The translations under genes and the position numbers were made by a program. From the NCBI RefSeq assembly GCF_007743815.1, contig NZ_CP036265.1:708501-772500 (forward strand): 64,000 nt of DNA, read 5' to 3'. This stretch comes from Alienimonas californiensis (GTDB lineage Bacteria; Planctomycetota; Planctomycetia; Planctomycetales; Planctomycetaceae). The notes beneath the pieces are model-generated. The model saw only the letters and a program-made list of their open reading frames with translations. It made no database searches and was not told where the DNA came from. Positions within the stretch are counted from its first letter, which is position 1, and every line of letters begins with the position of its first letter. Below are positions 1 to 64,000 of the stretch, piece by piece.

Positions 1-34
1 CGGCGATCCCGACGGCGACGCGAAGGACGGTCAT
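1..34 (-). CDS. Start of an unidentified protein (partial, runs off the left edge)
   Basis: A leftward ATG at 34-32 opens a frame that reads MTVLRVAVGIA up to the window edge. The short hydrophobic start after a few residues would fit a signal peptide or membrane segment, but eleven residues cannot identify a family. It would be transcribed in the same direction as the helicase at 179-1453, about 145 bases further downstream of that gene's stop. The call rests only on the in-frame ATG and the absence of another gene in 35-178. Confidence 0.3.
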   Translation of the reverse strand, partial: MTVLRVAVGIA

Positions 35-178
35 CGGTTCTCCCAAGTGCGGGCGCGGAGCGGGGCGGAAAATCACACTGCGAACCGGACCGAACTGTCA
101 AGCGAGAACCGCACGCCGGGCGGGTCGCGCTCGGAAGGGAACGCCCGCCGCACGCATCCTCGACACACGCCGCGCCCT

Positions 179-1453
179 TTACCGCCCGAACGGACGCGGC
201 GCCGGGCGGAGGATCTCCGGCAGGCGCACGTTCGTCTTCGCGATCGCCAACCGGGTGCGGGCGCTGACCTTATTGATGCGCGGGTTCGCCGTCAGGCTCC
301 GCCAGCCGCAGTCTTCCCAGGAACGGGGATCGGGTTCGTCCTCGGGAATCAAATCGTCCGCCGTGCCGCCAGGTTCCCATAAATACTGCCGGCGGGCGCC
401 GGCGATGCGGGGGAAGGGCCATTTCGTGCTGCGGCTCTGCACGATCTGCTTGAACGGCACGGCCGGGTGCGTGCGGAACACGCGGCCGCACATCTGCACC
501 GTCGGCCCCTTGGCGCTGTCCCGGCAGAACACGGTTTGGAGGTCCGGACTATCAAAACCCTCCGTCAGCACCATGCAGTTCACCAGCACGCGGGTCTCGC
601 CGGATTGAAACCGGGCGAGCTGGGCGTCGCGGTCGCTGTCGCCGGTGACCGTTTCGCAGGCGACTCCGCCGGCGGTTAGTTGGTTCTCCAGATCGGCGCA
701 CTCGGCCCGGGTGCGGAAGAAGGCGATGCTTTTCCCCCAGCGGTCCGGGTTGCGGAGATACGCCTGGGCGACGCCCATCGGCGTGTGGGCGGGGATCGAA
801 AAATGGTCGTAGCGGCTCAGGTAGCCGTCACCGATCAATTGATGAATGCCGGCGTCCCGCAGCACGCGGTCGAAGCAGAGCTTCATTTTGTCCGTGCGGT
901 AGGGCGTGGCGGTCAGGCCGAGAATCCACCGCGGCCGCAATTGATTGTGCAGATGCGCCATGCTGGCCGCGGCGTCGTGCTGGGCTTCGTCGACGATTAA
1001 AAGCTCAATCCCCGGCGGCGGGTTTTTGTCGAACATGCTGACGGTGACCAGCGGGTCGACGCCGATCCCCTTCGCCGCGTTCTCCGAGGCGGTCTGGCTC
1101 AGCAGGTTCCGCCGCATCGCCGCCCAGCCGACCTTCACGCCGAACTCCTCCTGGAGCAGTTTGGCGATTAAAAGTCCCATCACCGTCTTGCCGCTGCCGG
1201 TGGGCGATTCGATCAGCACGCTGCGAGCCGCGGGGGACGGCACGCCGCCGCTATCGATGTGCCGGCCGGCGAGGTGAGCGAGCGCCTGCCGCACGATGCG
1301 GGCCTGATAGGGCCGCGGCTGCACCGCCGTGCCCGGCAACAGGCGATCGAGGGCGTCCGGTTCGCCCCGCTCTGCAACGTCCCCCGCTTCGCCGTCGCCG
1401 CCAGGCGGTGCGACCTCGGGGGCGGCGGCGAATGGCGGGCTCGGGTCGGTCAT
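179..1453 (-). CDS. DEAD/DEAH-box helicase family protein
   Basis: A 424-residue superfamily 2 helicase/ATPase of the type III restriction-subunit or SSL2-like kind. Visible motifs in order: Walker A PTGSGKT (about 84-90), motif II DEAQ (155-158), motif III TATP (181-184), and motif VI QMCGRVFR (about 320-327). The N-terminal 40 residues are low-complexity. Family members use ATP hydrolysis to move on or unwind nucleic acid. No methylase, specificity or nuclease subunit lies next to it, so a restriction-modification role is not supported; a stand-alone repair-type helicase is as likely. The ATG at 1453 faces the amine oxidase start at 1596, giving a divergent 142-base intergenic region. After motif VI the protein continues about 95 residues with no recognised domain. 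Confidence 0.88.
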   Translation of the reverse strand: MTDPSPPFAAAPEVAPPGGDGEAGDVAERGEPDALDRLLPGTAVQPRPYQARIVRQALAHLAGRHIDSGGVPSPAARSVLIESPTGSGKTVMGLLIAKLLQEEFGVKVGWAAMRRNLLSQTASENAAKGIGVDPLVTVSMFDKNPPPGIELLIVDEAQHDAAASMAHLHNQLRPRWILGLTATPYRTDKMKLCFDRVLRDAGIHQLIGDGYLSRYDHFSIPAHTPMGVAQAYLRNPDRWGKSIAFFRTRAECADLENQLTAGGVACETVTGDSDRDAQLARFQSGETRVLVNCMVLTEGFDSPDLQTVFCRDSAKGPTVQMCGRVFRTHPAVPFKQIVQSRSTKWPFPRIAGARRQYLWEPGGTADDLIPEDEPDPRSWEDCGWRSLTANPRINKVSARTRLAIAKTNVRLPEILRPAPRPFGR

Positions 1454-1595
1454 CGCGGGGCGTCCGTGCGGGGGAAGGCCCCAGTGTAGGGCCGCGACGA
1501 TTCGGTTCCCTACCCTCGCCGGGCGATCGGCCGCACAATCAGGCGGCGCCGCCTCCGTTGATTCGCTCCATCACTGCTCCGCCCGTTCCGTTCGC

Positions 1596-2918
1596 ATGGC
1601 CGACTCCGCCCCCTCCCCCAGCGCCGGTCCCGCGGCGGATCGCAAACGGGTCGCCGTCGTCGGCGGCGGGATGGCCGGGCTGACCTGCGCGAAGGTCCTG
1701 CACGAGGGCGGCGCCGACGTGACCGTCTTTGAACAGTCTGACGGCGTCGGCGGTCGAGTGCGGACCGACGGCTATCAGGGCTTCAAGCTGGACCGCGGCT
1801 TTCAGGTGCACCTGACCGCGTACCCGGAGGCGAAGCGGCACCTGGATTATTCCCAGCTCGATCTGCACCCCTTCCGGCCGGGGGCGCTGGTGTTTCACAA
1901 GGGCAAGCTGCGGCGGATGGACGACCCGTGGCGGGGCTGGAACAAGCCGCTGCGGGTGATGAAGACGGCGGCGCTGGGCGTGGGCTCCCCGCTGGACAAG
2001 CTGAAGGTCGGCGGCCTGCGGGCCTCGGCGCTGTCCGGGTCGATCGACAAGCTGTTCCACCTGCCGGAACGCACCACGCTGGCGGCCCTGCGGGACAACG
2101 CCGGGCTGTCCGACGAGATGATCGACGGCTTCCTGCGGCCGTTCCTCGCCGGGGTGTTCCTCGAACAGGAACTGACCACCAGCAACCGGTTCTTCTACTT
2201 CGTGTTCCGCATGTTCGGCGAGGGCCAGGCGACACTGCCCGGCGGCGGGATGGGCTCCGTGCCGAAGCAGCTCGCCGACCGCCTGCCCTACGGCGCCGTG
2301 CGGCTGCGGCGGACGGTGACGGCCGTGACGAAGACCTCCGTGACGGTGGAGGGTTCCGAACCGCAGCCCTTCGACGCGGTCGTCCTCGCCGCCGGCGGCG
2401 AGGCGACGAAGGCGCTGGGCGTCGCACTGGACCGCCCCGCCCCGACGAAATGGCACGGCACGACCTGCGTCTACTTCACCGCGGACCGGGCGCCGGTGAA
2501 CGAGCCGATCCTGATCCTCAACGGCGACGGCCCGCAGGCGGGCCAGGGCGGCGGCGGGCCGATCAACAACCTGTCGTTCCTCTCCCGCGTCTGCCCGACC
2601 TACGCCAGCGGGGGGAAGGAGTTGATCTCCGTGAACGTCGTCGGCGCGGCCGGGGAGACCCCGAAGCTGGTCGAGGCGATCCGCAAACAGGCGACCGTCT
2701 GGTTCGGCCGGCAGGCGGAGCGTTGGGAGCACCTGAAGACGATCGCGATCCCCAAGGCCCTGCCCGCCTACGACCCGCCGACCACCCCGCCGACGGAGAT
2801 CCCCGCGACGACGGCGGACGGGTTCTACGTCTGCGGCGACTGGCGTACCGACCCCAGCGTCAACGGCGCCATGGCCAGCGGCCGCCGCGCCGCGGAGGCG
2901 GTGTTGGCGGTAGGGTGA
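1596..2918 (+). CDS. NAD(P)/FAD-dependent oxidoreductase, amine oxidase family
   Basis: A 440-residue flavoprotein. The N-terminus after about 18 residues carries the dinucleotide-binding turn VVGGGMAGL (21-29), then the acidic end of strand 2 and the GGR motif (GVGGRVRT) typical of protoporphyrinogen oxidase, phytoene desaturase and monoamine oxidase relatives. The C-terminus has the second FAD motif, YVCGDWRTDPSVNGAMASG, as expected for the family. Length fits. The ATG at 1596 was chosen because the 89 in-frame codons before it are low-complexity and overlap the divergent helicase promoter region. The substrate cannot be told; planctomycete copies are often annotated as protoporphyrinogen oxidase-like. 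It may be co-transcribed with the gene at 2954, 35 bases on. Confidence 0.9.
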   Translation: MADSAPSPSAGPAADRKRVAVVGGGMAGLTCAKVLHEGGADVTVFEQSDGVGGRVRTDGYQGFKLDRGFQVHLTAYPEAKRHLDYSQLDLHPFRPGALVFHKGKLRRMDDPWRGWNKPLRVMKTAALGVGSPLDKLKVGGLRASALSGSIDKLFHLPERTTLAALRDNAGLSDEMIDGFLRPFLAGVFLEQELTTSNRFFYFVFRMFGEGQATLPGGGMGSVPKQLADRLPYGAVRLRRTVTAVTKTSVTVEGSEPQPFDAVVLAAGGEATKALGVALDRPAPTKWHGTTCVYFTADRAPVNEPILILNGDGPQAGQGGGGPINNLSFLSRVCPTYASGGKELISVNVVGAAGETPKLVEAIRKQATVWFGRQAERWEHLKTIAIPKALPAYDPPTTPPTEIPATTADGFYVCGDWRTDPSVNGAMASGRRAAEAVLAVG

Positions 2919-2953
2919 CGCCCGCCCCCTTACCCGCTCCCCCGAGAGACAAG

Positions 2954-3676
2954 ATGGCCGACTCCTCTTTCCGTCAGTGGATGGAACTCCTTCAAGAATC
3001 ACGAGGAGACACCCCGGAGTGGCCCGTGTTGCTGACCGCCATGTTGCGTCGGCAGTTCGACTCGGAGCGAACGGAGGACCGCACATACAAGGGCGGGCCG
3101 CTGCTCATCGACCGAGCGGGACATCCCGAAGCGAGCAGACCCGAAGCGAGGGCGGTCTACGGTCTATTCAAGCAGTGCCAGGAAGAATACGCGGGCGTGC
3201 TTCAAATCGGCGGCGACCGCTACCGATTGTTGGGATTCAACGTCCCAAACCAGGAGAAGCAGCGCGGACGTTGTGCCGACCTTCTCGGCATCACGCCCTC
3301 CGGAGGTTTGGCGGTATTCGAGGCGAAGGTGCAAACCGGCGCCGGGTATCCCCTGACCGCCGTGATGGAAGCACTCGACTACCTTTCCTCGCTCACCTGC
3401 TCAGGAACGTTCGCAAGACTTTACGAAGAATACGGGGCTCTTCCCGCGGGTGCGGATGGTTTCTCGCCGCCCGACCTTGCGGCTCGGCATGAGGTCGTCG
3501 TGTTGGGCGCCGCCGCATACTGGAACACCGTCGGTAACTCTGGCTGCGGCACCGGCTGGGACAGTTTCGCGGCGGTCGCTGGACACGGGTCGCCCGCAGT
3601 GCGTTTCGCGCGAGCGATCGTCGGGGAGGACGGGGCGTTCGTCCCAGACGCCGTGACTTGGCACGGGAGCGAATGA
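2954..3676 (+). CDS. Uncharacterised protein with a probable PD-(D/E)XK nuclease fold
   Basis: A 240-residue protein I do not recognise by name. Residues 105-126 read GRCADLLGITPSGGLAVFEA followed by KV, giving Asp109, a beta hairpin and then Glu123-x-Lys125. This is the spacing of the D...(D/E)xK catalytic core of PD-(D/E)XK nucleases, with a following helix (EALDYLSSL) that suits the fold. No signal peptide or membrane segment is seen. Third-position GC looks slightly lower than in its neighbours, so it may be an acquired accessory gene. It sits 35 bases after the amine oxidase and converges on the VOC gene at 3694. Nuclease activity is inferred from this motif alone; a DUF with a coincidental D-ExK remains possible. 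Confidence 0.72.
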   Translation: MADSSFRQWMELLQESRGDTPEWPVLLTAMLRRQFDSERTEDRTYKGGPLLIDRAGHPEASRPEARAVYGLFKQCQEEYAGVLQIGGDRYRLLGFNVPNQEKQRGRCADLLGITPSGGLAVFEAKVQTGAGYPLTAVMEALDYLSSLTCSGTFARLYEEYGALPAGADGFSPPDLAARHEVVVLGAAAYWNTVGNSGCGTGWDSFAAVAGHGSPAVRFARAIVGEDGAFVPDAVTWHGSE

Positions 3677-3693
3677 CGGCGGAGAGTTGCGCC

Positions 3694-4041
3694 TCACTCG
3701 CTCCAGACGGCCAGTTCGTTGCCGGTGGGGTCGGTGAAGTGAAAACGGCGACCGCCGGGGAAGGCGTAGATCGGCTTCGCGATCGTCCCGCCGGCGTCCT
3801 CGACGGCGGACTGGGCGGCGGCAAGGTCGGCGTGGTAGAGCACCGGCAACGGCCCGGCGCCCGGCTCGCCGACCGGGCGGGCGCCGTCGAAACCGCCGTC
3901 CAGCCCGGCGCCGGCGAAGGCGAGGTAGTCCGGGCCGTATTCCGTGAAGCTCCAGCCGAACGCCGCCTCGTAGAACGCCCGCGTCGCCGCCGAGTCCGCC
4001 ATGGGCAGTTCGAGGTAGTTGATCGTGTTGGAGCCGGGCAT
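3694..4041 (-). CDS. VOC family protein (glyoxalase/bleomycin resistance fold)
   Basis: A 115-residue single vicinal-oxygen-chelate domain. The start INYLELPMADSAATRAFYEA is the classic first beta strand and helix of these proteins, and the end RFHFTDPTGNELAVWSE is the classic last strand (FxDPxGNxxxxW) with the metal-ligand glutamate. One complete pair of beta-alpha-beta-beta-beta modules is present, a normal length for a homodimeric member. The substrate cannot be predicted. The ATG at 4041 follows the family consensus. It converges with the nuclease-like gene, whose stop is 17 bases away. Confidence 0.9.
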   Translation of the reverse strand: MPGSNTINYLELPMADSAATRAFYEAAFGWSFTEYGPDYLAFAGAGLDGGFDGARPVGEPGAGPLPVLYHADLAAAQSAVEDAGGTIAKPIYAFPGGRRFHFTDPTGNELAVWSE

Positions 4042-4301
4042 CTGGGCGCTTTGGGTTGCGTGAGCGGACGGAAACAGTCAGGCAATCCGCGGCCGGTTTA
4101 CGGGAGCCGACGGGCGGTTTATCCTACAGCGTCGGCCGGCTTGCTTCCCGTGCACGCGGCCGCGAGGCACGGTGCGCGGGAATCGATCCGTCGGGTTCGG
4201 GGTGGACCGCGAGCGCCCTTCTGAGCGACACCCCCGTCGACCGCCTCCGCTCGCGCGGTCGTTCCGTCTCCCCCAGCCCCGGCCGCGTGCCGCGTCGCAC
4301 G

Positions 4302-6620
4302 ATGTCCCAGCCCTCCCCGCCGCATTCGTCGTCCGTCGGCCAGGGATCCCGGGGCCCGGGAGCGTTTCCGGTGGGCGCACCGCGGCTGCGGCTGATTCTC
4401 TGCCTGCACAATCACCAGCCGGTCGGCAACTTCGACGGCGTGTTCGCCGCCGCCTTCCGCGACAGCTACGAACCGTTCCTGAACGAGTTCGAGCCGTTCG
4501 AGTCCCTGCGGATCGCCCTGCACACCTCCGGCAGTCTGCTGGAATGGCTGGAGATGAACCGCCCGGCCTACCTGCGGCGGGTGCGGGACCTGGTGGAAGC
4601 CGGCCGGATCGAAATCCTCGGCGGGCCGTTCTACGAACCGATCCTCGCCGGCATCCCCCGCCGCGACCGCATCGGGCAGATGACGCGGTACTCCCACCAC
4701 CTGAAAAGCCTGTTCGGCCAGCCGATCCGCGGGATGTGGCTGCCGGAGCGCGTCTGGGAGCAGCAGTTCGCCGGGGACATCGCCAAGTCGGGGCTGGAAT
4801 ACTGCGTGCTGGACGACGGCCACCTGCGGGCCGCCGGCCTGCGGGACGAGGACCTCAACGGGCACTTCCTCACCGAGGACGACGGCCGCCTGATCGCCCT
4901 GTTCCCCGGCGACGAGCACCTGCGTTACCTGATGCCCTTCCGGCCGCCGCAGGAGACGATCAACTACCTCAAGCACATCGCCGCCGCCCGCGAGGCCGCC
5001 GGCGCCCCGCAGGGCTCCGCGGTGGTGTTCGGCGACGACGGCGAAAAGTTCGGCACCTGGCCCGGCACCCAGAAGGCCGTCTACGAACGCGGTTGGCTGC
5101 GGAAGTTCTTCGAAGCCCTCGCCGAGAACGGCGACTGGCTGCAGACCAGCACCTTCAGCGAAACCCTCGACGCGGTGCCCCCCGCCGGCGAGGTCAGCGT
5201 GCCGGACTGCTCCTACCGAGAAATGACCGAGTGGGCGCTGAACACCCAGCGCCAGACCGAACTGCACGACCTCGTCGAGGCGAAAACGCCCGAGGCCGAT
5301 TGGAGTGCCCTGAAACCCTACATCCGCGGCGGAAACTGGCGGAACTTCCGCACGAAGTACCCCGAGGCCCGGGAGATGTACGCCCGGATGACGGAGGTCT
5401 CCGCCCGGCTCGAGGCCTTCGTGCAAAGCGTCGAGGGACCGGACAAGGCGAAGCTCGATCAGGCCCGCACGCACCTTTATAAAGCGCAGTGCAACTGTTC
5501 TTACTGGCACGGGGCGTTCGGCGGGCTGTATCTCCCCCACCTGCGGAACGCGGTTTACGATCACCTGATCTCCGCCGACAGCATTCTTGATGAATTAGAA
5601 GGCCGCACCGGCCGGTGGTGCGCGGTCGCGGCGAAGGACTACGACCTGGACGCCCGCAAAGAGGTCCGGCTGGCCGGCGACAAGCTGATCGCCTACCTCA
5701 AGCCCAGCCGCGGCGGGATCTGCTACGAACTGGACGTCCGCGGCGCCGGGCACAACCTGCTGGCGACGCTGGACCGCCGGCCGGAGCCCTATCACGCCCG
5801 CATCCTCGCTCACGCCGCCAACCCGCAGATCGCGGCCGCGGCCCACGACAGCGAGGAAAGCGTCTCCATTCACGACTTGGTCCACTTCAAGCAGCCGAAC
5901 CTCGAGCAGAAGCTCGGCTACGACCTGTACCCGACCAAGGCGTTCGTGGATCACTTCCTCGAACCGGGCCTGACCCGCGAGGAGTTCCGGGCCGGCCGCG
6001 GGGAGCTGTCCGACTGCCCCACTGGCGTGTTCGAGACGACGCTGAAGCGCTCCGCCGCCGCCGCCACGGTGATGATGAGCCGCACCGCCCGGTTGGCCCG
6101 GTTCGCGGTGCGGATGCACAAGACGGTCACGCTGGCGGCGGGCTCGAACGCCCTGTCGGTCCGCTACCAGTTCAGCGGCCTGCCCGCCGGGCGGCCGGTG
6201 CATTTCGCCACCGCCGTGCACCTGGCCGGCCTCGCCGGCAGCGCGGAGGACCGCTACTTCTACGACGCACACGGCGTCCGCCGCGGCACGCTCGACACCC
6301 CGCTCAACCTGCCCTCTACCAACCGCGTGGGCCTGTGCGACGAGTGGCTGGGCCTCGACGCCGCCTTGGAGCTGGGCACCGCCAGCAGCGGCGGCCCCGG
6401 CGGGATCTGGACCCACCCGGTCGAAACCGTCTCCGGCAGCGAAGCCGGCTTCGAGAGCGTCTTCCAAAGCTGTGCCGTCGTGCCGCACTGGGAGTTCCTC
6501 GTCCCCGCCGACGGCCGCTGGGCGGTGGATCTGACCCTCACCTGCGACGCCAGCGCCGCCCAGGCCCAAGCCCTCGAGAAGGGCCTGACGAAAGAGGCGA
6601 TGCGGCTCCGCGCCGCCTGA
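4302..6620 (+). CDS. Glycoside hydrolase family 57, alpha-amylase / 4-alpha-glucanotransferase
   Basis: A 772-residue GH57 enzyme that cleaves or transfers alpha-1,4-glucan chains, most likely in cytosolic glycogen or maltodextrin metabolism since no signal peptide is seen. Conserved blocks: LCLHNHQPVGNFD (about 33-45), GMWLPERVWEQ with the expected nucleophile Glu near 149, and VVFGDDGEKFGTWP with the acid/base Asp at 245-246. A central helical region (DUF1925-like) and a C-terminal beta domain (DUF1926-like, ending near 760) complete the architecture of Thermococcus litoralis 4-alpha-glucanotransferase. The ATG at 4302 was preferred over in-frame upstream codons because the core starts only about 30 residues later and the upstream translation is arginine-rich non-coding-like sequence. 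Confidence 0.93.
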   Translation: MSQPSPPHSSSVGQGSRGPGAFPVGAPRLRLILCLHNHQPVGNFDGVFAAAFRDSYEPFLNEFEPFESLRIALHTSGSLLEWLEMNRPAYLRRVRDLVEAGRIEILGGPFYEPILAGIPRRDRIGQMTRYSHHLKSLFGQPIRGMWLPERVWEQQFAGDIAKSGLEYCVLDDGHLRAAGLRDEDLNGHFLTEDDGRLIALFPGDEHLRYLMPFRPPQETINYLKHIAAAREAAGAPQGSAVVFGDDGEKFGTWPGTQKAVYERGWLRKFFEALAENGDWLQTSTFSETLDAVPPAGEVSVPDCSYREMTEWALNTQRQTELHDLVEAKTPEADWSALKPYIRGGNWRNFRTKYPEAREMYARMTEVSARLEAFVQSVEGPDKAKLDQARTHLYKAQCNCSYWHGAFGGLYLPHLRNAVYDHLISADSILDELEGRTGRWCAVAAKDYDLDARKEVRLAGDKLIAYLKPSRGGICYELDVRGAGHNLLATLDRRPEPYHARILAHAANPQIAAAAHDSEESVSIHDLVHFKQPNLEQKLGYDLYPTKAFVDHFLEPGLTREEFRAGRGELSDCPTGVFETTLKRSAAAATVMMSRTARLARFAVRMHKTVTLAAGSNALSVRYQFSGLPAGRPVHFATAVHLAGLAGSAEDRYFYDAHGVRRGTLDTPLNLPSTNRVGLCDEWLGLDAALELGTASSGGPGGIWTHPVETVSGSEAGFESVFQSCAVVPHWEFLVPADGRWAVDLTLTCDASAAQAQALEKGLTKEAMRLRAA

Positions 6621-6671
6621 GCGATGCGGCGGAGCGAGAGGAAGCCGCGGGACTTCGTCGCGGTTTCGCAC

Positions 6672-6746
6672 TGTGAGCCCGGAGCGCAAGCTCCGACTGT
6701 GCGTGCCGGCGACGCCGACGGCCGGAGCTTGCGCTCCGGGCTCACA
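6672..6746. repeat. REP-like palindrome (23-bp perfect arms)
   Basis: Arms at 6673-6695 and 6723-6745 are perfect reverse complements, extended by one T-A pair to 6672/6746, around a 27-base spacer. Each arm is itself a mini-hairpin, GGAGC-GCAA-GCTCC. The element lies between the GH57 stop and the first DUF1559 terminator. A variant with different stem bases occurs at 54551-54628. Confidence 0.8.
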
Positions 6747-6784
6747 AGCAACGCGGCGCCTCCGCGTGGCTCTCTCGAATTGAA

Positions 6785-6818
6785 CACGCCCCGGACGCTG
6801 GGCAGCGTCCGGGGCGTG
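6785..6818 (-). terminator. Intrinsic terminator of the first DUF1559 gene
   Basis: A perfect 15-bp stem (6785-6799 with 6804-6818) around a 4-base loop, followed on the minus strand by TTCAATT. It lies 29 bases after the DUF1559 stop at 6848. It may also stop read-through from the rightward GH57 gene. Confidence 0.75.
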
Positions 6819-6847
6819 CGTGTCGAAACGGCTGGCCGGTCGGCGGC

Positions 6848-7969
6848 TCAGAAGTCGTCGACCACTTCCCCGCCGGCCCGGGTGCCGAGGGCGCCCCAGG
6901 TGCCGTAGGGGCTCCGTCCGCTGGTCACGTTCGCCGTGCCGGTCGACAGGGCCGGGGTCGTGGTGGCGTCGATGGTCTCCGAGACGAACCGCACGCTGCC
7001 GTCCGCCATCGTGACCTGCACGCCGCCGGTGTGATAGCTGCCGGCGGAGATGTTCACGTCGTTCTCGATCCCGGTTCCGCCGGAGCAGCTGGGGCCGTTC
7101 GGGGGCAGGATCGTGGTGAACCCGGAGTAGTGCCCGTGAGAGCGGAACCAAGCCCCGCCGCGGTCCTGCTGGTAGTCCGTGCCGGCCGGGTAGAAGCCGG
7201 GGTTGTTGGGGTCGTTGGCGGCGGCGAGGCAGCCCTCGGGGGTCGAATAATTCGAGGCGTTTCTCCACAGCCCGCCCTGGTAGCTGCGGTCCTGCTGCCG
7301 GCCGATCTCCGCGAACAGCAGCGTGTTCACGGTGCCGTCCCGGGCGTCGCGCAGTCCCAGACTGGCCTGATAAACAAACATGCCCCGGGCCTTGGTGCGG
7401 CTCGAGTCGCCCACGCCGTCGGCGTTGTCGCCCCAGTTGACGGCGTAGTTGGTGTCCGCGGCGGTGCCGAACAGCGGGCCGTCGCTGGGGCACATTAAGA
7501 CGTTCAGCGTGTGCCGCTCCGGCGGGTAGTTGCTGTCGCCGTTGCCCCCGAACGGCGGCCACTGCGGGTCGGCGGCGACGAGGGTCGTCCCGCTGTACTC
7601 CTGACCGTACGGTTTACTGATCTGATTCCAGAGCGCCGTTTCGTCCAGGAAGGGCGTCAGCGGGGGAAAGACGCCCATGTTCAGGCCGGTGCTGACCGCC
7701 TTATAGCCGGCCGCCCCATGGGCGGTGCCGTTGTTGGTTCCGCCGCACCCCATCGGGAACACCTTGTAGGTGCTGTGATAATTGTGCATCGCCAACCCGA
7801 GTTGCTTCAGGTTGTTCTGACACTGGCTCCGCCGGGCCGCCTCCCGCGCCTGCTGCACCGCGGGCAGCAGCAGGGAAACCAGGATCGCGATAATCGCGAT
7901 CACCACCAGCAGTTCGATCAGCGTGAACCCGGCGCGCAATCGCCGCGCGGGAAAATGGAACGCTTGCAA
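6848..7969 (-). CDS. DUF1559 domain-containing prepilin-like protein (array copy 1)
   Basis: About 373 residues. A short basic leader precedes the type IV prepilin cleavage site G|FTLIELL and a hydrophobic helix ([19 protein letters not shown]), so a prepilin peptidase and a pseudopilin-type export route are likely. The body is the planctomycete DUF1559 domain, opening with [16 protein letters not shown] and ending with the H-X9-DG motif ([12 protein letters not shown]) and [15 protein letters not shown]. The function is unknown; these are thought to be cell-surface or filament proteins. No ATG lies near the leader. The TTG at 7969 gives a leader of about 14 residues like the ATG-started siblings; a GTG at 8089 would add 40 unlikely residues. 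The C-terminal end GEVVDDF is shared with array copy 8. Confidence 0.87.
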
Positions 7970-8166
7970 AGGAAAGAGGCCTGAGAGAGTTGAGGCAGAG
8001 ATCGGCCCGAAGCGGGCATTCGTCGCCGCCCGGACGGGCAGTTCGACAGCGAGCACGACTTGAGAACCTATCGGGCGGAGTCGCCGCACACAAACGACGG
8101 CGTCGTCGCGGCCGAATAGGCGCCCCCTCTCATAAGCCCCTCACGACCCGGCGCCGCAACCAAAAC

Positions 8167-8194
8167 CGGCCCGCCGGCAGAGGCCGGCGGGCCG
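8167..8194 (-). terminator. Intrinsic terminator of DUF1559 copy 2
   Basis: A perfect 12-bp stem (8167-8178 with 8183-8194), loop AGAG, followed on the minus strand by GTTTTGG. It begins 34 bases after the stop of the gene at 8228. The stem, CGGCCCGCCGGC, is nearly the same as at 10921 and 12288, so it was probably duplicated with the gene. Confidence 0.8.
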
Positions 8195-8227
8195 TCGGAC
8201 GTCGTGGCAGGTCCGCGGCGGGCGAGC

Positions 8228-9349
8228 TTAGAACCCGCCCTCGGTGGAGTCGCCAGCGCTGCGAGTGCCCAGGGCGCCCCACACGCCGTAGGGACTGGGC
8301 CCGGCGTTGGGCAGCGCGGTCGCCGCCACGCCCGCCGGCCGGGAGACGTCGATGGTTTCGCTGATGAACTGCACGCTGCCGTCCACCATCACGCCCTGGA
8401 TGCCGCCGCCGTGGTAGCTGCCGGCTGAGTACACGCCGTTCGAGTACGCGTCGGTATCGTCGCAACTGGGGCCGTTCGGCGGCAGGATCGTCGTGAAGGC
8501 GCTGTACGGGAGCATGTTCTCGTTCCAGCGGTCGCCGCGGTTCGTGTTGTGACTCACGCTGCTGGGGAGGTTCGTGCTGTAACGCCCGGGCGTGTTGGGG
8601 TCGGCGGCGGCCTGGAGGCACAGACCCGGCTCGGGGTAGCCGCCGTTATTGTCGCTGAACGTCCCCATGGTGACGCCCATCAGGTAGCCGCCCTGGAAGG
8701 CCCGGTCGCCGTTGTTCCGGCCGATCTCCGCGAACAGCAAAGTATTCACCGTCCCGTCCCGGGCGTCCTTGATGCCGAGGTTCTCCCCGCGGACGAACAT
8801 GCCCCGACAGTTATTGATGTTCGTGTCTCTGGGGCTGGAGCCGTTGTCGCCCCAGTTGTGGGCGTAGTTCGTTTTGCCCCGGTCGGTGGCGCCGTTCGGC
8901 GTCGGGGCCCCGTCCGTCGGGCACAGCAGGACAGGGAGTTGCGCCATCCAGACCGGGTGGTTGCCGTCGTTGGCCTTATGAAAGGGCACGAAATCCGGCC
9001 CGGGCCAAACGATGTTCCCGTCCCCGTTCGTATCGATCGGGTTGCTGAGCTTCTGCCACAGCGCCCCCTCGTCCAGGAACGGCAGCAGGGAGAGGAACGC
9101 GGAGCCGTCCTCCACGAGCATCGTTCCGCCGGACGGGAACATCTTGTACTGGCTGTGATAATTGTGCATCGCCAGCCCGAGTTGCTTCAGGTTGTTCTGG
9201 CACTGGCTCCGACGGGCCGCCTCACGCGCCTGCTGCACGGCCGGCAGCAGCAGCGAGACCAGGATCGCTATAATGGCGATCACCACCAACAGCTCAATGA
9301 GCGTGAAGCCCGCGCGTCGTGAGCGATTGCGGACAGAAAGCGTCGACAT
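8228..9349 (-). CDS. DUF1559 domain-containing prepilin-like protein (array copy 2)
   Basis: 373 residues from ATG 9349, chosen because it leaves a 12-residue basic leader ([12 protein letters not shown]) before AGFTLIELL. The domain order is the same as in copy 1: prepilin helix, [16 protein letters not shown], variable middle, a conserved [16 protein letters not shown] block, and a terminal H-X9-DG ([12 protein letters not shown]). The end, [13 protein letters not shown], places it in the DSTEG subgroup with copies 3-5. A loop reading DTNGDGNI (plus-strand 9011-9034) matches the first half of an EF-hand calcium loop. A more upstream in-frame start at 9496 would add 49 arginine/proline-rich residues and is rejected. 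It is probably monocistronic, because terminators flank it. Confidence 0.92.
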
Positions 9350-9492
9350 GAAAGGTCCGACAGAGGGAGTGAGGCCTGGGAAGCCGGGGCGCCTCGGAGC
9401 GGCGACGAAGAACGCCGCCCGTCTCCGAAACGGTGGGAGGCCGCGCAGCGTATTCGCCTTCGTTGATGAAAGCAATTCCTGATCTGAAAGGA

Positions 9493-9525
9493 GCACGGTC
9501 CGCCAGGCGGGCCGGCGGACCGTGC
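9493..9525 (-). terminator. Intrinsic terminator of DUF1559 copy 3
   Basis: A perfect 12-bp stem (9493-9504 with 9514-9525) and a 9-base loop, about 72 bases after the stop at 9597; the minus-strand continuation is TCCTTTCA. The T tract is weak, so termination efficiency is uncertain. Confidence 0.6.
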
Positions 9526-9596
9526 CGTTTGGAGCGTGAGGACCGTCGGCCGGGGGCCGGCGGGGACCGCTCGCGTCGATTGAGCGGCGCGTTTGA

Positions 9597-10730
9597 TTAA
9601 TACGCGCCCTCGGTGGAGTCGCCGGCGCTGCGGGTCGCCAATGCGCCCCACACGCCGTACGGGCTTTCGCCGGACAGGACGTTCGGAGCGCTGCTGTTGC
9701 CGGCGTCGATCGTATCGGAGATGAACTGGACGCTGCCGTCGGCCATCACCGCCTGCACGCCGCCGCCGTGGTAACTGCCGGCGGACATGATCACCTGATC
9801 CCAGGGACCGTCATCATGCGTGCAGTTCGGGCCGTTGGGCGGCAGGATCGCGTTGAACCCCGTGAAGTAGGTGTCGTAGTGAATCCAGCGATCGCCGCGG
9901 CCGGTGCCGTAGCCGCTGCTGCCGGTCAGGGCAGCGTCGACGGGGTAGCGCCCGGGGCTGTTGGGGCTTGTGGCAGCGGCGATGCAGGCGGCCGGATTGG
10001 CGTAATTGTTGCTGCCGTCGGGCGAAACGCCAGTCACGTCTTTCAGATAGCCGCCCTGATAGGCCCGGTCGCCGTTGTTCCGGCCGATCTCCGCGAACAG
10101 CAAAGTATTCACCGTCCCGTCCCGGGCGTCTTTGATGCCCAGACCCTTGTCCTTCCCCTGCATGAACATGCCGCGGCAACGGTTGATATCGCCGGTCCGC
10201 GTGCCGCCGGTGTTGTCGCCCCAGTTGATCGCGTAATTCGTTTCGCCCCAATCGTTGGCGCTGGGCCTCGGGGCGCCATCGGTCGGGCACAGCAGCACGT
10301 TGGGCTGCGAGACCCAAACCGGGTAGTCGCCGTTCCAGGGCGAGGGGAACGGGGGGTAGGTCGTCGCGGGGGTGTGGCCGCCGTCGGTGTAGTTCGGCAC
10401 GCCGCCCGTCTTCGTCCGATTAACCGTGCCGCTGACCTGCCGCCACAGGGTGCCCTCGTCCAGGAAAGGCAGCAGGGCCACGAACGGCGAGGTGGCGTTG
10501 CTGTAGCCCAGCCCGCCGGACGGGAACCGCTTGTGCTGGCTGTGATAATTGTGCATCGCCAGCCCGAGTTGCTTCAGGTTGTTCTGGCACTGGCTCCGAC
10601 GGGCCGCCTCACGCGCCTGCTGCACCGCCGGCAGCAGCAGGGAGACCAGGATCGCGATGATCGCGATCACCACCAATAATTCGATCAGCGTGAAGCCGGC
10701 GCGTCGTGCGCGAAAATTCGAACGAGTCAT
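9597..10730 (-). CDS. DUF1559 domain-containing prepilin-like protein (array copy 3)
   Basis: 377 residues from ATG 10730, giving the leader [10 protein letters not shown] before AGFTLIELL. It has the hydrophobic pilin helix, [16 protein letters not shown], a conserved [23 protein letters not shown] block around the middle, and the closing H-X9-DG ([12 protein letters not shown]). The C-terminus GDSTEGAY groups it with copies 2, 4 and 5. The middle part (about 75-170) is the most divergent between copies and likely forms the exposed face. The upstream in-frame codons to 10847 encode non-conserved sequence. Flanking terminators suggest its own promoter in 10731-10920. Confidence 0.92.
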
Positions 10731-10920
10731 CAGGGACAGATCCGTTAGAACCATGAAAAGGGCCAGAGACGGCCGCAGAGCTCTTCGGGAATGAAGAACG
10801 GCGAGCCGCACCCTATCAACGATCCCCAATGGGTTCAAGCCGTTCACCGCCTGAGCGGGGACGGTTCAACCCTCTCCAGACGCTGATATCAAGGCGTGGA
10901 GGGCTCCGCCAATCAACGAA

Positions 10921-10949
10921 ACGGCCCGCCGGGAGAACCGGCGGGCCGT
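10921..10949 (-). terminator. Intrinsic terminator of DUF1559 copy 4
   Basis: A perfect 12-bp stem (10921-10932 with 10938-10949), 5-base loop, followed on the minus strand by TTCGTTGAT. It is 34 bases past the stop at 10983, with the same CGGCCCGCCGG core as its neighbours. Confidence 0.75.
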
Positions 10950-10982
10950 CAGCGTTCGGCGGAACGCATCAGAGCGCCCGAG

Positions 10983-12131
10983 TCAGAACGCCCCCTCCGT
11001 CGAGTCGCCGGCGCTGCGGGTGCCCAGGGCGCCCCAGACGCCGTAGGGACTGGGCCCGGCGACCGGGTTGGGGAGAGCGTCGTCGCCGGCGTCGATGGTG
11101 TCGGAGATGAACTGCACGCTGCCGTCCACCATCACCGCCTGGATGCCGCCGCCGTGATAGCTGCCGGCCGAAATCACAGAGTTATCGTTGAGATTGCCGT
11201 CCCGCGTGCAACTGGGGCCGTTGGGCGGCAGGATCGTGGTGAAGCCGGTGTCGAACGCCTCGTTCCGCTGCCAATCCTGGCCGCGGTTGCCGTCCCAGTC
11301 GGCGTTGCCGGCGGGATACCGGCCGGGGCTGTTCGGGTCGGTCGCGGCGTCCACGCACAGCGACGGGTTCGAGAAGCCGAACGCCGTCCCGCCCCCGTTG
11401 TCGTCGAAGGCGCCCATCGCCACGTTTCGCAGGCCGCCGCCCTGGAAGGCCCGGTCGCCGTTGTTCCGGCCGATCTCCGCGAACAGCAGCGTGTTCACCG
11501 CCCCGTCGCGGGCGGCCTTCAGGCCGTGCAAGGCTTCTTCTTCGAACATCCCCCGGCACTTGCGAATGTCGCCGTCCCGCACGCCGGCGGCGTTATCACC
11601 CCAGTTGGCCGCGTAGTTCGTATCGCCCCACGACCTCGGGGACGGCTTCGGAGCCCCGTCGGAGGGGCACAGCAGCACGTTCAACTGCGAATCCCACACA
11701 CGATATTCGCCCCAACCGGAGTTCGGGAACGGCGGATACGCCGTTCTCACGACTCCGGCCTGATTAGTCCCGAAGTCCGTCCGTTGGGTGTCGCCCGGAG
11801 TATAAAACGTGACCGGCTGCGGATTGCTCACCTGCTCCCACAACGCCCCCTCGTCCAGAAAGGGCAGCAGACCTACGAACGGCGAGAGATCCCTGTCGTC
11901 TCCCATGCCCATCCCGGCGAACATCTTGTGCTGGCTGTGATAATTGTGCATCGCCAGCCCGAGTTGCTTCAGGTTGTTCTGACACTGACTCCGCCGGGCC
12001 GCTTCTCTGGCCTGCTGCACCGCCGGCAATAGCAGGGAGACCAGGATCGCAATAATTGCGATCACCACCAATAATTCGATTAGCGTGAACCCGGCGCGAG
12101 GCGCGCGGGCGCGGGAGCAGTTTCGGTGCAT
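10983..12131 (-). CDS. DUF1559 domain-containing prepilin-like protein (array copy 4)
   Basis: 382 residues from ATG 12131, leader [12 protein letters not shown] before AGFTLIELL. It has the standard prepilin helix and [16 protein letters not shown], and ends with [12 protein letters not shown] and GDSTEGAF. The centre contains the [12 protein letters not shown] stretch shared with copies 2 and 3. One replacement inside the usual RDGTVNTLL block (RDGAVNTLL) is a minor difference. It is exported to or across the inner membrane if a PilD-type peptidase is present elsewhere in the genome. Flanking terminators suggest separate transcription. Confidence 0.92.
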
Positions 12132-12287
12132 TCGAGTCGGGATCGAAGTGGAGACAGCGTGAAGAACGCCCGGAACGGGCACGTACGCTCGAACGGCGAG
12201 GAGCGCGACTTTCACCCTATCGGTCGGGTTCGATACGAACAACACGCAATTGCCCCCCCGCCCGGCTTTTCCCGAATCCTAAACAAT

Positions 12288-12315
12288 GCGGCCCGCCGGC
12301 TTTCCGGCGGGCCGC
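12288..12315 (-). terminator. Intrinsic terminator of DUF1559 copy 5
   Basis: A perfect 12-bp stem (12288-12299 with 12304-12315) and a 4-base loop, followed on the minus strand by ATTGTTTAG. It is 58 bases past the stop at 12373 and shares its core stem with the terminators at 8167 and 10921. Confidence 0.8.
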
Positions 12316-12372
12316 AGGCGACGCATCAATTCGCGGACCGTTCGGTCCGCCCGGACGCTCAAGGGAGCGGAC

Positions 12373-13494
12373 TCAGTACGCCCCCTCGGTGGAGTCGCCG
12401 GCGTTGCGGGTGCCCAGCGCGCCCCACACCCCATACGGACTGGGGCCGGCAATCGGGTTAGCGGCGCTGGCGCTGCCGGCGTCGATCGTCTCACTGATGG
12501 GCTGCACGCTGCCGTCCACCATCACGGCCATCACGAGACCGGGGTGGTAGCTGCCGGCGGAAATAATCACGTTCCGCCAGACGGTGTCGTCATGCGAGCA
12601 GCTCGGGCCGTTGGGCGGCAGGATGGTGGTGAAGCCGGTATCCTCGCCGTCGGCGTCCGCCCAGTTCCGGCCGCGTTCGGTGTTCAGACTCGGGACCTTC
12701 GAGGTGTCGGTGGAGTAACGGCCGGGGGTGTTCGGTTCGCTCACCGCGGTGACGCAGACGGACGGATTGGCGTAGCCGACGTCGTCGCTCGTGAACGTCA
12801 GTCCGGGCACTCTTCGGGCCACGCCGCCCTGAAACTCGCGTCCGCCGTTGTTCCGGCCGATCTCCGCGAGCAGGATCGTATTGACCGTCCCGTCCCGGGC
12901 GTCCTTCAAACCCAGGTTCCGCGCCCCCCCGCCTTGGAACATGCCGCGCGTGGTTCCGCTACGGCCGGTGCTGTCTTCCCGCACGCCGGTGCCGTTGTCG
13001 CCCCAGTTGGCGGCGTAGTTGGTCATGCCGCCGTCCTTTATGGCCCCGTCGCTGGGGCACAGCAGCACGCCGATCTGCGCCTGCCAGGGGGGATAGTTCG
13101 TGCTGTTCGGATGCTCGCGGCCGCCGTCGGAGACCCGCACGCCGAAGGCGCGATAATCGCCGCTCTCCAAGGTGCCGTTGCCGTTCTTATCGAGCGGATT
13201 GCTGATCCGCTGCCAGAGGGCGCCCTCGTCCAGGAACGGGGTCAGGCCGACGAGGAAGGAGCGCTCGTCCACATTGCCGGCGGGCAACATCCTGTGCCGG
13301 CTGTGATAATTGTGCATCGCCAGCCCGAGTTGCTTCAGGTTGTTCTGACACTGACTCCGCCGCGCCGCTTCGCGGGCCTGCTGCACCGCCGGCAACAGCA
13401 GGGACACCAGGATCGCGATAATCGCGATCACCACCAATAATTCGATCAGCGTGAACCCGCGACGCAGCGCGCGACGGGCCGAGGGGTTTGACAA
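12373..13494 (-). CDS. DUF1559 domain-containing prepilin-like protein (array copy 5)
   Basis: About 373 residues. It has G|FTLIELL, the pilin helix, [16 protein letters not shown], a variable centre and a closing H-X9-DG-like stretch ([12 protein letters not shown]), then GDSTEGAY. Residues 102-113 read [12 protein letters not shown], which meets the ligand pattern of an EF-hand loop (positions 1, 3, 5, 9, 12), so a calcium site is plausible. The TTG at 13494 gives a 12-residue leader matching its siblings; no ATG or Shine-Dalgarno site supports it clearly, and an upstream in-frame start at 13638 would add 48 residues of unlikely sequence. The start is therefore uncertain, the rest firm. Confidence 0.87.
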
Positions 13495-13671
13495 CGCAGG
13501 GCGTCCGCAGGGGAGAACGGGAAGCGAGGCGCCCGCCGGAGAGAAACTTTGACGAGCGGTCAATAAAAGCGAAGCTCCCAGCCTATCGCGAGAGGCTGAT
13601 GGGTGCAATATCCAATTCGCCCATATCAAGGCGATCAAAAGACACTAAAGAGTCCGCTCCGCCCCCTTGAA

Positions 13672-13715
13672 GAGCGGCGGGCCGCCGCGTGCGCTGGCCG
13701 ATCGGCCGCCCGCTC
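13672..13715 (-). terminator. Possible terminator of DUF1559 copy 6
   Basis: An imperfect structure just after the stop at 13723: GAGCGG pairs with CCGCTC across 13672-13715, with a GGCC-GATC-GGCC inner hairpin, and the minus strand continues TTCAAG. It is weaker than the terminators of copies 1-5. Confidence 0.35.
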
Positions 13716-13722
13716 CCCCCGG

Positions 13723-14877
13723 TCAGAATTCGCCGAGGACCTCGCCCGCGGCGCGGGTGCCCAACCCGCCCCAGGCGCCATACGGGCTCTTGCCGGAATT
13801 CACCCCCGCGTTTCGGGCGGGGTTCCGCAGCTCGCCAGTGTCGATCGCGTCGGCGAAGAACCGCACGCTGCCGTCGCACAGGGCGCCCTGCACGCCGCCG
13901 GTGTGATAGCTGCCGGCGGTCAGGAGGGCGTCCTCGTAGGACTTATCCTCGGTGCAACTGGGCCCGTTGGGCGGGAGGACGGTGACGAAGCCGGTGTCGT
14001 TGCCGTTGCCGTTGCCGTCCGGCCAGTGCTCGCCGCGGTTGTCGAGCTGAGTCGAGCCGACCGGGAACGGGTAGCGGCCCGGGTCGTCCGGGTCGAGGGC
14101 GACCTCCAGGCAGCGGGCGGGATCGGTGTAGCCGACGTTCGTATCCCACGGCAGATCCGTGCGGCCGACGTCGTCCAGCACGTAAGCCTGATACACGTTG
14201 TCCCCGCCGTCGCTGCCGATCTCCGCCAGCAGCAGGGTCGAGGTGGTGCCGTCGCGGACGTCCCGCAGGGCGAAACTGGCGCCGCGGGCGAACATCCCGC
14301 GGACGACGCCGCGTTTGCTGTCGAGTTCGTGCCGGACGGCGTGGCCGTTGTCGCCCCAATTGATGGCGTAATTCACGTTCTCCAAGGCGTCGTCCCCCTT
14401 GGCTCCGTCGCTGGGGCAGCGGAGCGTGGGGATCTCGATCTGCCAGGGGGGATAGTGGGCCTCGTCCGGCTTGGGCCCGTACGCCGGCCAAGTGATGGCG
14501 AACCGCGTGGAGCCGGAATAGTCGAAGCCGTCCATCGGCCTCAGCACGGCGTTCCACATCGCCCCCTGATCCAGATAGGGCAGCAACGGCACGTACGGGC
14601 CGAGGCGATATTCGTTGTCCGGGTCAGAGTCCGTGCCCGGGGCGTCTTTAGTACCGCCCGCCCCGATCGGAAACGCGCGATACGTGCCGTGATAGTTATG
14701 AAACGCCAGCGCGAGCTGCTTCAGATTGTTCTTGCAGGAGGCCCGCCGGGCCGCCTCGCGGGCCTGCTGCACGGCCGGCAATAACAGGGACACCAGGATC
14801 GCGACGATCGCGATCACCACCAATAATTCGATCAGCGTGAAGCCGGCGCGCGCGAACCGGCGGCGGGGGGCGCTCAC
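13723..14877 (-). CDS. DUF1559 domain-containing prepilin-like protein (array copy 6)
   Basis: 384 residues from a GTG at 14877, supported by GGAG six bases upstream on the minus strand and by a 10-residue leader (SAPRRRFAR) before AGFTLIELL. It is the most divergent copy of the array: [11 protein letters not shown] in the helix, [19 protein letters not shown] in place of the common sequence, and [16 protein letters not shown] in the central block. The end keeps [12 protein letters not shown] and [12 protein letters not shown], so it belongs with copies 1, 7 and 8. The alternative TTG at 14916 lacks support. It is probably an older duplicate than the DSTEG copies. Confidence 0.9.
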
Positions 14878-15065
14878 GTTGAACTCCGAGAGGAGGCGGG
14901 GGTGAGGACGCAACAAAGTTCGACGCTATCGCCCGCCCCCCGACCGAACAACTCGCAGCCCGCCGGCGCCGCCGCGATCTGTCGCCGCGGTGTCCTGCGG
15001 GCCGTACGCCTTAATCAACTCCCTTCAACACGACGCGGCATCGCCGGTCGGTCGGGCGCCGCGGC

Positions 15066-16271
15066 TCAATACTCGTCGACGACCTCCCCGCCGGCCCGGG
15101 TGCCCAGGGCGCCCCAGGCGCCGTAGGGGCTCTTGCCGCTGAACACGCTGGCGTCGTTCGCGGGATCGCTGTCGCCCAATTTGCCGAGGTCGATCGTCTC
15201 GCTAATGAACCGCACGCTGCCGTCCGCCAACGTGACCTGGATGCCGCCGGTGTGGAAGCTGCCGGCGGTGGGCATGGCGTTCACCGAGTGATCGGCGTCG
15301 TTATCGCAGCTCGGTCCGTTCGGCGGCATGATCGTGGTGACGCCGGTGTAGTGCCCCCAGGCGCCGGCCCAGCCCCGACCGCGGAAGCTGCCGTTCAATA
15401 CCACCGCGGAGGCGTAATTCCCAGGATTGTTCGGGTCGACGACCGCGGGCTCGAGGCAGGCGCCAGGGGTGGCGTAGCCGACGGTATCCGAGTAGCCCAC
15501 GGCCGTGATGGCCGTCGCCATGCGTGCCTGGACCGTGCGATCCTCGGCCCGTGCGATCTCGGCGAACAGCAGCGTGTTCACCGTGCCGTCCCGGGCGTCG
15601 CGGAGCCCCAGATTGTTGCCCAGCAGGAACATGCCGCGGGCGTGAGTCCGGTTCGAGCTCCGCACGCCGCGGGGGTTGTCGCCCCAGTTCATGCCGTAGT
15701 TGGTTTCCCCCAACGTACTCAAGTTGGCTCCGTTGCTCGGACACAGCATACTACTGAGTGACTGCGTCCACGCCTTGTAGGTCGTTTGGTTCGGGTTCGG
15801 TCCGAACGGGGGATGAATATCGTTGGTGGTGCTCGCGTTGCCGTCTCGGTCGAGGGGCTTGCTGATCTGATTCCACATCGCCGTCTGATCGAGGTACGGT
15901 AGCAACGGCGGGAACGCGCTCAGCAGGTTCCCGTTGTTTTCCTGCAACTGGGTCGTCGGCGGGGCCGGGGTCCCGGTGGTGCCGCCGGAGCCCATCGAGA
16001 ACACCTGATAGGTGCTATGGTAATTGTGGGCCGCGAGGCCGAGTTGCTTGAGGTTGTTCTGGCACTGGCTCCGACGGGCCGCCTCACGCGCCTGCTGCAC
16101 CGCGGGCAGCAACAGGGAAACCAGGATCGCGATGATCGCGATCACCACCAACAGCTCAATGAGCGTGAAGCCGGCGCGACCGGCAGACTTGGGGCTTGGG
16201 GAGCGAGACAAACGAGGGCCTGAAGGGAGGGAAAGGGGGACGGCGTGACGCCGGGGAGTCGGACGAGGCAT
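15066..16271 (-). CDS. DUF1559 domain-containing prepilin-like protein (array copy 7)
   Basis: 401 residues if ATG 16271 is used, with a 30-residue leader rich in Arg, Pro and Ser before [13 protein letters not shown] at 16211 would give a leader of normal length (381 residues in total), so the start is open. The helix and [16 protein letters not shown] follow, then a [14 protein letters not shown] stretch shared with copies 1 and 8, a [16 protein letters not shown] block and the H-X9-DG motif ([12 protein letters not shown]). The C-terminus is [13 protein letters not shown] weak GC-rich inverted repeat lies downstream at about 14957-15003, but no clear terminator was found. Confidence 0.9.
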
Positions 16272-16491
16272 CGACGTGCCCGTCAGGCAGGAAACCCCGC
16301 CCGCGGACAATCGGACCGCGATTTTTCCGCAGCGAAGAACTTACGCATCAGACTGACCGGCGACGGCGGGGGACGGCGGCCGGGCGCAGCGTACCCATCC
16401 CCCGCGACCGGCGTCATGGTCTCCGCAGGAATCTCCGCAGAACGACCGCGGCTCCTCTCTCGCGCAGCCGCTGAGATCGCATGAAGAAACC

Positions 16492-16527
16492 CCGCCCCGA
16501 TCGGACCGGCCGATCGGGACGGGGCGG
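16492..16527 (-). terminator. Probable terminator of DUF1559 copy 8
   Basis: A GC-rich stem pairs 16492-16504 with 16510-16527 (CCGCCCC/GGGGCGG and GATCGG/CCGATC with a bulge), 27 bases after the stop at 16555. The minus strand continues GTTTCTTC. Confidence 0.6.
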
Positions 16528-16554
16528 CTGATGAGCCCGGGGGGGCGAAGTCGC

Positions 16555-17715
16555 TCAGAAGTCGTCGACCACTTCCCCGCCGGAGCGGGTGCCCAGGGCG
16601 CCCCAGGTGCCGTAGGGGCTGCGGCCGCTGGTCACATTCGCGTCGCTGGCCCGGCCGGCGGTCGTGGAGTTAATCGTCTCGGAGATGAACCGCACGCTGC
16701 CGTCCACCATCGCCACCTGCAAGCCGCCGGTGTGGTAGCTGCCGGCGGTCGCATTCATGCGGCGATAGGAGTCGTCGCTGGTCAAGCTCAGGGCGCAGCT
16801 GGGCCCGTTCGGCGGCAGGATCGTGACGAAGCCGGTATCGATCGGGTCCGCAACGAACCACGACCCGCCCCGGCCCGACACGTAGCTGCCGCCTTCCGGA
16901 TAGAACCCCGGGTCGTTGGGGTTCTGCGCCGCTGCGAGGCAACCCGAGGGAGTCGTGTAGGCGGTCACGCCGGACAACGCCCCGCCCTGGTAGCTGCGAT
17001 CGTCCGAACGGCCGATCTCGGCGAACAGCAGCGTGTTCACCGTGCCGTCCCGGGCGTCGCGGAGGCCGAAACAGTCGCCCCGCAAAAACATCCCGCGCGC
17101 CGTGCTGCGGTTGGTGTCTCCGGCGCCGGTGGCGTTGTCGCCCCAGTTGAGCGCGTAGTTGGTATCCGCGTGCAGGCCGACCGTATTCACGTCGCTGGGG
17201 CACAGCAAACTGGAAATCTGGTGACGCATCGGCGGGTACTCAGTCGAGCTATGCCCCCACGGCGCCCACGGGGGATCAATCGTCTCGAGCGTGGTGCTGG
17301 TGGTGCTGGTGAACCGCTGTCCGAGCGGTTTGCTGATTTGATTCCACAGAGCCGTTTCGTCCATGAACGGCGTCAGCCCCGCGAACGCGCTGAGTCGGCC
17401 GCCGGTGCCGCCGCCGCCGGTCTTCGATTGGCTTTTCGAAGGCCGGTAACCGGCGGCGGTGGTGCCGCCGCTGCTGTTGTTCCCCCCGCCGGAGCCCAGC
17501 GGGAACACCTTGTAGGTGCTGTGATAGTTGTGAGCGGCGAGGCCGAGCTGCTTCAGGTTGTTCTGACACTGACTGCGGCGGGCCGCTTCTCGGGCCTGCT
17601 GCACGGCCGGCAGCAGCAGGGAAACCAGGATCGCTATGATGGCGATCACCACCAGCAGTTCAATCAGCGTAAACCCGGTGCGCCGCGCAGAGGGGCGGCT
17701 GGAAAGGTGAGTCAA
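16555..17715 (-). CDS. DUF1559 domain-containing prepilin-like protein (array copy 8)
   Basis: 386 residues from a TTG at 17715. The start is supported by AGAGG five bases upstream on the minus strand and by a normal 13-residue leader ([13 protein letters not shown]) before GFTLIELL. It has the pilin helix, [58 protein letters not shown] and [21 protein letters not shown]. This tail and the [13 protein letters not shown] stretch make copy 1 at the other end of the array its nearest relative by eye. As the most upstream leftward copy it could carry the array's leading promoter in 17716-17870, though the terminators argue for separate transcripts. Confidence 0.92.
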
Positions 17716-17870
17716 AGAGACCTCTGAATGAGAGCAGGGTTTGACCGCAACGAAGCGGCGCCGTTTTCAACGGAGCGTTGTCGCGCGGGGGCGTCGGGAG
17801 GATCCCGATTTGTCATCGTAGATTTACGTCCCCTTAATGCAAAGCATGAGCGTTTGCGTCGAACGGGCAA

Positions 17871-18398
17871 TCAGAACCGGCCCAGCCTGCATCGCGCCGC
17901 GGGAGCCGCCGCGGGGGCGACGGCGGGCCGGGCCGGCGGCGCGTAGCGGACCAGCACCACGCGGCCGGGGTAGTCGGCGGCGGCGAACTCCTCGGTCATC
18001 CACCGCTCGACGCGATCGGCGTTCGCCCCGCCCACGCCGGCGCCGAGGCGGGGGAAGGCGATCGAGGCGAAGCGGCGCTCCGTCGCCAGCCGCAGCGCGT
18101 TGCGTACGCCTTGCCGCACCGCGGTTTCGCTGGTGGTCCACAGCAGGCCGAGGCCGGCAACGTGCACGATCGCCCGGTGGGGCAACCGCCCCGCCCCGGT
18201 GACGACGGCGCCGCCCAGCGGCAGCAGGCCGTGCTTGGCCAGTTCGCGGAAGGGGGCGGTCCCGGCCCGCTGGCGGATCGCGCCGCTCACGCCGTGGGGG
18301 ACCAAGAGCCACCAGGGAATCAGGTGGCGGTTCCAGGCGTTGACGATCGCCTCGGTCGGCTGATCGAGCAGGTCGCCGGCGACGATCTCGGGGGGCAT
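17871..18398 (-). CDS. Macro domain-containing protein
   Basis: A 175-residue stand-alone macro domain, which binds ADP-ribose or its derivatives and often removes ADP-ribose or O-acetyl-ADP-ribose. The start MPPEIVAGDLLDQPTEAIVN matches the first strand and the conserved GD(L/I) plus VNAWN segment; the usual VNAAN is altered to VNAWN. GVSGAIRQRAG corresponds to the GVAGAI loop, and SIAFPRLGAGVGG to the I-x-F-P-x-(I/L)-x-x-G-x-x-G distal loop. The final 25 residues are alanine/proline-rich. Start ATG 18398. It is divergent from the ABC exporter at 18591. Confidence 0.87.
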   Translation of the reverse strand: MPPEIVAGDLLDQPTEAIVNAWNRHLIPWWLLVPHGVSGAIRQRAGTAPFRELAKHGLLPLGGAVVTGAGRLPHRAIVHVAGLGLLWTTSETAVRQGVRNALRLATERRFASIAFPRLGAGVGGANADRVERWMTEEFAAADYPGRVVLVRYAPPARPAVAPAAAPAARCRLGRF

Positions 18399-18590
18399 GA
18401 AACAGGGCGGGAAAAACGGCTGGGAACGAGTCGGGGCGAACTGACAAGGGGTGCGAGAGGCCGGGGCTGAAGGTAAGATGCCGCCGCGGGACCCTGATGC
18501 GCGTCCGTCCCCGACCGAACCCGCCTCGACCCGGCTACGCCCAGGCACTAAACCGTCCGGTCCCCCCGCCGGACCAATGACGACCCCGCC

Positions 18591-21014
18591 GTGCCCGACG
18601 CCCCTTCCGCCGCTCCCCCTGTGACCACGATCCCGATCATGCCGCGTCGCGGGACCGGTGCGGAGGTCGGGGCGCCGGTGGCGGAGCGCGCCCGTGGGCT
18701 GTTGCGGGTCGTGCCGTTCATCAAGCCTCACCGGGCGACGCTGTTCTGGAGCGTGGGCTTCGCCTTTCTGGTGGCGCTGTTCTGGGGGGCGAACCTGGGG
18801 CTGATCCTGCCGGTGATCAACGTGCTGGCCGGCGAGGGCAGCGTGACCGGCTACGTCGAGGGCGAAATCGCCGTCGCCCGGGGCGATCAGGATCACTGGA
18901 CGATCAAGCTGGAAAACGCCGAGGCCGAGGCCGCCCGCCTCGCCGCCGACCCCAATGCCAGCCGGTCCGACACCGTCGAGGCCGCCGCCGAGGTCGCCAA
19001 GGCTCAGGACCGCCTCTCCAAGACGGCCCGCAAACTGGAGGCGTTGAACTGGGTGCAGCAGTACGTCACCCCGATCCTGCCGGAGGACAAGTTCGACCTG
19101 CTGGCGACGATCCTGGCCGTCGTGTTCCTCGCCACGATCCTGAAGGGCCTGTGCGTGATGGCGCAGGACATCCTGGTCGGGGCGGTGATCGAGCGGACCA
19201 TTGCGGACCTGCGGGAAGCCCTGTTCGCGCACGCCCTGCGGCTGGACATCCAAACGCTGCACGCCAGCGGCACCGGCGACCTGATGAGCCGGTTCACCAA
19301 CGACCTGGAACAACTCGCCGGCGGCCTGCGACTGCTGGGCGGGAAGGTCGTGCGGGAACCGATGAAGGCGGCGGCGTGCATCTTCGGGGCGATGCTGGTC
19401 AGTTGGCAGCTCACCCTGCTGGCCTTCGTGCTGACGCCGGTGGCGGCGTACGTGTTCGGCAAGATCGGCCGCAGCCTGAAGAAGGCCAGCCGCCGGTCCA
19501 TGGAGAGCATGTCCCGGCTTTATAAGACCATGGAGGAGACGTTCGACGGCGCCGCGGTCGTGACCGCCTTCAACGCCGCCGATCGCCAGAAGGAGCGGTT
19601 CCGCAACGAGAACCGCACCTACCTGCAAAAGGCGATGAAAATCGTCCGGGTGGACGCCCTCACCAGCCCGACCACCGAGACGCTGGGCATGCTCGCCGCC
19701 TTCGGCGCCCTGCTGCCGGCGGCCTACCTGATGCTCCGCGAGACCGACAGCATCTGGGGCCTGCGGCTGGCCGACGGGCAGTTGGACCTCGCCGAACTGG
19801 CCGTGTTCTACAGCTTCCTCGCCGGCACGCTGGACCCGCTGCGGAAGCTGACCGCGGTCTTCTCCAAGCTGAAGCGGAGCACCGCCGCCGCCGACCGCCT
19901 GTTCGAAATCCTCGACCGCGACCCCGCCGTCGCCGCCCCGGCGGAGATCGCCCCGGTGCCGGACCGGGTGCACACGGTCAAATTTGAGAAAATCGGCTTC
20001 CACTACGCCGGCGCCGCCCGCGGCGCCGTGCTGGACGGCGTGAACCTGACCGTGGAGGCCGGCGAGGTCGTCGCCGTGGTCGGCTCGAACGGCTCCGGCA
20101 AGAGCACGCTGCTCAAGCTGCTCCCCCGTTACTTCGACCCGACCCACGGGGCGGTGACGATCAACGGGACCGACCTGCGGGACTTCGACCCGGCCGCCTG
20201 GCGGGAGAAGATCGGCGTGGTCACCCAGGAAACGCTGCTGTTCGACGAGTCGATCGCGGAGAACATCCGCGTCGGCAAGCCGGACGCCACCGAGGACGAA
20301 ATCCGCGCCGCCGCCCGCACCGCCCGCGTCACGGACTTCGCCGACACGATGCCGAACGGGCTGGACGAGATCGTCGGCAGCGGCGGCTCGAACCTCTCCG
20401 GCGGTCAGCGCCAGCGGGTCGCCTTCGCCCGGGCCGTGCTGCGGGACCCGGAGATCCTGATCCTCGACGAGGCCACCAGCGCCGTCGACGCGCTCTCCGA
20501 GCAACTCATCCACGAGGCGCTCAAGGAGTTCGCCGCCGGCCGCACGGTGTTCCTCGTCACCCACACCGTCCGCCGCAGCCTGCTGGAGTTGGTCACCCGC
20601 GTCGCGGTGATGGAGCAGGGCCAGCTGGCGGGCGTCGGCCCCCATCTCGAACTGCTGGAAAGCAGCGCCGCCTACCGCGGCCTATACGAAGCCCAGTCCG
20701 ACGAGGCCGCCGCCGCCGCCCGGGCCGAGAAGGCCGCCTCGCGGACCCGGACGGATTACCGACCGATGCGGTCCCCCAGCCTGCACCCCGGGGCGATCAA
20801 CTTCGACCCGGACGAGATCGACCAGTACGACCCGGCGGACCGCACGCCCCCCCGCAAGCCGCCCGGCTTCCAGCCAGACCCGGTCGCCTATCACTACGCC
20901 TCCGTCGGCCAGATCTTCGACCCGGACGAAGTGGCCGAGCACGCGGACGACGACGACGAGGACGACAGCCAACAGCACATCCTCCCCCTCCGGGCCACCG
21001 GCACCGACGGCTGA
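18591..21014 (+). CDS. ABC transporter, fused permease and ATP-binding protein (MsbA/exporter type)
   Basis: An 807-residue half-transporter: an N-terminal membrane domain (first segment about 45-70) followed by the ATPase. Walker A VGSNGSGKST lies at about 497-506, the signature LSGGQRQR at about 602-609, and Walker B ILILDEATS at about 620. Family members export lipids, peptides or drugs using ATP. Two things are unusual. A charged insertion of about 80 residues (about 80-155, rich in Ala, Glu and Asp, likely coiled coil) separates the first two membrane segments. About 110 extra residues follow the ATPase and end in an acidic run (DDDDEDD). The GTG at 18591 was kept; an ATG at 18639 is an alternative. 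Confidence 0.92.
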   Translation: MPDAPSAAPPVTTIPIMPRRGTGAEVGAPVAERARGLLRVVPFIKPHRATLFWSVGFAFLVALFWGANLGLILPVINVLAGEGSVTGYVEGEIAVARGDQDHWTIKLENAEAEAARLAADPNASRSDTVEAAAEVAKAQDRLSKTARKLEALNWVQQYVTPILPEDKFDLLATILAVVFLATILKGLCVMAQDILVGAVIERTIADLREALFAHALRLDIQTLHASGTGDLMSRFTNDLEQLAGGLRLLGGKVVREPMKAAACIFGAMLVSWQLTLLAFVLTPVAAYVFGKIGRSLKKASRRSMESMSRLYKTMEETFDGAAVVTAFNAADRQKERFRNENRTYLQKAMKIVRVDALTSPTTETLGMLAAFGALLPAAYLMLRETDSIWGLRLADGQLDLAELAVFYSFLAGTLDPLRKLTAVFSKLKRSTAAADRLFEILDRDPAVAAPAEIAPVPDRVHTVKFEKIGFHYAGAARGAVLDGVNLTVEAGEVVAVVGSNGSGKSTLLKLLPRYFDPTHGAVTINGTDLRDFDPAAWREKIGVVTQETLLFDESIAENIRVGKPDATEDEIRAAARTARVTDFADTMPNGLDEIVGSGGSNLSGGQRQRVAFARAVLRDPEILILDEATSAVDALSEQLIHEALKEFAAGRTVFLVTHTVRRSLLELVTRVAVMEQGQLAGVGPHLELLESSAAYRGLYEAQSDEAAAAARAEKAASRTRTDYRPMRSPSLHPGAINFDPDEIDQYDPADRTPPRKPPGFQPDPVAYHYASVGQIFDPDEVAEHADDDDEDDSQQHILPLRATGTDG

Positions 21015-21034
21015 CGTCGGGGAGGGGTGATGGG

Positions 21035-21076
21035 GGAGGAGGGAGGAGTAGACTAAGGCCGGCTCCTCCCTCCTCC
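21035..21076 (+). terminator. Inverted repeat downstream of the ABC gene, likely terminator
   Basis: A 14-bp perfect stem (21035-21048 with 21063-21076, purine-rich GGAGGA against pyrimidine-rich TCCTCC) with a 14-base loop, 20 bases after the ABC stop. No strong T run follows, so the function is inferred from position. Confidence 0.4.
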
Positions 21077-21133
21077 CTCCTTCCCCCTGCCCTGTCCTAC
21101 CTGCTCTCCCTCGCCGATCGCCTCGCCGGGGGG

Positions 21134-22060
21134 ATGGCGTCGCTGAGCCCGGAGCGGCGGGCGCGGCATCGGGACTTTCTGCTCTCCCAGCGCACGCCGG
21201 ACGGCGGGTTTCGCGGCCGCGATCTGGAGAACGAGGGCCTGCCGGGCGACCTCTATTACACCGGCTTCGCCGTGCGGGCGCTGGCGGTGCTGGGGGCGTT
21301 CGAGGAACCGATCGCCGCGGACGTGGCCCGGTTCCTCTCCCGGCACGATCCGCTGCGGTTGGGGGCGATTGATCTGGTGAGCTGGCTGTACAGCGCCGTC
21401 GTGGTGCAGGCCGCCGGCGGGGGGGACCCGCTGGCCGACGCCCCATCGGACTGGCCGGAGCGGCTGGCGAGCGGACTGGAAGCGAACCGCAGCGCCGACG
21501 GCGGCTACGCCAAAACCCCCGCGGGGGCGGCGGGCAGCACGTATACCTCCTTCCTCGTGGCGCTGACGTTGGAATTAATCGGCCGCGACGTCCCGGCCCC
21601 CGGGCGGCTGGCCCAGTTCCTGTTCGACATGCAACGGGACGACGGCGGGTTCGTGGAACTCGCCCCCGTCCGGCGGAGCGGCACGAACCCGACCGCCGCC
21701 GCCGCGGTGCTGCTCAAACTGCTGGGGCACGCCGACGACGAATTGAAGACCGACCTGCGGGGGTTTCTCACCGAGGTGACGGACCCCGCCGGCGGGGTGC
21801 GTGCCAACACACGGATCCCCTTCCCCGACGGGCTGAGCACGTTCACGGCGCTGCTGATGTGTCGGGACCTCGGCCTGCCGGACCCGCTGCCGGCCGCGGC
21901 GATGCGGCGGTGGGCGGAGACCGAACTGGAACTGCCCACCGGCGGCTTCCGCGGCGCCGCCTGGGACGTGAACGCCGACGCGGAATACACCTTCTACGGC
22001 CTGGGCGTGCTGGCATTGGCGGCAACCGATGACTCCGGTTCAGCTGTCGAGATCGCGTAA
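21134..22060 (+). CDS. Prenyltransferase/squalene-cyclase repeat protein (GGTase beta-subunit-like)
   Basis: A 308-residue alpha/alpha-barrel type protein with repeated DGGF or DGGY turns: TPDGGFRGRD near the start, SADGGYAKTP in the middle, DDGGFVEL and PTGGFRGAAW later. Each is followed by a helix pair (LYYTGFAVRAL, TYTSFLVALTLELIG). These repeats are found in protein prenyltransferase beta subunits and terpene cyclases; planctomycetes carry many such proteins of unknown role. The zinc ligands of true farnesyltransferases are not evident, so the catalytic claim is weak. Codons before the ATG also look conserved in character (SYLLSLADRLAGG), so translation may begin at a CTG at 21092. Confidence 0.83.
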   Translation: MASLSPERRARHRDFLLSQRTPDGGFRGRDLENEGLPGDLYYTGFAVRALAVLGAFEEPIAADVARFLSRHDPLRLGAIDLVSWLYSAVVVQAAGGGDPLADAPSDWPERLASGLEANRSADGGYAKTPAGAAGSTYTSFLVALTLELIGRDVPAPGRLAQFLFDMQRDDGGFVELAPVRRSGTNPTAAAAVLLKLLGHADDELKTDLRGFLTEVTDPAGGVRANTRIPFPDGLSTFTALLMCRDLGLPDPLPAAAMRRWAETELELPTGGFRGAAWDVNADAEYTFYGLGVLALAATDDSGSAVEIA

Positions 22061-22152
22061 ACGTCGATCGTTTTTTTGCACATCCATCGTCCCTGAGGCC
22101 AGGGACCCTCGGGACCTCCGGGGGACGATCGACCCTTTTTCTAGATCGAACC

Positions 22153-22179
22153 GCGCCCGGAGCGCCCGGAGCGCCCGGA
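22153..22179 (+). repeat. Three perfect tandem copies of a 9-base unit in an intergenic region
   Basis: GCGCCCGGA is repeated three times (22153-22161, 22162-22170, 22171-22179). The surrounding non-coding stretch 22061-22348 also holds a hairpin near 22090-22130 (ATCGTCCC pairing with GGGGACGAT) followed by CCCTTTTTCT, a likely terminator for the prenyltransferase-repeat gene. Confidence 0.6.
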
Positions 22180-22348
22180 GCCGGGGGTGGCGGCGGGGCG
22201 GCGTGCATCTCGTTCCGCTGATCCGTGGCCGCTTTCCGGCGGGGGGTGGGGGCGGATACAGTGAACGGTCCGGCGGCGAATGCGTTCCCGAGGGAGCGCC
22301 CTGTTCGCCGCTCCCGCCCCATTTCCCTTCCCCGCCCGGATTGTTTTG

Positions 22349-23137
22349 ATGCTCCGTTCTCCCCGAGCCCTCGTGCTGTCCGCCGCCGCGTGCGCCGCGG
22401 CCGCGCTGCTGGCCCCCGCCCCGTCGTTCGCCGCCGGCTACGGCGACGTGACCGGCAAGGTCGTGCTGGACGGCAAGGCCCCGGACCTGGAACCCCGGGT
22501 CGAAAAGGGCGCCGCCGTCAAGGACGCCGAGGTTTGTGCCGATCAACCGGTGCCCAACTTCTCCCTGGTGGTGGGCGAGAAGGGCGGCATCGCCAACGTG
22601 TTCCTCTACCCGGCGATGCCGATTCGGGACATCAAGCCGGAACTGAAGGACGCCCCGCAGGAGCCGGTCGTGTTCGACCAGAAGGGCTGCGTGTTCAAGC
22701 CGCACGCGGTGATCGTCCGCACCGGCCAGCCGCTGGAGCTGTATAACTCCGACCCGGTCGCCCACAACGTGCGGTTCACCTCCTTCGGCAACCCCGGCAT
22801 CAACGTGACCGTGCCCGCCGGCGCCGCTCCGGGCGGCGGCAAGGGCGTGGAGGTCGAGTTCAACCGGGCCCAGCGGGTGCCGATCCCGGCCCTGTGCGAC
22901 TTCCACCCCTGGATGAAGGCCAACTGGCTGATCGTCGATCACCCCTACGCCGCCCTCACCGACGCCGAGGGCAACTTCACCATCGAGGGCCTGCCGGCCG
23001 GCAAGCACCGGTTCACCGTCTGGCACGAGTCCGCCGGGTTCCTCGATCAGGCGTTGACCGTCGAGGTCAAAGCCGACGGAACGACGGAGCTGGGCGAGTT
23101 GAAATACAAACTCGCCGCCTTCAAGAACCTGAAGTAA
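22349..23137 (+). CDS. Secreted cupredoxin-like protein with a C-terminal carboxypeptidase-regulatory-like segment
   Basis: 262 residues. A signal peptide (hydrophobic 8-25) ends at SFA|AGYG. Residues 113-190 look like a blue-copper domain: His139 in VAHNVRF, then CDFHPWM with Cys183, His186 and Met189, the His-Cys-His-Met set of type 1 copper sites. From about 200 the sequence [21 protein letters not shown] resembles the beta-sandwich of carboxypeptidase-regulatory-like domains. It would act outside the cytoplasm as an electron carrier or surface protein; which is not clear. Such methanolan-biosynthesis EpsI/plastocyanin-like proteins are common in planctomycetes. The ATG at 22349 sits right before the signal peptide. 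Confidence 0.85.
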
Positions 23138-23219
23138 ATCCCCGCCCCGCCGCCCGACCCCGGGCGGCGGTTTTCGTTTCCCCCCTCACGTTTTTCCTGC
23201 CCCACCCCCGGAGATCCTG

Positions 23220-24581
23220 GTGAGCGCCCCCGCCACTCCCCCCGCCGACCGCCGCGACTTCCTCAAGACCGCCGGCGCGGTCGCCGCGATCGCGGGGACC
23301 GCCTCGTTCGCCCAGGCCAACGTCCGTCAGGACAGTGAGAAAAAAGAGCCCGTCATCGGCCACATCGGCACCGGCAGCCGGTGGAACGGCCCCGGCATGC
23401 AGGCCGCCGGCCGCGGCAAAAATAAGATCCTCTGCGACGTGGACCGCGGCCACCTGGAAGCGGCGGCGAAGAAGATCAAGGACAGCCACGGCGACGACCC
23501 GGAACTGACCGACGACTACCGCAAGGTGATCGACGATCCGGAGATCGACGTCGTCGTGATCGTCACCCCGGACCACTGGCACACCAAGCCGCTGATCGAG
23601 GCGGTGCGGGCCGGCAAGGACGTTTACTGCGAGAAGCCGCTGACCCTCACCATTCAGGAGGGCATCGACATCTGCAAGGCGGTCGAGGAGACCGGCCGCA
23701 CCGTGCAGGTCGGCACGCAGCAGCGGACCGAGATGGGCCGCAAGTTCCTCACCGCCGTGGCGCTGGTCCGCGAGGGCCGCCTGGGCGACGTGAAGAAGAT
23801 CACCTGCGGCATCGGCGGCTCCCCCACCTCCGGCGACATTCCCGCCGTCGATCCGCCGCAGGAATTGAACTGGGAGAAATGGCTCGGCCAGACCCCCGAG
23901 GTCGCCTTCCGCAAGGACGGCGGCAAGACGAACTGCCACTACGAGTTCCGGTGGTGGTACGAGTACAGCGGCGGCAAGATGACCGACTGGGGCGCCCACC
24001 ACGTGGACATCGCCCAGTGGGCCCTCGACCAGAACGGCGAGGGCCAGGGGCCGACGAAGATCGTCCCCAATATGGCCAAGGTCGTGCACCCCGCCGGGAT
24101 GGACGAGAACGGCATGCCGGTGGAGGACGACAAGTACAACGCCGCCAGCAAGTTCGAGGTCAGCGCCTTCTTCCCGGGCGACGTGGAGATGGTGATCTCC
24201 AGCGACGAGCGGAACGGCCTGCTGATCGAGGGCACGAAGGGCCGCATCTTCGTCTCCCGCGGCGACCTCACCGGCGCCCCGGTCGACGAGTTGAAGGACA
24301 ACCCGCTGCCCGAGGGCGCCCTGGAGCGGGCCTATAAAGGCCAGCCGGTGGCGAAGAGCCACATGGACAACTTCTTCGCCGCCCGCGACGGCAAGGCGGA
24401 GCCGATCTCCGACGTGTTCAGCCACCACCGGGCGCTGACGACCTGCCACCTCGCCAACATCGCGATCCGCCTGGGCCGCGAATTGAACTGGGACCCCAAA
24501 GCCCAGAAGATCGTCGGCGACGAGCAGGCCCAGTCCATGACCGCCCGCACCAAGCGGGACGGCTACGACTACGAAGTCTGA
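23220..24581 (+). CDS. Gfo/Idh/MocA family oxidoreductase, Tat-exported
   Basis: 453 residues. A twin-arginine signal (RRDFLKT at 11-17, hydrophobic 18-30, ending AQA) directs the folded protein out of the cytoplasm. The Rossmann start [10 protein letters not shown] (47-55), the EKP motif (138-140, in YCEKPLTL) and the central [13 protein letters not shown] helix identify the NAD(P)-binding oxidoreductase family acting on sugars or cyclitols. The GTG start at 23220 is preceded by GGAG with 6-base spacing. Large expansions of Tat-exported members are characteristic of planctomycetes; the substrate is unknown. The glycosidase at 24682 lies 100 bases downstream and may be part of the same carbohydrate-use unit. 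Confidence 0.93.
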
Positions 24582-24681
24582 GCCCCCCGGCGCCGCGGTC
24601 CGCCGCTCTCCCCGACGCCCCGACCGCCCGCGTGCGGCCGGGGCGTTTTGCGTTCGCGTTCCCTCTCGCACAGTCCCGCCG

Positions 24682-25749
24682 ATGTCGACCCGCTGCTTCC
24701 GTCTGCTGGCCGTGCTGACGGTCGGGGCGTCCCTCGGGCCGGCCGCCGCGCTCGGCGCCGGGGAGCCGCCCGCCGACACGCCGTTCCTCGCCGGCGACTT
24801 TCACTGGACGGTCAGCCCGCCGCTGTTGGCGGTGGATCAAGACCGCCTGCCGCCCTCGCCGGGCGCCCCGTGGGTCGCGGTGAAGGACCCCAGCGTCGTC
24901 CGTCACGACGGCCGCTGGCATTTGTTCTGCACCCTCCGAAAAAACAAAGAGGGCGACGGCCGCATCCGCATCGGCTACCTCTCCTTCGAGAACTGGGAAG
25001 ACGCCGCCGCGGCGGACTGGGCGCTGCTGGACCTGACCCCCGACTACCATGGGGCGCCGCAGATCTTTTATTACGAGCCGCAGCGCAAGTGGTACCTGAT
25101 CTATCAGGCCGTCGACCCGTCCCGCGGGTTGAAGTACGGCCCCTGCTATTCGACCTGCGACCGCGTCGACGACCCGGCCGGCTGGACGAAGCCCGAACCG
25201 CTGTACGTTGTGCCGGAGGGGATGAAGGCCGGGCTGGACCATTGGGTCATCTGCGACGAGGCGAAGGCGCATCATTTCTTCACCACCAACGACGGCCGGA
25301 TGTGGCGAGCCGAGACCGCCCTCGCAAACTTCCCCGACCGCGGCTGGTCCCGCCCGGAAGTGGCGTTGCAGGCCGACATCTTCGAGGCCAGCCACACCTA
25401 TCGACTGAAGGGGACCGGGAAATACTTCACGATCGTCGAAGCCCAAGGCGACGGCCGGCGGTACTTCAAAGCCTATACGGCCGACCGACTGGACGGCGAA
25501 TGGACCGGCGTGGCGGACGCCCGCGACCGGCCGATGGTCTCCCCGCAGAACGTGACGAACCGGGCGGACTCCTGGGCGACTTCCTACAGCCACGGCGAGC
25601 TGATCCGAACGGGAGTCGACCAACGGCTGGAGGTGGACGCGGCGACGACCCGCATACTGTTTCAGGGCGTGGACGACGCCGGCTACGACGGCTCGAAGAA
25701 CTACGGCCAGATCCCCTGGCGGCTGGGGCTGCTGGGCTTGGCGCCGTGA
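24682..25749 (+). CDS. Secreted five-bladed beta-propeller glycosidase (GH62/GH43-like)
   Basis: 355 residues with a signal peptide (hydrophobic 7-24, cleavage near LGA). VAVKDPSVVRHDGRWHLF (66-82) holds the conserved first-blade Asp69, and APQIFYYEPQRKWYLIYQ is the typical second-blade segment of clan GH-F. The pattern fits GH62 alpha-L-arabinofuranosidases best; GH43 is the alternative. It would release arabinose from arabinoxylan-like material outside the cytoplasm, consistent with the exported sugar oxidoreductase before it. The end (YGQIPWRLGLLGL) resembles the last blade. The length is normal for a single-domain member. Confidence 0.82.
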   Translation: MSTRCFRLLAVLTVGASLGPAAALGAGEPPADTPFLAGDFHWTVSPPLLAVDQDRLPPSPGAPWVAVKDPSVVRHDGRWHLFCTLRKNKEGDGRIRIGYLSFENWEDAAAADWALLDLTPDYHGAPQIFYYEPQRKWYLIYQAVDPSRGLKYGPCYSTCDRVDDPAGWTKPEPLYVVPEGMKAGLDHWVICDEAKAHHFFTTNDGRMWRAETALANFPDRGWSRPEVALQADIFEASHTYRLKGTGKYFTIVEAQGDGRRYFKAYTADRLDGEWTGVADARDRPMVSPQNVTNRADSWATSYSHGELIRTGVDQRLEVDAATTRILFQGVDDAGYDGSKNYGQIPWRLGLLGLAP

Positions 25750-25838
25750 GCGGGCCGGATCAGCCGGCCAGCGCCGCACACAGCACGAACGCCCTCGCAG
25801 CGGCGGCCTCCCGCCACAGGGGGTAATCGGCGGCGGGC

Positions 25839-26825
25839 TCAGTCGTCGTCGTCATCCTCGTCGTCGTCCGCGTCGGGGTGCAGCGGGTCGTCCGGATCGA
25901 AGAAGAAATCGCCCAGTCCCATCGGCACCGAGCCGCCGCCCAGCGTGCGGCGCTTTTTGCCGGCCAGGTCGTCCAGATCGGCGGCGTCCTCGCCCAGGCA
26001 GGCGATCAGGCTCTCCCGCCAGGCCACGTCCTTGGCGACCGGGTGCTCCGGGTCGGCGGCGAGCCGCTTCATCGCGTACCGCAGCACGTTCAGGCCGTCG
26101 CGGGTGCTGAAGTCCAGCTTCAACTCGTGCGATTTCTGCAGGAACTCGACCGTCAGGTCCAGCGCCTCGTCGTCGGCGAAGGGCAGGTGATATTTGAGGA
26201 TCGCCAGCTCGTCCTCCCGCTCCGGGTGGCCGATGGTCAGCGTCGGCTGGAGGCGGGAGAGAATATAATCGGGGATCTCGAAGGTGCTTTCGTCCGAGTT
26301 CATCGTCACGGCGCAGCGGAAGTCGTCGTGGGCGTGCAGCGTCACGCCGGCGATGATGCTTTCCGCGTAGCGGCGATGGTCCAGCAGCGGGGCGAGGCTG
26401 GCCCAGGACTTCTCGCTCATGCGGTTCCCCTCGTCCAGCAGGCAGACGCCGCCGGTCAGCATCGCGGTGACCAGCGGGCTGGCGTGGTATTTAATCCCCC
26501 CGCCCTCGGCCAGCACGGGGGTGACGAGCAGGTCCTCGGGGCGGGTGTCCGCGGTGCACTGGTAGATATAGAGCGGCTGATTCCGCTGCCGGGCCGCGGC
26601 GACGGCCAGCGTGGTCTTGCCGATGCCCGGCGTGCCCACCAGCCGGGGCGTCAGCGGCCGGTCCCCCTCGCCGACGACCAGCCAGCAGGCGTGGATCTGC
26701 TTGAGGACCTCGTCCTGCCCGATCCAGGTCCCCCCGCTGTCGTCCGGCCGGGAGAGGTGCAGCGTGACGCCGTCCACCTCCGCGGAGCGGGCGTCTGTGG
26801 GCAGGGGTGCGGAATCGCGAATCAT
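25839..26825 (-). CDS. MoxR-like AAA+ ATPase
   Basis: 328 residues. Walker A is GTPGIGKT (64-71) and Walker B CLLDEGNR (128-135); the ADTRPEDLL stretch (92-100) and a sensor-1 region in [11 protein letters not shown] follow. The helix insertion and overall order match MoxR-type ATPases, which remodel or assist the maturation of other protein complexes. The usual DUF58 and VWA partner genes are absent on both sides, so the client is unknown. The tail is strongly acidic (final 20 residues nearly all Asp/Glu). Start ATG 26825; the protein at 26932-27636 lies just upstream in the same direction and could be its partner. Confidence 0.88.
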
Positions 26826-26931
26826 CGGGGGCGGGCCGGGGGTGAGGCGAGACCGCAGTGTAGCCGCCCGCCCGGTCAGTCGCCGCGGGTTCGCCCGGCG
26901 ACGGCCGGTCGATCGGCGACCGGGCGTTCGG

Positions 26932-27636
26932 TCAGCGGTCGGCCCAGCGTTCCTCGGTCGCCTCCAGGGTGAACTCGAACGACTGATCGGGCGACTGGCC
27001 GGAGGAGACGCCCCGAGGGACGGTCGGGGCGAGGAACCAGACGACGGTTCCCTCGTGCACGCTGCCCGAACGCAGGGCAGCGTAGGTGACGCCCCAGACG
27101 TCCGCGTCCGAGCCGGGCGCCAGCGCGGAATGCGGGGGCGGGGCGGGATCGTCCAGCGGCGTCACGGTCACGTTCGGTTCCCAGGCCGCGAGCGCCTCCG
27201 CGACGACGTCGCGGAACGGTCCGTCGAAATATTCCCGCAGCGCCGCCCGGTCGGCGGAGCCGCGCAGCGAGTAGCTGGCGTGCGCGTGGTTCGTCTCCGT
27301 CTGGAGCCGGACCGTGTGCCAGGCCCCCTCGGGCGTGGCGTCGCGGCTGGTTCCGCCTCCCCCGCCGCTTCCGCCGCCCCCCCGGTCGACGGCGACGCCG
27401 GGCGGGGGAGCGGTTGTGATCCACTCGTCCAGGAGCATTGTGCTCTGGGGGAAGGAGGATCGCCCCGGCGGCGGGAGGACGTACTCGACCCGGGTGAGAT
27501 GCTCCCAGAGAGCCGCGGACGCGACGGCCACAGCCACGACCGCCGCCAGGGCCGTCCAGCCGATGCCGACGATCGCCCAGACCCGCAGGGCGGTGTAGGA
27601 GCGAAACAGGCGGGACCAACGGGACGGGCCGCTCAC
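26932..27636 (-). CDS. Uncharacterised membrane-anchored protein
   Basis: A 234-residue protein that I do not recognise. One membrane segment lies near the N-terminus (about 18-42, [20 protein letters not shown]). It is followed by an extracytoplasmic part with a glycine-rich linker ([10 protein letters not shown] near 88-97) and a mixed alpha/beta C-terminal domain. It begins with a GTG at 27636 with CAGGGA about ten bases upstream. It precedes the MoxR-like gene by 106 bases on the same strand, so the two may be co-transcribed. No catalytic motif is visible. Confidence 0.65.
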
Positions 27637-27958
27637 GGTTGGCGTTCCCTGAAGACCTGAAGAGCCGCGGACCGCCCCATGCTACCGCCCCCGCGTCGGC
27701 GTCACGCGTTCGAAATCCTCCCGCCGGCCGTTCGCCGACGTGCTGTTTGATCGCCCCCCACCCGTTCCGGGGGCGGCCTGACCCACGTCACCCCGTGGGC
27801 AAACGCTTCAGCGGGCCAACCCGGGCCACCCGTCGAGAGACAGGCCCCCGTGTGCCATGCTCTCACGCCGGAGCGGAGCGTCAGCGCCGCGGAGGCGGGT
27901 GAGCATGGAGAGCGGCTCGGCCCCGTTCGCCAAGGTCGGGCGTCGCCCGCCCGGCCCG
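27637..27958. other. Gene-free stretch with one imperfect palindrome
   Basis: About 320 bases with no convincing gene. The only structure I see is an imperfect inverted repeat: 27855-27869 pairs with 27894-27908 at 12 of 15 positions. Its spacer contains GGAGCGTCAGCG, which resembles the core of the repeat at 45036-45111. Small open frames on both strands here have no conserved features. Confidence 0.45.
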
Positions 27959-28570
27959 CTAATCCGTATCGGTCACCGCCAGCACGCTGACTTCGACGAA
28001 CCGCTTGTCGAGGATCAGCCATGTGGAGTCCCAGGCGACGTCGCAGAACCATGCGGACCAAGGCCGCCAGGATTTTAATATCAGAACTTCTTCGAACCGA
28101 TCGCCGAACGTCCGCGTGCGGAACTCGTCCGCGATCTCCCACGCCTCGCCGGGGCCGCCCGCGTGCTTCACGTAGGCGCCGCCCTGGGCCAGCGTCTGGG
28201 CGAGTTCTCCGGCGAACGTGAAGGCGCTGCCCCATTCGAATCCGAACGGGTCGTCCACGGGCGAATCGCACACCTCCGGCAGCGCCGCCGTCACGACGCT
28301 GGACTGTAAAAGACGTTTCGGGAAGTCGATCTCTTCCCAGCGGTTTCGGGACATAAACCAATCGAAGGCCGGGTCGCCTTCGAGGCGGAACGTGCGAAAC
28401 TCCGCACCGCCGTTCACATGAGTGCGTCGCAGCGCCTCAAGCAACCGACCGGCCGACAATTCGCCCTCCGGGACGCATGAGATGCGCAGGTGACCCCAAA
28501 GTTTTTCAATCGCCGCGCCCGTCGATTCGGGCCGCTCCTGCGTCCAGTCCGGTTCGAGAATTTTGGACAT
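27959..28570 (-). CDS. Uncharacterised protein
   Basis: A 203-residue soluble-looking protein with an ATG at 28570. It has no signal peptide, membrane segment or known motif that I recognise. It is rich in Trp and Phe with acidic patches (FDWFMSRNRWEEIDFPK, SWRPWSAWFCDVAWDSTW). GC content is a little lower than in neighbours and codon use looks coding. It resembles small immunity-like or hypothetical proteins seen next to variable loci, but nothing nearby supports a toxin partner. It precedes the hpt gene's stop region by about 95 bases. Confidence 0.62.
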   Translation of the reverse strand: MSKILEPDWTQERPESTGAAIEKLWGHLRISCVPEGELSAGRLLEALRRTHVNGGAEFRTFRLEGDPAFDWFMSRNRWEEIDFPKRLLQSSVVTAALPEVCDSPVDDPFGFEWGSAFTFAGELAQTLAQGGAYVKHAGGPGEAWEIADEFRTRTFGDRFEEVLILKSWRPWSAWFCDVAWDSTWLILDKRFVEVSVLAVTDTD

Positions 28571-28664
28571 CGTCGTCGTTCACCGGCCTGTTAGGTCGCG
28601 AGTCCGAGTTAGGATCCGACACGAGAGTGCCGATCAATGTTCGCTCCATTGAACGTGCCACGCC

Positions 28665-29195
28665 TCACCCCGCCGGCAGCTCGCCGATGAACGGCAGGTG
28701 CCGGTACTCGTCGTCGTGGTCGAGGCCGTAGCCGACGACGAAGCGGTCCGGGATGCGGAAGGCGTGGTAGTCCGGGGTCAGCGTCACGCCCTCGGCCGGG
28801 TCGCGGTCCTTCCACAGCAGCACGCAGGTCTTCACGCTGTTGACGTTTTCCGCGGCCAGACAGTCGATCAACGCCGTCAGGGTGCGGCCGGTGTCGAAGA
28901 TGTCGTCCACCAGCACCACGTCCCGGCCGGTGATGTCCGGCAGCAGGTTCGTGTCGATCCGCATCTCCCCCGGCGTGGTCGCCGTGCCGCGGTAGCTGCT
29001 GGCCTGCACCAGGCCCACCCGGTGCGGCACGTCGATGCGGCGCATCAGGTCCGCCACGAAGGGCAGCGACCCGTGCAGCACGCCGAGCAACGTCAGCGGT
29101 TTGCCGGCGTAGTCCGCGGCGATTTGTTTGCCGAGGCGGTCGACGGCTGCGGCGATCTCGGCCTGCGTAATCAGCGTTTTCAACGGGACGTTCAA
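28665..29195 (-). CDS. hpt: Hypoxanthine phosphoribosyltransferase
   Basis: 176 residues, typical length. It converts hypoxanthine (and guanine) plus PRPP to IMP or GMP in purine salvage, in the cytosol. The PRPP-binding loop VVLVDDIFDTGRT lies at 93-105; LGVLHGSLPFVADLMRRI (37-54) is the conserved first-loop region with a flexible SSYRG segment (67-71); the base-binding end YGLDHDDEYRHLP is also standard. The first codon at 29195 is TTG, with another TTG at 29183, and no clear Shine-Dalgarno site. It is an isolated gene between an unknown protein and an M14 peptidase. Confidence 0.93.
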   Translation of the reverse strand: MNVPLKTLITQAEIAAAVDRLGKQIAADYAGKPLTLLGVLHGSLPFVADLMRRIDVPHRVGLVQASSYRGTATTPGEMRIDTNLLPDITGRDVVLVDDIFDTGRTLTALIDCLAAENVNSVKTCVLLWKDRDPAEGVTLTPDYHAFRIPDRFVVGYGLDHDDEYRHLPFIGELPAG

Positions 29196-29286
29196 TCGAA
29201 GACACGGGACGCGGGCGAGCCCCCGCAGTCTAAAGCCGTCGCCCCCTGCCCTCCACCCCCGGCGCCCCGCCCGCCGCCGGGGCCGG

Positions 29287-30501
29287 TCAGCGGGCGAACT
29301 CCGTGGCCACGAAGGCCCGCAGCATCGCGGCGCCGTAGTCGCGGACGGCCGGCGGGTCGGCGGCGGCCTTGGGCGGGGCGAAGGGGTACTCGAAGGTCGC
29401 CGACATCACCATCCCCGGCTGAGCCCCGAACCAGCGGGAGCAGGTCGGCTTGTCCTCCTCCTTCGCCCGCAACCAGTTCAGCGGGCCGACCGGGGCGTCC
29501 TCCGCCTTCGCCGCCGCGATCGCCTTCGCCCACGCCGCGACGTTCGCCTGGTTGTTCCTCGGCAACGTTTGATAGCCGACGAAATAGGCGACTTGATGAT
29601 CCCCCATCACCAGCGTCGGGCAGTGCAGATCGACGACGTATTGAAACCCGTGCTGCGGTTGCAGCGCCCGGATCGCCTGCACCTCGGGGTACAGGCTGGT
29701 CTCGCGGTAGTCGCGGTTGTGGTCGAACGGGCGGCGGTTCTTGCCCTGATCGCCCGCCTCCACGCCGTCTTTATCGACGAACGGCACGACGTACAGCACG
29801 AACTGTTCTCGAAACGCCTGGCCGGCGTCGGAGTCCGACAGTGCCTCGCGCATCAAACCCTCCAGCACGAAGCTGGCCATCGTCTCCGCGGCGTGATGCC
29901 GGCAGGTGAATAGCACCGCGGCTTTCGGCTCCCCGTCCGGGCCGGGTCCCGGTTCGCCGATGCGGAGCAGTTCCACCTCCCGGCCGCCGCGGCTCTGCGT
30001 CAGCACGCCGGCGTGCAGGTGCGGGCCGGCGTGCTCTTTGAGGAAGCCGGCGAGGTTCGCCTCGGTGTAGGGAATGGTGACGGCGAACCGCACCGTCCCG
30101 CCGGCCTCGGCGAAGTCGTAGACGAACGCGGGGCCGAGCACGTCGGCCGTGCCCATCCAGCGCCAGGGGCCGTCCGGCGTCTCCTGAATCGCCGGGCCCT
30201 GCTTGCCGATGGCGCCGTTGGCGAAGCCGATCACCTCGTCCGGAAAGACGAAGGCGACCCGGCCCGGCGTCTCGACGGTGGCGCTGAAGTACCAATAGAA
30301 CCACGGCTGATCGCCCCGGAGGTCCGGGGCGAGCTCCACCCGCCCCGGGGCGTTCGCTTTCACCTCCACGTTCCCGCCGGGGAAGTCGGTGGAGATCGTC
30401 ACCGTTCCCTTCGCCCCTTCTTCCTCCTGGGCGAACGCGGCGGGGCCGAGCAGCAGCGCCGCGAGCAGCCACGGCAACGGGCAGGCGGGGGAAGCGGTCA
30501 T
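29287..30501 (-). CDS. Secreted M14-family zinc carboxypeptidase
   Basis: 404 residues. A signal peptide (hydrophobic 9-24, ending AFA|Q) is followed by an N-terminal beta domain of about 130 residues typical of cytosolic carboxypeptidase-like M14 enzymes. The zinc ligands are His203 and Glu206 (HHAAE), with His293 (DLHC); the catalytic glutamate is Glu371 in SATFEYPF. The pattern NRDY near 262-265 corresponds to the substrate-binding Asn-Arg. It would trim C-terminal residues from peptides or process glutamylated chains in the periplasm. Start ATG 30501. All catalytic residues are present, so it should be active. Confidence 0.9.
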   Translation of the reverse strand: MTASPACPLPWLLAALLLGPAAFAQEEEGAKGTVTISTDFPGGNVEVKANAPGRVELAPDLRGDQPWFYWYFSATVETPGRVAFVFPDEVIGFANGAIGKQGPAIQETPDGPWRWMGTADVLGPAFVYDFAEAGGTVRFAVTIPYTEANLAGFLKEHAGPHLHAGVLTQSRGGREVELLRIGEPGPGPDGEPKAAVLFTCRHHAAETMASFVLEGLMREALSDSDAGQAFREQFVLYVVPFVDKDGVEAGDQGKNRRPFDHNRDYRETSLYPEVQAIRALQPQHGFQYVVDLHCPTLVMGDHQVAYFVGYQTLPRNNQANVAAWAKAIAAAKAEDAPVGPLNWLRAKEEDKPTCSRWFGAQPGMVMSATFEYPFAPPKAAADPPAVRDYGAAMLRAFVATEFAR

Positions 30502-30629
30502 GGCGGGAATTCCCCGGGGGAAGGCGAGCGGCCCAGCCGTTAGCCTAGCGGTCGCCGATCTTTCGCACCCCTGTCCGCCCCCTGCCCGTCGCCGCCGATC
30601 GCCCCGCCGCTGTTTGGACCGACGCCGTC

Positions 30630-31313
30630 GTGGAGGGCGTGCCGGTCCGTCTGTACGAACCCTCGCAGGCGCCGGCGGGGGGCGTGGTCTGGCTGGCGGA
30701 CTTCGACGGCCTCACCCCTGAATTGCTGCCCGGCTGGGCCGAACCACTGAGCCGCCGCGGCGTGCGGGTCGTCTGCCCGACCCCCGGGCCGACCTGGTGG
30801 CTGGACCGGCCGGACCCGGCGTTCCACGAGGAAAAGAGCCGCACCGCGTGGCGGTGGCTGCGGGAGGCGCTGGCCCCGTGGGCGGCGGAGCGGTTCGAGG
30901 GGCCGCTCGCTTGGGCCGGCGCCGGGGCCGGCGGGCAGGCGGCGATCCGGGCGGGGTTCAAGAAGAGCGGCACCCCCGCGGTCTGGGCCTACGCCCCGGC
31001 GGTGGCGCTGGACGCCGTCTTTGGCCGCGGCAGCACGCTGGACAGGCTCTTCGACAACGAGGAGCAGGCCCGCGTCGCCGGGGTGCTGACGGACGTGAAC
31101 CCCCTCGCCCGCCCCCGGCGCCTGCACCTTGCCGGCGACCCGGGGGAGGTCTGGTTCCCCGGGGCCGAGTTGCTGGTCGAAAAGCTCCGCAGCGGTGGCG
31201 TGCCTGTGGACACTGACTTCGAGACTCGCCACGCCTCCCGCGAAGCGGCGTTGAACGCCGCGGGGGCGGGGGCGGTCCGGCTGCTGGCGGACGCCCTCAC
31301 GTTCGCGGCGTGA
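30630..31313 (+). CDS. Alpha/beta-hydrolase-like protein lacking a visible nucleophile
   Basis: 227 residues from a GTG at 30630. The strand order (VVWLADFDG, then VRVVCPTPG, then GPLAWAGAGAGGQAAI) follows the alpha/beta-hydrolase fold seen in esterase D-type proteins. Where the nucleophile elbow G-x-S-x-G is expected (about 95-103) the sequence is WAGAGAGGQ, without Ser, Cys or Asp. A late acidic residue and a histidine near FETRHASREA could be remnants of the triad. It is probably a non-catalytic relative, or the fold call is wrong. The sulfatase follows after 79 bases on the same strand. Confidence 0.72.
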   Translation: MEGVPVRLYEPSQAPAGGVVWLADFDGLTPELLPGWAEPLSRRGVRVVCPTPGPTWWLDRPDPAFHEEKSRTAWRWLREALAPWAAERFEGPLAWAGAGAGGQAAIRAGFKKSGTPAVWAYAPAVALDAVFGRGSTLDRLFDNEEQARVAGVLTDVNPLARPRRLHLAGDPGEVWFPGAELLVEKLRSGGVPVDTDFETRHASREAALNAAGAGAVRLLADALTFAA

Positions 31314-31392
31314 CTTCGGGGACGGGAGCCCCGGCGGGGGTTCCGCGTTAGGATCGGGACCTTCCGATCCATCGCCTGTTGGGGAACGCCCG

Positions 31393-32754
31393 ATGACGCC
31401 GCTGTTGCTCGCCGCCTGTCTGCTCGGGGCGGACCCCGCCGAAACCGGGGACCGTCCCGCCGCGGAGCGGCCGAACGTGTTGCTGATCCTCTCGGACGAT
31501 CAGGCCTGGGACGACTACGGCTTCCTCGGCAGCGAGCACGCCCACACGCCGCATCTGGACCGGCTGGCGGGGCAGTCGCGGACCTTCCCGCACGGCTACG
31601 TGCCGACGAGCCTGTGCCGGCCGAGCCTCGCCTCGATCCTCACCGGGCGGTACGCGCATCAACACGGCATCACCGGCAACGACCCGGCCGTCCCGGCCGG
31701 ACTGCCCCGCAAGCCGACGCATCAGACCCGTGTTCCGGAGTACCTCGACCTGCGGCGGGCGATGAACCGCACGCTGGCGGACGATCCGCAGCTCTCCACG
31801 TTGTTGCAGGACGCCGGCTATCACACGTTGCAGACGGGCAAATGGTGGGAGGGCGACCCGACCGACTTCGGCTTCACCGCCGCGATGACCCACGGCGAGA
31901 TGACCCGCGGCGGCCGGCACGGCGACGAGGGACTGAAGATCACCCGCGACGGCCAACCCTCGCCGGACCTCGGCCCGCTGCCGGCCTTCATGGACGAGGC
32001 GGACGCCGCCGGCGCCCCGTGGTTCGTCTGGTACGCCCCGTTCCTGCCGCACACCCCGCACGATCCGCCGCAGCGGTTGCTGGCGAAGTACCGGGACCGG
32101 GTGGAGGCGGGCGAACTGACCCTCAGCGAGGCGAAGTACTTCGCCAACGTGGAACGCTTTGACGAAGCCGTCGGCACTGTGCTGGCCGAGGTGGACCGTC
32201 GCGGGGCTGAGAACACGTTGGTCGTCTACGCCTGCGACAACGGCTGGATCACGCTGCCGGAACGCAGCGCCTACGCCCCCCGCAGCAAGCGGAGCCCGCA
32301 CGAGGGCGGCGTCCGCACCCCGATCATGCTGCGGCGGACCGGGGCGATCACACCGGAACGGCATGAGACGCCCGTCAGCACCGTGGACCTGGCCCGCACG
32401 ATCCTGACGCACTGCGACGTGGCCGTGCCGGAGACGGTGGGCGGCATGAACCTTCTCAATAACGCCGCCGTCGCCGATCGCGGCCCGGTGTTCGGGGAGA
32501 TCTTTGAGCACGACCAGCCCTTCCCCGCCCCAGTGGCCGACGGGCTGATGTTTCGCTGGGTGGTGGACGGGAACTGGAAGCTGATCCTCCCGCACGCCCC
32601 GCACTTCTCCAAGGGCGAGCCGCCGACGGAGCTGTATGACCTGTCCGCCGACCCGCACGAGACGCGGAACCTCGCGGAGGAGAACCCGCAGCAGGTCGCC
32701 CGGCTGACAGCCCTGCTGAACGCCTGGTGGGACCCGACCGCCGCGAACGACTGA
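31393..32754 (+). CDS. Sulfatase (arylsulfatase/alkaline phosphatase superfamily)
   Basis: 453 residues with a short N-terminal hydrophobic stretch that may be a signal peptide (LLLAACLLGA). NVLLILSDDQ (28-37) gives the metal-binding Asp pair. SLCRPSLASILTG (73-84) is the formylglycine region with Cys75, but Leu79 replaces the usual Arg of C-x-P-x-R. FLPHTPHDPP and the late DNG (230s) supply further conserved sites. Sulfatases hydrolyse sulfate esters of polysaccharides and are highly expanded in planctomycetes. Whether the altered motif is still matured by the formylglycine enzyme is not known. The bidirectional terminator at 32776 follows. Confidence 0.9.
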   Translation: MTPLLLAACLLGADPAETGDRPAAERPNVLLILSDDQAWDDYGFLGSEHAHTPHLDRLAGQSRTFPHGYVPTSLCRPSLASILTGRYAHQHGITGNDPAVPAGLPRKPTHQTRVPEYLDLRRAMNRTLADDPQLSTLLQDAGYHTLQTGKWWEGDPTDFGFTAAMTHGEMTRGGRHGDEGLKITRDGQPSPDLGPLPAFMDEADAAGAPWFVWYAPFLPHTPHDPPQRLLAKYRDRVEAGELTLSEAKYFANVERFDEAVGTVLAEVDRRGAENTLVVYACDNGWITLPERSAYAPRSKRSPHEGGVRTPIMLRRTGAITPERHETPVSTVDLARTILTHCDVAVPETVGGMNLLNNAAVADRGPVFGEIFEHDQPFPAPVADGLMFRWVVDGNWKLILPHAPHFSKGEPPTELYDLSADPHETRNLAEENPQQVARLTALLNAWWDPTAAND

Positions 32755-32775
32755 CGGCGCAACCGACGGCGCAAA

Positions 32776-32811
32776 CGTAACGCCGAGGCCCCGCGGGGCC
32801 TCGGCGTTACG
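32776..32811. terminator. Bidirectional terminator between the sulfatase and tRNA-Ser
   Basis: A perfect 17-bp palindrome stem (32776-32792 with 32795-32811, CGTAACGCCGAGG core) with only two bases between the arms. It sits 21 bases after the sulfatase stop and 18 bases beyond the 3' end of the leftward tRNA, so it can serve both convergent genes. Confidence 0.75.
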
Positions 32812-32829
32812 GCACGTCTGCTTTATGAG

Positions 32830-32916
32830 CGGAGAGGGGGGGATTCGAACCCCCGGTCCCCGTGAAGGGACACAGCATTTCCAATGCTGCACAATCGACC
32901 ACTCTGCCACCTCTCC
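32830..32916 (-). tRNA. tRNA-Ser, anticodon GGA
   Basis: An 87-base tRNA read leftward. The acceptor stem GGAGAGG (32916-32910) pairs with CCTCTCC (32837-32831), with discriminator G at 32830. The anticodon GGA is at 32882-32880. A long variable arm (GTCCCTTCACGGGGAC) marks a class II tRNA, as for serine. The T arm carries GGTTCGAATCC. CCA is not encoded. It would read UCC and UCU codons. Confidence 0.95.
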
Positions 32917-33085
32917 GGGGTCCGCGACGAGGGTTCCCCGGGGGAACCGCCGACGAACGGGCGGGCAATGATAGCATCGGCGACGCGGCGTCGTCACCGT
33001 ATGCGGGGCGCTCTGTCCGGAAAATCTCTCCGGACCGCCCCGCTCGTCTGTCTGACAACCCGGCTTCCGTCTTGGTTCGCTCGCC

Positions 33086-34174
33086 ATGGCCGCGGAATCT
33101 CCCTCGTTTCCCGACGCCGGCCCCCCCGGGGGCAACTCCGTGCGCGGAGCCCCGTCCGTGCGCGGAGCCCCAGACGCCGCGGCGGACTGGCTGACGGTCC
33201 GCGTCGCCCTGACCGCCGCGGTCGTGGCGGCGCTGATGCTGGTGTGGAGCGGTTGGCGCTGGTGGAGCGCCCCGCCGACGGAGTCGGCCGCCGTCAGCCC
33301 GACCCGCCTGGGCGTCCTGTTCAGCCCCTATCCCGTGCCCCCCGCCGACGGTTCGACCGCCGACGGTTCGACCGACCTCGCGGACCGGGCGGGGTTGCTG
33401 GTGACCGCGGTCGACGCCTACGGCGCCGTGCGGCGCTCCGGCGGGCGGGTGGGCGACGTCTGGCTGACCGTCGCCGGTCAACCGCTGTGCGACGACGTCG
33501 ATCCGCAGGCGGCGGCCGAGCGGGTGCACCTCATCCGGCGGGCGCTGGGCCCCGGGTTCGCGATGGAGGTGGAACTGCTCCGCGGCGACGAACTGCGAAC
33601 AATCGTGTTGCGGGCCGATGCCCCGGAGCACGACGGCCCCCCGCCCTACGCGCCCGTCTGGCCGCGCGACCTGCCCTACGACCGCGGCCTGATGGGGGCG
33701 GAACTGATCGCCTTCGCCTCCCTCGAACCGGGCTCCCTGCCCGGGGTCCTCGTCGGCTCGACGGTTCCGGGCGGCCCGGCGGATCAGGCCGGCGTGCGGG
33801 CGGGCGATCGACTCGTGGGCCTCGCCCGGCCCGACGGGGCGGCGTCCTCGATGGCCGCCGCCCTCTCCCGGCTCCTCACCCCGCTCCGTCCGGTCTCCCC
33901 GGAATCCGGCGCCCCTGGACACGGCGCCGGGCAGTCGGTTGCCGACGAATCAGTCGCCGACGAATCCAGCGCCGACGGTGCGGCGACCGTCGAACCGTTG
34001 CGGGCGACGATCGGCGATCCCGCCGACTGGTTCGCCGTCGCCCGCCATATTCGCCCCGGGGAACTCGTCTCCGTGGACCTGCTGCGTCGCGGGCGACCGC
34101 TGTCGCTGCAAGTGCGGTTCGTGGCGGAAAGAGAACTGCCGCGGGTCCGCCGCCTCGCCCCGCTCGGTTTGTAA
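33086..34174 (+). CDS. Membrane-anchored PDZ-domain protein
   Basis: 362 residues. One membrane segment (about 38-58, VRVALTAAVVAALMLVWSGW) is followed by an extracytoplasmic portion. A PDZ-like domain spans roughly 205-340: GSTVPGGPADQAGVRAGDRLVG is the typical PDZ strand-loop, and a first partial PDZ-like region (RSGGRVGDVWLTVAGQPL) lies near 115-135. No protease domain is fused, so it may act as an adaptor. Three short tandem duplications are visible in the gene: SVRGAP twice (about 17-29), ADGST twice (about 90-99) and ADES repeated (about 287-299). Start ATG 33086. Confidence 0.77.
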   Translation: MAAESPSFPDAGPPGGNSVRGAPSVRGAPDAAADWLTVRVALTAAVVAALMLVWSGWRWWSAPPTESAAVSPTRLGVLFSPYPVPPADGSTADGSTDLADRAGLLVTAVDAYGAVRRSGGRVGDVWLTVAGQPLCDDVDPQAAAERVHLIRRALGPGFAMEVELLRGDELRTIVLRADAPEHDGPPPYAPVWPRDLPYDRGLMGAELIAFASLEPGSLPGVLVGSTVPGGPADQAGVRAGDRLVGLARPDGAASSMAAALSRLLTPLRPVSPESGAPGHGAGQSVADESVADESSADGAATVEPLRATIGDPADWFAVARHIRPGELVSVDLLRRGRPLSLQVRFVAERELPRVRRLAPLGL

Positions 34175-34236
34175 CTCCGGCGCCACGGCGACCGTGGGCC
34201 GGTCAAAACGGCCGACGGCGCCCGGTCCGCGGCGGC

Positions 34237-34509
34237 TCAGCGGGCGGCGACGGTCAGGCGGTTCCGCACGAAGGCGCCGCTGCGGCCCAGGGCGCCCATG
34301 ACGGCCTGCTGGGCGAGCTGTTTGTGGTGCCAGCTCGGCACAGCGCCGGAGAGGACGACGGCGTCGCCCTCGTCCGTGTTTTCCACGGTGCAGAACACCG
34401 GCTGGGTGCGGAAGTGGGAGCTGCTCGCAAGCGCCCCGGAGGCCCGGCGATGCAGGTCCTGGGCGAGGTTGGCGTGCGGGCGGTCGAGCAGAAAAGCGGC
34501 GGCGGCCAT
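34237..34509 (-). CDS. BON-domain protein
   Basis: A 90-residue single BON domain (found in osmotically induced OsmY, secretins and channels, thought to bind phospholipid). The pattern VENTDEGDAVVLSGAVPSWHHK, followed by AQQAVMGALGRSGAFVRNRLTV, is the usual alpha-beta-beta-alpha-beta order with the conserved Gly of the beta turn. No signal peptide is seen, so a cytosolic location or an unrecognised export signal is implied. Start ATG 34509. It converges with the PDZ gene, stops 62 bases apart. Confidence 0.77.
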   Translation of the reverse strand: MAAAAFLLDRPHANLAQDLHRRASGALASSSHFRTQPVFCTVENTDEGDAVVLSGAVPSWHHKQLAQQAVMGALGRSGAFVRNRLTVAAR

Positions 34510-34840
34510 GACGAATTCCGGAGCGGGAGGCGGAACGGTGCGGAGGTGGGTCGAGGGAGGGCGACGCCGGAGCGTGCAAACCCGATTCCAAATCGGGCGA
34601 ACTCCCTGATGCGTGCGGGGAACGTGGCGTTTTCACCACGTCGCCGGCACGTCTCTGGAACTTAGGTCACGCTGAGCCGTGCGGAGGAGATTGGTTCCTG
34701 CAAAACTTTCGCGCGGCCCCGCCCGCCGAACGGGCGGGTCGGCAGGCGCGGTTCCGCCGCCCGGCGGAGGGCTCCCCATCGGTTCCTCCCGTCCCTCGGG
34801 GGGCTGACGCCCCGCCGCTCGCCTCGTTCAACCTGTCGCC
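34510..34840. other. Divergent intergenic region without a gene
   Basis: About 330 bases between the leftward BON gene and the rightward membrane-protein gene, where both promoters must lie. I see only short hairpins: CCGATTCCAAATCGG near 34581-34595, and CCGCCCG pairing with CGGGCGG near 34727-34740. No tRNA or conserved frame could be found. Confidence 0.4.
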
Positions 34841-35539
34841 ATGACGACCGCCGCCCCCACCGTCGCCGCGACGGCGTCCTCCCCCCGCCGGGTGCCGTGG
34901 CCGGTGGCGGCGGTCTACACGGCGTTTCTCGCCGTGCTGGTGCCGGTCTACTGGGTCTCCTACGGGCCGACGAACTTCCTGTACTTCTGCGACCTAGCCC
35001 TGTTCCTGGCGCTGATCAGCGTCTGGACGAACCGGGCCCTGCCGGCGAGCGCCGCGGCGGTGGGCATCCTGGTCCCGCAGGCGGTGTGGGTGGCGGACTT
35101 CTTCGTCACGCTGGCCGGCGGGAGACTGCTGGGCATGACGGATTATATGTTCGCGGACACTTCGCCGTTCCTGCGGGGACTGAGCTTCTTCCACTTCTGG
35201 CTGCCCTTCCTGCTGGCGTACCTCGTCTGGAAGCTGGGGTACGACCGGCGGGGGCTGGCCGTGTGGACCGTCCTCGCCTGGGCGGCGCTGCTGATCGCCT
35301 ACTTCCTGCTGCCGGGGCCGGGGGCCGCGGTCGAAAAGGGCACGCCGGTGAACGTGAACTACGTGTTCGGCGCCTCCGAGACGGAACCGCAAACGCTGGT
35401 CCCGCCGCTCGTCTGGTTCGGCGGGCTGCTGGTCGGGCTGCCGCTGCTGGTGTTCGTGCCCACGCACTTCGCCCTGCGGGCGTTGTGCGCAGACGCCACG
35501 CCGGGAAGCGACGTTTCCGGTCGTCGGCGACCGGCTTAG
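34841..35539 (+). CDS. Multi-pass membrane protein of unknown function
   Basis: 232 residues with about six hydrophobic segments: 20-40, 45-63, 70-92, 118-133, 143-160 and 185-207. FFHFWLPFLLAYLVWKLGYD is a recognisable conserved stretch in planctomycete hypothetical membrane proteins, as far as I recall. There are no transporter signatures. The end is basic. Start ATG 34841. It lies 51 bases before cysS on the same strand and may be co-transcribed with it, but this gives no functional clue. Confidence 0.72.
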   Translation: MTTAAPTVAATASSPRRVPWPVAAVYTAFLAVLVPVYWVSYGPTNFLYFCDLALFLALISVWTNRALPASAAAVGILVPQAVWVADFFVTLAGGRLLGMTDYMFADTSPFLRGLSFFHFWLPFLLAYLVWKLGYDRRGLAVWTVLAWAALLIAYFLLPGPGAAVEKGTPVNVNYVFGASETEPQTLVPPLVWFGGLLVGLPLLVFVPTHFALRALCADATPGSDVSGRRRPA

Positions 35540-35590
35540 ACTGCCGCCCCCCCAGCCGACACCGACGGACCGACCCCGCTTCCCCACGTC

Positions 35591-37105
<1,515 letters not shown>

Positions 37106-37203
37106 CGGCCTCGGCAGGTCTCCTTCGGCAGGGCAGCCCCGCGTGAGTTTGTTCGCCGTGGGGCGGAGCCCTACGCTGCGCGCGTCCCCCTCAGGAGCGC
37201 TTC

Positions 37204-38808
37204 GTGTCCGTCGACGCCCCGCCACTCGCCGACGCCCCGCCGCCCGCCGGCAAGGCGTCCAGTTACGACGTGGTGCCGTACGTCGATCATTCAGTCTCCG
37301 TGGCCCATCCCGGCCGGATGGCAGCGGTGGGCCGGCTGTTCGGCCTGGAGCCGCCCCCCGTCGAGACCGCCCGCGTGCTGGAACTGGGGTGCGCCGCCGG
37401 GGCGAACCTGCTGGCACTGGCGAACGTCTATCCCGACGCGACATTTCTGGGGCTCGACCTGTCCCGGGTGCAGATCGACGCCGGCGCCGCGGTCGCCGCA
37501 CAGTTGGGGCTGACGAACCTCGAACTGCGCTATCAGGATCTGGCGGAGTTCACGCCAGAGGAGCCGTTCGATTATATCCTCTGCCACGGCGTCTTCAGTT
37601 GGGTGCCGGACGCGGTCCGGGCGCGGATTCTGGAGATCGTCCGGGAATCGCTCTCCCCGCAGGGGATCGCGTACGTCAGCTACAACGCCCTGCCCGGCTG
37701 GCACAGCGGCGGCATGGCCCGGGAGATGATGCTCTATCACCTCGAGGGGCAGGCGGACGCCGCCGATCCCAAGAGCCGCCTCGAACACGCCTGGGGCATT
37801 TTGAAATTTATGGCGGAGAACGTCCCCCCGCGCGCCGAGTCCCACCGCGCCGTCCTGAACGCGTTTCATAAAGTCTTCGAGGAGAACGCGGACAGCTACC
37901 TGTTCCACGACTTCCTCGAAGACGAGAACCGGCCGTTTTATTTCCACGAGTTCGCCTCGCTGCTGGCGGAGCATGATCTGGCCTATCTGGGCGAGCCGGA
38001 GGGCGATTCGCTGGTGGGGTTGGACGTCAGCCCGGAGATCAAACGCACGCTGGCGGCTCTCTCCGACGATCCGCTGCGGCGCGAGCAGTACGGGGACTTC
38101 CTGCGGTGCCGCAACTTTCGGCGCTCGCTGATCGTCCGGGGCGAGGCGGCGATCGACCGCGAGTCGCCCGCCTCCCGGATCGACGATCTGTTCGTCCTCT
38201 GCCCGCTGCGGGAGGTCCCCGCGGAGGCGGCCGGCGACGACGTCCCGGCGCCGGGCGTGCGGCGGTTTGCGACGCCGGACGGCGACCGCGCCGTCGACAC
38301 CCCCGACCCGGCGCTGGCGGCGGCGCTGACCCGCCTCGCGGAGCGCTGGCCCGCGGCGATCCCGGTGGGCGCGTTGGTGCGCGAGGCCGTGCAGGAGGCG
38401 GGCGGAGACGCCGAAGACCTGCGGAACGGGATCTCCACGCTGTTCGGCCAAAGCCTGCTGAAGCTGTTCAGCGCCCCGCCGCCGCTGGCCAGCGTGCTCT
38501 CCGAGCGGCCGGTCGGCGATCCGTTGGCCCGGTTGCGGGCGGCGCACGGCCGCGAGCAGGTGACCTCGCGGCTGCACGTGGAGATTCGCCTGCCGGACCT
38601 GGCCCGCTGGGTCCTGCCGCGGCTGGACGGGACGCGGGACGCCGCGGCGCTGGTGGAGGAACTGGCCGAGGGCGCGGTCCGCGGGGAACCGGCGTTGCAG
38701 TACGAGGGTCAGCCGGTCGCCGACCTCGCCCTCGCCCGCCGCCTGCTGGAGCCCCAGATCGCGTCGACTCTGGACTGCCTCCGCACCCTCGGCCTGCTGG
38801 CGGCGTGA
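37204..38808 (+). CDS. Class I SAM-dependent methyltransferase with methyltransferase regulatory domain
   Basis: 534 residues. The N-terminal Rossmann methyltransferase shows motif I VLELGCAAGANLL (58-70) and the acidic strand-2 end GLDLS. After about residue 215 a regulatory domain of the PF10119 kind follows (HDFLEDENRPFYFHEFASL). The C-terminal 200 residues have a winged-helix look, as in related predicted protein lysine methyltransferases. The substrate is unknown. The GTG at 37204 has AGGAG seven bases upstream. KdsD follows 119 bases downstream on the same strand. The architecture is the usual one for this family in Gram-negative bacteria. Confidence 0.88.
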   Translation: MSVDAPPLADAPPPAGKASSYDVVPYVDHSVSVAHPGRMAAVGRLFGLEPPPVETARVLELGCAAGANLLALANVYPDATFLGLDLSRVQIDAGAAVAAQLGLTNLELRYQDLAEFTPEEPFDYILCHGVFSWVPDAVRARILEIVRESLSPQGIAYVSYNALPGWHSGGMAREMMLYHLEGQADAADPKSRLEHAWGILKFMAENVPPRAESHRAVLNAFHKVFEENADSYLFHDFLEDENRPFYFHEFASLLAEHDLAYLGEPEGDSLVGLDVSPEIKRTLAALSDDPLRREQYGDFLRCRNFRRSLIVRGEAAIDRESPASRIDDLFVLCPLREVPAEAAGDDVPAPGVRRFATPDGDRAVDTPDPALAAALTRLAERWPAAIPVGALVREAVQEAGGDAEDLRNGISTLFGQSLLKLFSAPPPLASVLSERPVGDPLARLRAAHGREQVTSRLHVEIRLPDLARWVLPRLDGTRDAAALVEELAEGAVRGEPALQYEGQPVADLALARRLLEPQIASTLDCLRTLGLLAA

Positions 38809-38927
38809 CGGGGCGTGACGGGGGCGGTTCGACTCCGACGGTTCGCCGGGGTCAAGCTCCCCTTCACCCCGGTCCCGCGGTCGCACTATAACTAGGGGGC
38901 TCCCCGCCCCTCCCGGACGCCGCGCCC

Positions 38928-39974
38928 GTGGGTTTGCCCGCCGTTCAACGTTCCGCCGACCCCTTCTCCGACGGGGCCGCCTCCGCCGAGCGGGGGCTGG
39001 TGCCGTTCGATCGGTTCGCCGCCGCCAACCGGGCCGCCGAGGTGTTGCGGGCCGAGGCGGACGCCCTGCTGGCCCTCGCCAAGAGCCCCCCCGCCGGTCT
39101 GCTGGACGCCGCGGACCTGATCGAATCTCGCGGCGGGGGCGTGGTCGTCACAGGGATGGGCAAGGCCGGCCTAGTGGGCCGGAAGATCGCCGCGACGCTG
39201 GCCAGCCTGGGCACCCCCGCCTGCGTGCTGCACCCCGGGGAGGCGGTTCACGGAGACCTCGGGATGGTGCGGGACGACGCGACCGTGCTGGCGCTGTCGC
39301 ACAGCGGGGAGACGGCGGAGGTGACGCAGATTCTCGCCCCGCTGGCCCGCCGGGAGGTGCCGGTGGTGGCCGTCACCGCGCGGGCCGGCAGCACGCTGGG
39401 CCGGGCCGCGACGGTGGTCGTGGCGATGGGGCAACTCCGCGAGGCGGACGTGCACAACCTCGCCCCCACGGTGAGCACCTGCGCGATGATGGCGCTGGGC
39501 GACGCCCTCGCCGTGCTGCTGAGCGAACGGGCCGAGTTCACCCCGGACCGCTTCGCCGCCTTCCACCCGGCCGGGTCGCTGGGGCGCAAGCTGGCCCGGG
39601 TGGACGAGGTGATGCGGACCGGGTCCGCCGTCCGCGTCTTTGCCGACTACGAACCGGTGCGTAAGGTGCTGGTGACCGCCGAGGGCGAACGCCGCACCGG
39701 GGCCGTGATGCTGATCGACGACGCCGGCCGCCTGACCGGCCTGTTCACCGACAGCGACCTGGCCCGCCTGCTGGCCCGCCGGGGGGAGCACGAGCTGGAC
39801 CGCCCGGTCAGCGCCGTGATGACCCGCTCGCCGATCACCGTGGGGGAGCACGTCTCCGTCGGCGAGGCCGTGAGTCTGTTGAAGGGCCGGAAACTCAGCG
39901 AGTTGCCGGTCGTCGACGCCTCCGGCCGCCCGGTCGGTCTGGTCGATATCACCGACCTGATCGGTTTGGTTTAG
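38928..39974 (+). CDS. kdsD: Arabinose-5-phosphate isomerase, KdsD/KpsF family (SIS plus two CBS domains)
   Basis: 348 residues. It interconverts ribulose 5-phosphate and arabinose 5-phosphate, the first step towards Kdo of lipopolysaccharide. The SIS domain spans about 60-195 (VVTGMGKAGLVGRKIAATL, LALSHSGETAEV), and the paired CBS domains about 220-348 (TDSDLARLLA, VDASGRPVGLVDITDLI). The order and length match E. coli KdsD. The start is GTG 38928, with about 25 extra N-terminal residues. It is followed after 51 bases by the OstA/LptC-like gene, which strengthens the link to lipopolysaccharide. Confidence 0.92.
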   Translation: MGLPAVQRSADPFSDGAASAERGLVPFDRFAAANRAAEVLRAEADALLALAKSPPAGLLDAADLIESRGGGVVVTGMGKAGLVGRKIAATLASLGTPACVLHPGEAVHGDLGMVRDDATVLALSHSGETAEVTQILAPLARREVPVVAVTARAGSTLGRAATVVVAMGQLREADVHNLAPTVSTCAMMALGDALAVLLSERAEFTPDRFAAFHPAGSLGRKLARVDEVMRTGSAVRVFADYEPVRKVLVTAEGERRTGAVMLIDDAGRLTGLFTDSDLARLLARRGEHELDRPVSAVMTRSPITVGEHVSVGEAVSLLKGRKLSELPVVDASGRPVGLVDITDLIGLV

Positions 39975-40025
39975 CCGCCCGGCGCCCTCCCGCCTCCGCC
40001 CGCCGCCGTCTCGCCCCCGCCCGCC

Positions 40026-43000
40026 GTGCCGACTCCCGGCCCCGACGCCTCGCCCGCCCCCCCGGCCGCCGAGCCCGCCGTCGGATCTGCAACCGGGTCC
40101 GTCGCCGGGCCGCGGTACGGGCCGGCCTCCGGCGCCTGGCGGTTCCTGCTGACGGCCGCGACGGCGCTGGGCCTGTCGGGCCTGTATCTGGCGTACGCCG
40201 CGACGGTCACGCCGCTGCTGGAATCCGCCCGGATGAAGGCGGACACCGCCGCCCAGGGCCGGCCGACGGCCATCGTCCCGCCGAAGTCGAACAAACAGTT
40301 GGCGGAGGAGTTCCTCCCGCACGTCCCGTTCGCCGCGGAGGCCGCCTATCAGATCGGCTCCGGCAACAGCATGATGTATTGGAACGAGTGGGAGATCGTG
40401 CAGCGGGAGGAGGACAAAAGCGCCCTGAAGGTCTCCCCCTTCGCCATGGTGCTGGTGGACGAGGCCGGCACGGACCCGGCGACCGGCGGCAAGATTCCCA
40501 CCACGATCACCGCGGACACCGCCCTGCTGCGGTTCCGCCAACCGATCTCCGAGGAGATGGTCTCCAGTCCCGGCCGGGTGATCCGGGGGGCGTTCAGCGG
40601 CGACGTGCGGATTGACGGCGAGGACGGGCTGCAAGTCGTCGGATCCAACTTTTTCTACTACGAGGGCGACCCGACCAGTAAAGTCTCCACTATCTTGAGC
40701 GACGACCCCGTCGAGTTCCGCCACGGCGGCACAGGCCGGGGCGAGGCGCTGACCGGCGGCAACGAGGGCGCCGGCGACGGGGTGGAGATCAAGCTGTTCC
40801 GCACCCGCAGCCCCAGCGCCTACGACAACGTCGCCGCCGACGGGCTGGAGGAGATCGCCGTCCGCGGCCCGGTCGCCGTCGTCCTCCGCGGCGGCAGCCT
40901 GCCCGGCCTCGACGCCGCCGGCGGCCCCCTCGCCGAAGTCCCGGCCCCGCCCGCCGACGCGGCCGGAGCCGCGGAAGAGGAGAACCGCGAACCCGTCCGG
41001 ATCACCGCCACCGGGCGGCTGGTCTTCAGTCCGCAGGAGAACACCGCCCTCTTCACCTCCGTGCAGCCCGGCGGCGTGCGGGCCTGGCGGGACCAACCCG
41101 CCGACGTCGAACCGCCCTCCCCGGAACAGGCCGGGCCGGACGAACTGATCTCCGACGACCTGCTGGTCACCTTCACCCCGGCCACCGACGAGGCGAAACA
41201 GACCGCCGCGGAGACCCGCGCCGCCCGGGAGAACCGCGACTGGGGCGATCGGAAGTTCTACGCCGCCGACGACGACCTTCAGGCGACCGCGGTGATCGCC
41301 CACGGCGCCCCGGTGCGGGTGAACTCCCCCGCCCGCCAGATGAAGGCGACCGCCGCCCGTTTGGAACACGACGTCGCCACGGACGTGCTCACCCTCGTCG
41401 GCGGCTCGGACTCCCGGGTGGCGGGCCATCGCCCGCTCGGCGGGGCGCAACGCCCGGAGTGGGTGCACGTGACTCTTCCTGACTCCGTGATCCGCTGCCC
41501 GCAACTCACCGTGACTCCCCCGGAGGTCCCCGAGGGAGTCGACCCGGAGTCCGTGGACGCTCCGCGGAGAGTCGCCGCCGCCGGCCCCGGCACCCTGCTG
41601 CGGACGGACCCGGAAACGGGCGAACTGGCCTCGAAGGTGACCTGGCCCGGCACCCTCGTCACCAGCCGGGATCAGCGGACCGGCCGGGACGTGGTGGTCC
41701 TCACCGGCCTGGAGAACCCCAAGCGGGACGCCGCGGGGCACACGGAACTGGCCGATCAGGTGCTCGTGCAGACCTTCACCGAAGGGTCGGACCTCGCGGC
41801 GGATCACGTCGTGCTGGAACTCGAAAAGAGCCCCGACGCCGACGAGGCCCTTACTGACGAAGCGGAGGCCGAGGCGACGGCGAAGCCGGGGCTCAACCAG
41901 GAACCGAAGCCCGCCGTCGGCTCGCTGACCGAGGCGAACCCGATGGGCGGCTCGGTGCGGCCGGCGAAGGCGATCGCCACCGGCTCGGTGCGGATGAAGG
42001 GGCCGGAACTGCTGGCCGGGGCGAAGCGGATTGAGGTCCACTTCACGGACCCGGCGCCCAAACCGACCCCGCCGCCCGGCGCGCAGATTGCCGCTGGGGG
42101 GACCGGCGCCGCCGCCGGGGCGAACGCCGCCCCGGCCCCGGCCAAGGATCCGGCCGCCGAGGAGCCTGAGAAGCCCGGGCGGACCTCCAAGTTCTACGCC
42201 GACGACGTGGTCGCCACGCTGGTGCGGGCCCGAACCGAGAACGGCGTGGAGGTGGAGGAGGGCTACGTCTCCCACGCCGTCGCCACCGGGCAGGTCGGTC
42301 TGTTCCAGGACGCCCCGGCGCCCGCCGAACCCGACGCCCCGCCGGGCGACGCCCGCTACGCCCGGGCCGACCGGGCCGTCGTCACCGGCGCCGGGCCGGG
42401 CCAGCAACTGCTCACGCTGTTCGGCAAACCGGGGGACGAGGACTCCCCGCCGATCCCCGCGGAACTCAACGGCAGCGGGTCGGACCTGACCGGGCCGGAG
42501 ATTCGCTTCGATCCGCAGGCGAACACCGCGGTGGTGGTCGGCGGCGGCTCGCTGGACCTGCCGGTCCGCGGCGGCGGCATGCCCGGACTCACCGGCGACC
42601 GCCAGCCCGACCCCGAACCCGAGGACCCCAACGCCCCCACCCGCAAAACGTTACGGGTCGACTGGGGCGAATCGATGACCTTCGACGGCACCGTCGCCAC
42701 CTTCTACGGCGGCGCCCGCACGATGTTCCACGGCTCCGAGGGCGAGGTCGGCTCCGCGGAGTACACCGAGGACACGATGCGGCTCTACTGCCAACTCATG
42801 ACCGTCACCCTCTCCGAAAAGGTGGTGTTCGGCTCCTCCCTGCCCGGCGCGGAGAAATCGCCGGCCGATAAGAAAAAGGACGGCGAGGACGGCGGCGCCG
42901 AGATCAAGCTCATCACCTGTCACGGCCGGGTGAACCTGCGGGGGCGCCAGGACGCCCCGGACCCCCGCCACCCGGACCCGAAACAGCGTCTGGTCCCGCA

Positions 43001-43715
43001 GGAGGCCCAGCGGGTCGAGGGCACCTTCGCCCAGTTGGAAGTGCTGTGGCAGACCGGCGACTTCACCGCCCAGGGCGAGGGCGAATTGAAGCTCTGGCGC
43101 CGGGACGACCAGACCGCCCCCGCGCCGCAGCAGAACGCCGTCGTCCGCCCGAACGCCGCCGGCCGGCGGCTCCTCGCCATGCCCTGCGAGCTGGTGCACG
43201 TGAAGTTCAAGCGGGAGGTCCGCGGCGACCTGAACGGCCCGGACGCGATCTTCCACCCCAACTCCGACAGTCGCGTGGAGGTCGTGAACGGCCCGGTGCG
43301 GGACTTCGGCGTGCAACTGCTCGCCGGCCCCACGGCCCCCCTGCCCGCCGGCGCCTCCCGCATGGAGAGCGATCGGCTGGAACTGCGGCACGTCGAACCG
43401 GCCGACGGCGCCGACCAGAACGCCCCCAAGACCCGCGAACTGTTCGCCAGCGGCAACGTGGAGATCGACGGCCACGGCGAGGACAGCGGCGGCCGCCCCG
43501 GCGGCTGGTTCACCGCCGACGCCCCCCGCGCCACCTACAACGAGGCCAAGGGCCGGCTGGAACTCGCCGGCAGCGCCGACGGCCTCGTCCAGCTGTACCG
43601 CTCCGCCACGCAGGACGGCCCCAAGGACCTGATCACCGGCCGCACGGTGATCTACTTCCCCGACACGAACACGATCGACCTGAAGGGCGTCCAGGGCGCC
43701 GACGGGCTGCCCTGA
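40026..43715 (+). CDS. Large membrane-anchored OstA/LptC-like protein (probable lipopolysaccharide transport)
   Basis: 1229 residues from GTG 40026. A single N-terminal membrane anchor (38-59) is followed by a long extracytoplasmic, beta-rich sequence with repeated phrases such as GSGNSMMYWNEWEIV, ADTALLRFRQPI, GRLVFSPQENTALFT, EIRFDPQANTAVVVGGG, and near the end WFTADAPRATYNEAKGRLEL and ITGRTVIYFPDTN. Such alternating A-x-x-A-x-Y/F and V-x-x-x-G patterns are those of OstA/LptA/LptC beta-jellyroll slices. Linkers are rich in Ala, Pro and Glu (about 690-730). No partner with an LptB ATPase is adjacent. The call is based on pattern and on the kdsD neighbour; I could not verify the domain boundaries. 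Confidence 0.72.
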   Translation: MPTPGPDASPAPPAAEPAVGSATGSVAGPRYGPASGAWRFLLTAATALGLSGLYLAYAATVTPLLESARMKADTAAQGRPTAIVPPKSNKQLAEEFLPHVPFAAEAAYQIGSGNSMMYWNEWEIVQREEDKSALKVSPFAMVLVDEAGTDPATGGKIPTTITADTALLRFRQPISEEMVSSPGRVIRGAFSGDVRIDGEDGLQVVGSNFFYYEGDPTSKVSTILSDDPVEFRHGGTGRGEALTGGNEGAGDGVEIKLFRTRSPSAYDNVAADGLEEIAVRGPVAVVLRGGSLPGLDAAGGPLAEVPAPPADAAGAAEEENREPVRITATGRLVFSPQENTALFTSVQPGGVRAWRDQPADVEPPSPEQAGPDELISDDLLVTFTPATDEAKQTAAETRAARENRDWGDRKFYAADDDLQATAVIAHGAPVRVNSPARQMKATAARLEHDVATDVLTLVGGSDSRVAGHRPLGGAQRPEWVHVTLPDSVIRCPQLTVTPPEVPEGVDPESVDAPRRVAAAGPGTLLRTDPETGELASKVTWPGTLVTSRDQRTGRDVVVLTGLENPKRDAAGHTELADQVLVQTFTEGSDLAADHVVLELEKSPDADEALTDEAEAEATAKPGLNQEPKPAVGSLTEANPMGGSVRPAKAIATGSVRMKGPELLAGAKRIEVHFTDPAPKPTPPPGAQIAAGGTGAAAGANAAPAPAKDPAAEEPEKPGRTSKFYADDVVATLVRARTENGVEVEEGYVSHAVATGQVGLFQDAPAPAEPDAPPGDARYARADRAVVTGAGPGQQLLTLFGKPGDEDSPPIPAELNGSGSDLTGPEIRFDPQANTAVVVGGGSLDLPVRGGGMPGLTGDRQPDPEPEDPNAPTRKTLRVDWGESMTFDGTVATFYGGARTMFHGSEGEVGSAEYTEDTMRLYCQLMTVTLSEKVVFGSSLPGAEKSPADKKKDGEDGGAEIKLITCHGRVNLRGRQDAPDPRHPDPKQRLVPQEAQRVEGTFAQLEVLWQTGDFTAQGEGELKLWRRDDQTAPAPQQNAVVRPNAAGRRLLAMPCELVHVKFKREVRGDLNGPDAIFHPNSDSRVEVVNGPVRDFGVQLLAGPTAPLPAGASRMESDRLELRHVEPADGADQNAPKTRELFASGNVEIDGHGEDSGGRPGGWFTADAPRATYNEAKGRLELAGSADGLVQLYRSATQDGPKDLITGRTVIYFPDTNTIDLKGVQGADGLP

Positions 43716-43767
43716 CGGAGCCGGAGCCGCGATCGGATCTTCGTCGCTCCCCTCGCCCCCTTTTGGG

Positions 43768-43903
43768 GGAGAGGGGCTGGGGGTGAGGGGGCAGCGACGC
43801 CCGATGGCCTTTCACGCCCCGTTCGCTCCCCCGTCGGCCGGTCAGCCACTGCAGAGAGCGAAGGCGTGCGAACCGCGCTTACCCTCACCCCCGGCCCCTC
43901 TCC
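43768..43903. repeat. Inverted repeat of a CCTCACCCCC-type dispersed element
   Basis: Arms 43768-43789 and 43882-43903 (core GAGGGGCTGGGGGTGAGGG) are reverse complements at all but one position, 92 bases apart. Each arm adjoins its own short hairpin (43749-43776 and about 43897-43917). It fills the space between the convergent OstA-like and heme-dehydrogenase genes and may act as a terminator for both. Confidence 0.75.
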
Positions 43904-43952
43904 CTGAGGGAGAGGGGAGACATGGCGGTCGAGAGCGGTTGGCCGAACCGTA

Positions 43953-46900
43953 CTAACGCGGCGCCGACTGCGTCCGCAGGTAGCCGATTAAATCCCGCAC
44001 CTGCGTCTCGGTGAGGGTTTTGAACAGCCCCTCCGGCATCAGCGAGGCGTCGCCGGCTTCGATCTCCAGCACGTCGCCGGCCGGCAGGGTCACGGTGGCG
44101 TCGGCGGTGGCGAGGGTCAGCGTGGCGTCGTTCGAGTCGCTGACCACGCCGGTCAGCACGCGGCCGTCGGCCAGCAGCACGGTCGAGACCCGCCACGCCG
44201 CCGGCACGATCGCCGAGGGGTCGAACACGTTGCCCAATAAATAATCCAGGTTCCGCCGGTCCGAGCCGGTCAGGTTCGGGCCGAGGTCCCCGCCCTCGCC
44301 GTACAGCTTGTGGCAGCGCCCGCAGACGTTTTTGTACGCCTCCCGCCCGGCGCCGAGATCCGGCTCGCCGGCGGCTGCCAGCTTCTCCTTCCACGCTTCA
44401 ATCTCCGCCAGCTTCTCCTCCGGCGTGGCGCGGGTGGTCCCCCACTGTTCGTCGAGGACGGCGTCGATCTCCGGGTCTTGAAAGGCCCGCAGCGCCCGCA
44501 CATGCTCCGCGGAAAGCGTTGTAACGCCGAGGCCCGGCAGGGCCTCCGCCAGTTTCTTCCCGTAGCTCGGCCGGCTGACCAGCGTGGCCAGCAGGGCGTC
44601 GCGGTCCTCGAGCCGCACCCGCGGCAGGGCGTTCAGCAGCACGGCGGCGGCCTCGTCGCTTTCGAACGCCCCCAACCCGCGGGCCGCGGCGGCGAACACG
44701 TTGCGGTCCTCGCCCCGTTGCCGTTTGAGCAGGTCGATCAACACGGGGGCGACGGCCTCGTCGCGGGCCTCCGCCAGCGAGTCGATCGCCGCCACCCGGG
44801 CCGCGTCCGAGGCGGAGCGATCCGTCACCACCCCCCGCAGCTCCTCCAACGCCGCCCCGTCTCCGAAGATCACGCCGAGTTTGTTGGCGAGGGCTTTGAC
44901 CTCCGCATCCGCCGACGCCGCGAAGACGGGTTGCACCTCGGCCCATACCGGCGGCGGGGTGACTTTGCGACGACCCTCTAACGCGGCGAGGGCGCCGGTG
45001 AGGACGTCCTGTTGAAACGCGACGGCGTCGTCACCAACCCGAAGCGTCAGCGAGGACGTCGCCGCAGGCGGCGCGGGCTGCGCCCGCGGTCCCTCGCTGA
45101 CGCTTCGGGTTAGTAGAGCGGCCCGTTCCAACAGCGCCCCGAGGGCCGCCCCATGCGGTTCGCTGGGCAATTCGGACGTAATGCGGCGGGCGGTATATTC
45201 CCGGAGTAGCGGGATCTTGGACTCCGCGGCGAACGTGACGGCCTCGGCGGGGAATGCGGCGACGGCGGGCTCGACGCCGTACCAAGTCATCAGGGGCAAG
45301 TTGTGGTCGTCGGCGTCTTCGGAACGAGATGCGAGGGCAGCAGCAATGGGCAACCGGTCCGATAGCGGCGCCCGCCTCAATCCGGACGCCGCCACGAGCC
45401 GCACCCGCGGCGACGGGCTCCCCCCGCCGACACCAAAGAGTCCCTCAGACGCCCCCTCGATCGAATCGGCAAGTCCAGTGTGATGCAGATCCCGTAGGAG
45501 AGTGCAGACGACCGCTTCCTTCCGCTCACCGTCGCCTTTCTCTTTAAGAACTCGACGAATCTGCCCCAGTGCAAAATAGTACGCTTCCTCAGGATTCTCC
45601 GCGTCCGATGGACGAGAGATGTCGGCGAGAGCGACGAGCAGACGGCAGTACCGCATCAGTTCAAGCCCGTGCACCTTTCCCAACCGCCAATAAAACAGCT
45701 CAGCCAGCGGCGACTCGTCCGCCTCGCCAAAATCCCGGAACACTTGAGTTCCCGGTTCGAGAATCAGCCGCATTGCGTGTCGACGGTGCCATACGTTCGA
45801 ATGCCAAAGGGCTGCGGCGATTAAATCTGCATCGCTCCAACTCGCCAAATCCACCGTCTCCCCCGCCCGCTCCGGTTTGCCGTACGTGATCTTATAAATC
45901 CGGCCGCTGGTGCGGTGGACGCCGTCGTGGTCGTGGCATTCGCCGAGGTCGGTCCAGTCCAGCAGGAAGACGCCGCCGTCCGGGCCGCTTTTCAATTCGA
46001 CGCCCTTGAACCACGGGCTGTTGGCGAAGGCGAAGTCCGGTTGGTGCGTGATTTTGTAGCCGCTGCCGTGGGGGACGGGGCGGTCGCGGTTGATCCGCCT
46101 GCCGTGCGTGTTGCACATATACAGGTCGCCACGGTACTCCTCCGGCCAGTTGTCGCCCTGATAGATCATCGCCCCGGCGTGACTGTGCCCGCCGCCCAAG
46201 TCGTCCGCGGTGGCGGCGCCGGCGCTGTCGGGGCGGCTTTCCGTCCAATCGCCGCCGGCGTCCCAGTGGTAGTGGTCGGCGTGCTGGTCGATCAGGCCGT
46301 ACAGGTGCGGATTAAAATCCTGGCCGAACATCCGCCGGTAGTGGGCGCCGGGGATCAGGTGCCAGGCGTGGCCGATCACGTTGTTGGTGAAGAAGGCGTC
46401 GCCGTATTCGTTCCAGTCCAGGCCCCAGGGGTTCGTGGTGCCGGTGGCGACCACCTCGAAGGTGTGCCGGGTGGGGTGGAACCGCCAGATGCCGCAGTTC
46501 AGCAGCGTGCGGTTCGCCTCCGGCGTGCCGGGCGCCCCGACGGCGCTGGTCGCGGTGATGCCGTGCCGGCCGTAGAGCCAGCCGTCCGGCCCCCAGGCGA
46601 GGCCGTTCACGACGTTGTGGCCGGCGTCGAACGTGAAGCCGTCCAGCATCACGATCGGCTCGGTCCCCGGTTCGCCGTCCGGCACGTCGTCGCGGTTTTC
46701 GTCGGGAATGAACGACAGCGTGCCGTCGTTCAATACCCACAGCCCGCCGAAGCCGTATTCGAGGCCCGTCAGCATGAAGCCGCGGTCCCAGAAGACGGTG
46801 CGTTGGTCGTGGGCGCCGTCGCCGTCGGCGTCCTCGAAGATGGTGACCCGGTCGCCGTGGTCGACGTCGAACTGGCGGCTCGTATAGGTGAAGCACTCCG

Positions 46901-47165
46901 CGACCCACAGGCGCCCGCGATCGTCGAAGGTCATCGCGATCGGCTGGGCGACGTCCGGCTCCCCGGCGAACAGCGTGACCTCGAAGCCCTCCGGCGCGCT
47001 GAAGGCCTCGGCGGCCTGCTGCGGGGTGTTCGGCTCCGCCCCGTCCGGCTGGGTGTTGCGGATGGGGGGGAAGGCGTGTTCGTGGGCGTCCCCTTCGTCA
47101 CCGTCACCCGCGAAACCGCAAGCGGGATAGGAACACAGCAGAACGAGCGCGGGGACGAGACGCAT
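43953..47165 (-). CDS. PVC-type heme-binding CxxCH dehydrogenase (membrane-bound dehydrogenase domain, HEAT-like, cytochrome c)
   Basis: 1070 residues. ATG 47165 is preceded by GGAG with 8-base spacing and opens directly into a signal peptide (LVPALVLLCSYPACGFA). The N-terminal half is the Pirellula/Verrucomicrobium beta-propeller dehydrogenase domain (GFEVTLFAGEPDVAQPIAM, WVAECFTY, GLAWGPDGWLYGRHG). The middle is helical with HEAT-like repeats (about 560-880), and the end is a cytochrome c with CGRCH at 948-952 and a Met ligand near SLMPEG. It likely oxidises sugars or alcohols in the periplasm. A REP-like palindrome lies inside the frame (45036-45111), and GC content falls around 45440-45860. 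A GTG at 47219 is a less likely start. Confidence 0.92.
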   Translation of the reverse strand: MRLVPALVLLCSYPACGFAGDGDEGDAHEHAFPPIRNTQPDGAEPNTPQQAAEAFSAPEGFEVTLFAGEPDVAQPIAMTFDDRGRLWVAECFTYTSRQFDVDHGDRVTIFEDADGDGAHDQRTVFWDRGFMLTGLEYGFGGLWVLNDGTLSFIPDENRDDVPDGEPGTEPIVMLDGFTFDAGHNVVNGLAWGPDGWLYGRHGITATSAVGAPGTPEANRTLLNCGIWRFHPTRHTFEVVATGTTNPWGLDWNEYGDAFFTNNVIGHAWHLIPGAHYRRMFGQDFNPHLYGLIDQHADHYHWDAGGDWTESRPDSAGAATADDLGGGHSHAGAMIYQGDNWPEEYRGDLYMCNTHGRRINRDRPVPHGSGYKITHQPDFAFANSPWFKGVELKSGPDGGVFLLDWTDLGECHDHDGVHRTSGRIYKITYGKPERAGETVDLASWSDADLIAAALWHSNVWHRRHAMRLILEPGTQVFRDFGEADESPLAELFYWRLGKVHGLELMRYCRLLVALADISRPSDAENPEEAYYFALGQIRRVLKEKGDGERKEAVVCTLLRDLHHTGLADSIEGASEGLFGVGGGSPSPRVRLVAASGLRRAPLSDRLPIAAALASRSEDADDHNLPLMTWYGVEPAVAAFPAEAVTFAAESKIPLLREYTARRITSELPSEPHGAALGALLERAALLTRSVSEGPRAQPAPPAATSSLTLRVGDDAVAFQQDVLTGALAALEGRRKVTPPPVWAEVQPVFAASADAEVKALANKLGVIFGDGAALEELRGVVTDRSASDAARVAAIDSLAEARDEAVAPVLIDLLKRQRGEDRNVFAAAARGLGAFESDEAAAVLLNALPRVRLEDRDALLATLVSRPSYGKKLAEALPGLGVTTLSAEHVRALRAFQDPEIDAVLDEQWGTTRATPEEKLAEIEAWKEKLAAAGEPDLGAGREAYKNVCGRCHKLYGEGGDLGPNLTGSDRRNLDYLLGNVFDPSAIVPAAWRVSTVLLADGRVLTGVVSDSNDATLTLATADATVTLPAGDVLEIEAGDASLMPEGLFKTLTETQVRDLIGYLRTQSAPR
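45036..45111. repeat. REP-like palindrome inside a coding region
   Basis: 20-bp perfect arms (45036-45055 and 45092-45111; core CCGAAGCGTCAGCGAGG) enclose two smaller hairpins, CGCCGC/GGCG and GCGGGC/GCCCGC. The length keeps the host frame open and adds about 25 residues (LTRSVSEGP through SSLTLRVG) to the heme dehydrogenase in its HEAT-like region. Confidence 0.88.
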
Positions 47166-47238
47166 CAAGACTCTCCGGGAGGAACGGCCGGAGTGTCGCC
47201 GGAGCGTCCGGCCGATCACAAGCTCGCGCGCCGCGTCC

Positions 47239-47961
47239 TCACAGGCTGGCCCGCAGGGCGTTCAGCTCGTCGGCGACGTCGCTCGGCAGAGCGACGGTGC
47301 CGGCGACCTCGGCCTTCAACAATTCCCGGTAGCGGTTCCGCAGGCGGTGCACCGCCGTCTTCACCGCGGCTTCGCTGAGGTTCAATTCGGCGGCGATCTC
47401 CGCATAACTCCGCCCGGCGGAGCCGGTCAGGCAGGGCTTGAGAACCTCGAACCGCCCGTCGCCGGCGTGTTCTTCTTCCAAGCGGTCCAGCACGCGGGCC
47501 AGCAGTTCCAGGGCCCAGCGGCGTTCATACAGGGCCTCCGGCGTTTCGGCGTGGGACGGCTCCCGGGCGTAGCGGGCGGCGGCATCCGGCGGGGCGAGGG
47601 TTAGCGTGCTCACGCCCCCGCCGCGTTTCAGCGCCCCCGTCGCCTCCCGCAACCGGCCGAGGTGCCGGCGGAAGGCGACCTTCAGGAAGGTGCGGAACCG
47701 GCCGCGGGCGGCGTCGGCGTCCTTGACCCAGCCGCGGTCCAGCAGCTCCGCAAAGAAGCCCTGCACGGCGTCCGCGGCGTCCGCGTGGGCCAGGCCGGTG
47801 CGGCGGGCGAAGGCGTAGAGCGGATACCACGCCCCCTCGCACAGCTCCCCCAGCGCCCGGCGGGCCTCCGAGCCCACCCCGCCGGCGGCCAGCACCACGC
47901 TCCACCGCGTCGTGGCGAACTGCCGTGGGGCCGAGAACGGCGTCGGCGAGACGGTCGTCAC
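47239..47961 (-). CDS. ECF-like RNA polymerase sigma factor
   Basis: 240 residues, of the kind common in planctomycetes. The region 2 helix pair lies around 45-105 (WYPLYAFARRTGLAHADAAD, DAVQGFFAELL) and the region 4 helix-turn-helix around 185-225 (RSYAEIAAELNLSEAAVKTA). No anti-sigma factor gene is adjacent. The GTG start at 47961 overlaps the stop of the DUF4832 gene by four bases (GTGA), so translation is probably coupled. The heme dehydrogenase begins 73 bases downstream, and may be a target or an operon partner. Confidence 0.9.
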   Translation of the reverse strand: MTTVSPTPFSAPRQFATTRWSVVLAAGGVGSEARRALGELCEGAWYPLYAFARRTGLAHADAADAVQGFFAELLDRGWVKDADAARGRFRTFLKVAFRRHLGRLREATGALKRGGGVSTLTLAPPDAAARYAREPSHAETPEALYERRWALELLARVLDRLEEEHAGDGRFEVLKPCLTGSAGRSYAEIAAELNLSEAAVKTAVHRLRNRYRELLKAEVAGTVALPSDVADELNALRASL

Positions 47962-49271
47962 GGTAGCGGTCCCAGACGAAGAATGCCGTGGGCGTCGGTC
48001 TGTTCGTTCGCAAACCGCAGCGGCGGGGCCGTCGGCAGCGGGTCGGGGATCGTCACGCCGATCGTCGCGGCAGGTCCGCCGACAGGGACGGGGAACGTCG
48101 CCGACCGGACGACGGTTTGGTCCGGCAGCAGCGTGTTGATGTGCCAGTCCGCCTCGCTCGCGGCGACCTCCGTGCCGTCGGGCTCATACAGCCCGACCCG
48201 CACCGGCCAGTTGTGCAGGAACGGGGCGACGCCCCGGTTGGCGAACGTCAGCCGGACCGTCACGTCGCGGCCGGTTCGTTCAATTTCGGCCTCGGTCGCG
48301 GCGAAGCGATAGCCCAGCGACTTCGCCCCCGCCTCCGCAGCGGCCCGCACGTCGGGGGGAACGTCCTTTTTGAAGATTGCGGAGCACAGGAGCCAGGAGG
48401 CGTGCGTTTGCCGGACGCACTCCGCGAAGTCCTGGGCGCCCTTGGCGGTCTTGTCCGGGTCGAACAGCGCCCGCTGGACCTCCGGGCGGACCTCCCCGCC
48501 GATACTGCGGGTTTTCCAGACGTCCTTCGCACCGGCCTGTTCGAGCTTGGTCAGGAAGGCCCACGCGTCCCCGTTCCCGCCGGTCCGGAGGGTGGAGTAG
48601 GCGAAGCTGTCGTCGTGGAAGCCGACCGGATAGCGCCGCGTCAGTTCTTCCGGATAACGGGCGACGACCGGCGTTGTTTTGAACGCCTTTTCGTAGGACG
48701 CGAGCACGCGGCGCTGCACGTCCTCGGAAGCGAACTGCTCCCCGTTCGGGTAGGTGTGCCACTCGCCCCAGTACCCCAGCAGCCCGACCTGCAAGAACCC
48801 GAGCCGCGGGTCGCCGTCGTACCGCTCGCCCAGGGCCGCGACCGTGGTCTCCATCGCCGCGATCAGCCGTTCGTCTTCATAGTCCGGGCTGCGGCCGCCG
48901 CCGTGCTCGGAATAGCGCCGCATCTTCAGACCGGCGTCCCGCAGATATTGAGAAACGCCGGACTTCGATTCGTTGGGATAATCCAGATACACCCGCAGGA
49001 CGAGGCGGCGACCGCGGGAGGCGACGTCCTGCAGGATCGGTTCGAGACCGGCGTCGAACGTAAACGCTCCCGGGCCGGTGGTCAGCTCGGCCAGTCCGAC
49101 GTATTGGAATTCCAGACTGTGCGGGACGGCGTCCGGGCCGCGATCCCCCCGGTACGGCATCAACCCTTTGAGCGGATTCTCCGCGAACCCGGCGTGCGGC
49201 GTGAGCGTCATCGTCCGCGTCGCCGGGGCCTCCGGGGCGAACGCGAGCGCGACCAGCAAAGCGAAGGACAC
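47958..49271 (-). CDS. DUF4832 domain-containing secreted protein
   Basis: 437 residues from GTG 49271, with AGGA seven bases upstream. A short signal peptide (LLVALAFAPEAPA) is likely. The body begins NPLKGLMPYRGD, contains LVLRVYLDYPNE and LLGYWGEWHTYP, in a pattern resembling a TIM-barrel glycosidase of the GH42/DUF4832 type, and ends in a beta-sandwich of about 100 residues (VRLTFANRGVAPFLHNWPV). Glutamates suited to catalysis exist (GYWGEWHT) but the substrate is unknown. It is first in a leftward group with the sigma factor. It is divergent from the PQQ-type gene at 49414. Confidence 0.83.
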   Translation of the reverse strand: MSFALLVALAFAPEAPATRTMTLTPHAGFAENPLKGLMPYRGDRGPDAVPHSLEFQYVGLAELTTGPGAFTFDAGLEPILQDVASRGRRLVLRVYLDYPNESKSGVSQYLRDAGLKMRRYSEHGGGRSPDYEDERLIAAMETTVAALGERYDGDPRLGFLQVGLLGYWGEWHTYPNGEQFASEDVQRRVLASYEKAFKTTPVVARYPEELTRRYPVGFHDDSFAYSTLRTGGNGDAWAFLTKLEQAGAKDVWKTRSIGGEVRPEVQRALFDPDKTAKGAQDFAECVRQTHASWLLCSAIFKKDVPPDVRAAAEAGAKSLGYRFAATEAEIERTGRDVTVRLTFANRGVAPFLHNWPVRVGLYEPDGTEVAASEADWHINTLLPDQTVVRSATFPVPVGGPAATIGVTIPDPLPTAPPLRFANEQTDAHGILRLGPLP

Positions 49272-49413
49272 GGACGATCCTGTGCGAGATGGCGGGACCG
49301 GGAACGATCCGGCCAGCCTAAACGCCCCAGCCGGCCGGGGCTATGCTCCCGCTCGCCGAGGCGCCGGTTCGCCGGCGCCGTCGGCCGTTCCGCTTCCCTT
49401 TCTGCCTGCCCTC

Positions 49414-50625
49414 ATGCTCGCCCCCGTTCTGCTCGCCGCGGCGCTCGCCGCCGGCCCCGCCCCCGCCGACGCCGAAACGGCCGGCGTCCCCGCCCCGCCG
49501 ACGGACGTGGACACGTCCCCGCTGCCGATCAAGGCCGTGCGGGCCTTCGAGTTCCTCACCTTCGACCGCCCCATCCTGCTGACGCACCCCGGCGACGGCA
49601 GCGACCGGGTGATCGTCGTCACCCAGAAGGGGCCGATCTTCCAGTTCCCGAACGACCCGGACGTGGAGGAAGCGACCCCGTTCGGCGATCTCTCCGACCG
49701 CGTCGTTTATAACGAGAAGCAGAACGAAGAGGGCCTGCTGGGGCTGGCCTTTCACCCGGAATTCAAAACGAACGGCCGGGTCTTCATTTATTACACCACG
49801 ACCGACGCCCCGCACACCTCCGTCATCAGCGAGTTCAAAGCGGTCGGCGAGGGCCTCGACCAGCGGCTCGACGCGGACAGCGAGCGGGAGATTTTTCGCC
49901 TGCAACAGCCGTATTGGAACCATAACGCCGGGACGATTCTGTTCGGCCCGGACGGCATGTTTTACGTCGCCTTCGGCGACGGCGGAGCCGGCGGCGACCC
50001 GCTGGACAACGGCCAGAACGTCGGCACCGTCTTCGGGGCGATGCTGCGGCTGGACGTCGACGCCGAACCGGCCGAGGGCAAAGCCTACGCCGTCCCCGCG
50101 GACAACCCGCACGTCGGCAAACCCGGCGCCCTGCCGGAGATCTACGCCCACGGCTTCCGCAACCCCTGGCGGTTCAGCTTCGACGCGAAAACCGGCGCCC
50201 TCTGGCTGGCGGACGTCGGCCAGGACAAGTGGGAGGAGATTAACGTCGTCGAGCCCGGCAAGAACTACGGCTGGAGCGTGTTCGAGGGCTTCCACCCCTT
50301 CCCCCCCGACCGCAAGCCGGCCTACACCGAGGGCGAGGGCATGACCTTCCCGGTCTGGGAATACGATCACGAAACCGGCAAGTCGATCACTGGCGGCGTG
50401 GTCTACCGGGGCTCGAAGGTCCCGGCGCTGCAGGGCAAATACCTATACGGGGACTACGTCAGCGGCCTGCTGTGGGCGTTGGAGCTGGGCCCGGACGGCA
50501 AGGCGAAATCCAACCGCCCGCTGACCGGCCATAAACACCCGATGATGAGCTTCGGCGAAGGCCCCGACGGCGAGGCGTACTTCATGACGACCTTCGGTCA
50601 ACTCTGGACCTTCGCCGCGGAGTGA
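49414..50625 (+). CDS. PQQ-dependent sugar dehydrogenase (glucose/sorbosone dehydrogenase family)
   Basis: 403 residues with a signal peptide (LAPVLLAAALAAGPAPADA). The beta-propeller core shows EEGLLGLAFHPEF, HNAGTILFGPDGMFYVAFGDGG and YAHGFRNPWRFSFD, which hold the PQQ- and calcium-binding residues of the soluble aldose dehydrogenase family (Asp, His, Arg). The end YGDYVSGLLWALEL is also standard. It oxidises sugars in the periplasm, passing electrons to a carrier. The ATG at 49414 sits directly before the signal peptide. The gene is divergent from DUF4832/sigma. Confidence 0.92.
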   Translation: MLAPVLLAAALAAGPAPADAETAGVPAPPTDVDTSPLPIKAVRAFEFLTFDRPILLTHPGDGSDRVIVVTQKGPIFQFPNDPDVEEATPFGDLSDRVVYNEKQNEEGLLGLAFHPEFKTNGRVFIYYTTTDAPHTSVISEFKAVGEGLDQRLDADSEREIFRLQQPYWNHNAGTILFGPDGMFYVAFGDGGAGGDPLDNGQNVGTVFGAMLRLDVDAEPAEGKAYAVPADNPHVGKPGALPEIYAHGFRNPWRFSFDAKTGALWLADVGQDKWEEINVVEPGKNYGWSVFEGFHPFPPDRKPAYTEGEGMTFPVWEYDHETGKSITGGVVYRGSKVPALQGKYLYGDYVSGLLWALELGPDGKAKSNRPLTGHKHPMMSFGEGPDGEAYFMTTFGQLWTFAAE

Positions 50626-50641
50626 GCGCAGGCCCCGGCGT

Positions 50642-51424
50642 TCAACAGCACGCCCAACCGAAGGCGACGACCTGCTTGTGCGTCGGGCACTGCGTCACGT
50701 GCCCGACGCCGGAGTCGCCGAACATAAACGGCACGTTCGCCTCGCTGTCGAGTTGAAACAGCAGTTCCATCGCCTCGCCGCACTCCGGGCAGGCGGGGCG
50801 CTCCGGGCCCTGCCCCCAGTGCGGCCAGCCGGCGAGCTTGTCGCCGTCAGCGGGGGCAATTCGTTCTGCAATCGCCTTCGCCGTCGCCATTCCCTCCGCA
50901 CGGAAACCGACCTCCTCGCAGATGACCTCCGTCGGGCGATACGGCACGGCGTTGAAGTGATAATCGGTGACCAACCCGAGGCGTTCGTGCTCCATGCCGT
51001 GCGGCCGGTCGACGAGGGGCTCCCAGCCGACGATCCGCTGCGGCGGGAACGTGCCGGGGTTCTCCGCGGCCGGGGCGCCGGCGCCGGCCGGCAGCACGCG
51101 GCACAGACTGACGCCCTCTGAATTGAACGGCTCCCAGCCGCCGTCGCAGTCCCCGGTGCAGTAGAACAACTGCACCAGCCCGGAGCCGTAGCGGTCGCCC
51201 AGTTCGTCCGGCAAGGCGTCCAGATCGAGTTGCAAGAACAGTTCAAGGGGCTGGCCGCACCCGCCGCAGGCGGGCCAGGCTTCGCCCTCGGCGAGCAGCG
51301 GTAGGCCGGCAAACTTGCTGTCGGTCGGCGCCCCGTCGCCTTCCTCGACGGTCGGTCGCCACGCCGGGCGCTCCCGCTTCGCGATCCAGGGGGCGAGGGC
51401 GGCGAGGGCTTCGTCGGCGGTCAT
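50642..51424 (-). CDS. DUF1963 (YwqG-like) protein
   Basis: 260 residues, no signal peptide. DSKFAGLPLLAEGEAWPACG (36-54) is the typical DUF1963 opening, followed by a CxxC pair (Cys53, Cys56) and LFLQLDLDALP. A second CPEC pair near 215 suggests two zinc-binding knuckles, here better conserved than in many members. The end is CPTHKQVVAFGWACC. Its function is unknown; it is widely distributed in bacteria. Start ATG 51424. It converges on the PQQ-type gene with stops 16 bases apart. Confidence 0.85.
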   Translation of the reverse strand: MTADEALAALAPWIAKRERPAWRPTVEEGDGAPTDSKFAGLPLLAEGEAWPACGGCGQPLELFLQLDLDALPDELGDRYGSGLVQLFYCTGDCDGGWEPFNSEGVSLCRVLPAGAGAPAAENPGTFPPQRIVGWEPLVDRPHGMEHERLGLVTDYHFNAVPYRPTEVICEEVGFRAEGMATAKAIAERIAPADGDKLAGWPHWGQGPERPACPECGEAMELLFQLDSEANVPFMFGDSGVGHVTQCPTHKQVVAFGWACC

Positions 51425-51516
51425 CGGGGCGGCCTATCGGGGCGAACGGTTCGCCCACGGTGGCCGCGCGGCGCCCCCCGGGCAACAGTTCCCGAGGGCC
51501 GGCCCGCGGCCCCTGG

Positions 51517-52854
51517 TCAGTCGTCCCTGCCGGGCGGGTCGACCTCCTCGTGGCCCAGGGCGCTGTTGATCCAGTAGCGGGTGACGAAGATCATCGACAC
51601 CAGAATGATCGGGGTGGCGAACAGCACGCCCAACGCCCCGAACAGGATTCCGAGCACCAACTGGCCGGTGATGACCAGCGCCGGCGGCACGCCGGTGCCC
51701 TCCCCGATGACGTAGGGGGTGATGACGTAGCTTTCGAGCATCTGCACGCCGATATAGGCCAATAGCACCCACAGCGGGGTCATGCCGCCCTGCTGGACGG
51801 CGATCAACATCGGGGGGACGGCGGCCAGCAGCGAGCCAATGTTCGGCACGAACACCAGCAGGGCGGTCAGGAAGGCCAGCGTGAGGGCCAGCGGGATGCC
51901 CAGCGCCCACAGGGCCAGACCGGTCAGTGTGCCGGTGATCGCCATCGCCACCAGCCGGGCCTTCGTCCAGGCCCACAGGGCCACGGCGGAGTCGTCCATC
52001 ACCTCCCGCAGCTTCTCCCTCTGGCGGTCGGGGAACAGGTTGACGGCCCCGTCCCGATACATCGCCGGGCTGATCGCCAGGAACACGCCCGTGAAGAAGA
52101 TGAACAGGACGTAGATGGCGAAGGTGAACGGGGCGGTGAAGACCCGCTGCGCCGGCGAAGACGACGACCCGGACCCGCCGCCCATCAGCCCGCCGACGAG
52201 CGTCATGGGGTCGGGGACGGCGTCCAGCAGCTTGCCCGCCGCCCCGCGGGACTCGCCGCCTTCGCCGCTCCCGCCGCCTTCGCCGCTCCCGCCGCCTTCG
52301 CCGCCTTCGCCGCTCTCGCCGGAGGCCGACGAGTCGGGGGCCGGCTCGGCGGGGTCTTCGCCGTTCTTCTCCGCTTCGCTCTCCTGGGCGGCGTCGGCGG
52401 TGTCGAGGCCTTGCTGGAGGCGCTCCTCGATCGTGCTGCGGGCGTCGGAGAGGCTGGCGGTCAGTTCGTTGACCCGTCCGCCGATCCGCCAGCCGGCGGT
52501 CAGCGTGATGGCCAGCATCGCCGCCACCAGCAGGGTCACGACGATCGCCAGGTTCCACCGCGGCCCCATGTGCGTATACCGCCCCAACCCTTTGGCGCAC
52601 TGCACCAACGCCGAGCCGAACCAGATCGCCGCGAACACCAGCAGCGCCGCCTCCGGCGCGTAGCAGAGCACCAGAAAGGCGGCGACGACGATGGAGGCGA
52701 TCGCCGCCGCCTTCCACAACCGCCGCACGTACGGGCTGGGCGACTCGCCGGGGGGGACGGTGTCGTCCATCGCCGCGTTCTCGACCCGCATGGGCTCCTT
52801 TCGCCCGCGTCGTCCGTCGGCGGGATCGAACGGCGGCGGGGCGTCGGCAGACAT
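51517..52854 (-). CDS. AI-2E family transporter (PerM/YdiK type membrane protein)
   Basis: 445 residues from ATG 52854. There are about seven or eight membrane segments: two near 48-88, one at 102-122, a loop with an extra linker at 151-205, then helices from about 235 on, ending with ALVITGQLVLGILFGALGVL and FATPIILVSMIFV, the family signature. The linker is unusual: Asp/Glu-rich with SGEGG repeats, encoded by about 18-base tandem repeats near 52258-52320. The substrate is uncertain; family members carry autoinducer-2, ions or small molecules. It is divergent from the SDR gene, 205 bases apart. Confidence 0.88.
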   Translation of the reverse strand: MSADAPPPFDPADGRRGRKEPMRVENAAMDDTVPPGESPSPYVRRLWKAAAIASIVVAAFLVLCYAPEAALLVFAAIWFGSALVQCAKGLGRYTHMGPRWNLAIVVTLLVAAMLAITLTAGWRIGGRVNELTASLSDARSTIEERLQQGLDTADAAQESEAEKNGEDPAEPAPDSSASGESGEGGEGGGSGEGGGSGEGGESRGAAGKLLDAVPDPMTLVGGLMGGGSGSSSSPAQRVFTAPFTFAIYVLFIFFTGVFLAISPAMYRDGAVNLFPDRQREKLREVMDDSAVALWAWTKARLVAMAITGTLTGLALWALGIPLALTLAFLTALLVFVPNIGSLLAAVPPMLIAVQQGGMTPLWVLLAYIGVQMLESYVITPYVIGEGTGVPPALVITGQLVLGILFGALGVLFATPIILVSMIFVTRYWINSALGHEEVDPPGRDD

Positions 52855-53059
52855 GGCGGGGGAAAGGTGGAAGAATGGGAACGGAGCCTTGGGCAGTTTG
52901 GGCAACGCCGCGGCGCCGCGCCACGGGGCCGACCCCGCCCGAGCGGCCCGGTTCCGCCCGGGTTTCCCCCCGCACCACGGGGCCACACTACTCCGCGGGC
53001 GACGCCGGCTCCGACGCCGGGGCCCTCCGCGTTCGCCCGTCCCTCGCCCGCCCCCCGCC

Positions 53060-53872
53060 GTGCCGTCCGCCGCCCCCGTCGTTCCCCTCGTCACCCTGGA
53101 GGGCCGCGTCGCGCTCATCACCGGCGCCGGCAGCGGGCTGGGTCGGGCCAGCGCCAAGCGGCTGGCGACCGCGGGGGCGTTCGTCGGCCTGCTGGACCTG
53201 GACGCCGACGGCCTGGCGGAGACCGCCGAGGAGATCGAAGCCGCCGGCGGCCGCTGCGCGACGCGGACCGCGGACGTCTCCGACCCGGAGTCGATCCGGC
53301 CCGCGATCGAGGGCCTTGCCGAGGCCGCCGGCCGGCTGGACGTGGTCTACGCCAACGCCGGCATCAACGGCGTCTGGGCGCCCCTGGCGGACCTGGAGCC
53401 GGACGAATGGGACCAGACGCTCGCGGTGAACCTCAAAGGCACGTTCCTCACCGTCAAGTACGCGCTGCCGTGGCTCAAAAAGCGGGGCGGCAGCGTGGTC
53501 GTGTGCGCCAGCGTCAACGGCACGCGGGTGTTCAGCAACACCGGGGCGACCGCCTATAGTTGCAGCAAGGCCGGGCAGTTGGCCTTCGTGAAAATGGTCG
53601 CCTTGGAACTGGCGAGCCATCACATCCGGGTGAACGCGATCATCCCCGGGGCGATCATGACGCCGATTTTTAATAAGACCGTCGAGCGGAACATCGAGTC
53701 CGAAAAGCCGCACGTCGAATACACCGACGGTCGCATCCCCCTGACCGGCGGCGACCCCGGCGACCCGCGGGACGTGGCCAACGCGGTGCTGTATCTGGCC
53801 AGCGATCTGAGTTCGCACGTCACCGGCGCCGAGATCGTCGTCGACGGCGGCGAAAGCCTGTTGCAGGGCTGA
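53060..53872 (+). CDS. SDR family oxidoreductase
   Basis: 270 residues from GTG 53060, placed about 12 codons before the Rossmann core. TGAGSGLG (21-28) binds NAD(P), NAG is at 99-101, the catalytic Ser lies near 151, and Tyr166 and Lys170 form YxxxK (TAYSCSK). PG near 190 and the end GAEIVVDGGESLL match the classical short-chain dehydrogenase family. It reduces or oxidises a ketone or alcohol; the substrate is unknown. The long upstream in-frame extension to 52691 runs across the divergent promoter and is rejected. Confidence 0.92.
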   Translation: MPSAAPVVPLVTLEGRVALITGAGSGLGRASAKRLATAGAFVGLLDLDADGLAETAEEIEAAGGRCATRTADVSDPESIRPAIEGLAEAAGRLDVVYANAGINGVWAPLADLEPDEWDQTLAVNLKGTFLTVKYALPWLKKRGGSVVVCASVNGTRVFSNTGATAYSCSKAGQLAFVKMVALELASHHIRVNAIIPGAIMTPIFNKTVERNIESEKPHVEYTDGRIPLTGGDPGDPRDVANAVLYLASDLSSHVTGAEIVVDGGESLLQG

Positions 53873-54016
53873 ACCGGACCGCGTCGGCTCGCACGCTCCC
53901 CCCGCTTCGCCGTCGCCGATCGGCGGCGCGCCAAGGGGTTCCGCGTTGACCGTGAGCGGACCAAAGGGCTATCTCGGCAGTCCCTTTCCCCAATCGCACC
54001 GGCAAGGACGCCCGCG

Positions 54017-54532
54017 ATGTTGCAGCCCGTTCATGCGCTCAAGCTGTTCGCCCCCGAGTCCGTACCCGCGGACCGGGTGGTTCGCGCGGTGCTGGCGGCC
54101 ACCCGCCTGACGCCGGGCGACCGGGCGTTGCTCCACGGACCGTACGCCGGGACCTGGGAAGCGGTGCTGGAATATCTGGGCGTGTGCGTGGAACGGGCCG
54201 GCGCCCCCGCCGAGGCCCGGAAGAAACTGCTGCGGCCCGGCGGAGCGGCGTACGAGGCGGCGATCTACGTCGGCCCGGCGGAGGGCGCCGACCGCGCCAA
54301 GGCCGTCGAGGCCGCCGATCTGGTGCGCCCCGGGCGGAACAGCCTCGCGGTGGTGCACGGGGACGACCTCGCCGCCGTCCCCCCCGCCGACGCCCTCCGC
54401 CTGCCGGACCGCCGCGGGTTCGCCCAACCGGCCGGCCCCGGCGGGTGGGTGCTGCACACCGTGCCCGGCAGCGCCTGCTGGCGGGGCGTGCAGGGCGCCG
54501 TCGCCCCCGCCGCGATGAAGAAAGCGGCCTGA
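54017..54532 (+). CDS. Uncharacterised small protein, Rossmann-like
   Basis: A 171-residue protein without signal peptide or membrane segment. The segment TPGDRALLHGPYAGTWEAV (32-50) has the shape of a first Rossmann strand and glycine loop, and EAAIYVGPAEG and AVVHGDDLAAVP could be later strands, so a partial or degenerate methyltransferase-like domain is possible. I do not recognise a family. ATG 54017. Codon use is typical of the genome, which supports it being a real gene. An REP-like element lies directly downstream. Confidence 0.55.
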   Translation: MLQPVHALKLFAPESVPADRVVRAVLAATRLTPGDRALLHGPYAGTWEAVLEYLGVCVERAGAPAEARKKLLRPGGAAYEAAIYVGPAEGADRAKAVEAADLVRPGRNSLAVVHGDDLAAVPPADALRLPDRRGFAQPAGPGGWVLHTVPGSACWRGVQGAVAPAAMKKAA

Positions 54533-54550
54533 ACCCGATTCAGCGTGCGT

Positions 54551-54628
54551 ACCAGCCCGGGGCGCGAGCCCCGGCCGTGCGTCGCGCTGTCCGAAAGAGA
54601 CCGCCGATGCTTGCGCATCGGGCTGGCA
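54551..54628. repeat. REP-like element with two divergent arms
   Basis: Arms 54551-54575 and 54603-54627 are related as an imperfect inverted repeat (19 of 25). Each is also a mini-hairpin. The first reads AGCCCG-GG-GCGCGAGC-CC-CGG; the second, on the minus strand, AGCCCG-AT-GCGCAAGC-AT-CGG. It is the same frame as the arms at 6672-6746, with different but still complementary stem bases. Confidence 0.72.
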
Positions 54629-54780
54629 TGGGCCGTTCAATTCGTCAGGGACCGTCGGCGGGGTTGTGACGGCCGGCCGGCGGCAGTACACCCCGACCCC
54701 GCCGCGGATTCGCTCCCGTCGCGCTCGCCTCCCCCGCGAGCGGCCCCCCGCCGCCCCCGCTCCGTCCCGCCCGCCCCGCG

Positions 54781-56382
54781 ATGAACTGGCCGCTGCTCTG
54801 CCGGTTGCTGGGGCTCCTGGCCATGCTGGTGGGCGGCAGCATGACGCTGTCCCTGCCCTGGGCGTTTCCCTTCGCCGGGCAGGTGGAACACGTCGAAACC
54901 CGCGGGGCGATCGGGCTGGTCTCCTCCATCGCCCTGTCCCTGCTGACCGGCGGCGGGCTGTGGTGGTACGGCCGCAACGCCGGCAAGGACACCATCCTGC
55001 GGAAGGAGGCGCTGGCGGTCGTCGGGCTGGGCTGGATCCTCGCCGGCGTGCTCGGGGCGCTGCCGCTGTACCTCAGCGGCTCCTACCGGAAATATTATCC
55101 CGACGCCCCGGAGCTGAACGTCCGGGTCACGGTCGCGGACGCCCTGTTTGAAAGCGTCAGCGGGTTCAGCACCACCGGGGCCAGCGTGCTGGACGAACTG
55201 GAGGACCCCCGGGCGGTCCCCCGCTGCGTGATGTTCTGGCGGAGCTTCACCCACTGGCTCGGCGGGATGGGCATCATCGTGCTGTTCGTGGCGATCCTGG
55301 GCCAATTAGGGGCCGGCGGGAAGGCGCTGATGCGCCGGGAGGTCCCCGGGCCGATCAGCGAGGCCGTCCGCCCCCGCGTGCAGGAGCACGCCCTGACGAT
55401 GTGGCTGATTTACGTCACGCTCTCGGCGATCGCGGCGCTGGTGTATTCGCTGGAGGGGATGAGCCTGTACGACGCCCTGTGCCACAGCTTCGGCACGCTC
55501 GCGACCGGCGGGTTCTCCACCTACAACGACAGCGTCGGCCACTTCGGACCGCTGATCCAGTGGACCGTCATTCTCTTTATGTTTCTGGCCGGGGTGAACT
55601 TCAGCCTGTATTACCTCGTTTTGCGGGGCACGCCCCGGCTGGGCGAGGGCAAGGTCTGGGGCCGCCTGAAACTGGTGTTCGGCGACCCGGAGTTCCGCGT
55701 CTACGTCGCGATCCTGCTGATCGCCACGGGATTGCTGTTCACGTATCTGCTCACCCGGCGGCAGTACGACTCCGTGGTGGAGGAGTTCCGGCACGCGGCG
55801 TTTATGTCCGTGGCGATTACCACCACGACCGGCTTCGGCACGGAGGACTACACCCAGTGGGGCGAGTCCGCCAAGGGGCTGATCTTCCTATTAATGTTCT
55901 GCGGGGGTTGCTCCGGGAGCACCGCGGGCGGAATTAAAGTGATCCGGTTCATGCTGCTGGCGAAAGTCGTGCGGTTGGAGGTGGAAAAGGCCTTCCGGCC
56001 GAACGTCGTCCGCCCGATGAAGCTGTTCGGCCTGCCGGTGGACCGGGACCTGCGGCACGACGTGGTGGTCTATTTCGCGTTGGTGCTCACGCTGTTCGTG
56101 GGCGGTTGGTACGCCCTCTGCCTGCTCGAACCGGGGGACCAGTGGGCCGCCCACGACGACGTGCCCGGCGCCCAGGCGGAGAAACTGATCGACTGCGCCA
56201 GCGCCGTGGCCAGTTGCCTGAACAACATCGGCCCGGGTCTGGGCAAACTCGGCCCGGCGGAGAACTACAGCGACTTCGCCGCCGGCAGCAAACTCCTGCT
56301 GACCGTCCTGATGTTGCTGGGCCGGCTGGAACTGTTCGCCATCCTGGTGCTGTTCGCCCCGCGCTTCTGGCGGGTCAATTAG
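54781..56382 (+). CDS. TrkH family potassium uptake protein
   Basis: 533 residues with about ten membrane helices and four pore-loop (P) segments, each with a conserved glycine: GFSTTGASV near 125, [14 protein letters not shown] near 235, [11 protein letters not shown] near 350, and a fourth near [10 protein letters not shown] at 480. This is the standard TrkH/KtrB pore of a potassium transporter. It normally needs a cytosolic TrkA/KtrA nucleotide-binding partner, which is not in the window. It is in the inner membrane. Start ATG 54781; no clear Shine-Dalgarno site. Confidence 0.95.
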
Positions 56383-56537
56383 GGAGTCGCTTCCCCGGTT
56401 CGCCGGCGCCGAGAGGCGGCGCGCTTCGGGCCGATCTGGGCCCGGACACGGACCGAACGGCGCCCCCCGGTTCGGTTGTGGCCCGGGGGGCGGACGGAAC
56501 AGGATCGCGGGTCCCCTCCCCCGCCCGGTTCCGCACG

Positions 56538-59471
56538 ATGTCCGCCCCGGTCCCCCCGTCTCCGCGTGACCTGTCTCCGCGTGATCCGTCCGAGGGCATG
56601 CTGCGGCGGGCGGGCGTCGCCGCGGCGCTCGGCGTGCTGGTCGTCGCCGGCCTGACGGTCCTCCGCCCCACGGCGTCCGCCCAGCCGCCGACCCCGGGCG
56701 AGAAGGGATTGAACGCCCTTCAGGCGGCCGACGTGCTGGGGGAGGCCCCGCCCGCGGCCGTCGTCCCCGGCCCGCCGCTGACGCTCGGCGGCGCCCCCGC
56801 CGACGCCCGCGGCCCGGCCGATCTGCTGCCGGCCGACGGCGCCGTCGCCTTCGTCGCCTGGGCCGGCACGGCCAAGGCCGGCCCCGCCTTCGCCCAGACC
56901 GCCGCCCACAAGTCGCTGATCGACAGCGGCCTGCTGCCGACCGTCCGGCGGTCCTTCGGGGCCGTCTGGCAAAAGGGTTTTGAGGAGGCCCGCAAAGCCG
57001 TCGAACAGGCCACCGGCGGCGGGGCGGAGCAAGAGATCGACTTTCACTTCGAAGTCGACGAGGAGGATATGAAGGAGGGGGATATCGAGTTCGAAGTGGA
57101 GGACCTCCAGTCACCCAAGGACAACGTCGAAGACGGGCCGCAGGAGTTCCAACTGCAGCCGATCGAAGAGAACCTCGACGCCTTCGACGAGGACGTCGTC
57201 GTGGAGGACGAGGAGTTCGACGCCCCGAACCCCCGCCCGGAGGCCCTCGCGGCGCTCCAGGCGCTGGGGGACGCGACGCTGAGCGGCGGGGTGACGCTCT
57301 CGGTGCACCTGCTGGAAGGTCCGCCGCTGCCGAGCGTGTTCGTCGTGCTGCCGGGCGCCGCGGACGCCGCGGAGGCACTGCTCTCCCAGACGACCGTTGA
57401 GGAACGCGAGGCCCTGCAACTCCGGCAGGAGGAGGTGAACGGCGTGAGCGTGACCGTCGGCAACGTGCCCGGCGTGCCGCCCTTTTTTAACTTCGGGCTG
57501 TGGCGGGTCGGCCCGCACCTGGTCGGGGCGATCGGCCCGGGCGCCGTGCAGCGGGGCGTGGCGGTGACGACCGGCGACGCGGCCGCCCTCGGCACGCACC
57601 CCCTCGCGGAGCACACCCCGGACGACGCCCTGCTCGCCGGCTGGCTGGACTTCGCCACGGTCGTCGATCGCTTCGGCGAGTTCCCCGCCTACGAGGCCGA
57701 CTGGCGGCCCGGCGGGCAGGTGACGGTGGGCGAACTGCTGACGGCGCTGGGGCTGGACGCCCTCTCCGGCGTGCGGGGTTCGCTCTCCGCCGACGGGGAG
57801 GCGCTGCGGTCCGAGGGCGAATGGCTGCTACGGGGCGAACCCCGCGGGCTGCTGGCGGCGCTCGATCCGGCGCCGATGTCGCTGGCCGATCTCCCCCCGC
57901 TGCCGGCGGAGGTGAAGTCGTTCGGGGCGTGCTCGGTGGACTTTGCCACGCTGTACGACGGCCTGATCGACGCCGCCGGCGCCCTCGCGGAGTTGCAACG
58001 CCCCGACAGCCGGGAGCGGGCCATGCTGGAGAACGCCCCAGCGGTGCTGAACGACCTCGCCGGGTTCGACGTGCGGGCCGCGTTGTTGGAGCCGCTCGGT
58101 TCCGTGGCCGCGGTCTATTCGGATCCCCACGACGGCGGGCTGTTCGGGCTGGGCGGGGTCGTGGCGATCGCCGTGGAGGACGCCGCGACGCTGAAGGCCG
58201 GGCTGGCGACGGTCGCGGACCGGGCGCTGACCAACCTGCCGCCGGACGCTGGCGAGCAGGTTCGCATCACCGCCTATCAACAGTCCGGCGTGGACGTGAC
58301 GACCGTCTCGATCGCCGGCATGTTCCGCCCGAGTCTGGCGGTGACGGACGAGTGGATTGTGTTCGCCCCCACGCCGCAGGCCGTCGCCGCGTTCCTGCTG
58401 CGGGCCGACGGCACGCTGCCTACCTGGGGACCGACCGGCCGCTGGGAGGCGCCGTTCGGGCGGGTTCCGGCGGAGTTCACCTCGCTGTCGGCGAGCGACC
58501 CCCGGCCGGCGGCGGCGTTCCTGAACAACCTGATCGGCACGCTGCTGCCGCCGATCAATCACTTCGCCGGCGGCCCGGCGGACGCGATCCTGCCGCCGTC
58601 GGAACTGGTTACCGGGCCGCTGTTCCCCAACGTGAAATGGGCGACGAACACCGGCGAGGGCGTGCAGGGCGTGGGCTACGCCTCCCTGCCGACGCCGATG
58701 GCGATGGGCGGCGGCGGATCGGTGGCGACGCCGGCGATCCTCGCCTCGCTGCTCCTCCCCGCGGTCCAGCAGGCCCGCGAGGCGGCCCGGCGGATGGAGT
58801 CGATGAACAACCTCAAGCAGTTGGGCCTCGCCGCCCATAATTATCACACGGTCTTCGACACCCTCCCCCGCGGCACGGCGGAGGGCACGAACCTGCCGCC
58901 GGAGCGCCGGCTCAGCTGGGTCGTCGCCCTGCTGCCGTATTTGGAGGAAGGGGCGCTGGCGGAGCGGCTCGACCCGACGCAGGCCTGGGACGCCGGCCCG
59001 AACGCACAGGTCGCCCGCACGGCGCTGCCGTGGATGGTGAACCCCAGCGATCCGAACGGGGCGACGACGGACGAGGGCTACGCCGTGACGCATTACGTCG
59101 GCGTCGCCGGCGTCGGCCCGAACGCCGCGGCTGCCAAGCGCCACACGGCGAAGACCGGCATCTTCGGCTACGACCGGACCACGAAGTTCGCGGACGTGAC
59201 CGACGGGCTGTCGAACACCCTGATGTACGGCAGCGTGCAGTCGAACGTCGGCCCGTGGGCGCAGGGCGGCCCCTCTACCGTGCGGGCCTTCACCCAGCAG
59301 CCCTCCATCGGCGGCCCGGACGGCTTCGGCGGCTACCACGCCGGCGGCACGGACTTCCTCACCGCCGACGGGGCCGCCTACTTCATCTCGGAGAACATCG
59401 ACCCGCAGGTGCTCGAAGCCCTCGCAACCGCCCGCGGCGGGGAAGACGTCGACTGGGACGAGGTGGAATGA
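56538..59471 (+). CDS. DUF1559 domain fused to a large N-terminal domain, without a pilin leader
   Basis: 977 residues from ATG 56538. The N-terminus has a membrane anchor or signal (25-42) ending in TASAQ. About residues 90-720 form a large domain I cannot name with confidence; the pattern (LVGAIGPGAVQRGVAV, GVRGSLSADGEAL, AVTDEWIVFAPTPQAV) resembles DUF3352-type surface proteins. It includes an acidic stretch (about 170-225). From about 735 a DUF1559 domain begins with [14 protein letters not shown] and [15 protein letters not shown], and closes with an H-X9-DG motif near 934 (HAGGTDFLTADG). The pilin GFTLIELL start is absent. Hence it is anchored differently from the array copies. Confidence 0.85.
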   Translation: MSAPVPPSPRDLSPRDPSEGMLRRAGVAAALGVLVVAGLTVLRPTASAQPPTPGEKGLNALQAADVLGEAPPAAVVPGPPLTLGGAPADARGPADLLPADGAVAFVAWAGTAKAGPAFAQTAAHKSLIDSGLLPTVRRSFGAVWQKGFEEARKAVEQATGGGAEQEIDFHFEVDEEDMKEGDIEFEVEDLQSPKDNVEDGPQEFQLQPIEENLDAFDEDVVVEDEEFDAPNPRPEALAALQALGDATLSGGVTLSVHLLEGPPLPSVFVVLPGAADAAEALLSQTTVEEREALQLRQEEVNGVSVTVGNVPGVPPFFNFGLWRVGPHLVGAIGPGAVQRGVAVTTGDAAALGTHPLAEHTPDDALLAGWLDFATVVDRFGEFPAYEADWRPGGQVTVGELLTALGLDALSGVRGSLSADGEALRSEGEWLLRGEPRGLLAALDPAPMSLADLPPLPAEVKSFGACSVDFATLYDGLIDAAGALAELQRPDSRERAMLENAPAVLNDLAGFDVRAALLEPLGSVAAVYSDPHDGGLFGLGGVVAIAVEDAATLKAGLATVADRALTNLPPDAGEQVRITAYQQSGVDVTTVSIAGMFRPSLAVTDEWIVFAPTPQAVAAFLLRADGTLPTWGPTGRWEAPFGRVPAEFTSLSASDPRPAAAFLNNLIGTLLPPINHFAGGPADAILPPSELVTGPLFPNVKWATNTGEGVQGVGYASLPTPMAMGGGGSVATPAILASLLLPAVQQAREAARRMESMNNLKQLGLAAHNYHTVFDTLPRGTAEGTNLPPERRLSWVVALLPYLEEGALAERLDPTQAWDAGPNAQVARTALPWMVNPSDPNGATTDEGYAVTHYVGVAGVGPNAAAAKRHTAKTGIFGYDRTTKFADVTDGLSNTLMYGSVQSNVGPWAQGGPSTVRAFTQQPSIGGPDGFGGYHAGGTDFLTADGAAYFISENIDPQVLEALATARGGEDVDWDEVE

Positions 59472-59479
59472 GCCTATGA

Positions 59480-59535
59480 CGCTTGCGGTTTCGCTGGGGG
59501 CGACGAGTTCTCTGGCCCCCGCGAAACCGCAAGCG
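59480..59535. repeat. Inverted repeat, CGCTTGCGGTTTCGC family
   Basis: A 15-bp perfect stem (59480-59494 with 59521-59535), continued by GGGGGC/GCCCCC after a bulged T, with a 13-base loop, right after the DUF1559 fusion gene and before the convergent thrC stop. It may be a terminator for both. One arm recurs exactly at 47110-47124 in the heme dehydrogenase signal peptide. Confidence 0.75.
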
Positions 59536-59548
59536 ATCCTCGCGCCTC

Positions 59549-60898
59549 TTACATCACGCCCTTCAGCGCGTCGAGGATCGCTCCCGCGTCGTTGGCGACG
59601 GGGATCGGGGCGTTGGCATAGGCCCGGTCGCCGCGGTGGTAGTTCACCGTGGCGTCCGGGTCTTTCAATTCGTGCCCGGTGAGGATGCCGACGACGCGGT
59701 CGCTGGGGGCGATCACGCCTTGCGCCCGCAACGCCTTAATGCCGGCGACGCTGGCGGCGCTGGCCGGTTCGCAGCCGAACCCGCCGGCGCCGACCTGGGC
59801 CTTGGCGTCGAGGATCTCCGGGTCGTGGGCCTCGCGGACGACGCCGTCGGTCGCGTCCAGCGCCCGCAGGCACTTATAGAGGTTCACCGGGCGGTTGATC
59901 TGAATGGCGCTGGCGAGGGTGTCGGCCCGGCGGTTTTCGGCGTCCATCTCGCCGTAGAACTTGCCGACCAGTTCCTCGTCCGGTTCGCCGCCGTTCCACC
60001 GCAGGCCGTCGTGCTCCCACAGGCGATACAGCGTATTCGCCCCGGCCGCGTTGATGATCGCCAGCCGCGGCAGGCGGTCGATCAGGTTCAGCTTCTTCAA
60101 TTCGATCAGCGCCTTGCCGAACGCCGAACTGTTCCCGAGGTTCCCGCCGGGCACGACGATCCAGTCCGGGACCTCCCAGTTCATGCCTTCGAGGATGCGA
60201 TAAATAATCGTCTTCTGCCCTTCCAGCCGGAAGGGATTGACGGAGTTGCACAGATAGATATTGGCGTCGCGGCAGACCTCGCGGACGCGCATCAGGGCGT
60301 CGTCGAAGTCGCCTTCAATTTGCAACGTGACGGCACCGTAGTCCAGCGCCTGGGAGAGCTTGCCGAAGGCAATCTTGCCGCTGCCGACGAACACCACGCA
60401 CTTAAAATGCCCGCCGGCGCCGGCGTAGAGGGCCAGGCTGGCGCTGGTGTTCCCCGTGCTGGCGCAGGCGGCGAGCTTCGCCCCCACCATGCGGGCGTGG
60501 GTGCTGGCGGCGGTCATGCCGTTGTCTTTAAAACTGCCGCTGGGGTTCAGCCCCTCGTATTGCAGATGCAGGCAGCCGTCGTTCAGTCCGCAATATTTGG
60601 CGACGGAATCGCTGCGGCGGAGCATCGTCTGGCCCTCGCCGACGGTGACGATCATCTCCTCCGGGGCGAAGGGCAGCAGTTCGCGGAACCGCCACACGCC
60701 GGAGTAATCCAGCGGGTTGTTGCGGGTCGCCCAGCGCTTCTCGAACCACTTCAGCGAGGACGGCACCGGCACGCGGTCCCAGTCGTATTCGATATCCAGC
60801 AGCCCGCCGAGCGGTTTGCAGGTCGGCAGGACCTCGGTGAGGTCGAACTCGCTGGCGTCGGCGGGGGCGGCGGGCGTCTGGTAGGCGAGGGGGGACAA
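59549..60898 (-). CDS. thrC: Threonine synthase
   Basis: 449 residues if the TTG at 60898 is used. It converts O-phosphohomoserine to threonine with pyridoxal phosphate, in the cytosol. The lysine that binds PLP is about Lys124 in [10 protein letters not shown], the phosphate loop is SGNTS-like ([17 protein letters not shown]), and [15 protein letters not shown] is also conserved. LSPLAYQT at the start corresponds to family N-termini, while the upstream in-frame extension to ATG 61066 is Arg/Pro-rich and non-conserved. Many relatives carry a small CxxC element just after the start; only one Cys (TCKPLGG) is left here. It is convergent with the DUF1559 fusion gene. Confidence 0.92.
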
Positions 60899-61111
60899 CG
60901 GGGGGCGTCGGGCGAGGGGAAGGACGGGGGCCGGACGCGACGGTCGCGCCAAGCGGCCGGACGATACCCTGACGCGGCGTCGTCCGGCACCGCACTCCAA
61001 TCGCCCCGCGCCGCGGCCGGCGGGGGCGGGGCGTCGCCACGGGGCGAACCGGGCGACAGGGGCCATCAATATTCTGTGCAGGGTCTTGACTTGCCGAGGC
61101 GCCGCGGTGTG

Positions 61112-62437
61112 ATGAGGCGATCGACTTGGGCGGACGGATCTGACCGGGATCCCGCGCTTCCCGCGGACTCAGCCAGGACTGACGCTCCGACGGGACCTCC
61201 GAACGTGAGCGAGACGACGCGACGGGCTTCGCAGAGGCCGACGATCCCGGTTCCGAATCTGCCGCCGCTGCCGGCGACGCCCACGGGCCCCTGCCGGGTG
61301 GTCCCGCCGCGGCTGCCGGCGCTGCCGATGCCGCCCCTCCCGAAGAATCCGGTGGAGGCCATGATGCCGGCAGGGGGCATGCCGGCCCTCCCCAAGACGC
61401 CCCCCAAGACCCCCTGGGTCGCCAGTCGAAACCCGTCCGCACACATCGTGCAGCAGCAGTACGTCGAGACTCGCTCCGACGAAATAGAAGCGAACCGCCT
61501 GCCCGGCCGGGCGGTGGCGCTGGCCGTGTTGGAAGCGGAAATCCTGAGGAATATGCCCGAGCGGAAACGCCCCAGTTCCGTCCCGTTCAAGGAACTGTGG
61601 CGGGTCTACCGGGAGATCGAGCGCAACCTGCAAACGGCGGAACTGACCGTCAATTTCAAGTGCGAGACGTGGTTCACGAACCCGAACCCGTACGACACCT
61701 ATACCCAGATGTACCAGCGAGCCATCGAAGGCGGCAGGATGGTCCTGCGCAATACGGACCAGAACGACGCGGACCTGCGCGGATTCGCGGACAACATGGT
61801 GACCTTCCCGAAAAGTTGGACGGGGGACACGCCCCCTCAGCGCGGCCTTAAGCCCGGACGGCAAAGCCCCGCTCGAATCCGGAAACAGATGGACACCGGC
61901 GACCTGATCCCGATCCATAGCGGGGACGAACTCCCCGCGTTTCTCGCCGGCAATCCCCACTTCAACCCGCATACCAAGCAGGCCTTTCTGGCGCTGAACT
62001 ACGGGCGACGTCCCCACGGCTCGGCCATCAACTACGGCCACAGTTACTTCGTGGTCAAAAACGAACTGAAGCCGACCTGCTTCTACTATGCGCAAGACAC
62101 GTTCATGCGGGCCGGGAAAGGGGTCGACGCCGGAGCGATCCAGGTCCCCTATAATAACTTAGGGGCGCTCCTCGAAGCGGGCGGCAGCCCCTTCCTGCGG
62201 GAGTCGATCTTCAAATCCTGCTACTGCGGAGAAAGGCTGAAGGACGCGGTCTCCACCGAGTGCAAGTATTACCTGATCGAGGCGCACCGGTTCGGCGAGC
62301 TCACGTTCGGCGAGCACGTCGAACATATGGCCATCTCGCGGATCAACCTCACGGACCAGACGCTTTGGCCGCAGATCGTGGCGAACGCGAAGGAGTTTAC
62401 CCGGAGAAACGACATCAAACTGTACCAGATCGAATAA
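61112..62437 (+). CDS. Unrecognised protein with a proline-rich N-terminus (faint DUF3626 resemblance)
   Basis: 441 residues from ATG 61112. Residues 43-102 are a proline-rich linker ([25 protein letters not shown]). The rest is globular, with a lower GC content than most of the window. [20 protein letters not shown] (291-310), then YYAQDTF, and near the end [20 protein letters not shown] (387-406) recall from memory the RP-x-G-A and Y-x-E-A patterns of DUF3626 proteins, some of which I suspect to be toxin-like, but I cannot verify this. No signal peptide is seen and no immunity gene is adjacent. A GTG at 61205 is an alternative start. Flanked by thrC (divergent) and the SGND-like gene. Confidence 0.6.
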
Positions 62438-62543
62438 CGCCGCGGCCGGCGAACGACGCGGCGGCCCGTTCCCCGTCCTCGCGGGCCTCACGTAATTTCA
62501 GAGCCGGCCCGCATCGCCGCCGGGGAAAGGGGACCGGGGGCCG

Positions 62544-63662
62544 TCAGTCGGGTTCGTCGACCCGGCCGAGGTGCACCACGCCGTCGCCGCGGTGCACTAG
62601 CGGGTTGTTGGCCCGGGCGATCACCACGCCGTCAAACGGGGCCCGGAGGGAGCTGCGGTTGCGCCCGAAGGCGTCGGCGATACCGCCCAGCCGATCGCCC
62701 TCCGCCACCCGCTCCCCGAGGCCGGCGATGGGGCGGAAGATGCCGCTCCGCTTGGCCCGCACCCAGGCCGACGAGGGCACCCGGATCGACGGCTCCGACG
62801 TGTCCGGTCGCTTCGCCCGCGCCTCGGCGCTGCGGGGCGGCAGCATGTCCAACGCCCGCAGCACGTTCATCACGCCGCGCACGCCGATTTTGATGCAATC
62901 CCCGTTGAACCGCTGCGGCTCGCCGGCCTCGTACAGCAGCACCGGCTTGCCTAGTGCCGTGGCCGCCCCCCGCAGACTGCCGTCGCGGACGGCGGAGTGC
63001 ATCGTGACCGGGGCATGGAACGCCTCGGCCAATCGCAGCGTTTCGGCGTCCTCGAGGTTCGCCCGGATCTGGGGGAGGTTGAACCGATGATCGCTGCCGG
63101 TGTGCAGATCGAGGCCGACGTCGGCGTGGGCGACGATCTCCGTCATCAACAGGCGGGCCAGTTGCGACGCCAGCGACCCGCCCGCCGAGCCGGGAAAGGA
63201 ACGGTTCAGGTCGCGGCGGTCCGGCAGGTAACGGCTGCGGGCGTTGAAGCCGAACACGTTGACGATCGGTACCGCCAGCACCGTGCCCCGCAGCGTCTCG
63301 CAGGTGAGTTTCCCCAGCACCCGACGGATGACTTCCACGCCGTTCAATTCGTCGCCGTGAATGGCGGCGGTCAGCCAGACGCTCGGCCCGGGGCGGGCTC
63401 CGCGGACCACCTCCACCGGCACGCTGAGCCACGTTTCCGTCGCCAACCGGCCGACGGGGATCTGGACGTGCGTGCGGGCGCCGGCGGGGCACACGGTCCC
63501 GCCGACGGTGATCGGCGGCTCCGCCCGGCCGTCCGGGACGACCGGCACGTCCGTCTGCACGGTGACGTCCTCGGGCCCCAGATCGCCGGCGAGGTCGTCC
63601 GGGTGCGGGGCTTCGCCGTCCGGCGGGGAGGCGTCTCGGTCCTCGGCTCGCCCCGTCGTCAT
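62544..63662 (-). CDS. Succinylglutamate desuccinylase/aspartoacylase family protein
   Basis: 372 residues. The zinc ligands His102 and Glu105 (AAIHGDELNG) and His187 (LDLHTGS) are in place, as is the NRSFPG loop near 153-158. The last 80 residues form a beta domain (GIFRPIAGLGERVAEGD) resembling a biotinyl-lipoyl hammerhead, common in this family. It hydrolyses an N-acyl amino acid or related amide. The ATG at 63662 overlaps the stop of the RimB-like gene by four bases (ATGA), so the two are probably translationally coupled. RimB, RimK and an SGND-like gene commonly occur together. RimK itself is not visible here. Confidence 0.92.
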   Translation of the reverse strand: MTTGRAEDRDASPPDGEAPHPDDLAGDLGPEDVTVQTDVPVVPDGRAEPPITVGGTVCPAGARTHVQIPVGRLATETWLSVPVEVVRGARPGPSVWLTAAIHGDELNGVEVIRRVLGKLTCETLRGTVLAVPIVNVFGFNARSRYLPDRRDLNRSFPGSAGGSLASQLARLLMTEIVAHADVGLDLHTGSDHRFNLPQIRANLEDAETLRLAEAFHAPVTMHSAVRDGSLRGAATALGKPVLLYEAGEPQRFNGDCIKIGVRGVMNVLRALDMLPPRSAEARAKRPDTSEPSIRVPSSAWVRAKRSGIFRPIAGLGERVAEGDRLGGIADAFGRNRSSLRAPFDGVVIARANNPLVHRGDGVVHLGRVDEPD

Positions 63663-64000
63663 CTGGGTCGGCGTCCGCCGAGGTAACTTTGGGCGGGGTC
63701 GACCACGAAGCGGCCCCGCAGAGCCTCGCGGCCCAGCAGCATGCGGAAGCCCATTGCGTCCCGGTTGGCGAGCGTCAGTTCCAACGGGAAGCGTTTCCCG
63801 CAGACGACCGCGTGGGTGAGGATCACCGGGCGCTCCTGAATGACGCCGTTGCTGCTTTTGACCTCCCGCACGCCCAGCAGTTCCGCCTCGCAGAGCACCG
63901 AGCGCTTGGAGGACTTCTGCCGGGGGTGCAGGGTGAACCGGACGAGGTCCACGCCGTCGCGTTCGAAAATCTCCACGTCGAAGGCGTGCACGCTGCTGGT
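63659..64000 (-). CDS. rimB: RimB-like ATP-dependent zinc protease family protein (N-terminus beyond the window)
   Basis: A protein whose visible part is about 113 residues and whose start lies beyond base 64000. The first visible residues TSSVHAFDVEIFE match the family sequence that follows the DTGA-type aspartyl-protease-like turn, so the frame runs on past the edge. RPVILTHAVVCGKRFPLELTLANRDAMGFRMLLGREAL is the typical remainder (LLGR motif). RimB trims poly-glutamate tails that RimK adds to ribosomal protein S6. The ATGA overlap with the downstream gene indicates an operon. Confidence 0.82.
   Translation of the reverse strand, partial: TSSVHAFDVEIFERDGVDLVRFTLHPRQKSSKRSVLCEAELLGVREVKSSNGVIQERPVILTHAVVCGKRFPLELTLANRDAMGFRMLLGREALRGRFVVDPAQSYLGGRRPR

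Follow-up and report, generated by a model that had tools for sequence, protein, structure and literature searches.

The gene for a heme-binding protein on the minus strand of the 64,000-nucleotide stretch of the Alienimonas californiensis genome analysed here (the window) carries, in frame, a palindrome that is a REPIN, an inverted doublet of REP sequences. The element belongs to a dispersed family with a linked RAYT gene; the same in-frame insertion is found in A. chondri and is absent from the other homologues aligned, and its silent sites have diverged little between the two species. We consider it very probable that this REPIN is a past or present substrate of the class-3-type RAYT encoded at genome positions 956154-956630, that it was inserted in frame in the ancestor of these two species, and that it has since been constrained at the nucleic-acid level.

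The inverted repeat is exact over 20 bp, as an earlier note on this sequence had proposed. Repeat search, genome count and DNA folding place the left arm, AACCCGAAGCGTCAGCGAGG, at 45036-45055 on the plus strand and its exact complement at 45092-45111 on the minus strand, with 36 nt between them; if extended, the arms pair over 23 nt at 96%. The inner part (45056-45091), which is identical to that of A. chondri at 32 of 36 positions, contains the two hairpins also described in that note, both recovered by DNA folding and matching a family-wide pattern. Hairpin A (45059-45071, plus strand) has the triloop GCA at 45064-45066, and hairpin B (45072-45088, minus strand) has a triloop at 45079-45081 that reads TGC on the plus strand and GCA on the minus. 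The whole element folds as DNA into one long stem with two hairpins (-41.4 kcal/mol, z = -8.4; none of 200 shuffles matched it), and as RNA of the gene strand it gives a fold z-score of -7.0. A scan of 44500-45700 against Rfam gave no match at gathering scores, and comparison with phage records gave none either.

A 17-base core of the arm occurs 39 times in forward and 38 times in reverse orientation in the 5.48-Mb, single-contig genome, whereas a reversed-pattern control occurs in neither, so the palindrome is dispersed and of mobile type, as had been suggested. High-G+C sequence is rich in short inverted repeats, which might be taken to favour a chance palindrome or an assembly artefact; these counts, the fold z-score and the presence of the same insert in the genome of another species leave that reading with a negligible probability. 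Relaxing the 19-base arm to three mismatches revealed a second, sister family, GCCCGAAGCGCAAGCGAGG, whose 18-base core has 88 matches at up to one mismatch. We refer to the family of the window REPIN as F1 and to the second as F2. Taking all places with up to two mismatches, F1 comprises 52 elements (48 pairs and four single arms). The F2 count is 49 elements, with eight further places outside it, and two of the 48 F1 pairs (1205962 and 2004470) are F1/F2 hybrids that also appear in the F2 list. By eye, the commonest F1 layout is ACYAACCCGAAGCGTCAGCGAGGG, an inner part, and the complement. Single F2 arms at loci L215, L220-L222 and L224-L227 lie within a longer repeat, with flanks like gggtgagggtgacgcacgg and gcctcgggctgcc, indicating that F2 has a second, composite form.

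The hairpins of the window copy recur in the longer F1 elements. Among half-elements of both species with inner parts of 33-94 nt, 66 of 102 have a 3-nt loop closed by a 6-bp stem in which five or more pairs are Watson-Crick, against a mean of 19.5 (sd 3.7, maximum 30 in 300 trials) when the 3' sides were re-dealt. The triloop is GCA in 39 of these 66, which carry 26 different stems, related copies not being independent. In the REPIN at the 3' end of the F1 RAYT, two base pairs of the left hairpin are changed on both sides between the species and the loop is kept (by eye). For the Stenotrophomonas maltophilia REP enzyme, triloop sequence is reported to matter, with a G in first place scoring high in selection (PMC8266576); the parallel with GCA is an analogy and suggestive only. 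We rejected the idea that every REP in these genomes has inner hairpins, since fold z-scores are near zero for short inner parts and for F2. Mean values for A. californiensis F1 were -0.23 (15-32 nt), -0.91 (33-45 nt) and -1.71 (46-95 nt), those for A. chondri F1 were 0.14, -1.07 and -0.28 (n = 3 for the last) in the same classes, and F2 inner parts averaged -0.14 overall, with no hairpin signal. Avoidance between left and right stems as the cause of the variable stems, judged by eye only, was likewise set aside.

The host gene occupies 43953-47219 on the minus strand as an open reading frame, with a start at 47165 according to a codon-usage gene caller. Its product, a PVC-type heme-binding CxxCH protein, matches TIGR02604 (E = 1e-111), TIGR02603 (E = 3e-30), DUF7133 and HEAT_2, and consists of an N-terminal TIGR02604 domain, a HEAT-like solenoid and a C-terminal heme domain; 'heme dehydrogenase', as it was first called, is therefore only loosely right. 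The frame reads through the palindrome without a stop, as stated earlier. By the repeat's own bounds the insert amounts to 26 codons (45033-45110, minus strand; residues 704-729, TRSVSEGPRAQPAPPAATSSLTLRVG), and by the homologue alignment to a gap of 28 columns (84 nt), close to the 25 or so residues first estimated. An AlphaFold2 model built from a 49-row alignment (mean pLDDT 82, pTM 0.75) predicts residues 703-729 to form a loop between HEAT-type helices 689-702 and 730-746. The pLDDT falls below 50 at 711-726, which is expected anyway because only 2 of the 49 rows fill those columns; other low-confidence stretches are 1-47, 320-322 and 974-983. Downstream of the host gene, the convergent junction at 43743-43919 of the window holds another dispersed repeat, and similar stretches lie near several A. 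chondri elements.

We next consider the age of the insertion. In A. chondri, the sole genome of the same genus in the comparison set, the orthologue has the insert too, with codon position and frame unchanged. Of 85 rows in the homologue alignment, three have it (the window gene, and the A. chondri gene from two sources), so that the carriers are two species only. The other 82 all lack it, with 0 to 4 residues at that place; these rows include paralogues and distant homologues, some of them duplicating one gene (L019 and L117 read alike), and 25 of the 109 loci with a match had been dropped because they did not cover the region. The absence from relatives that the earlier note had proposed to look for is therefore seen, and we found neither orthologues with the residues but without the palindrome nor a repeat count of one. 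When 29 bases of the inner part were searched for with up to three mismatches allowed, each genome gave a single place and the control none, so that no second copy is seen from which a repeat insertion could have come. On this sequence comparison, the insertion is probably older than the split between A. californiensis and A. chondri. At four A. californiensis REPIN sites compared with syntenic A. chondri stretches, the intergenic DNA was too diverged for boundaries or target duplications to be read.

Synonymous divergence (dS) between the two species is 0.086 in the insert, against 0.69 in the rest of the gene and 2.0 and 0.74 in two flanking stretches. At residues identical between the species, which number 24 of 26 in the insert, the codon is unchanged at 22 of 24 positions, compared with 61/114 locally (p = 0.00026) and 481/693 gene-wide (p = 0.011). 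Fourfold sites are unchanged at 18 of 20, against 263 of 397 (p = 0.018). Within the insert, unchanged codons make up 14/14 in the arms and 8/12 in the inner part. Ranked across the whole gene, the insert stands out only modestly: of 1015 windows of 26 codons, those overlapping the insert included, 50 are equally or more conserved, and some of these fall in the N-terminal domain. The low silent divergence points to DNA or RNA, rather than peptide, as the conserved thing. Selection might instead have kept the peptide, the insert having been domesticated as a functional protein segment in the manner proposed for Rickettsia palindromic elements (RPEs), and the retention of frame and length in both species and the identity of those 24 residues would fit this. 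However, the very few changes in the insert give a dN/dS of 0.45, and its dS is lower than that of the gene by a factor of about eight; the model shows the segment as a loop of low confidence, and the arms are likewise conserved at sites that are not translated. We regard domestication of the peptide as improbable.

The untranslated comparison comes from seven intergenic loci that are syntenic on both sides, at which the arms agree at 221 of 224 positions and the inner parts at 134 of 295 (gaps counted as differences). The loci were obtained by a synteny filter on 82 A. californiensis pairs against 43 A. chondri pairs, which did not return the window locus (this was aligned separately), and they include two, 972547/L186 and 1635901/L180, where separate nearby insertions are possible. 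At the three clearest loci the values are 95/96 for arms, 56/74 for inner parts and 730/908 for flanks (p = 1e-6 and 8e-8, with sites taken as independent). Site-specific arm variants are common to both species, CGACGCG in the left arm at 5190689 and one in the right arm at 3054012. Since the arms are conserved at these sites while the inner parts diverge, the arm sequence itself seems to be what is constrained. Copying alone fails to explain fixed orthologous copies that are conserved, so selection in place on the fixed arms is the simplest reading of these alignments, on a small base of two species and eight loci.

Low silent divergence could also have arisen through recent exchange, either gene conversion with other REPINs or horizontal transfer between the species, and arm donors might be found among some 50 similar elements of one genome and the 30 or so examined in the other. 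Against this, the inner sequence is present once per genome at up to three mismatches, leaving no other copy as donor, and both flanks of the window REPIN have diverged (118/150 and 99/150 positions shared with A. chondri), the nearest bases on one side being alike. Homogenisation would, moreover, erase the site-specific arm variants that both species keep, and exchange therefore seems quite unlikely. Somewhat less doubtful, but still on the unlikely side, is the suggestion that the element acts in the gene as an RNA structure, affecting stability or translation pausing or serving as a cleavage site, with the peptide a by-product. The RNA fold z-score and the position of sister copies beside gene 3' ends (described below) are consistent with it; set against them is the lack of an Rfam match in the region scanned, and a single intragenic copy need not behave like copies lying after stop codons. 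Returning to constraint on the nucleic acid in place, we offer tentatively the further possibility that host selection, beyond copying, holds the REP arms, the in-gene copy being a dual-use coding sequence that preserves a nucleic-acid structure which is read by the class-3-type RAYT or acts in the transcript.

We then examined where the copies lie relative to genes, as predicted by a codon-usage gene caller made for this analysis. One of the 52 A. californiensis F1 elements, the window copy, spans a gene and 51 do not; the figure for F2 is 0 of 49 (two loci are common to both lists), and that for A. chondri F1 is 1 of 33, the orthologue of the window gene. The coding share of the window is 86%. 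The idea that in-frame insertion of the palindrome is a general source of new protein sequence is thus not supported for this genome. A second test, for coding sequence on both flanks, flagged 3/52 F1, 1/48 F2 and 2/32 A. chondri elements; at those other than the window copy one gene ends at the element and another starts beyond it, and the test can miss cases, because the A. chondri orthologue went unflagged. For F1, distances to a neighbouring 3' end are 40 nt or less in 47 of 61 cases in A. californiensis and 20 of 27 in A. chondri, and an element end provides the neighbour's stop codon at seven and five F1 elements, respectively. A. californiensis F1 pairs comprise 17 convergent, 27 tandem, 3 divergent and 1 spanning, and its F2 pairs 23 convergent, 10 tandem and 1 at an edge, against 8 convergent, 28 tandem and 8 divergent gene junctions in the window. 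Convergent placement holds for both of these families, but it was rejected as a general rule because it fails for A. chondri F1 (2 convergent, 23 tandem, 2 divergent, 2 at an edge, 1 spanning). Genome G015 was tried as a larger sample of in-gene frequency and discarded; it is not comparable, because its arms sit inside a bigger repeat and its gene model had 18 genes for training, at 60% coding. Among the G015 pairings listed (34, from 32 loci, two of them twice), a single one spans a called gene and another runs into the end of a gene. This genome has 70 exact-arm pairs, and those listed (e.g. L276, L282-L310) mostly share a near-identical loop within the larger repeat, unlike the diverse loops of Alienimonas.

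Matches to the Y1_Tnp profile occur at six places in the A. californiensis genome, four of them over the cut-off. The F1 RAYT, a HuH/Y1 transposase gene about 203 kb from the window REPIN, lies between F1 REPINs at 956066-956156 and 956645-956764; the F2 RAYT (3812193-3812654) has one F2 arm on each side. Their motifs are NHVH, WWA and YVRDVQ for F1 and NHVH, WWT and YVGTAQ for F2. Both therefore have the class 3 motifs NHVH, W[TA] and Y....Q (Quentin et al., 2018), by comparison with the motifs printed in that paper, and of its longer Y-motif consensus, YV[VI][AENY]EQ, they keep Y, V and Q only. The F1 arm contains the string CCGA; the 5' foot printed for the structures flanking class 3 genes is CnGA, to which it may or may not correspond in position. 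The F1 RAYT scores 24.2 against the Pfam Y1_Tnp cut-off of 23, but falls well below those of NCBIfam REP_Tyr_transpos for class 2 or canonical RAYTs (16.1 bits against 80) and transpos_IS200 for class 1 (20.9 against 55). Between the two Alienimonas species it has a dN/dS of 0.18 at a dS of 0.99.

A wider survey bears on the linkage between arms and enzyme. An arm match with no more than one mismatch is present in 33 of 59 genomes, and 13 have ten or more; the earlier description of the repeat as common in planctomycetes is thus only partly right. Five genomes have a RAYT match that reaches 58% identity, and the same five, and no others, have at least 60 arm matches (A. chondri 63, G012 84, G000 95, G024 98, G015 303), both cut-offs having been picked after seeing the data. 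G012 and G015 have partial RAYT matches, with variant forms of the F1 core as the neighbouring arms. Three genomes have arm matches without a close RAYT (G007 53, G010 52, G008 39), and within the stretch examined near each RAYT, arm-like sequence of the pattern tried was seen at 12 of 30 loci and not at 18. In both Alienimonas species the F1 RAYT frame enters its own REPIN (L015:3067-3631; genome 956066-956630), giving the protein a REP-encoded C-terminal tail (PTRSVSEG...), and an opposite-strand gene (L015:652-3150, plus) likewise ends in a REP-encoded tail. The F2 RAYT with one F2 arm per side (L271/L204; genome 3812106-3812685) resembles a transposon, and short F2 pairs could be deletion derivatives of such a RAYT-bearing unit. 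In the RAYT of a relative (L253; G034:C88:63699-64061 and beside) an insert reads LARRASEG... and may be a further case of an in-frame REP, here within the transposase itself. The earlier note, whose reading as a whole is partly supported, had overlooked the RAYT gene, the insertion shared with A. chondri and the silent-site conservation.

The mechanism that we infer is as follows. The RAYT would bind folded single-stranded REP, recognising a conserved arm with its GCA-triloop hairpin, and would cut and rejoin it, with copies inserting mainly between genes, beside 3' ends. One copy would have entered the HEAT-type solenoid loop once, in the ancestor of both Alienimonas species, where length and frame stay open (84 nt, no stop), implying that the protein tolerated it. 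After that, constraint on the nucleic acid would have kept the arms and, less strongly, the inner part, in the same way as at the intergenic copies that both species share.

REPINs, RAYTs, intragenic REPs and Rickettsia RPEs are already known. As described by Bertels and Rainey (2011; PMC3116915), REPINs are two inverted REP arms around a spacer, dispersed, mostly intergenic and tied to a RAYT gene, and the elements described here are alike in all of these respects. They differ in that the window copy lies inside a gene, that the longer copies have a hairpin after each arm, its triloop often GCA and its stem variable and covarying, and that fixed copies at orthologous sites have kept their arms. 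Class 3 TnpA-Y1 enzymes, found mainly in Planctomycetes, Acidobacteria and Proteobacteria, are described as flanked by 'atypical secondary structures' in a paper that calls for experiments (Quentin et al., 2018; PMC6006769). Our system shares with them the planctomycete host, the three motifs and a gene flanked by a genome-dispersed structure. It adds an intragenic copy and the presence of two families in one genome, both with a RAYT of their own.

The basic phenomenon of an intragenic REP has also been described: over half of intragenic GTAG/CGTC REPs are dimers or groups encoding 20-30 residues, and other copies lie beside 3' ends, where repeat ends give stop codons (PMC3733652). Dimers of that coding length within an open reading frame, 3'-end copies and stop codons from repeat ends are all seen here. 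In contrast, our arms have no GTAG tag at the end (most read ACYAACCCGAAGCGTCAGCGAGGG, by eye) and lack the terminal CGTC that marks CGTC REPs together with RPE-4 and RPE-6, CGTC being internal to the F1 arm and absent from F2. A RAYT is present, whereas those elements have no dedicated transposase gene and PMC3733652 reports none flanked by CGTC units. The same source cites Ogata and Claverie for RPEs as palindromes inserted in frame inside proteins. The window REPIN is likewise an in-frame palindrome in a protein. Rickettsia RPEs occupy many genes, a recurrence not seen here, where there is instead a linked RAYT. In open-licence literature we found no paper on the F1 family in Alienimonas, nor the string TRSVSEG. 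As far as these searches show, the F1/F2 pair with class-3-type RAYTs in Alienimonas, the covarying-stem triloop hairpins and the arms conserved in place are new.

It has long been asked whether REP elements are selfish or serve a use where they sit. Within a coding sequence, a copy comes with an internal clock, the silent sites of the same gene, and by this clock the palindrome evolves several-fold more slowly than its surroundings. The shared intergenic copies show likewise slow change in their arms; a function at the site is therefore testable by synonymous recoding. The analysis also documents, for a genus of planctomycetes, a little-studied HuH/Y1 enzyme class and the repeat families that are probably its substrates. 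A REPIN within a gene, kept almost letter for letter in two species, provides a test case for distinguishing junk from selection.
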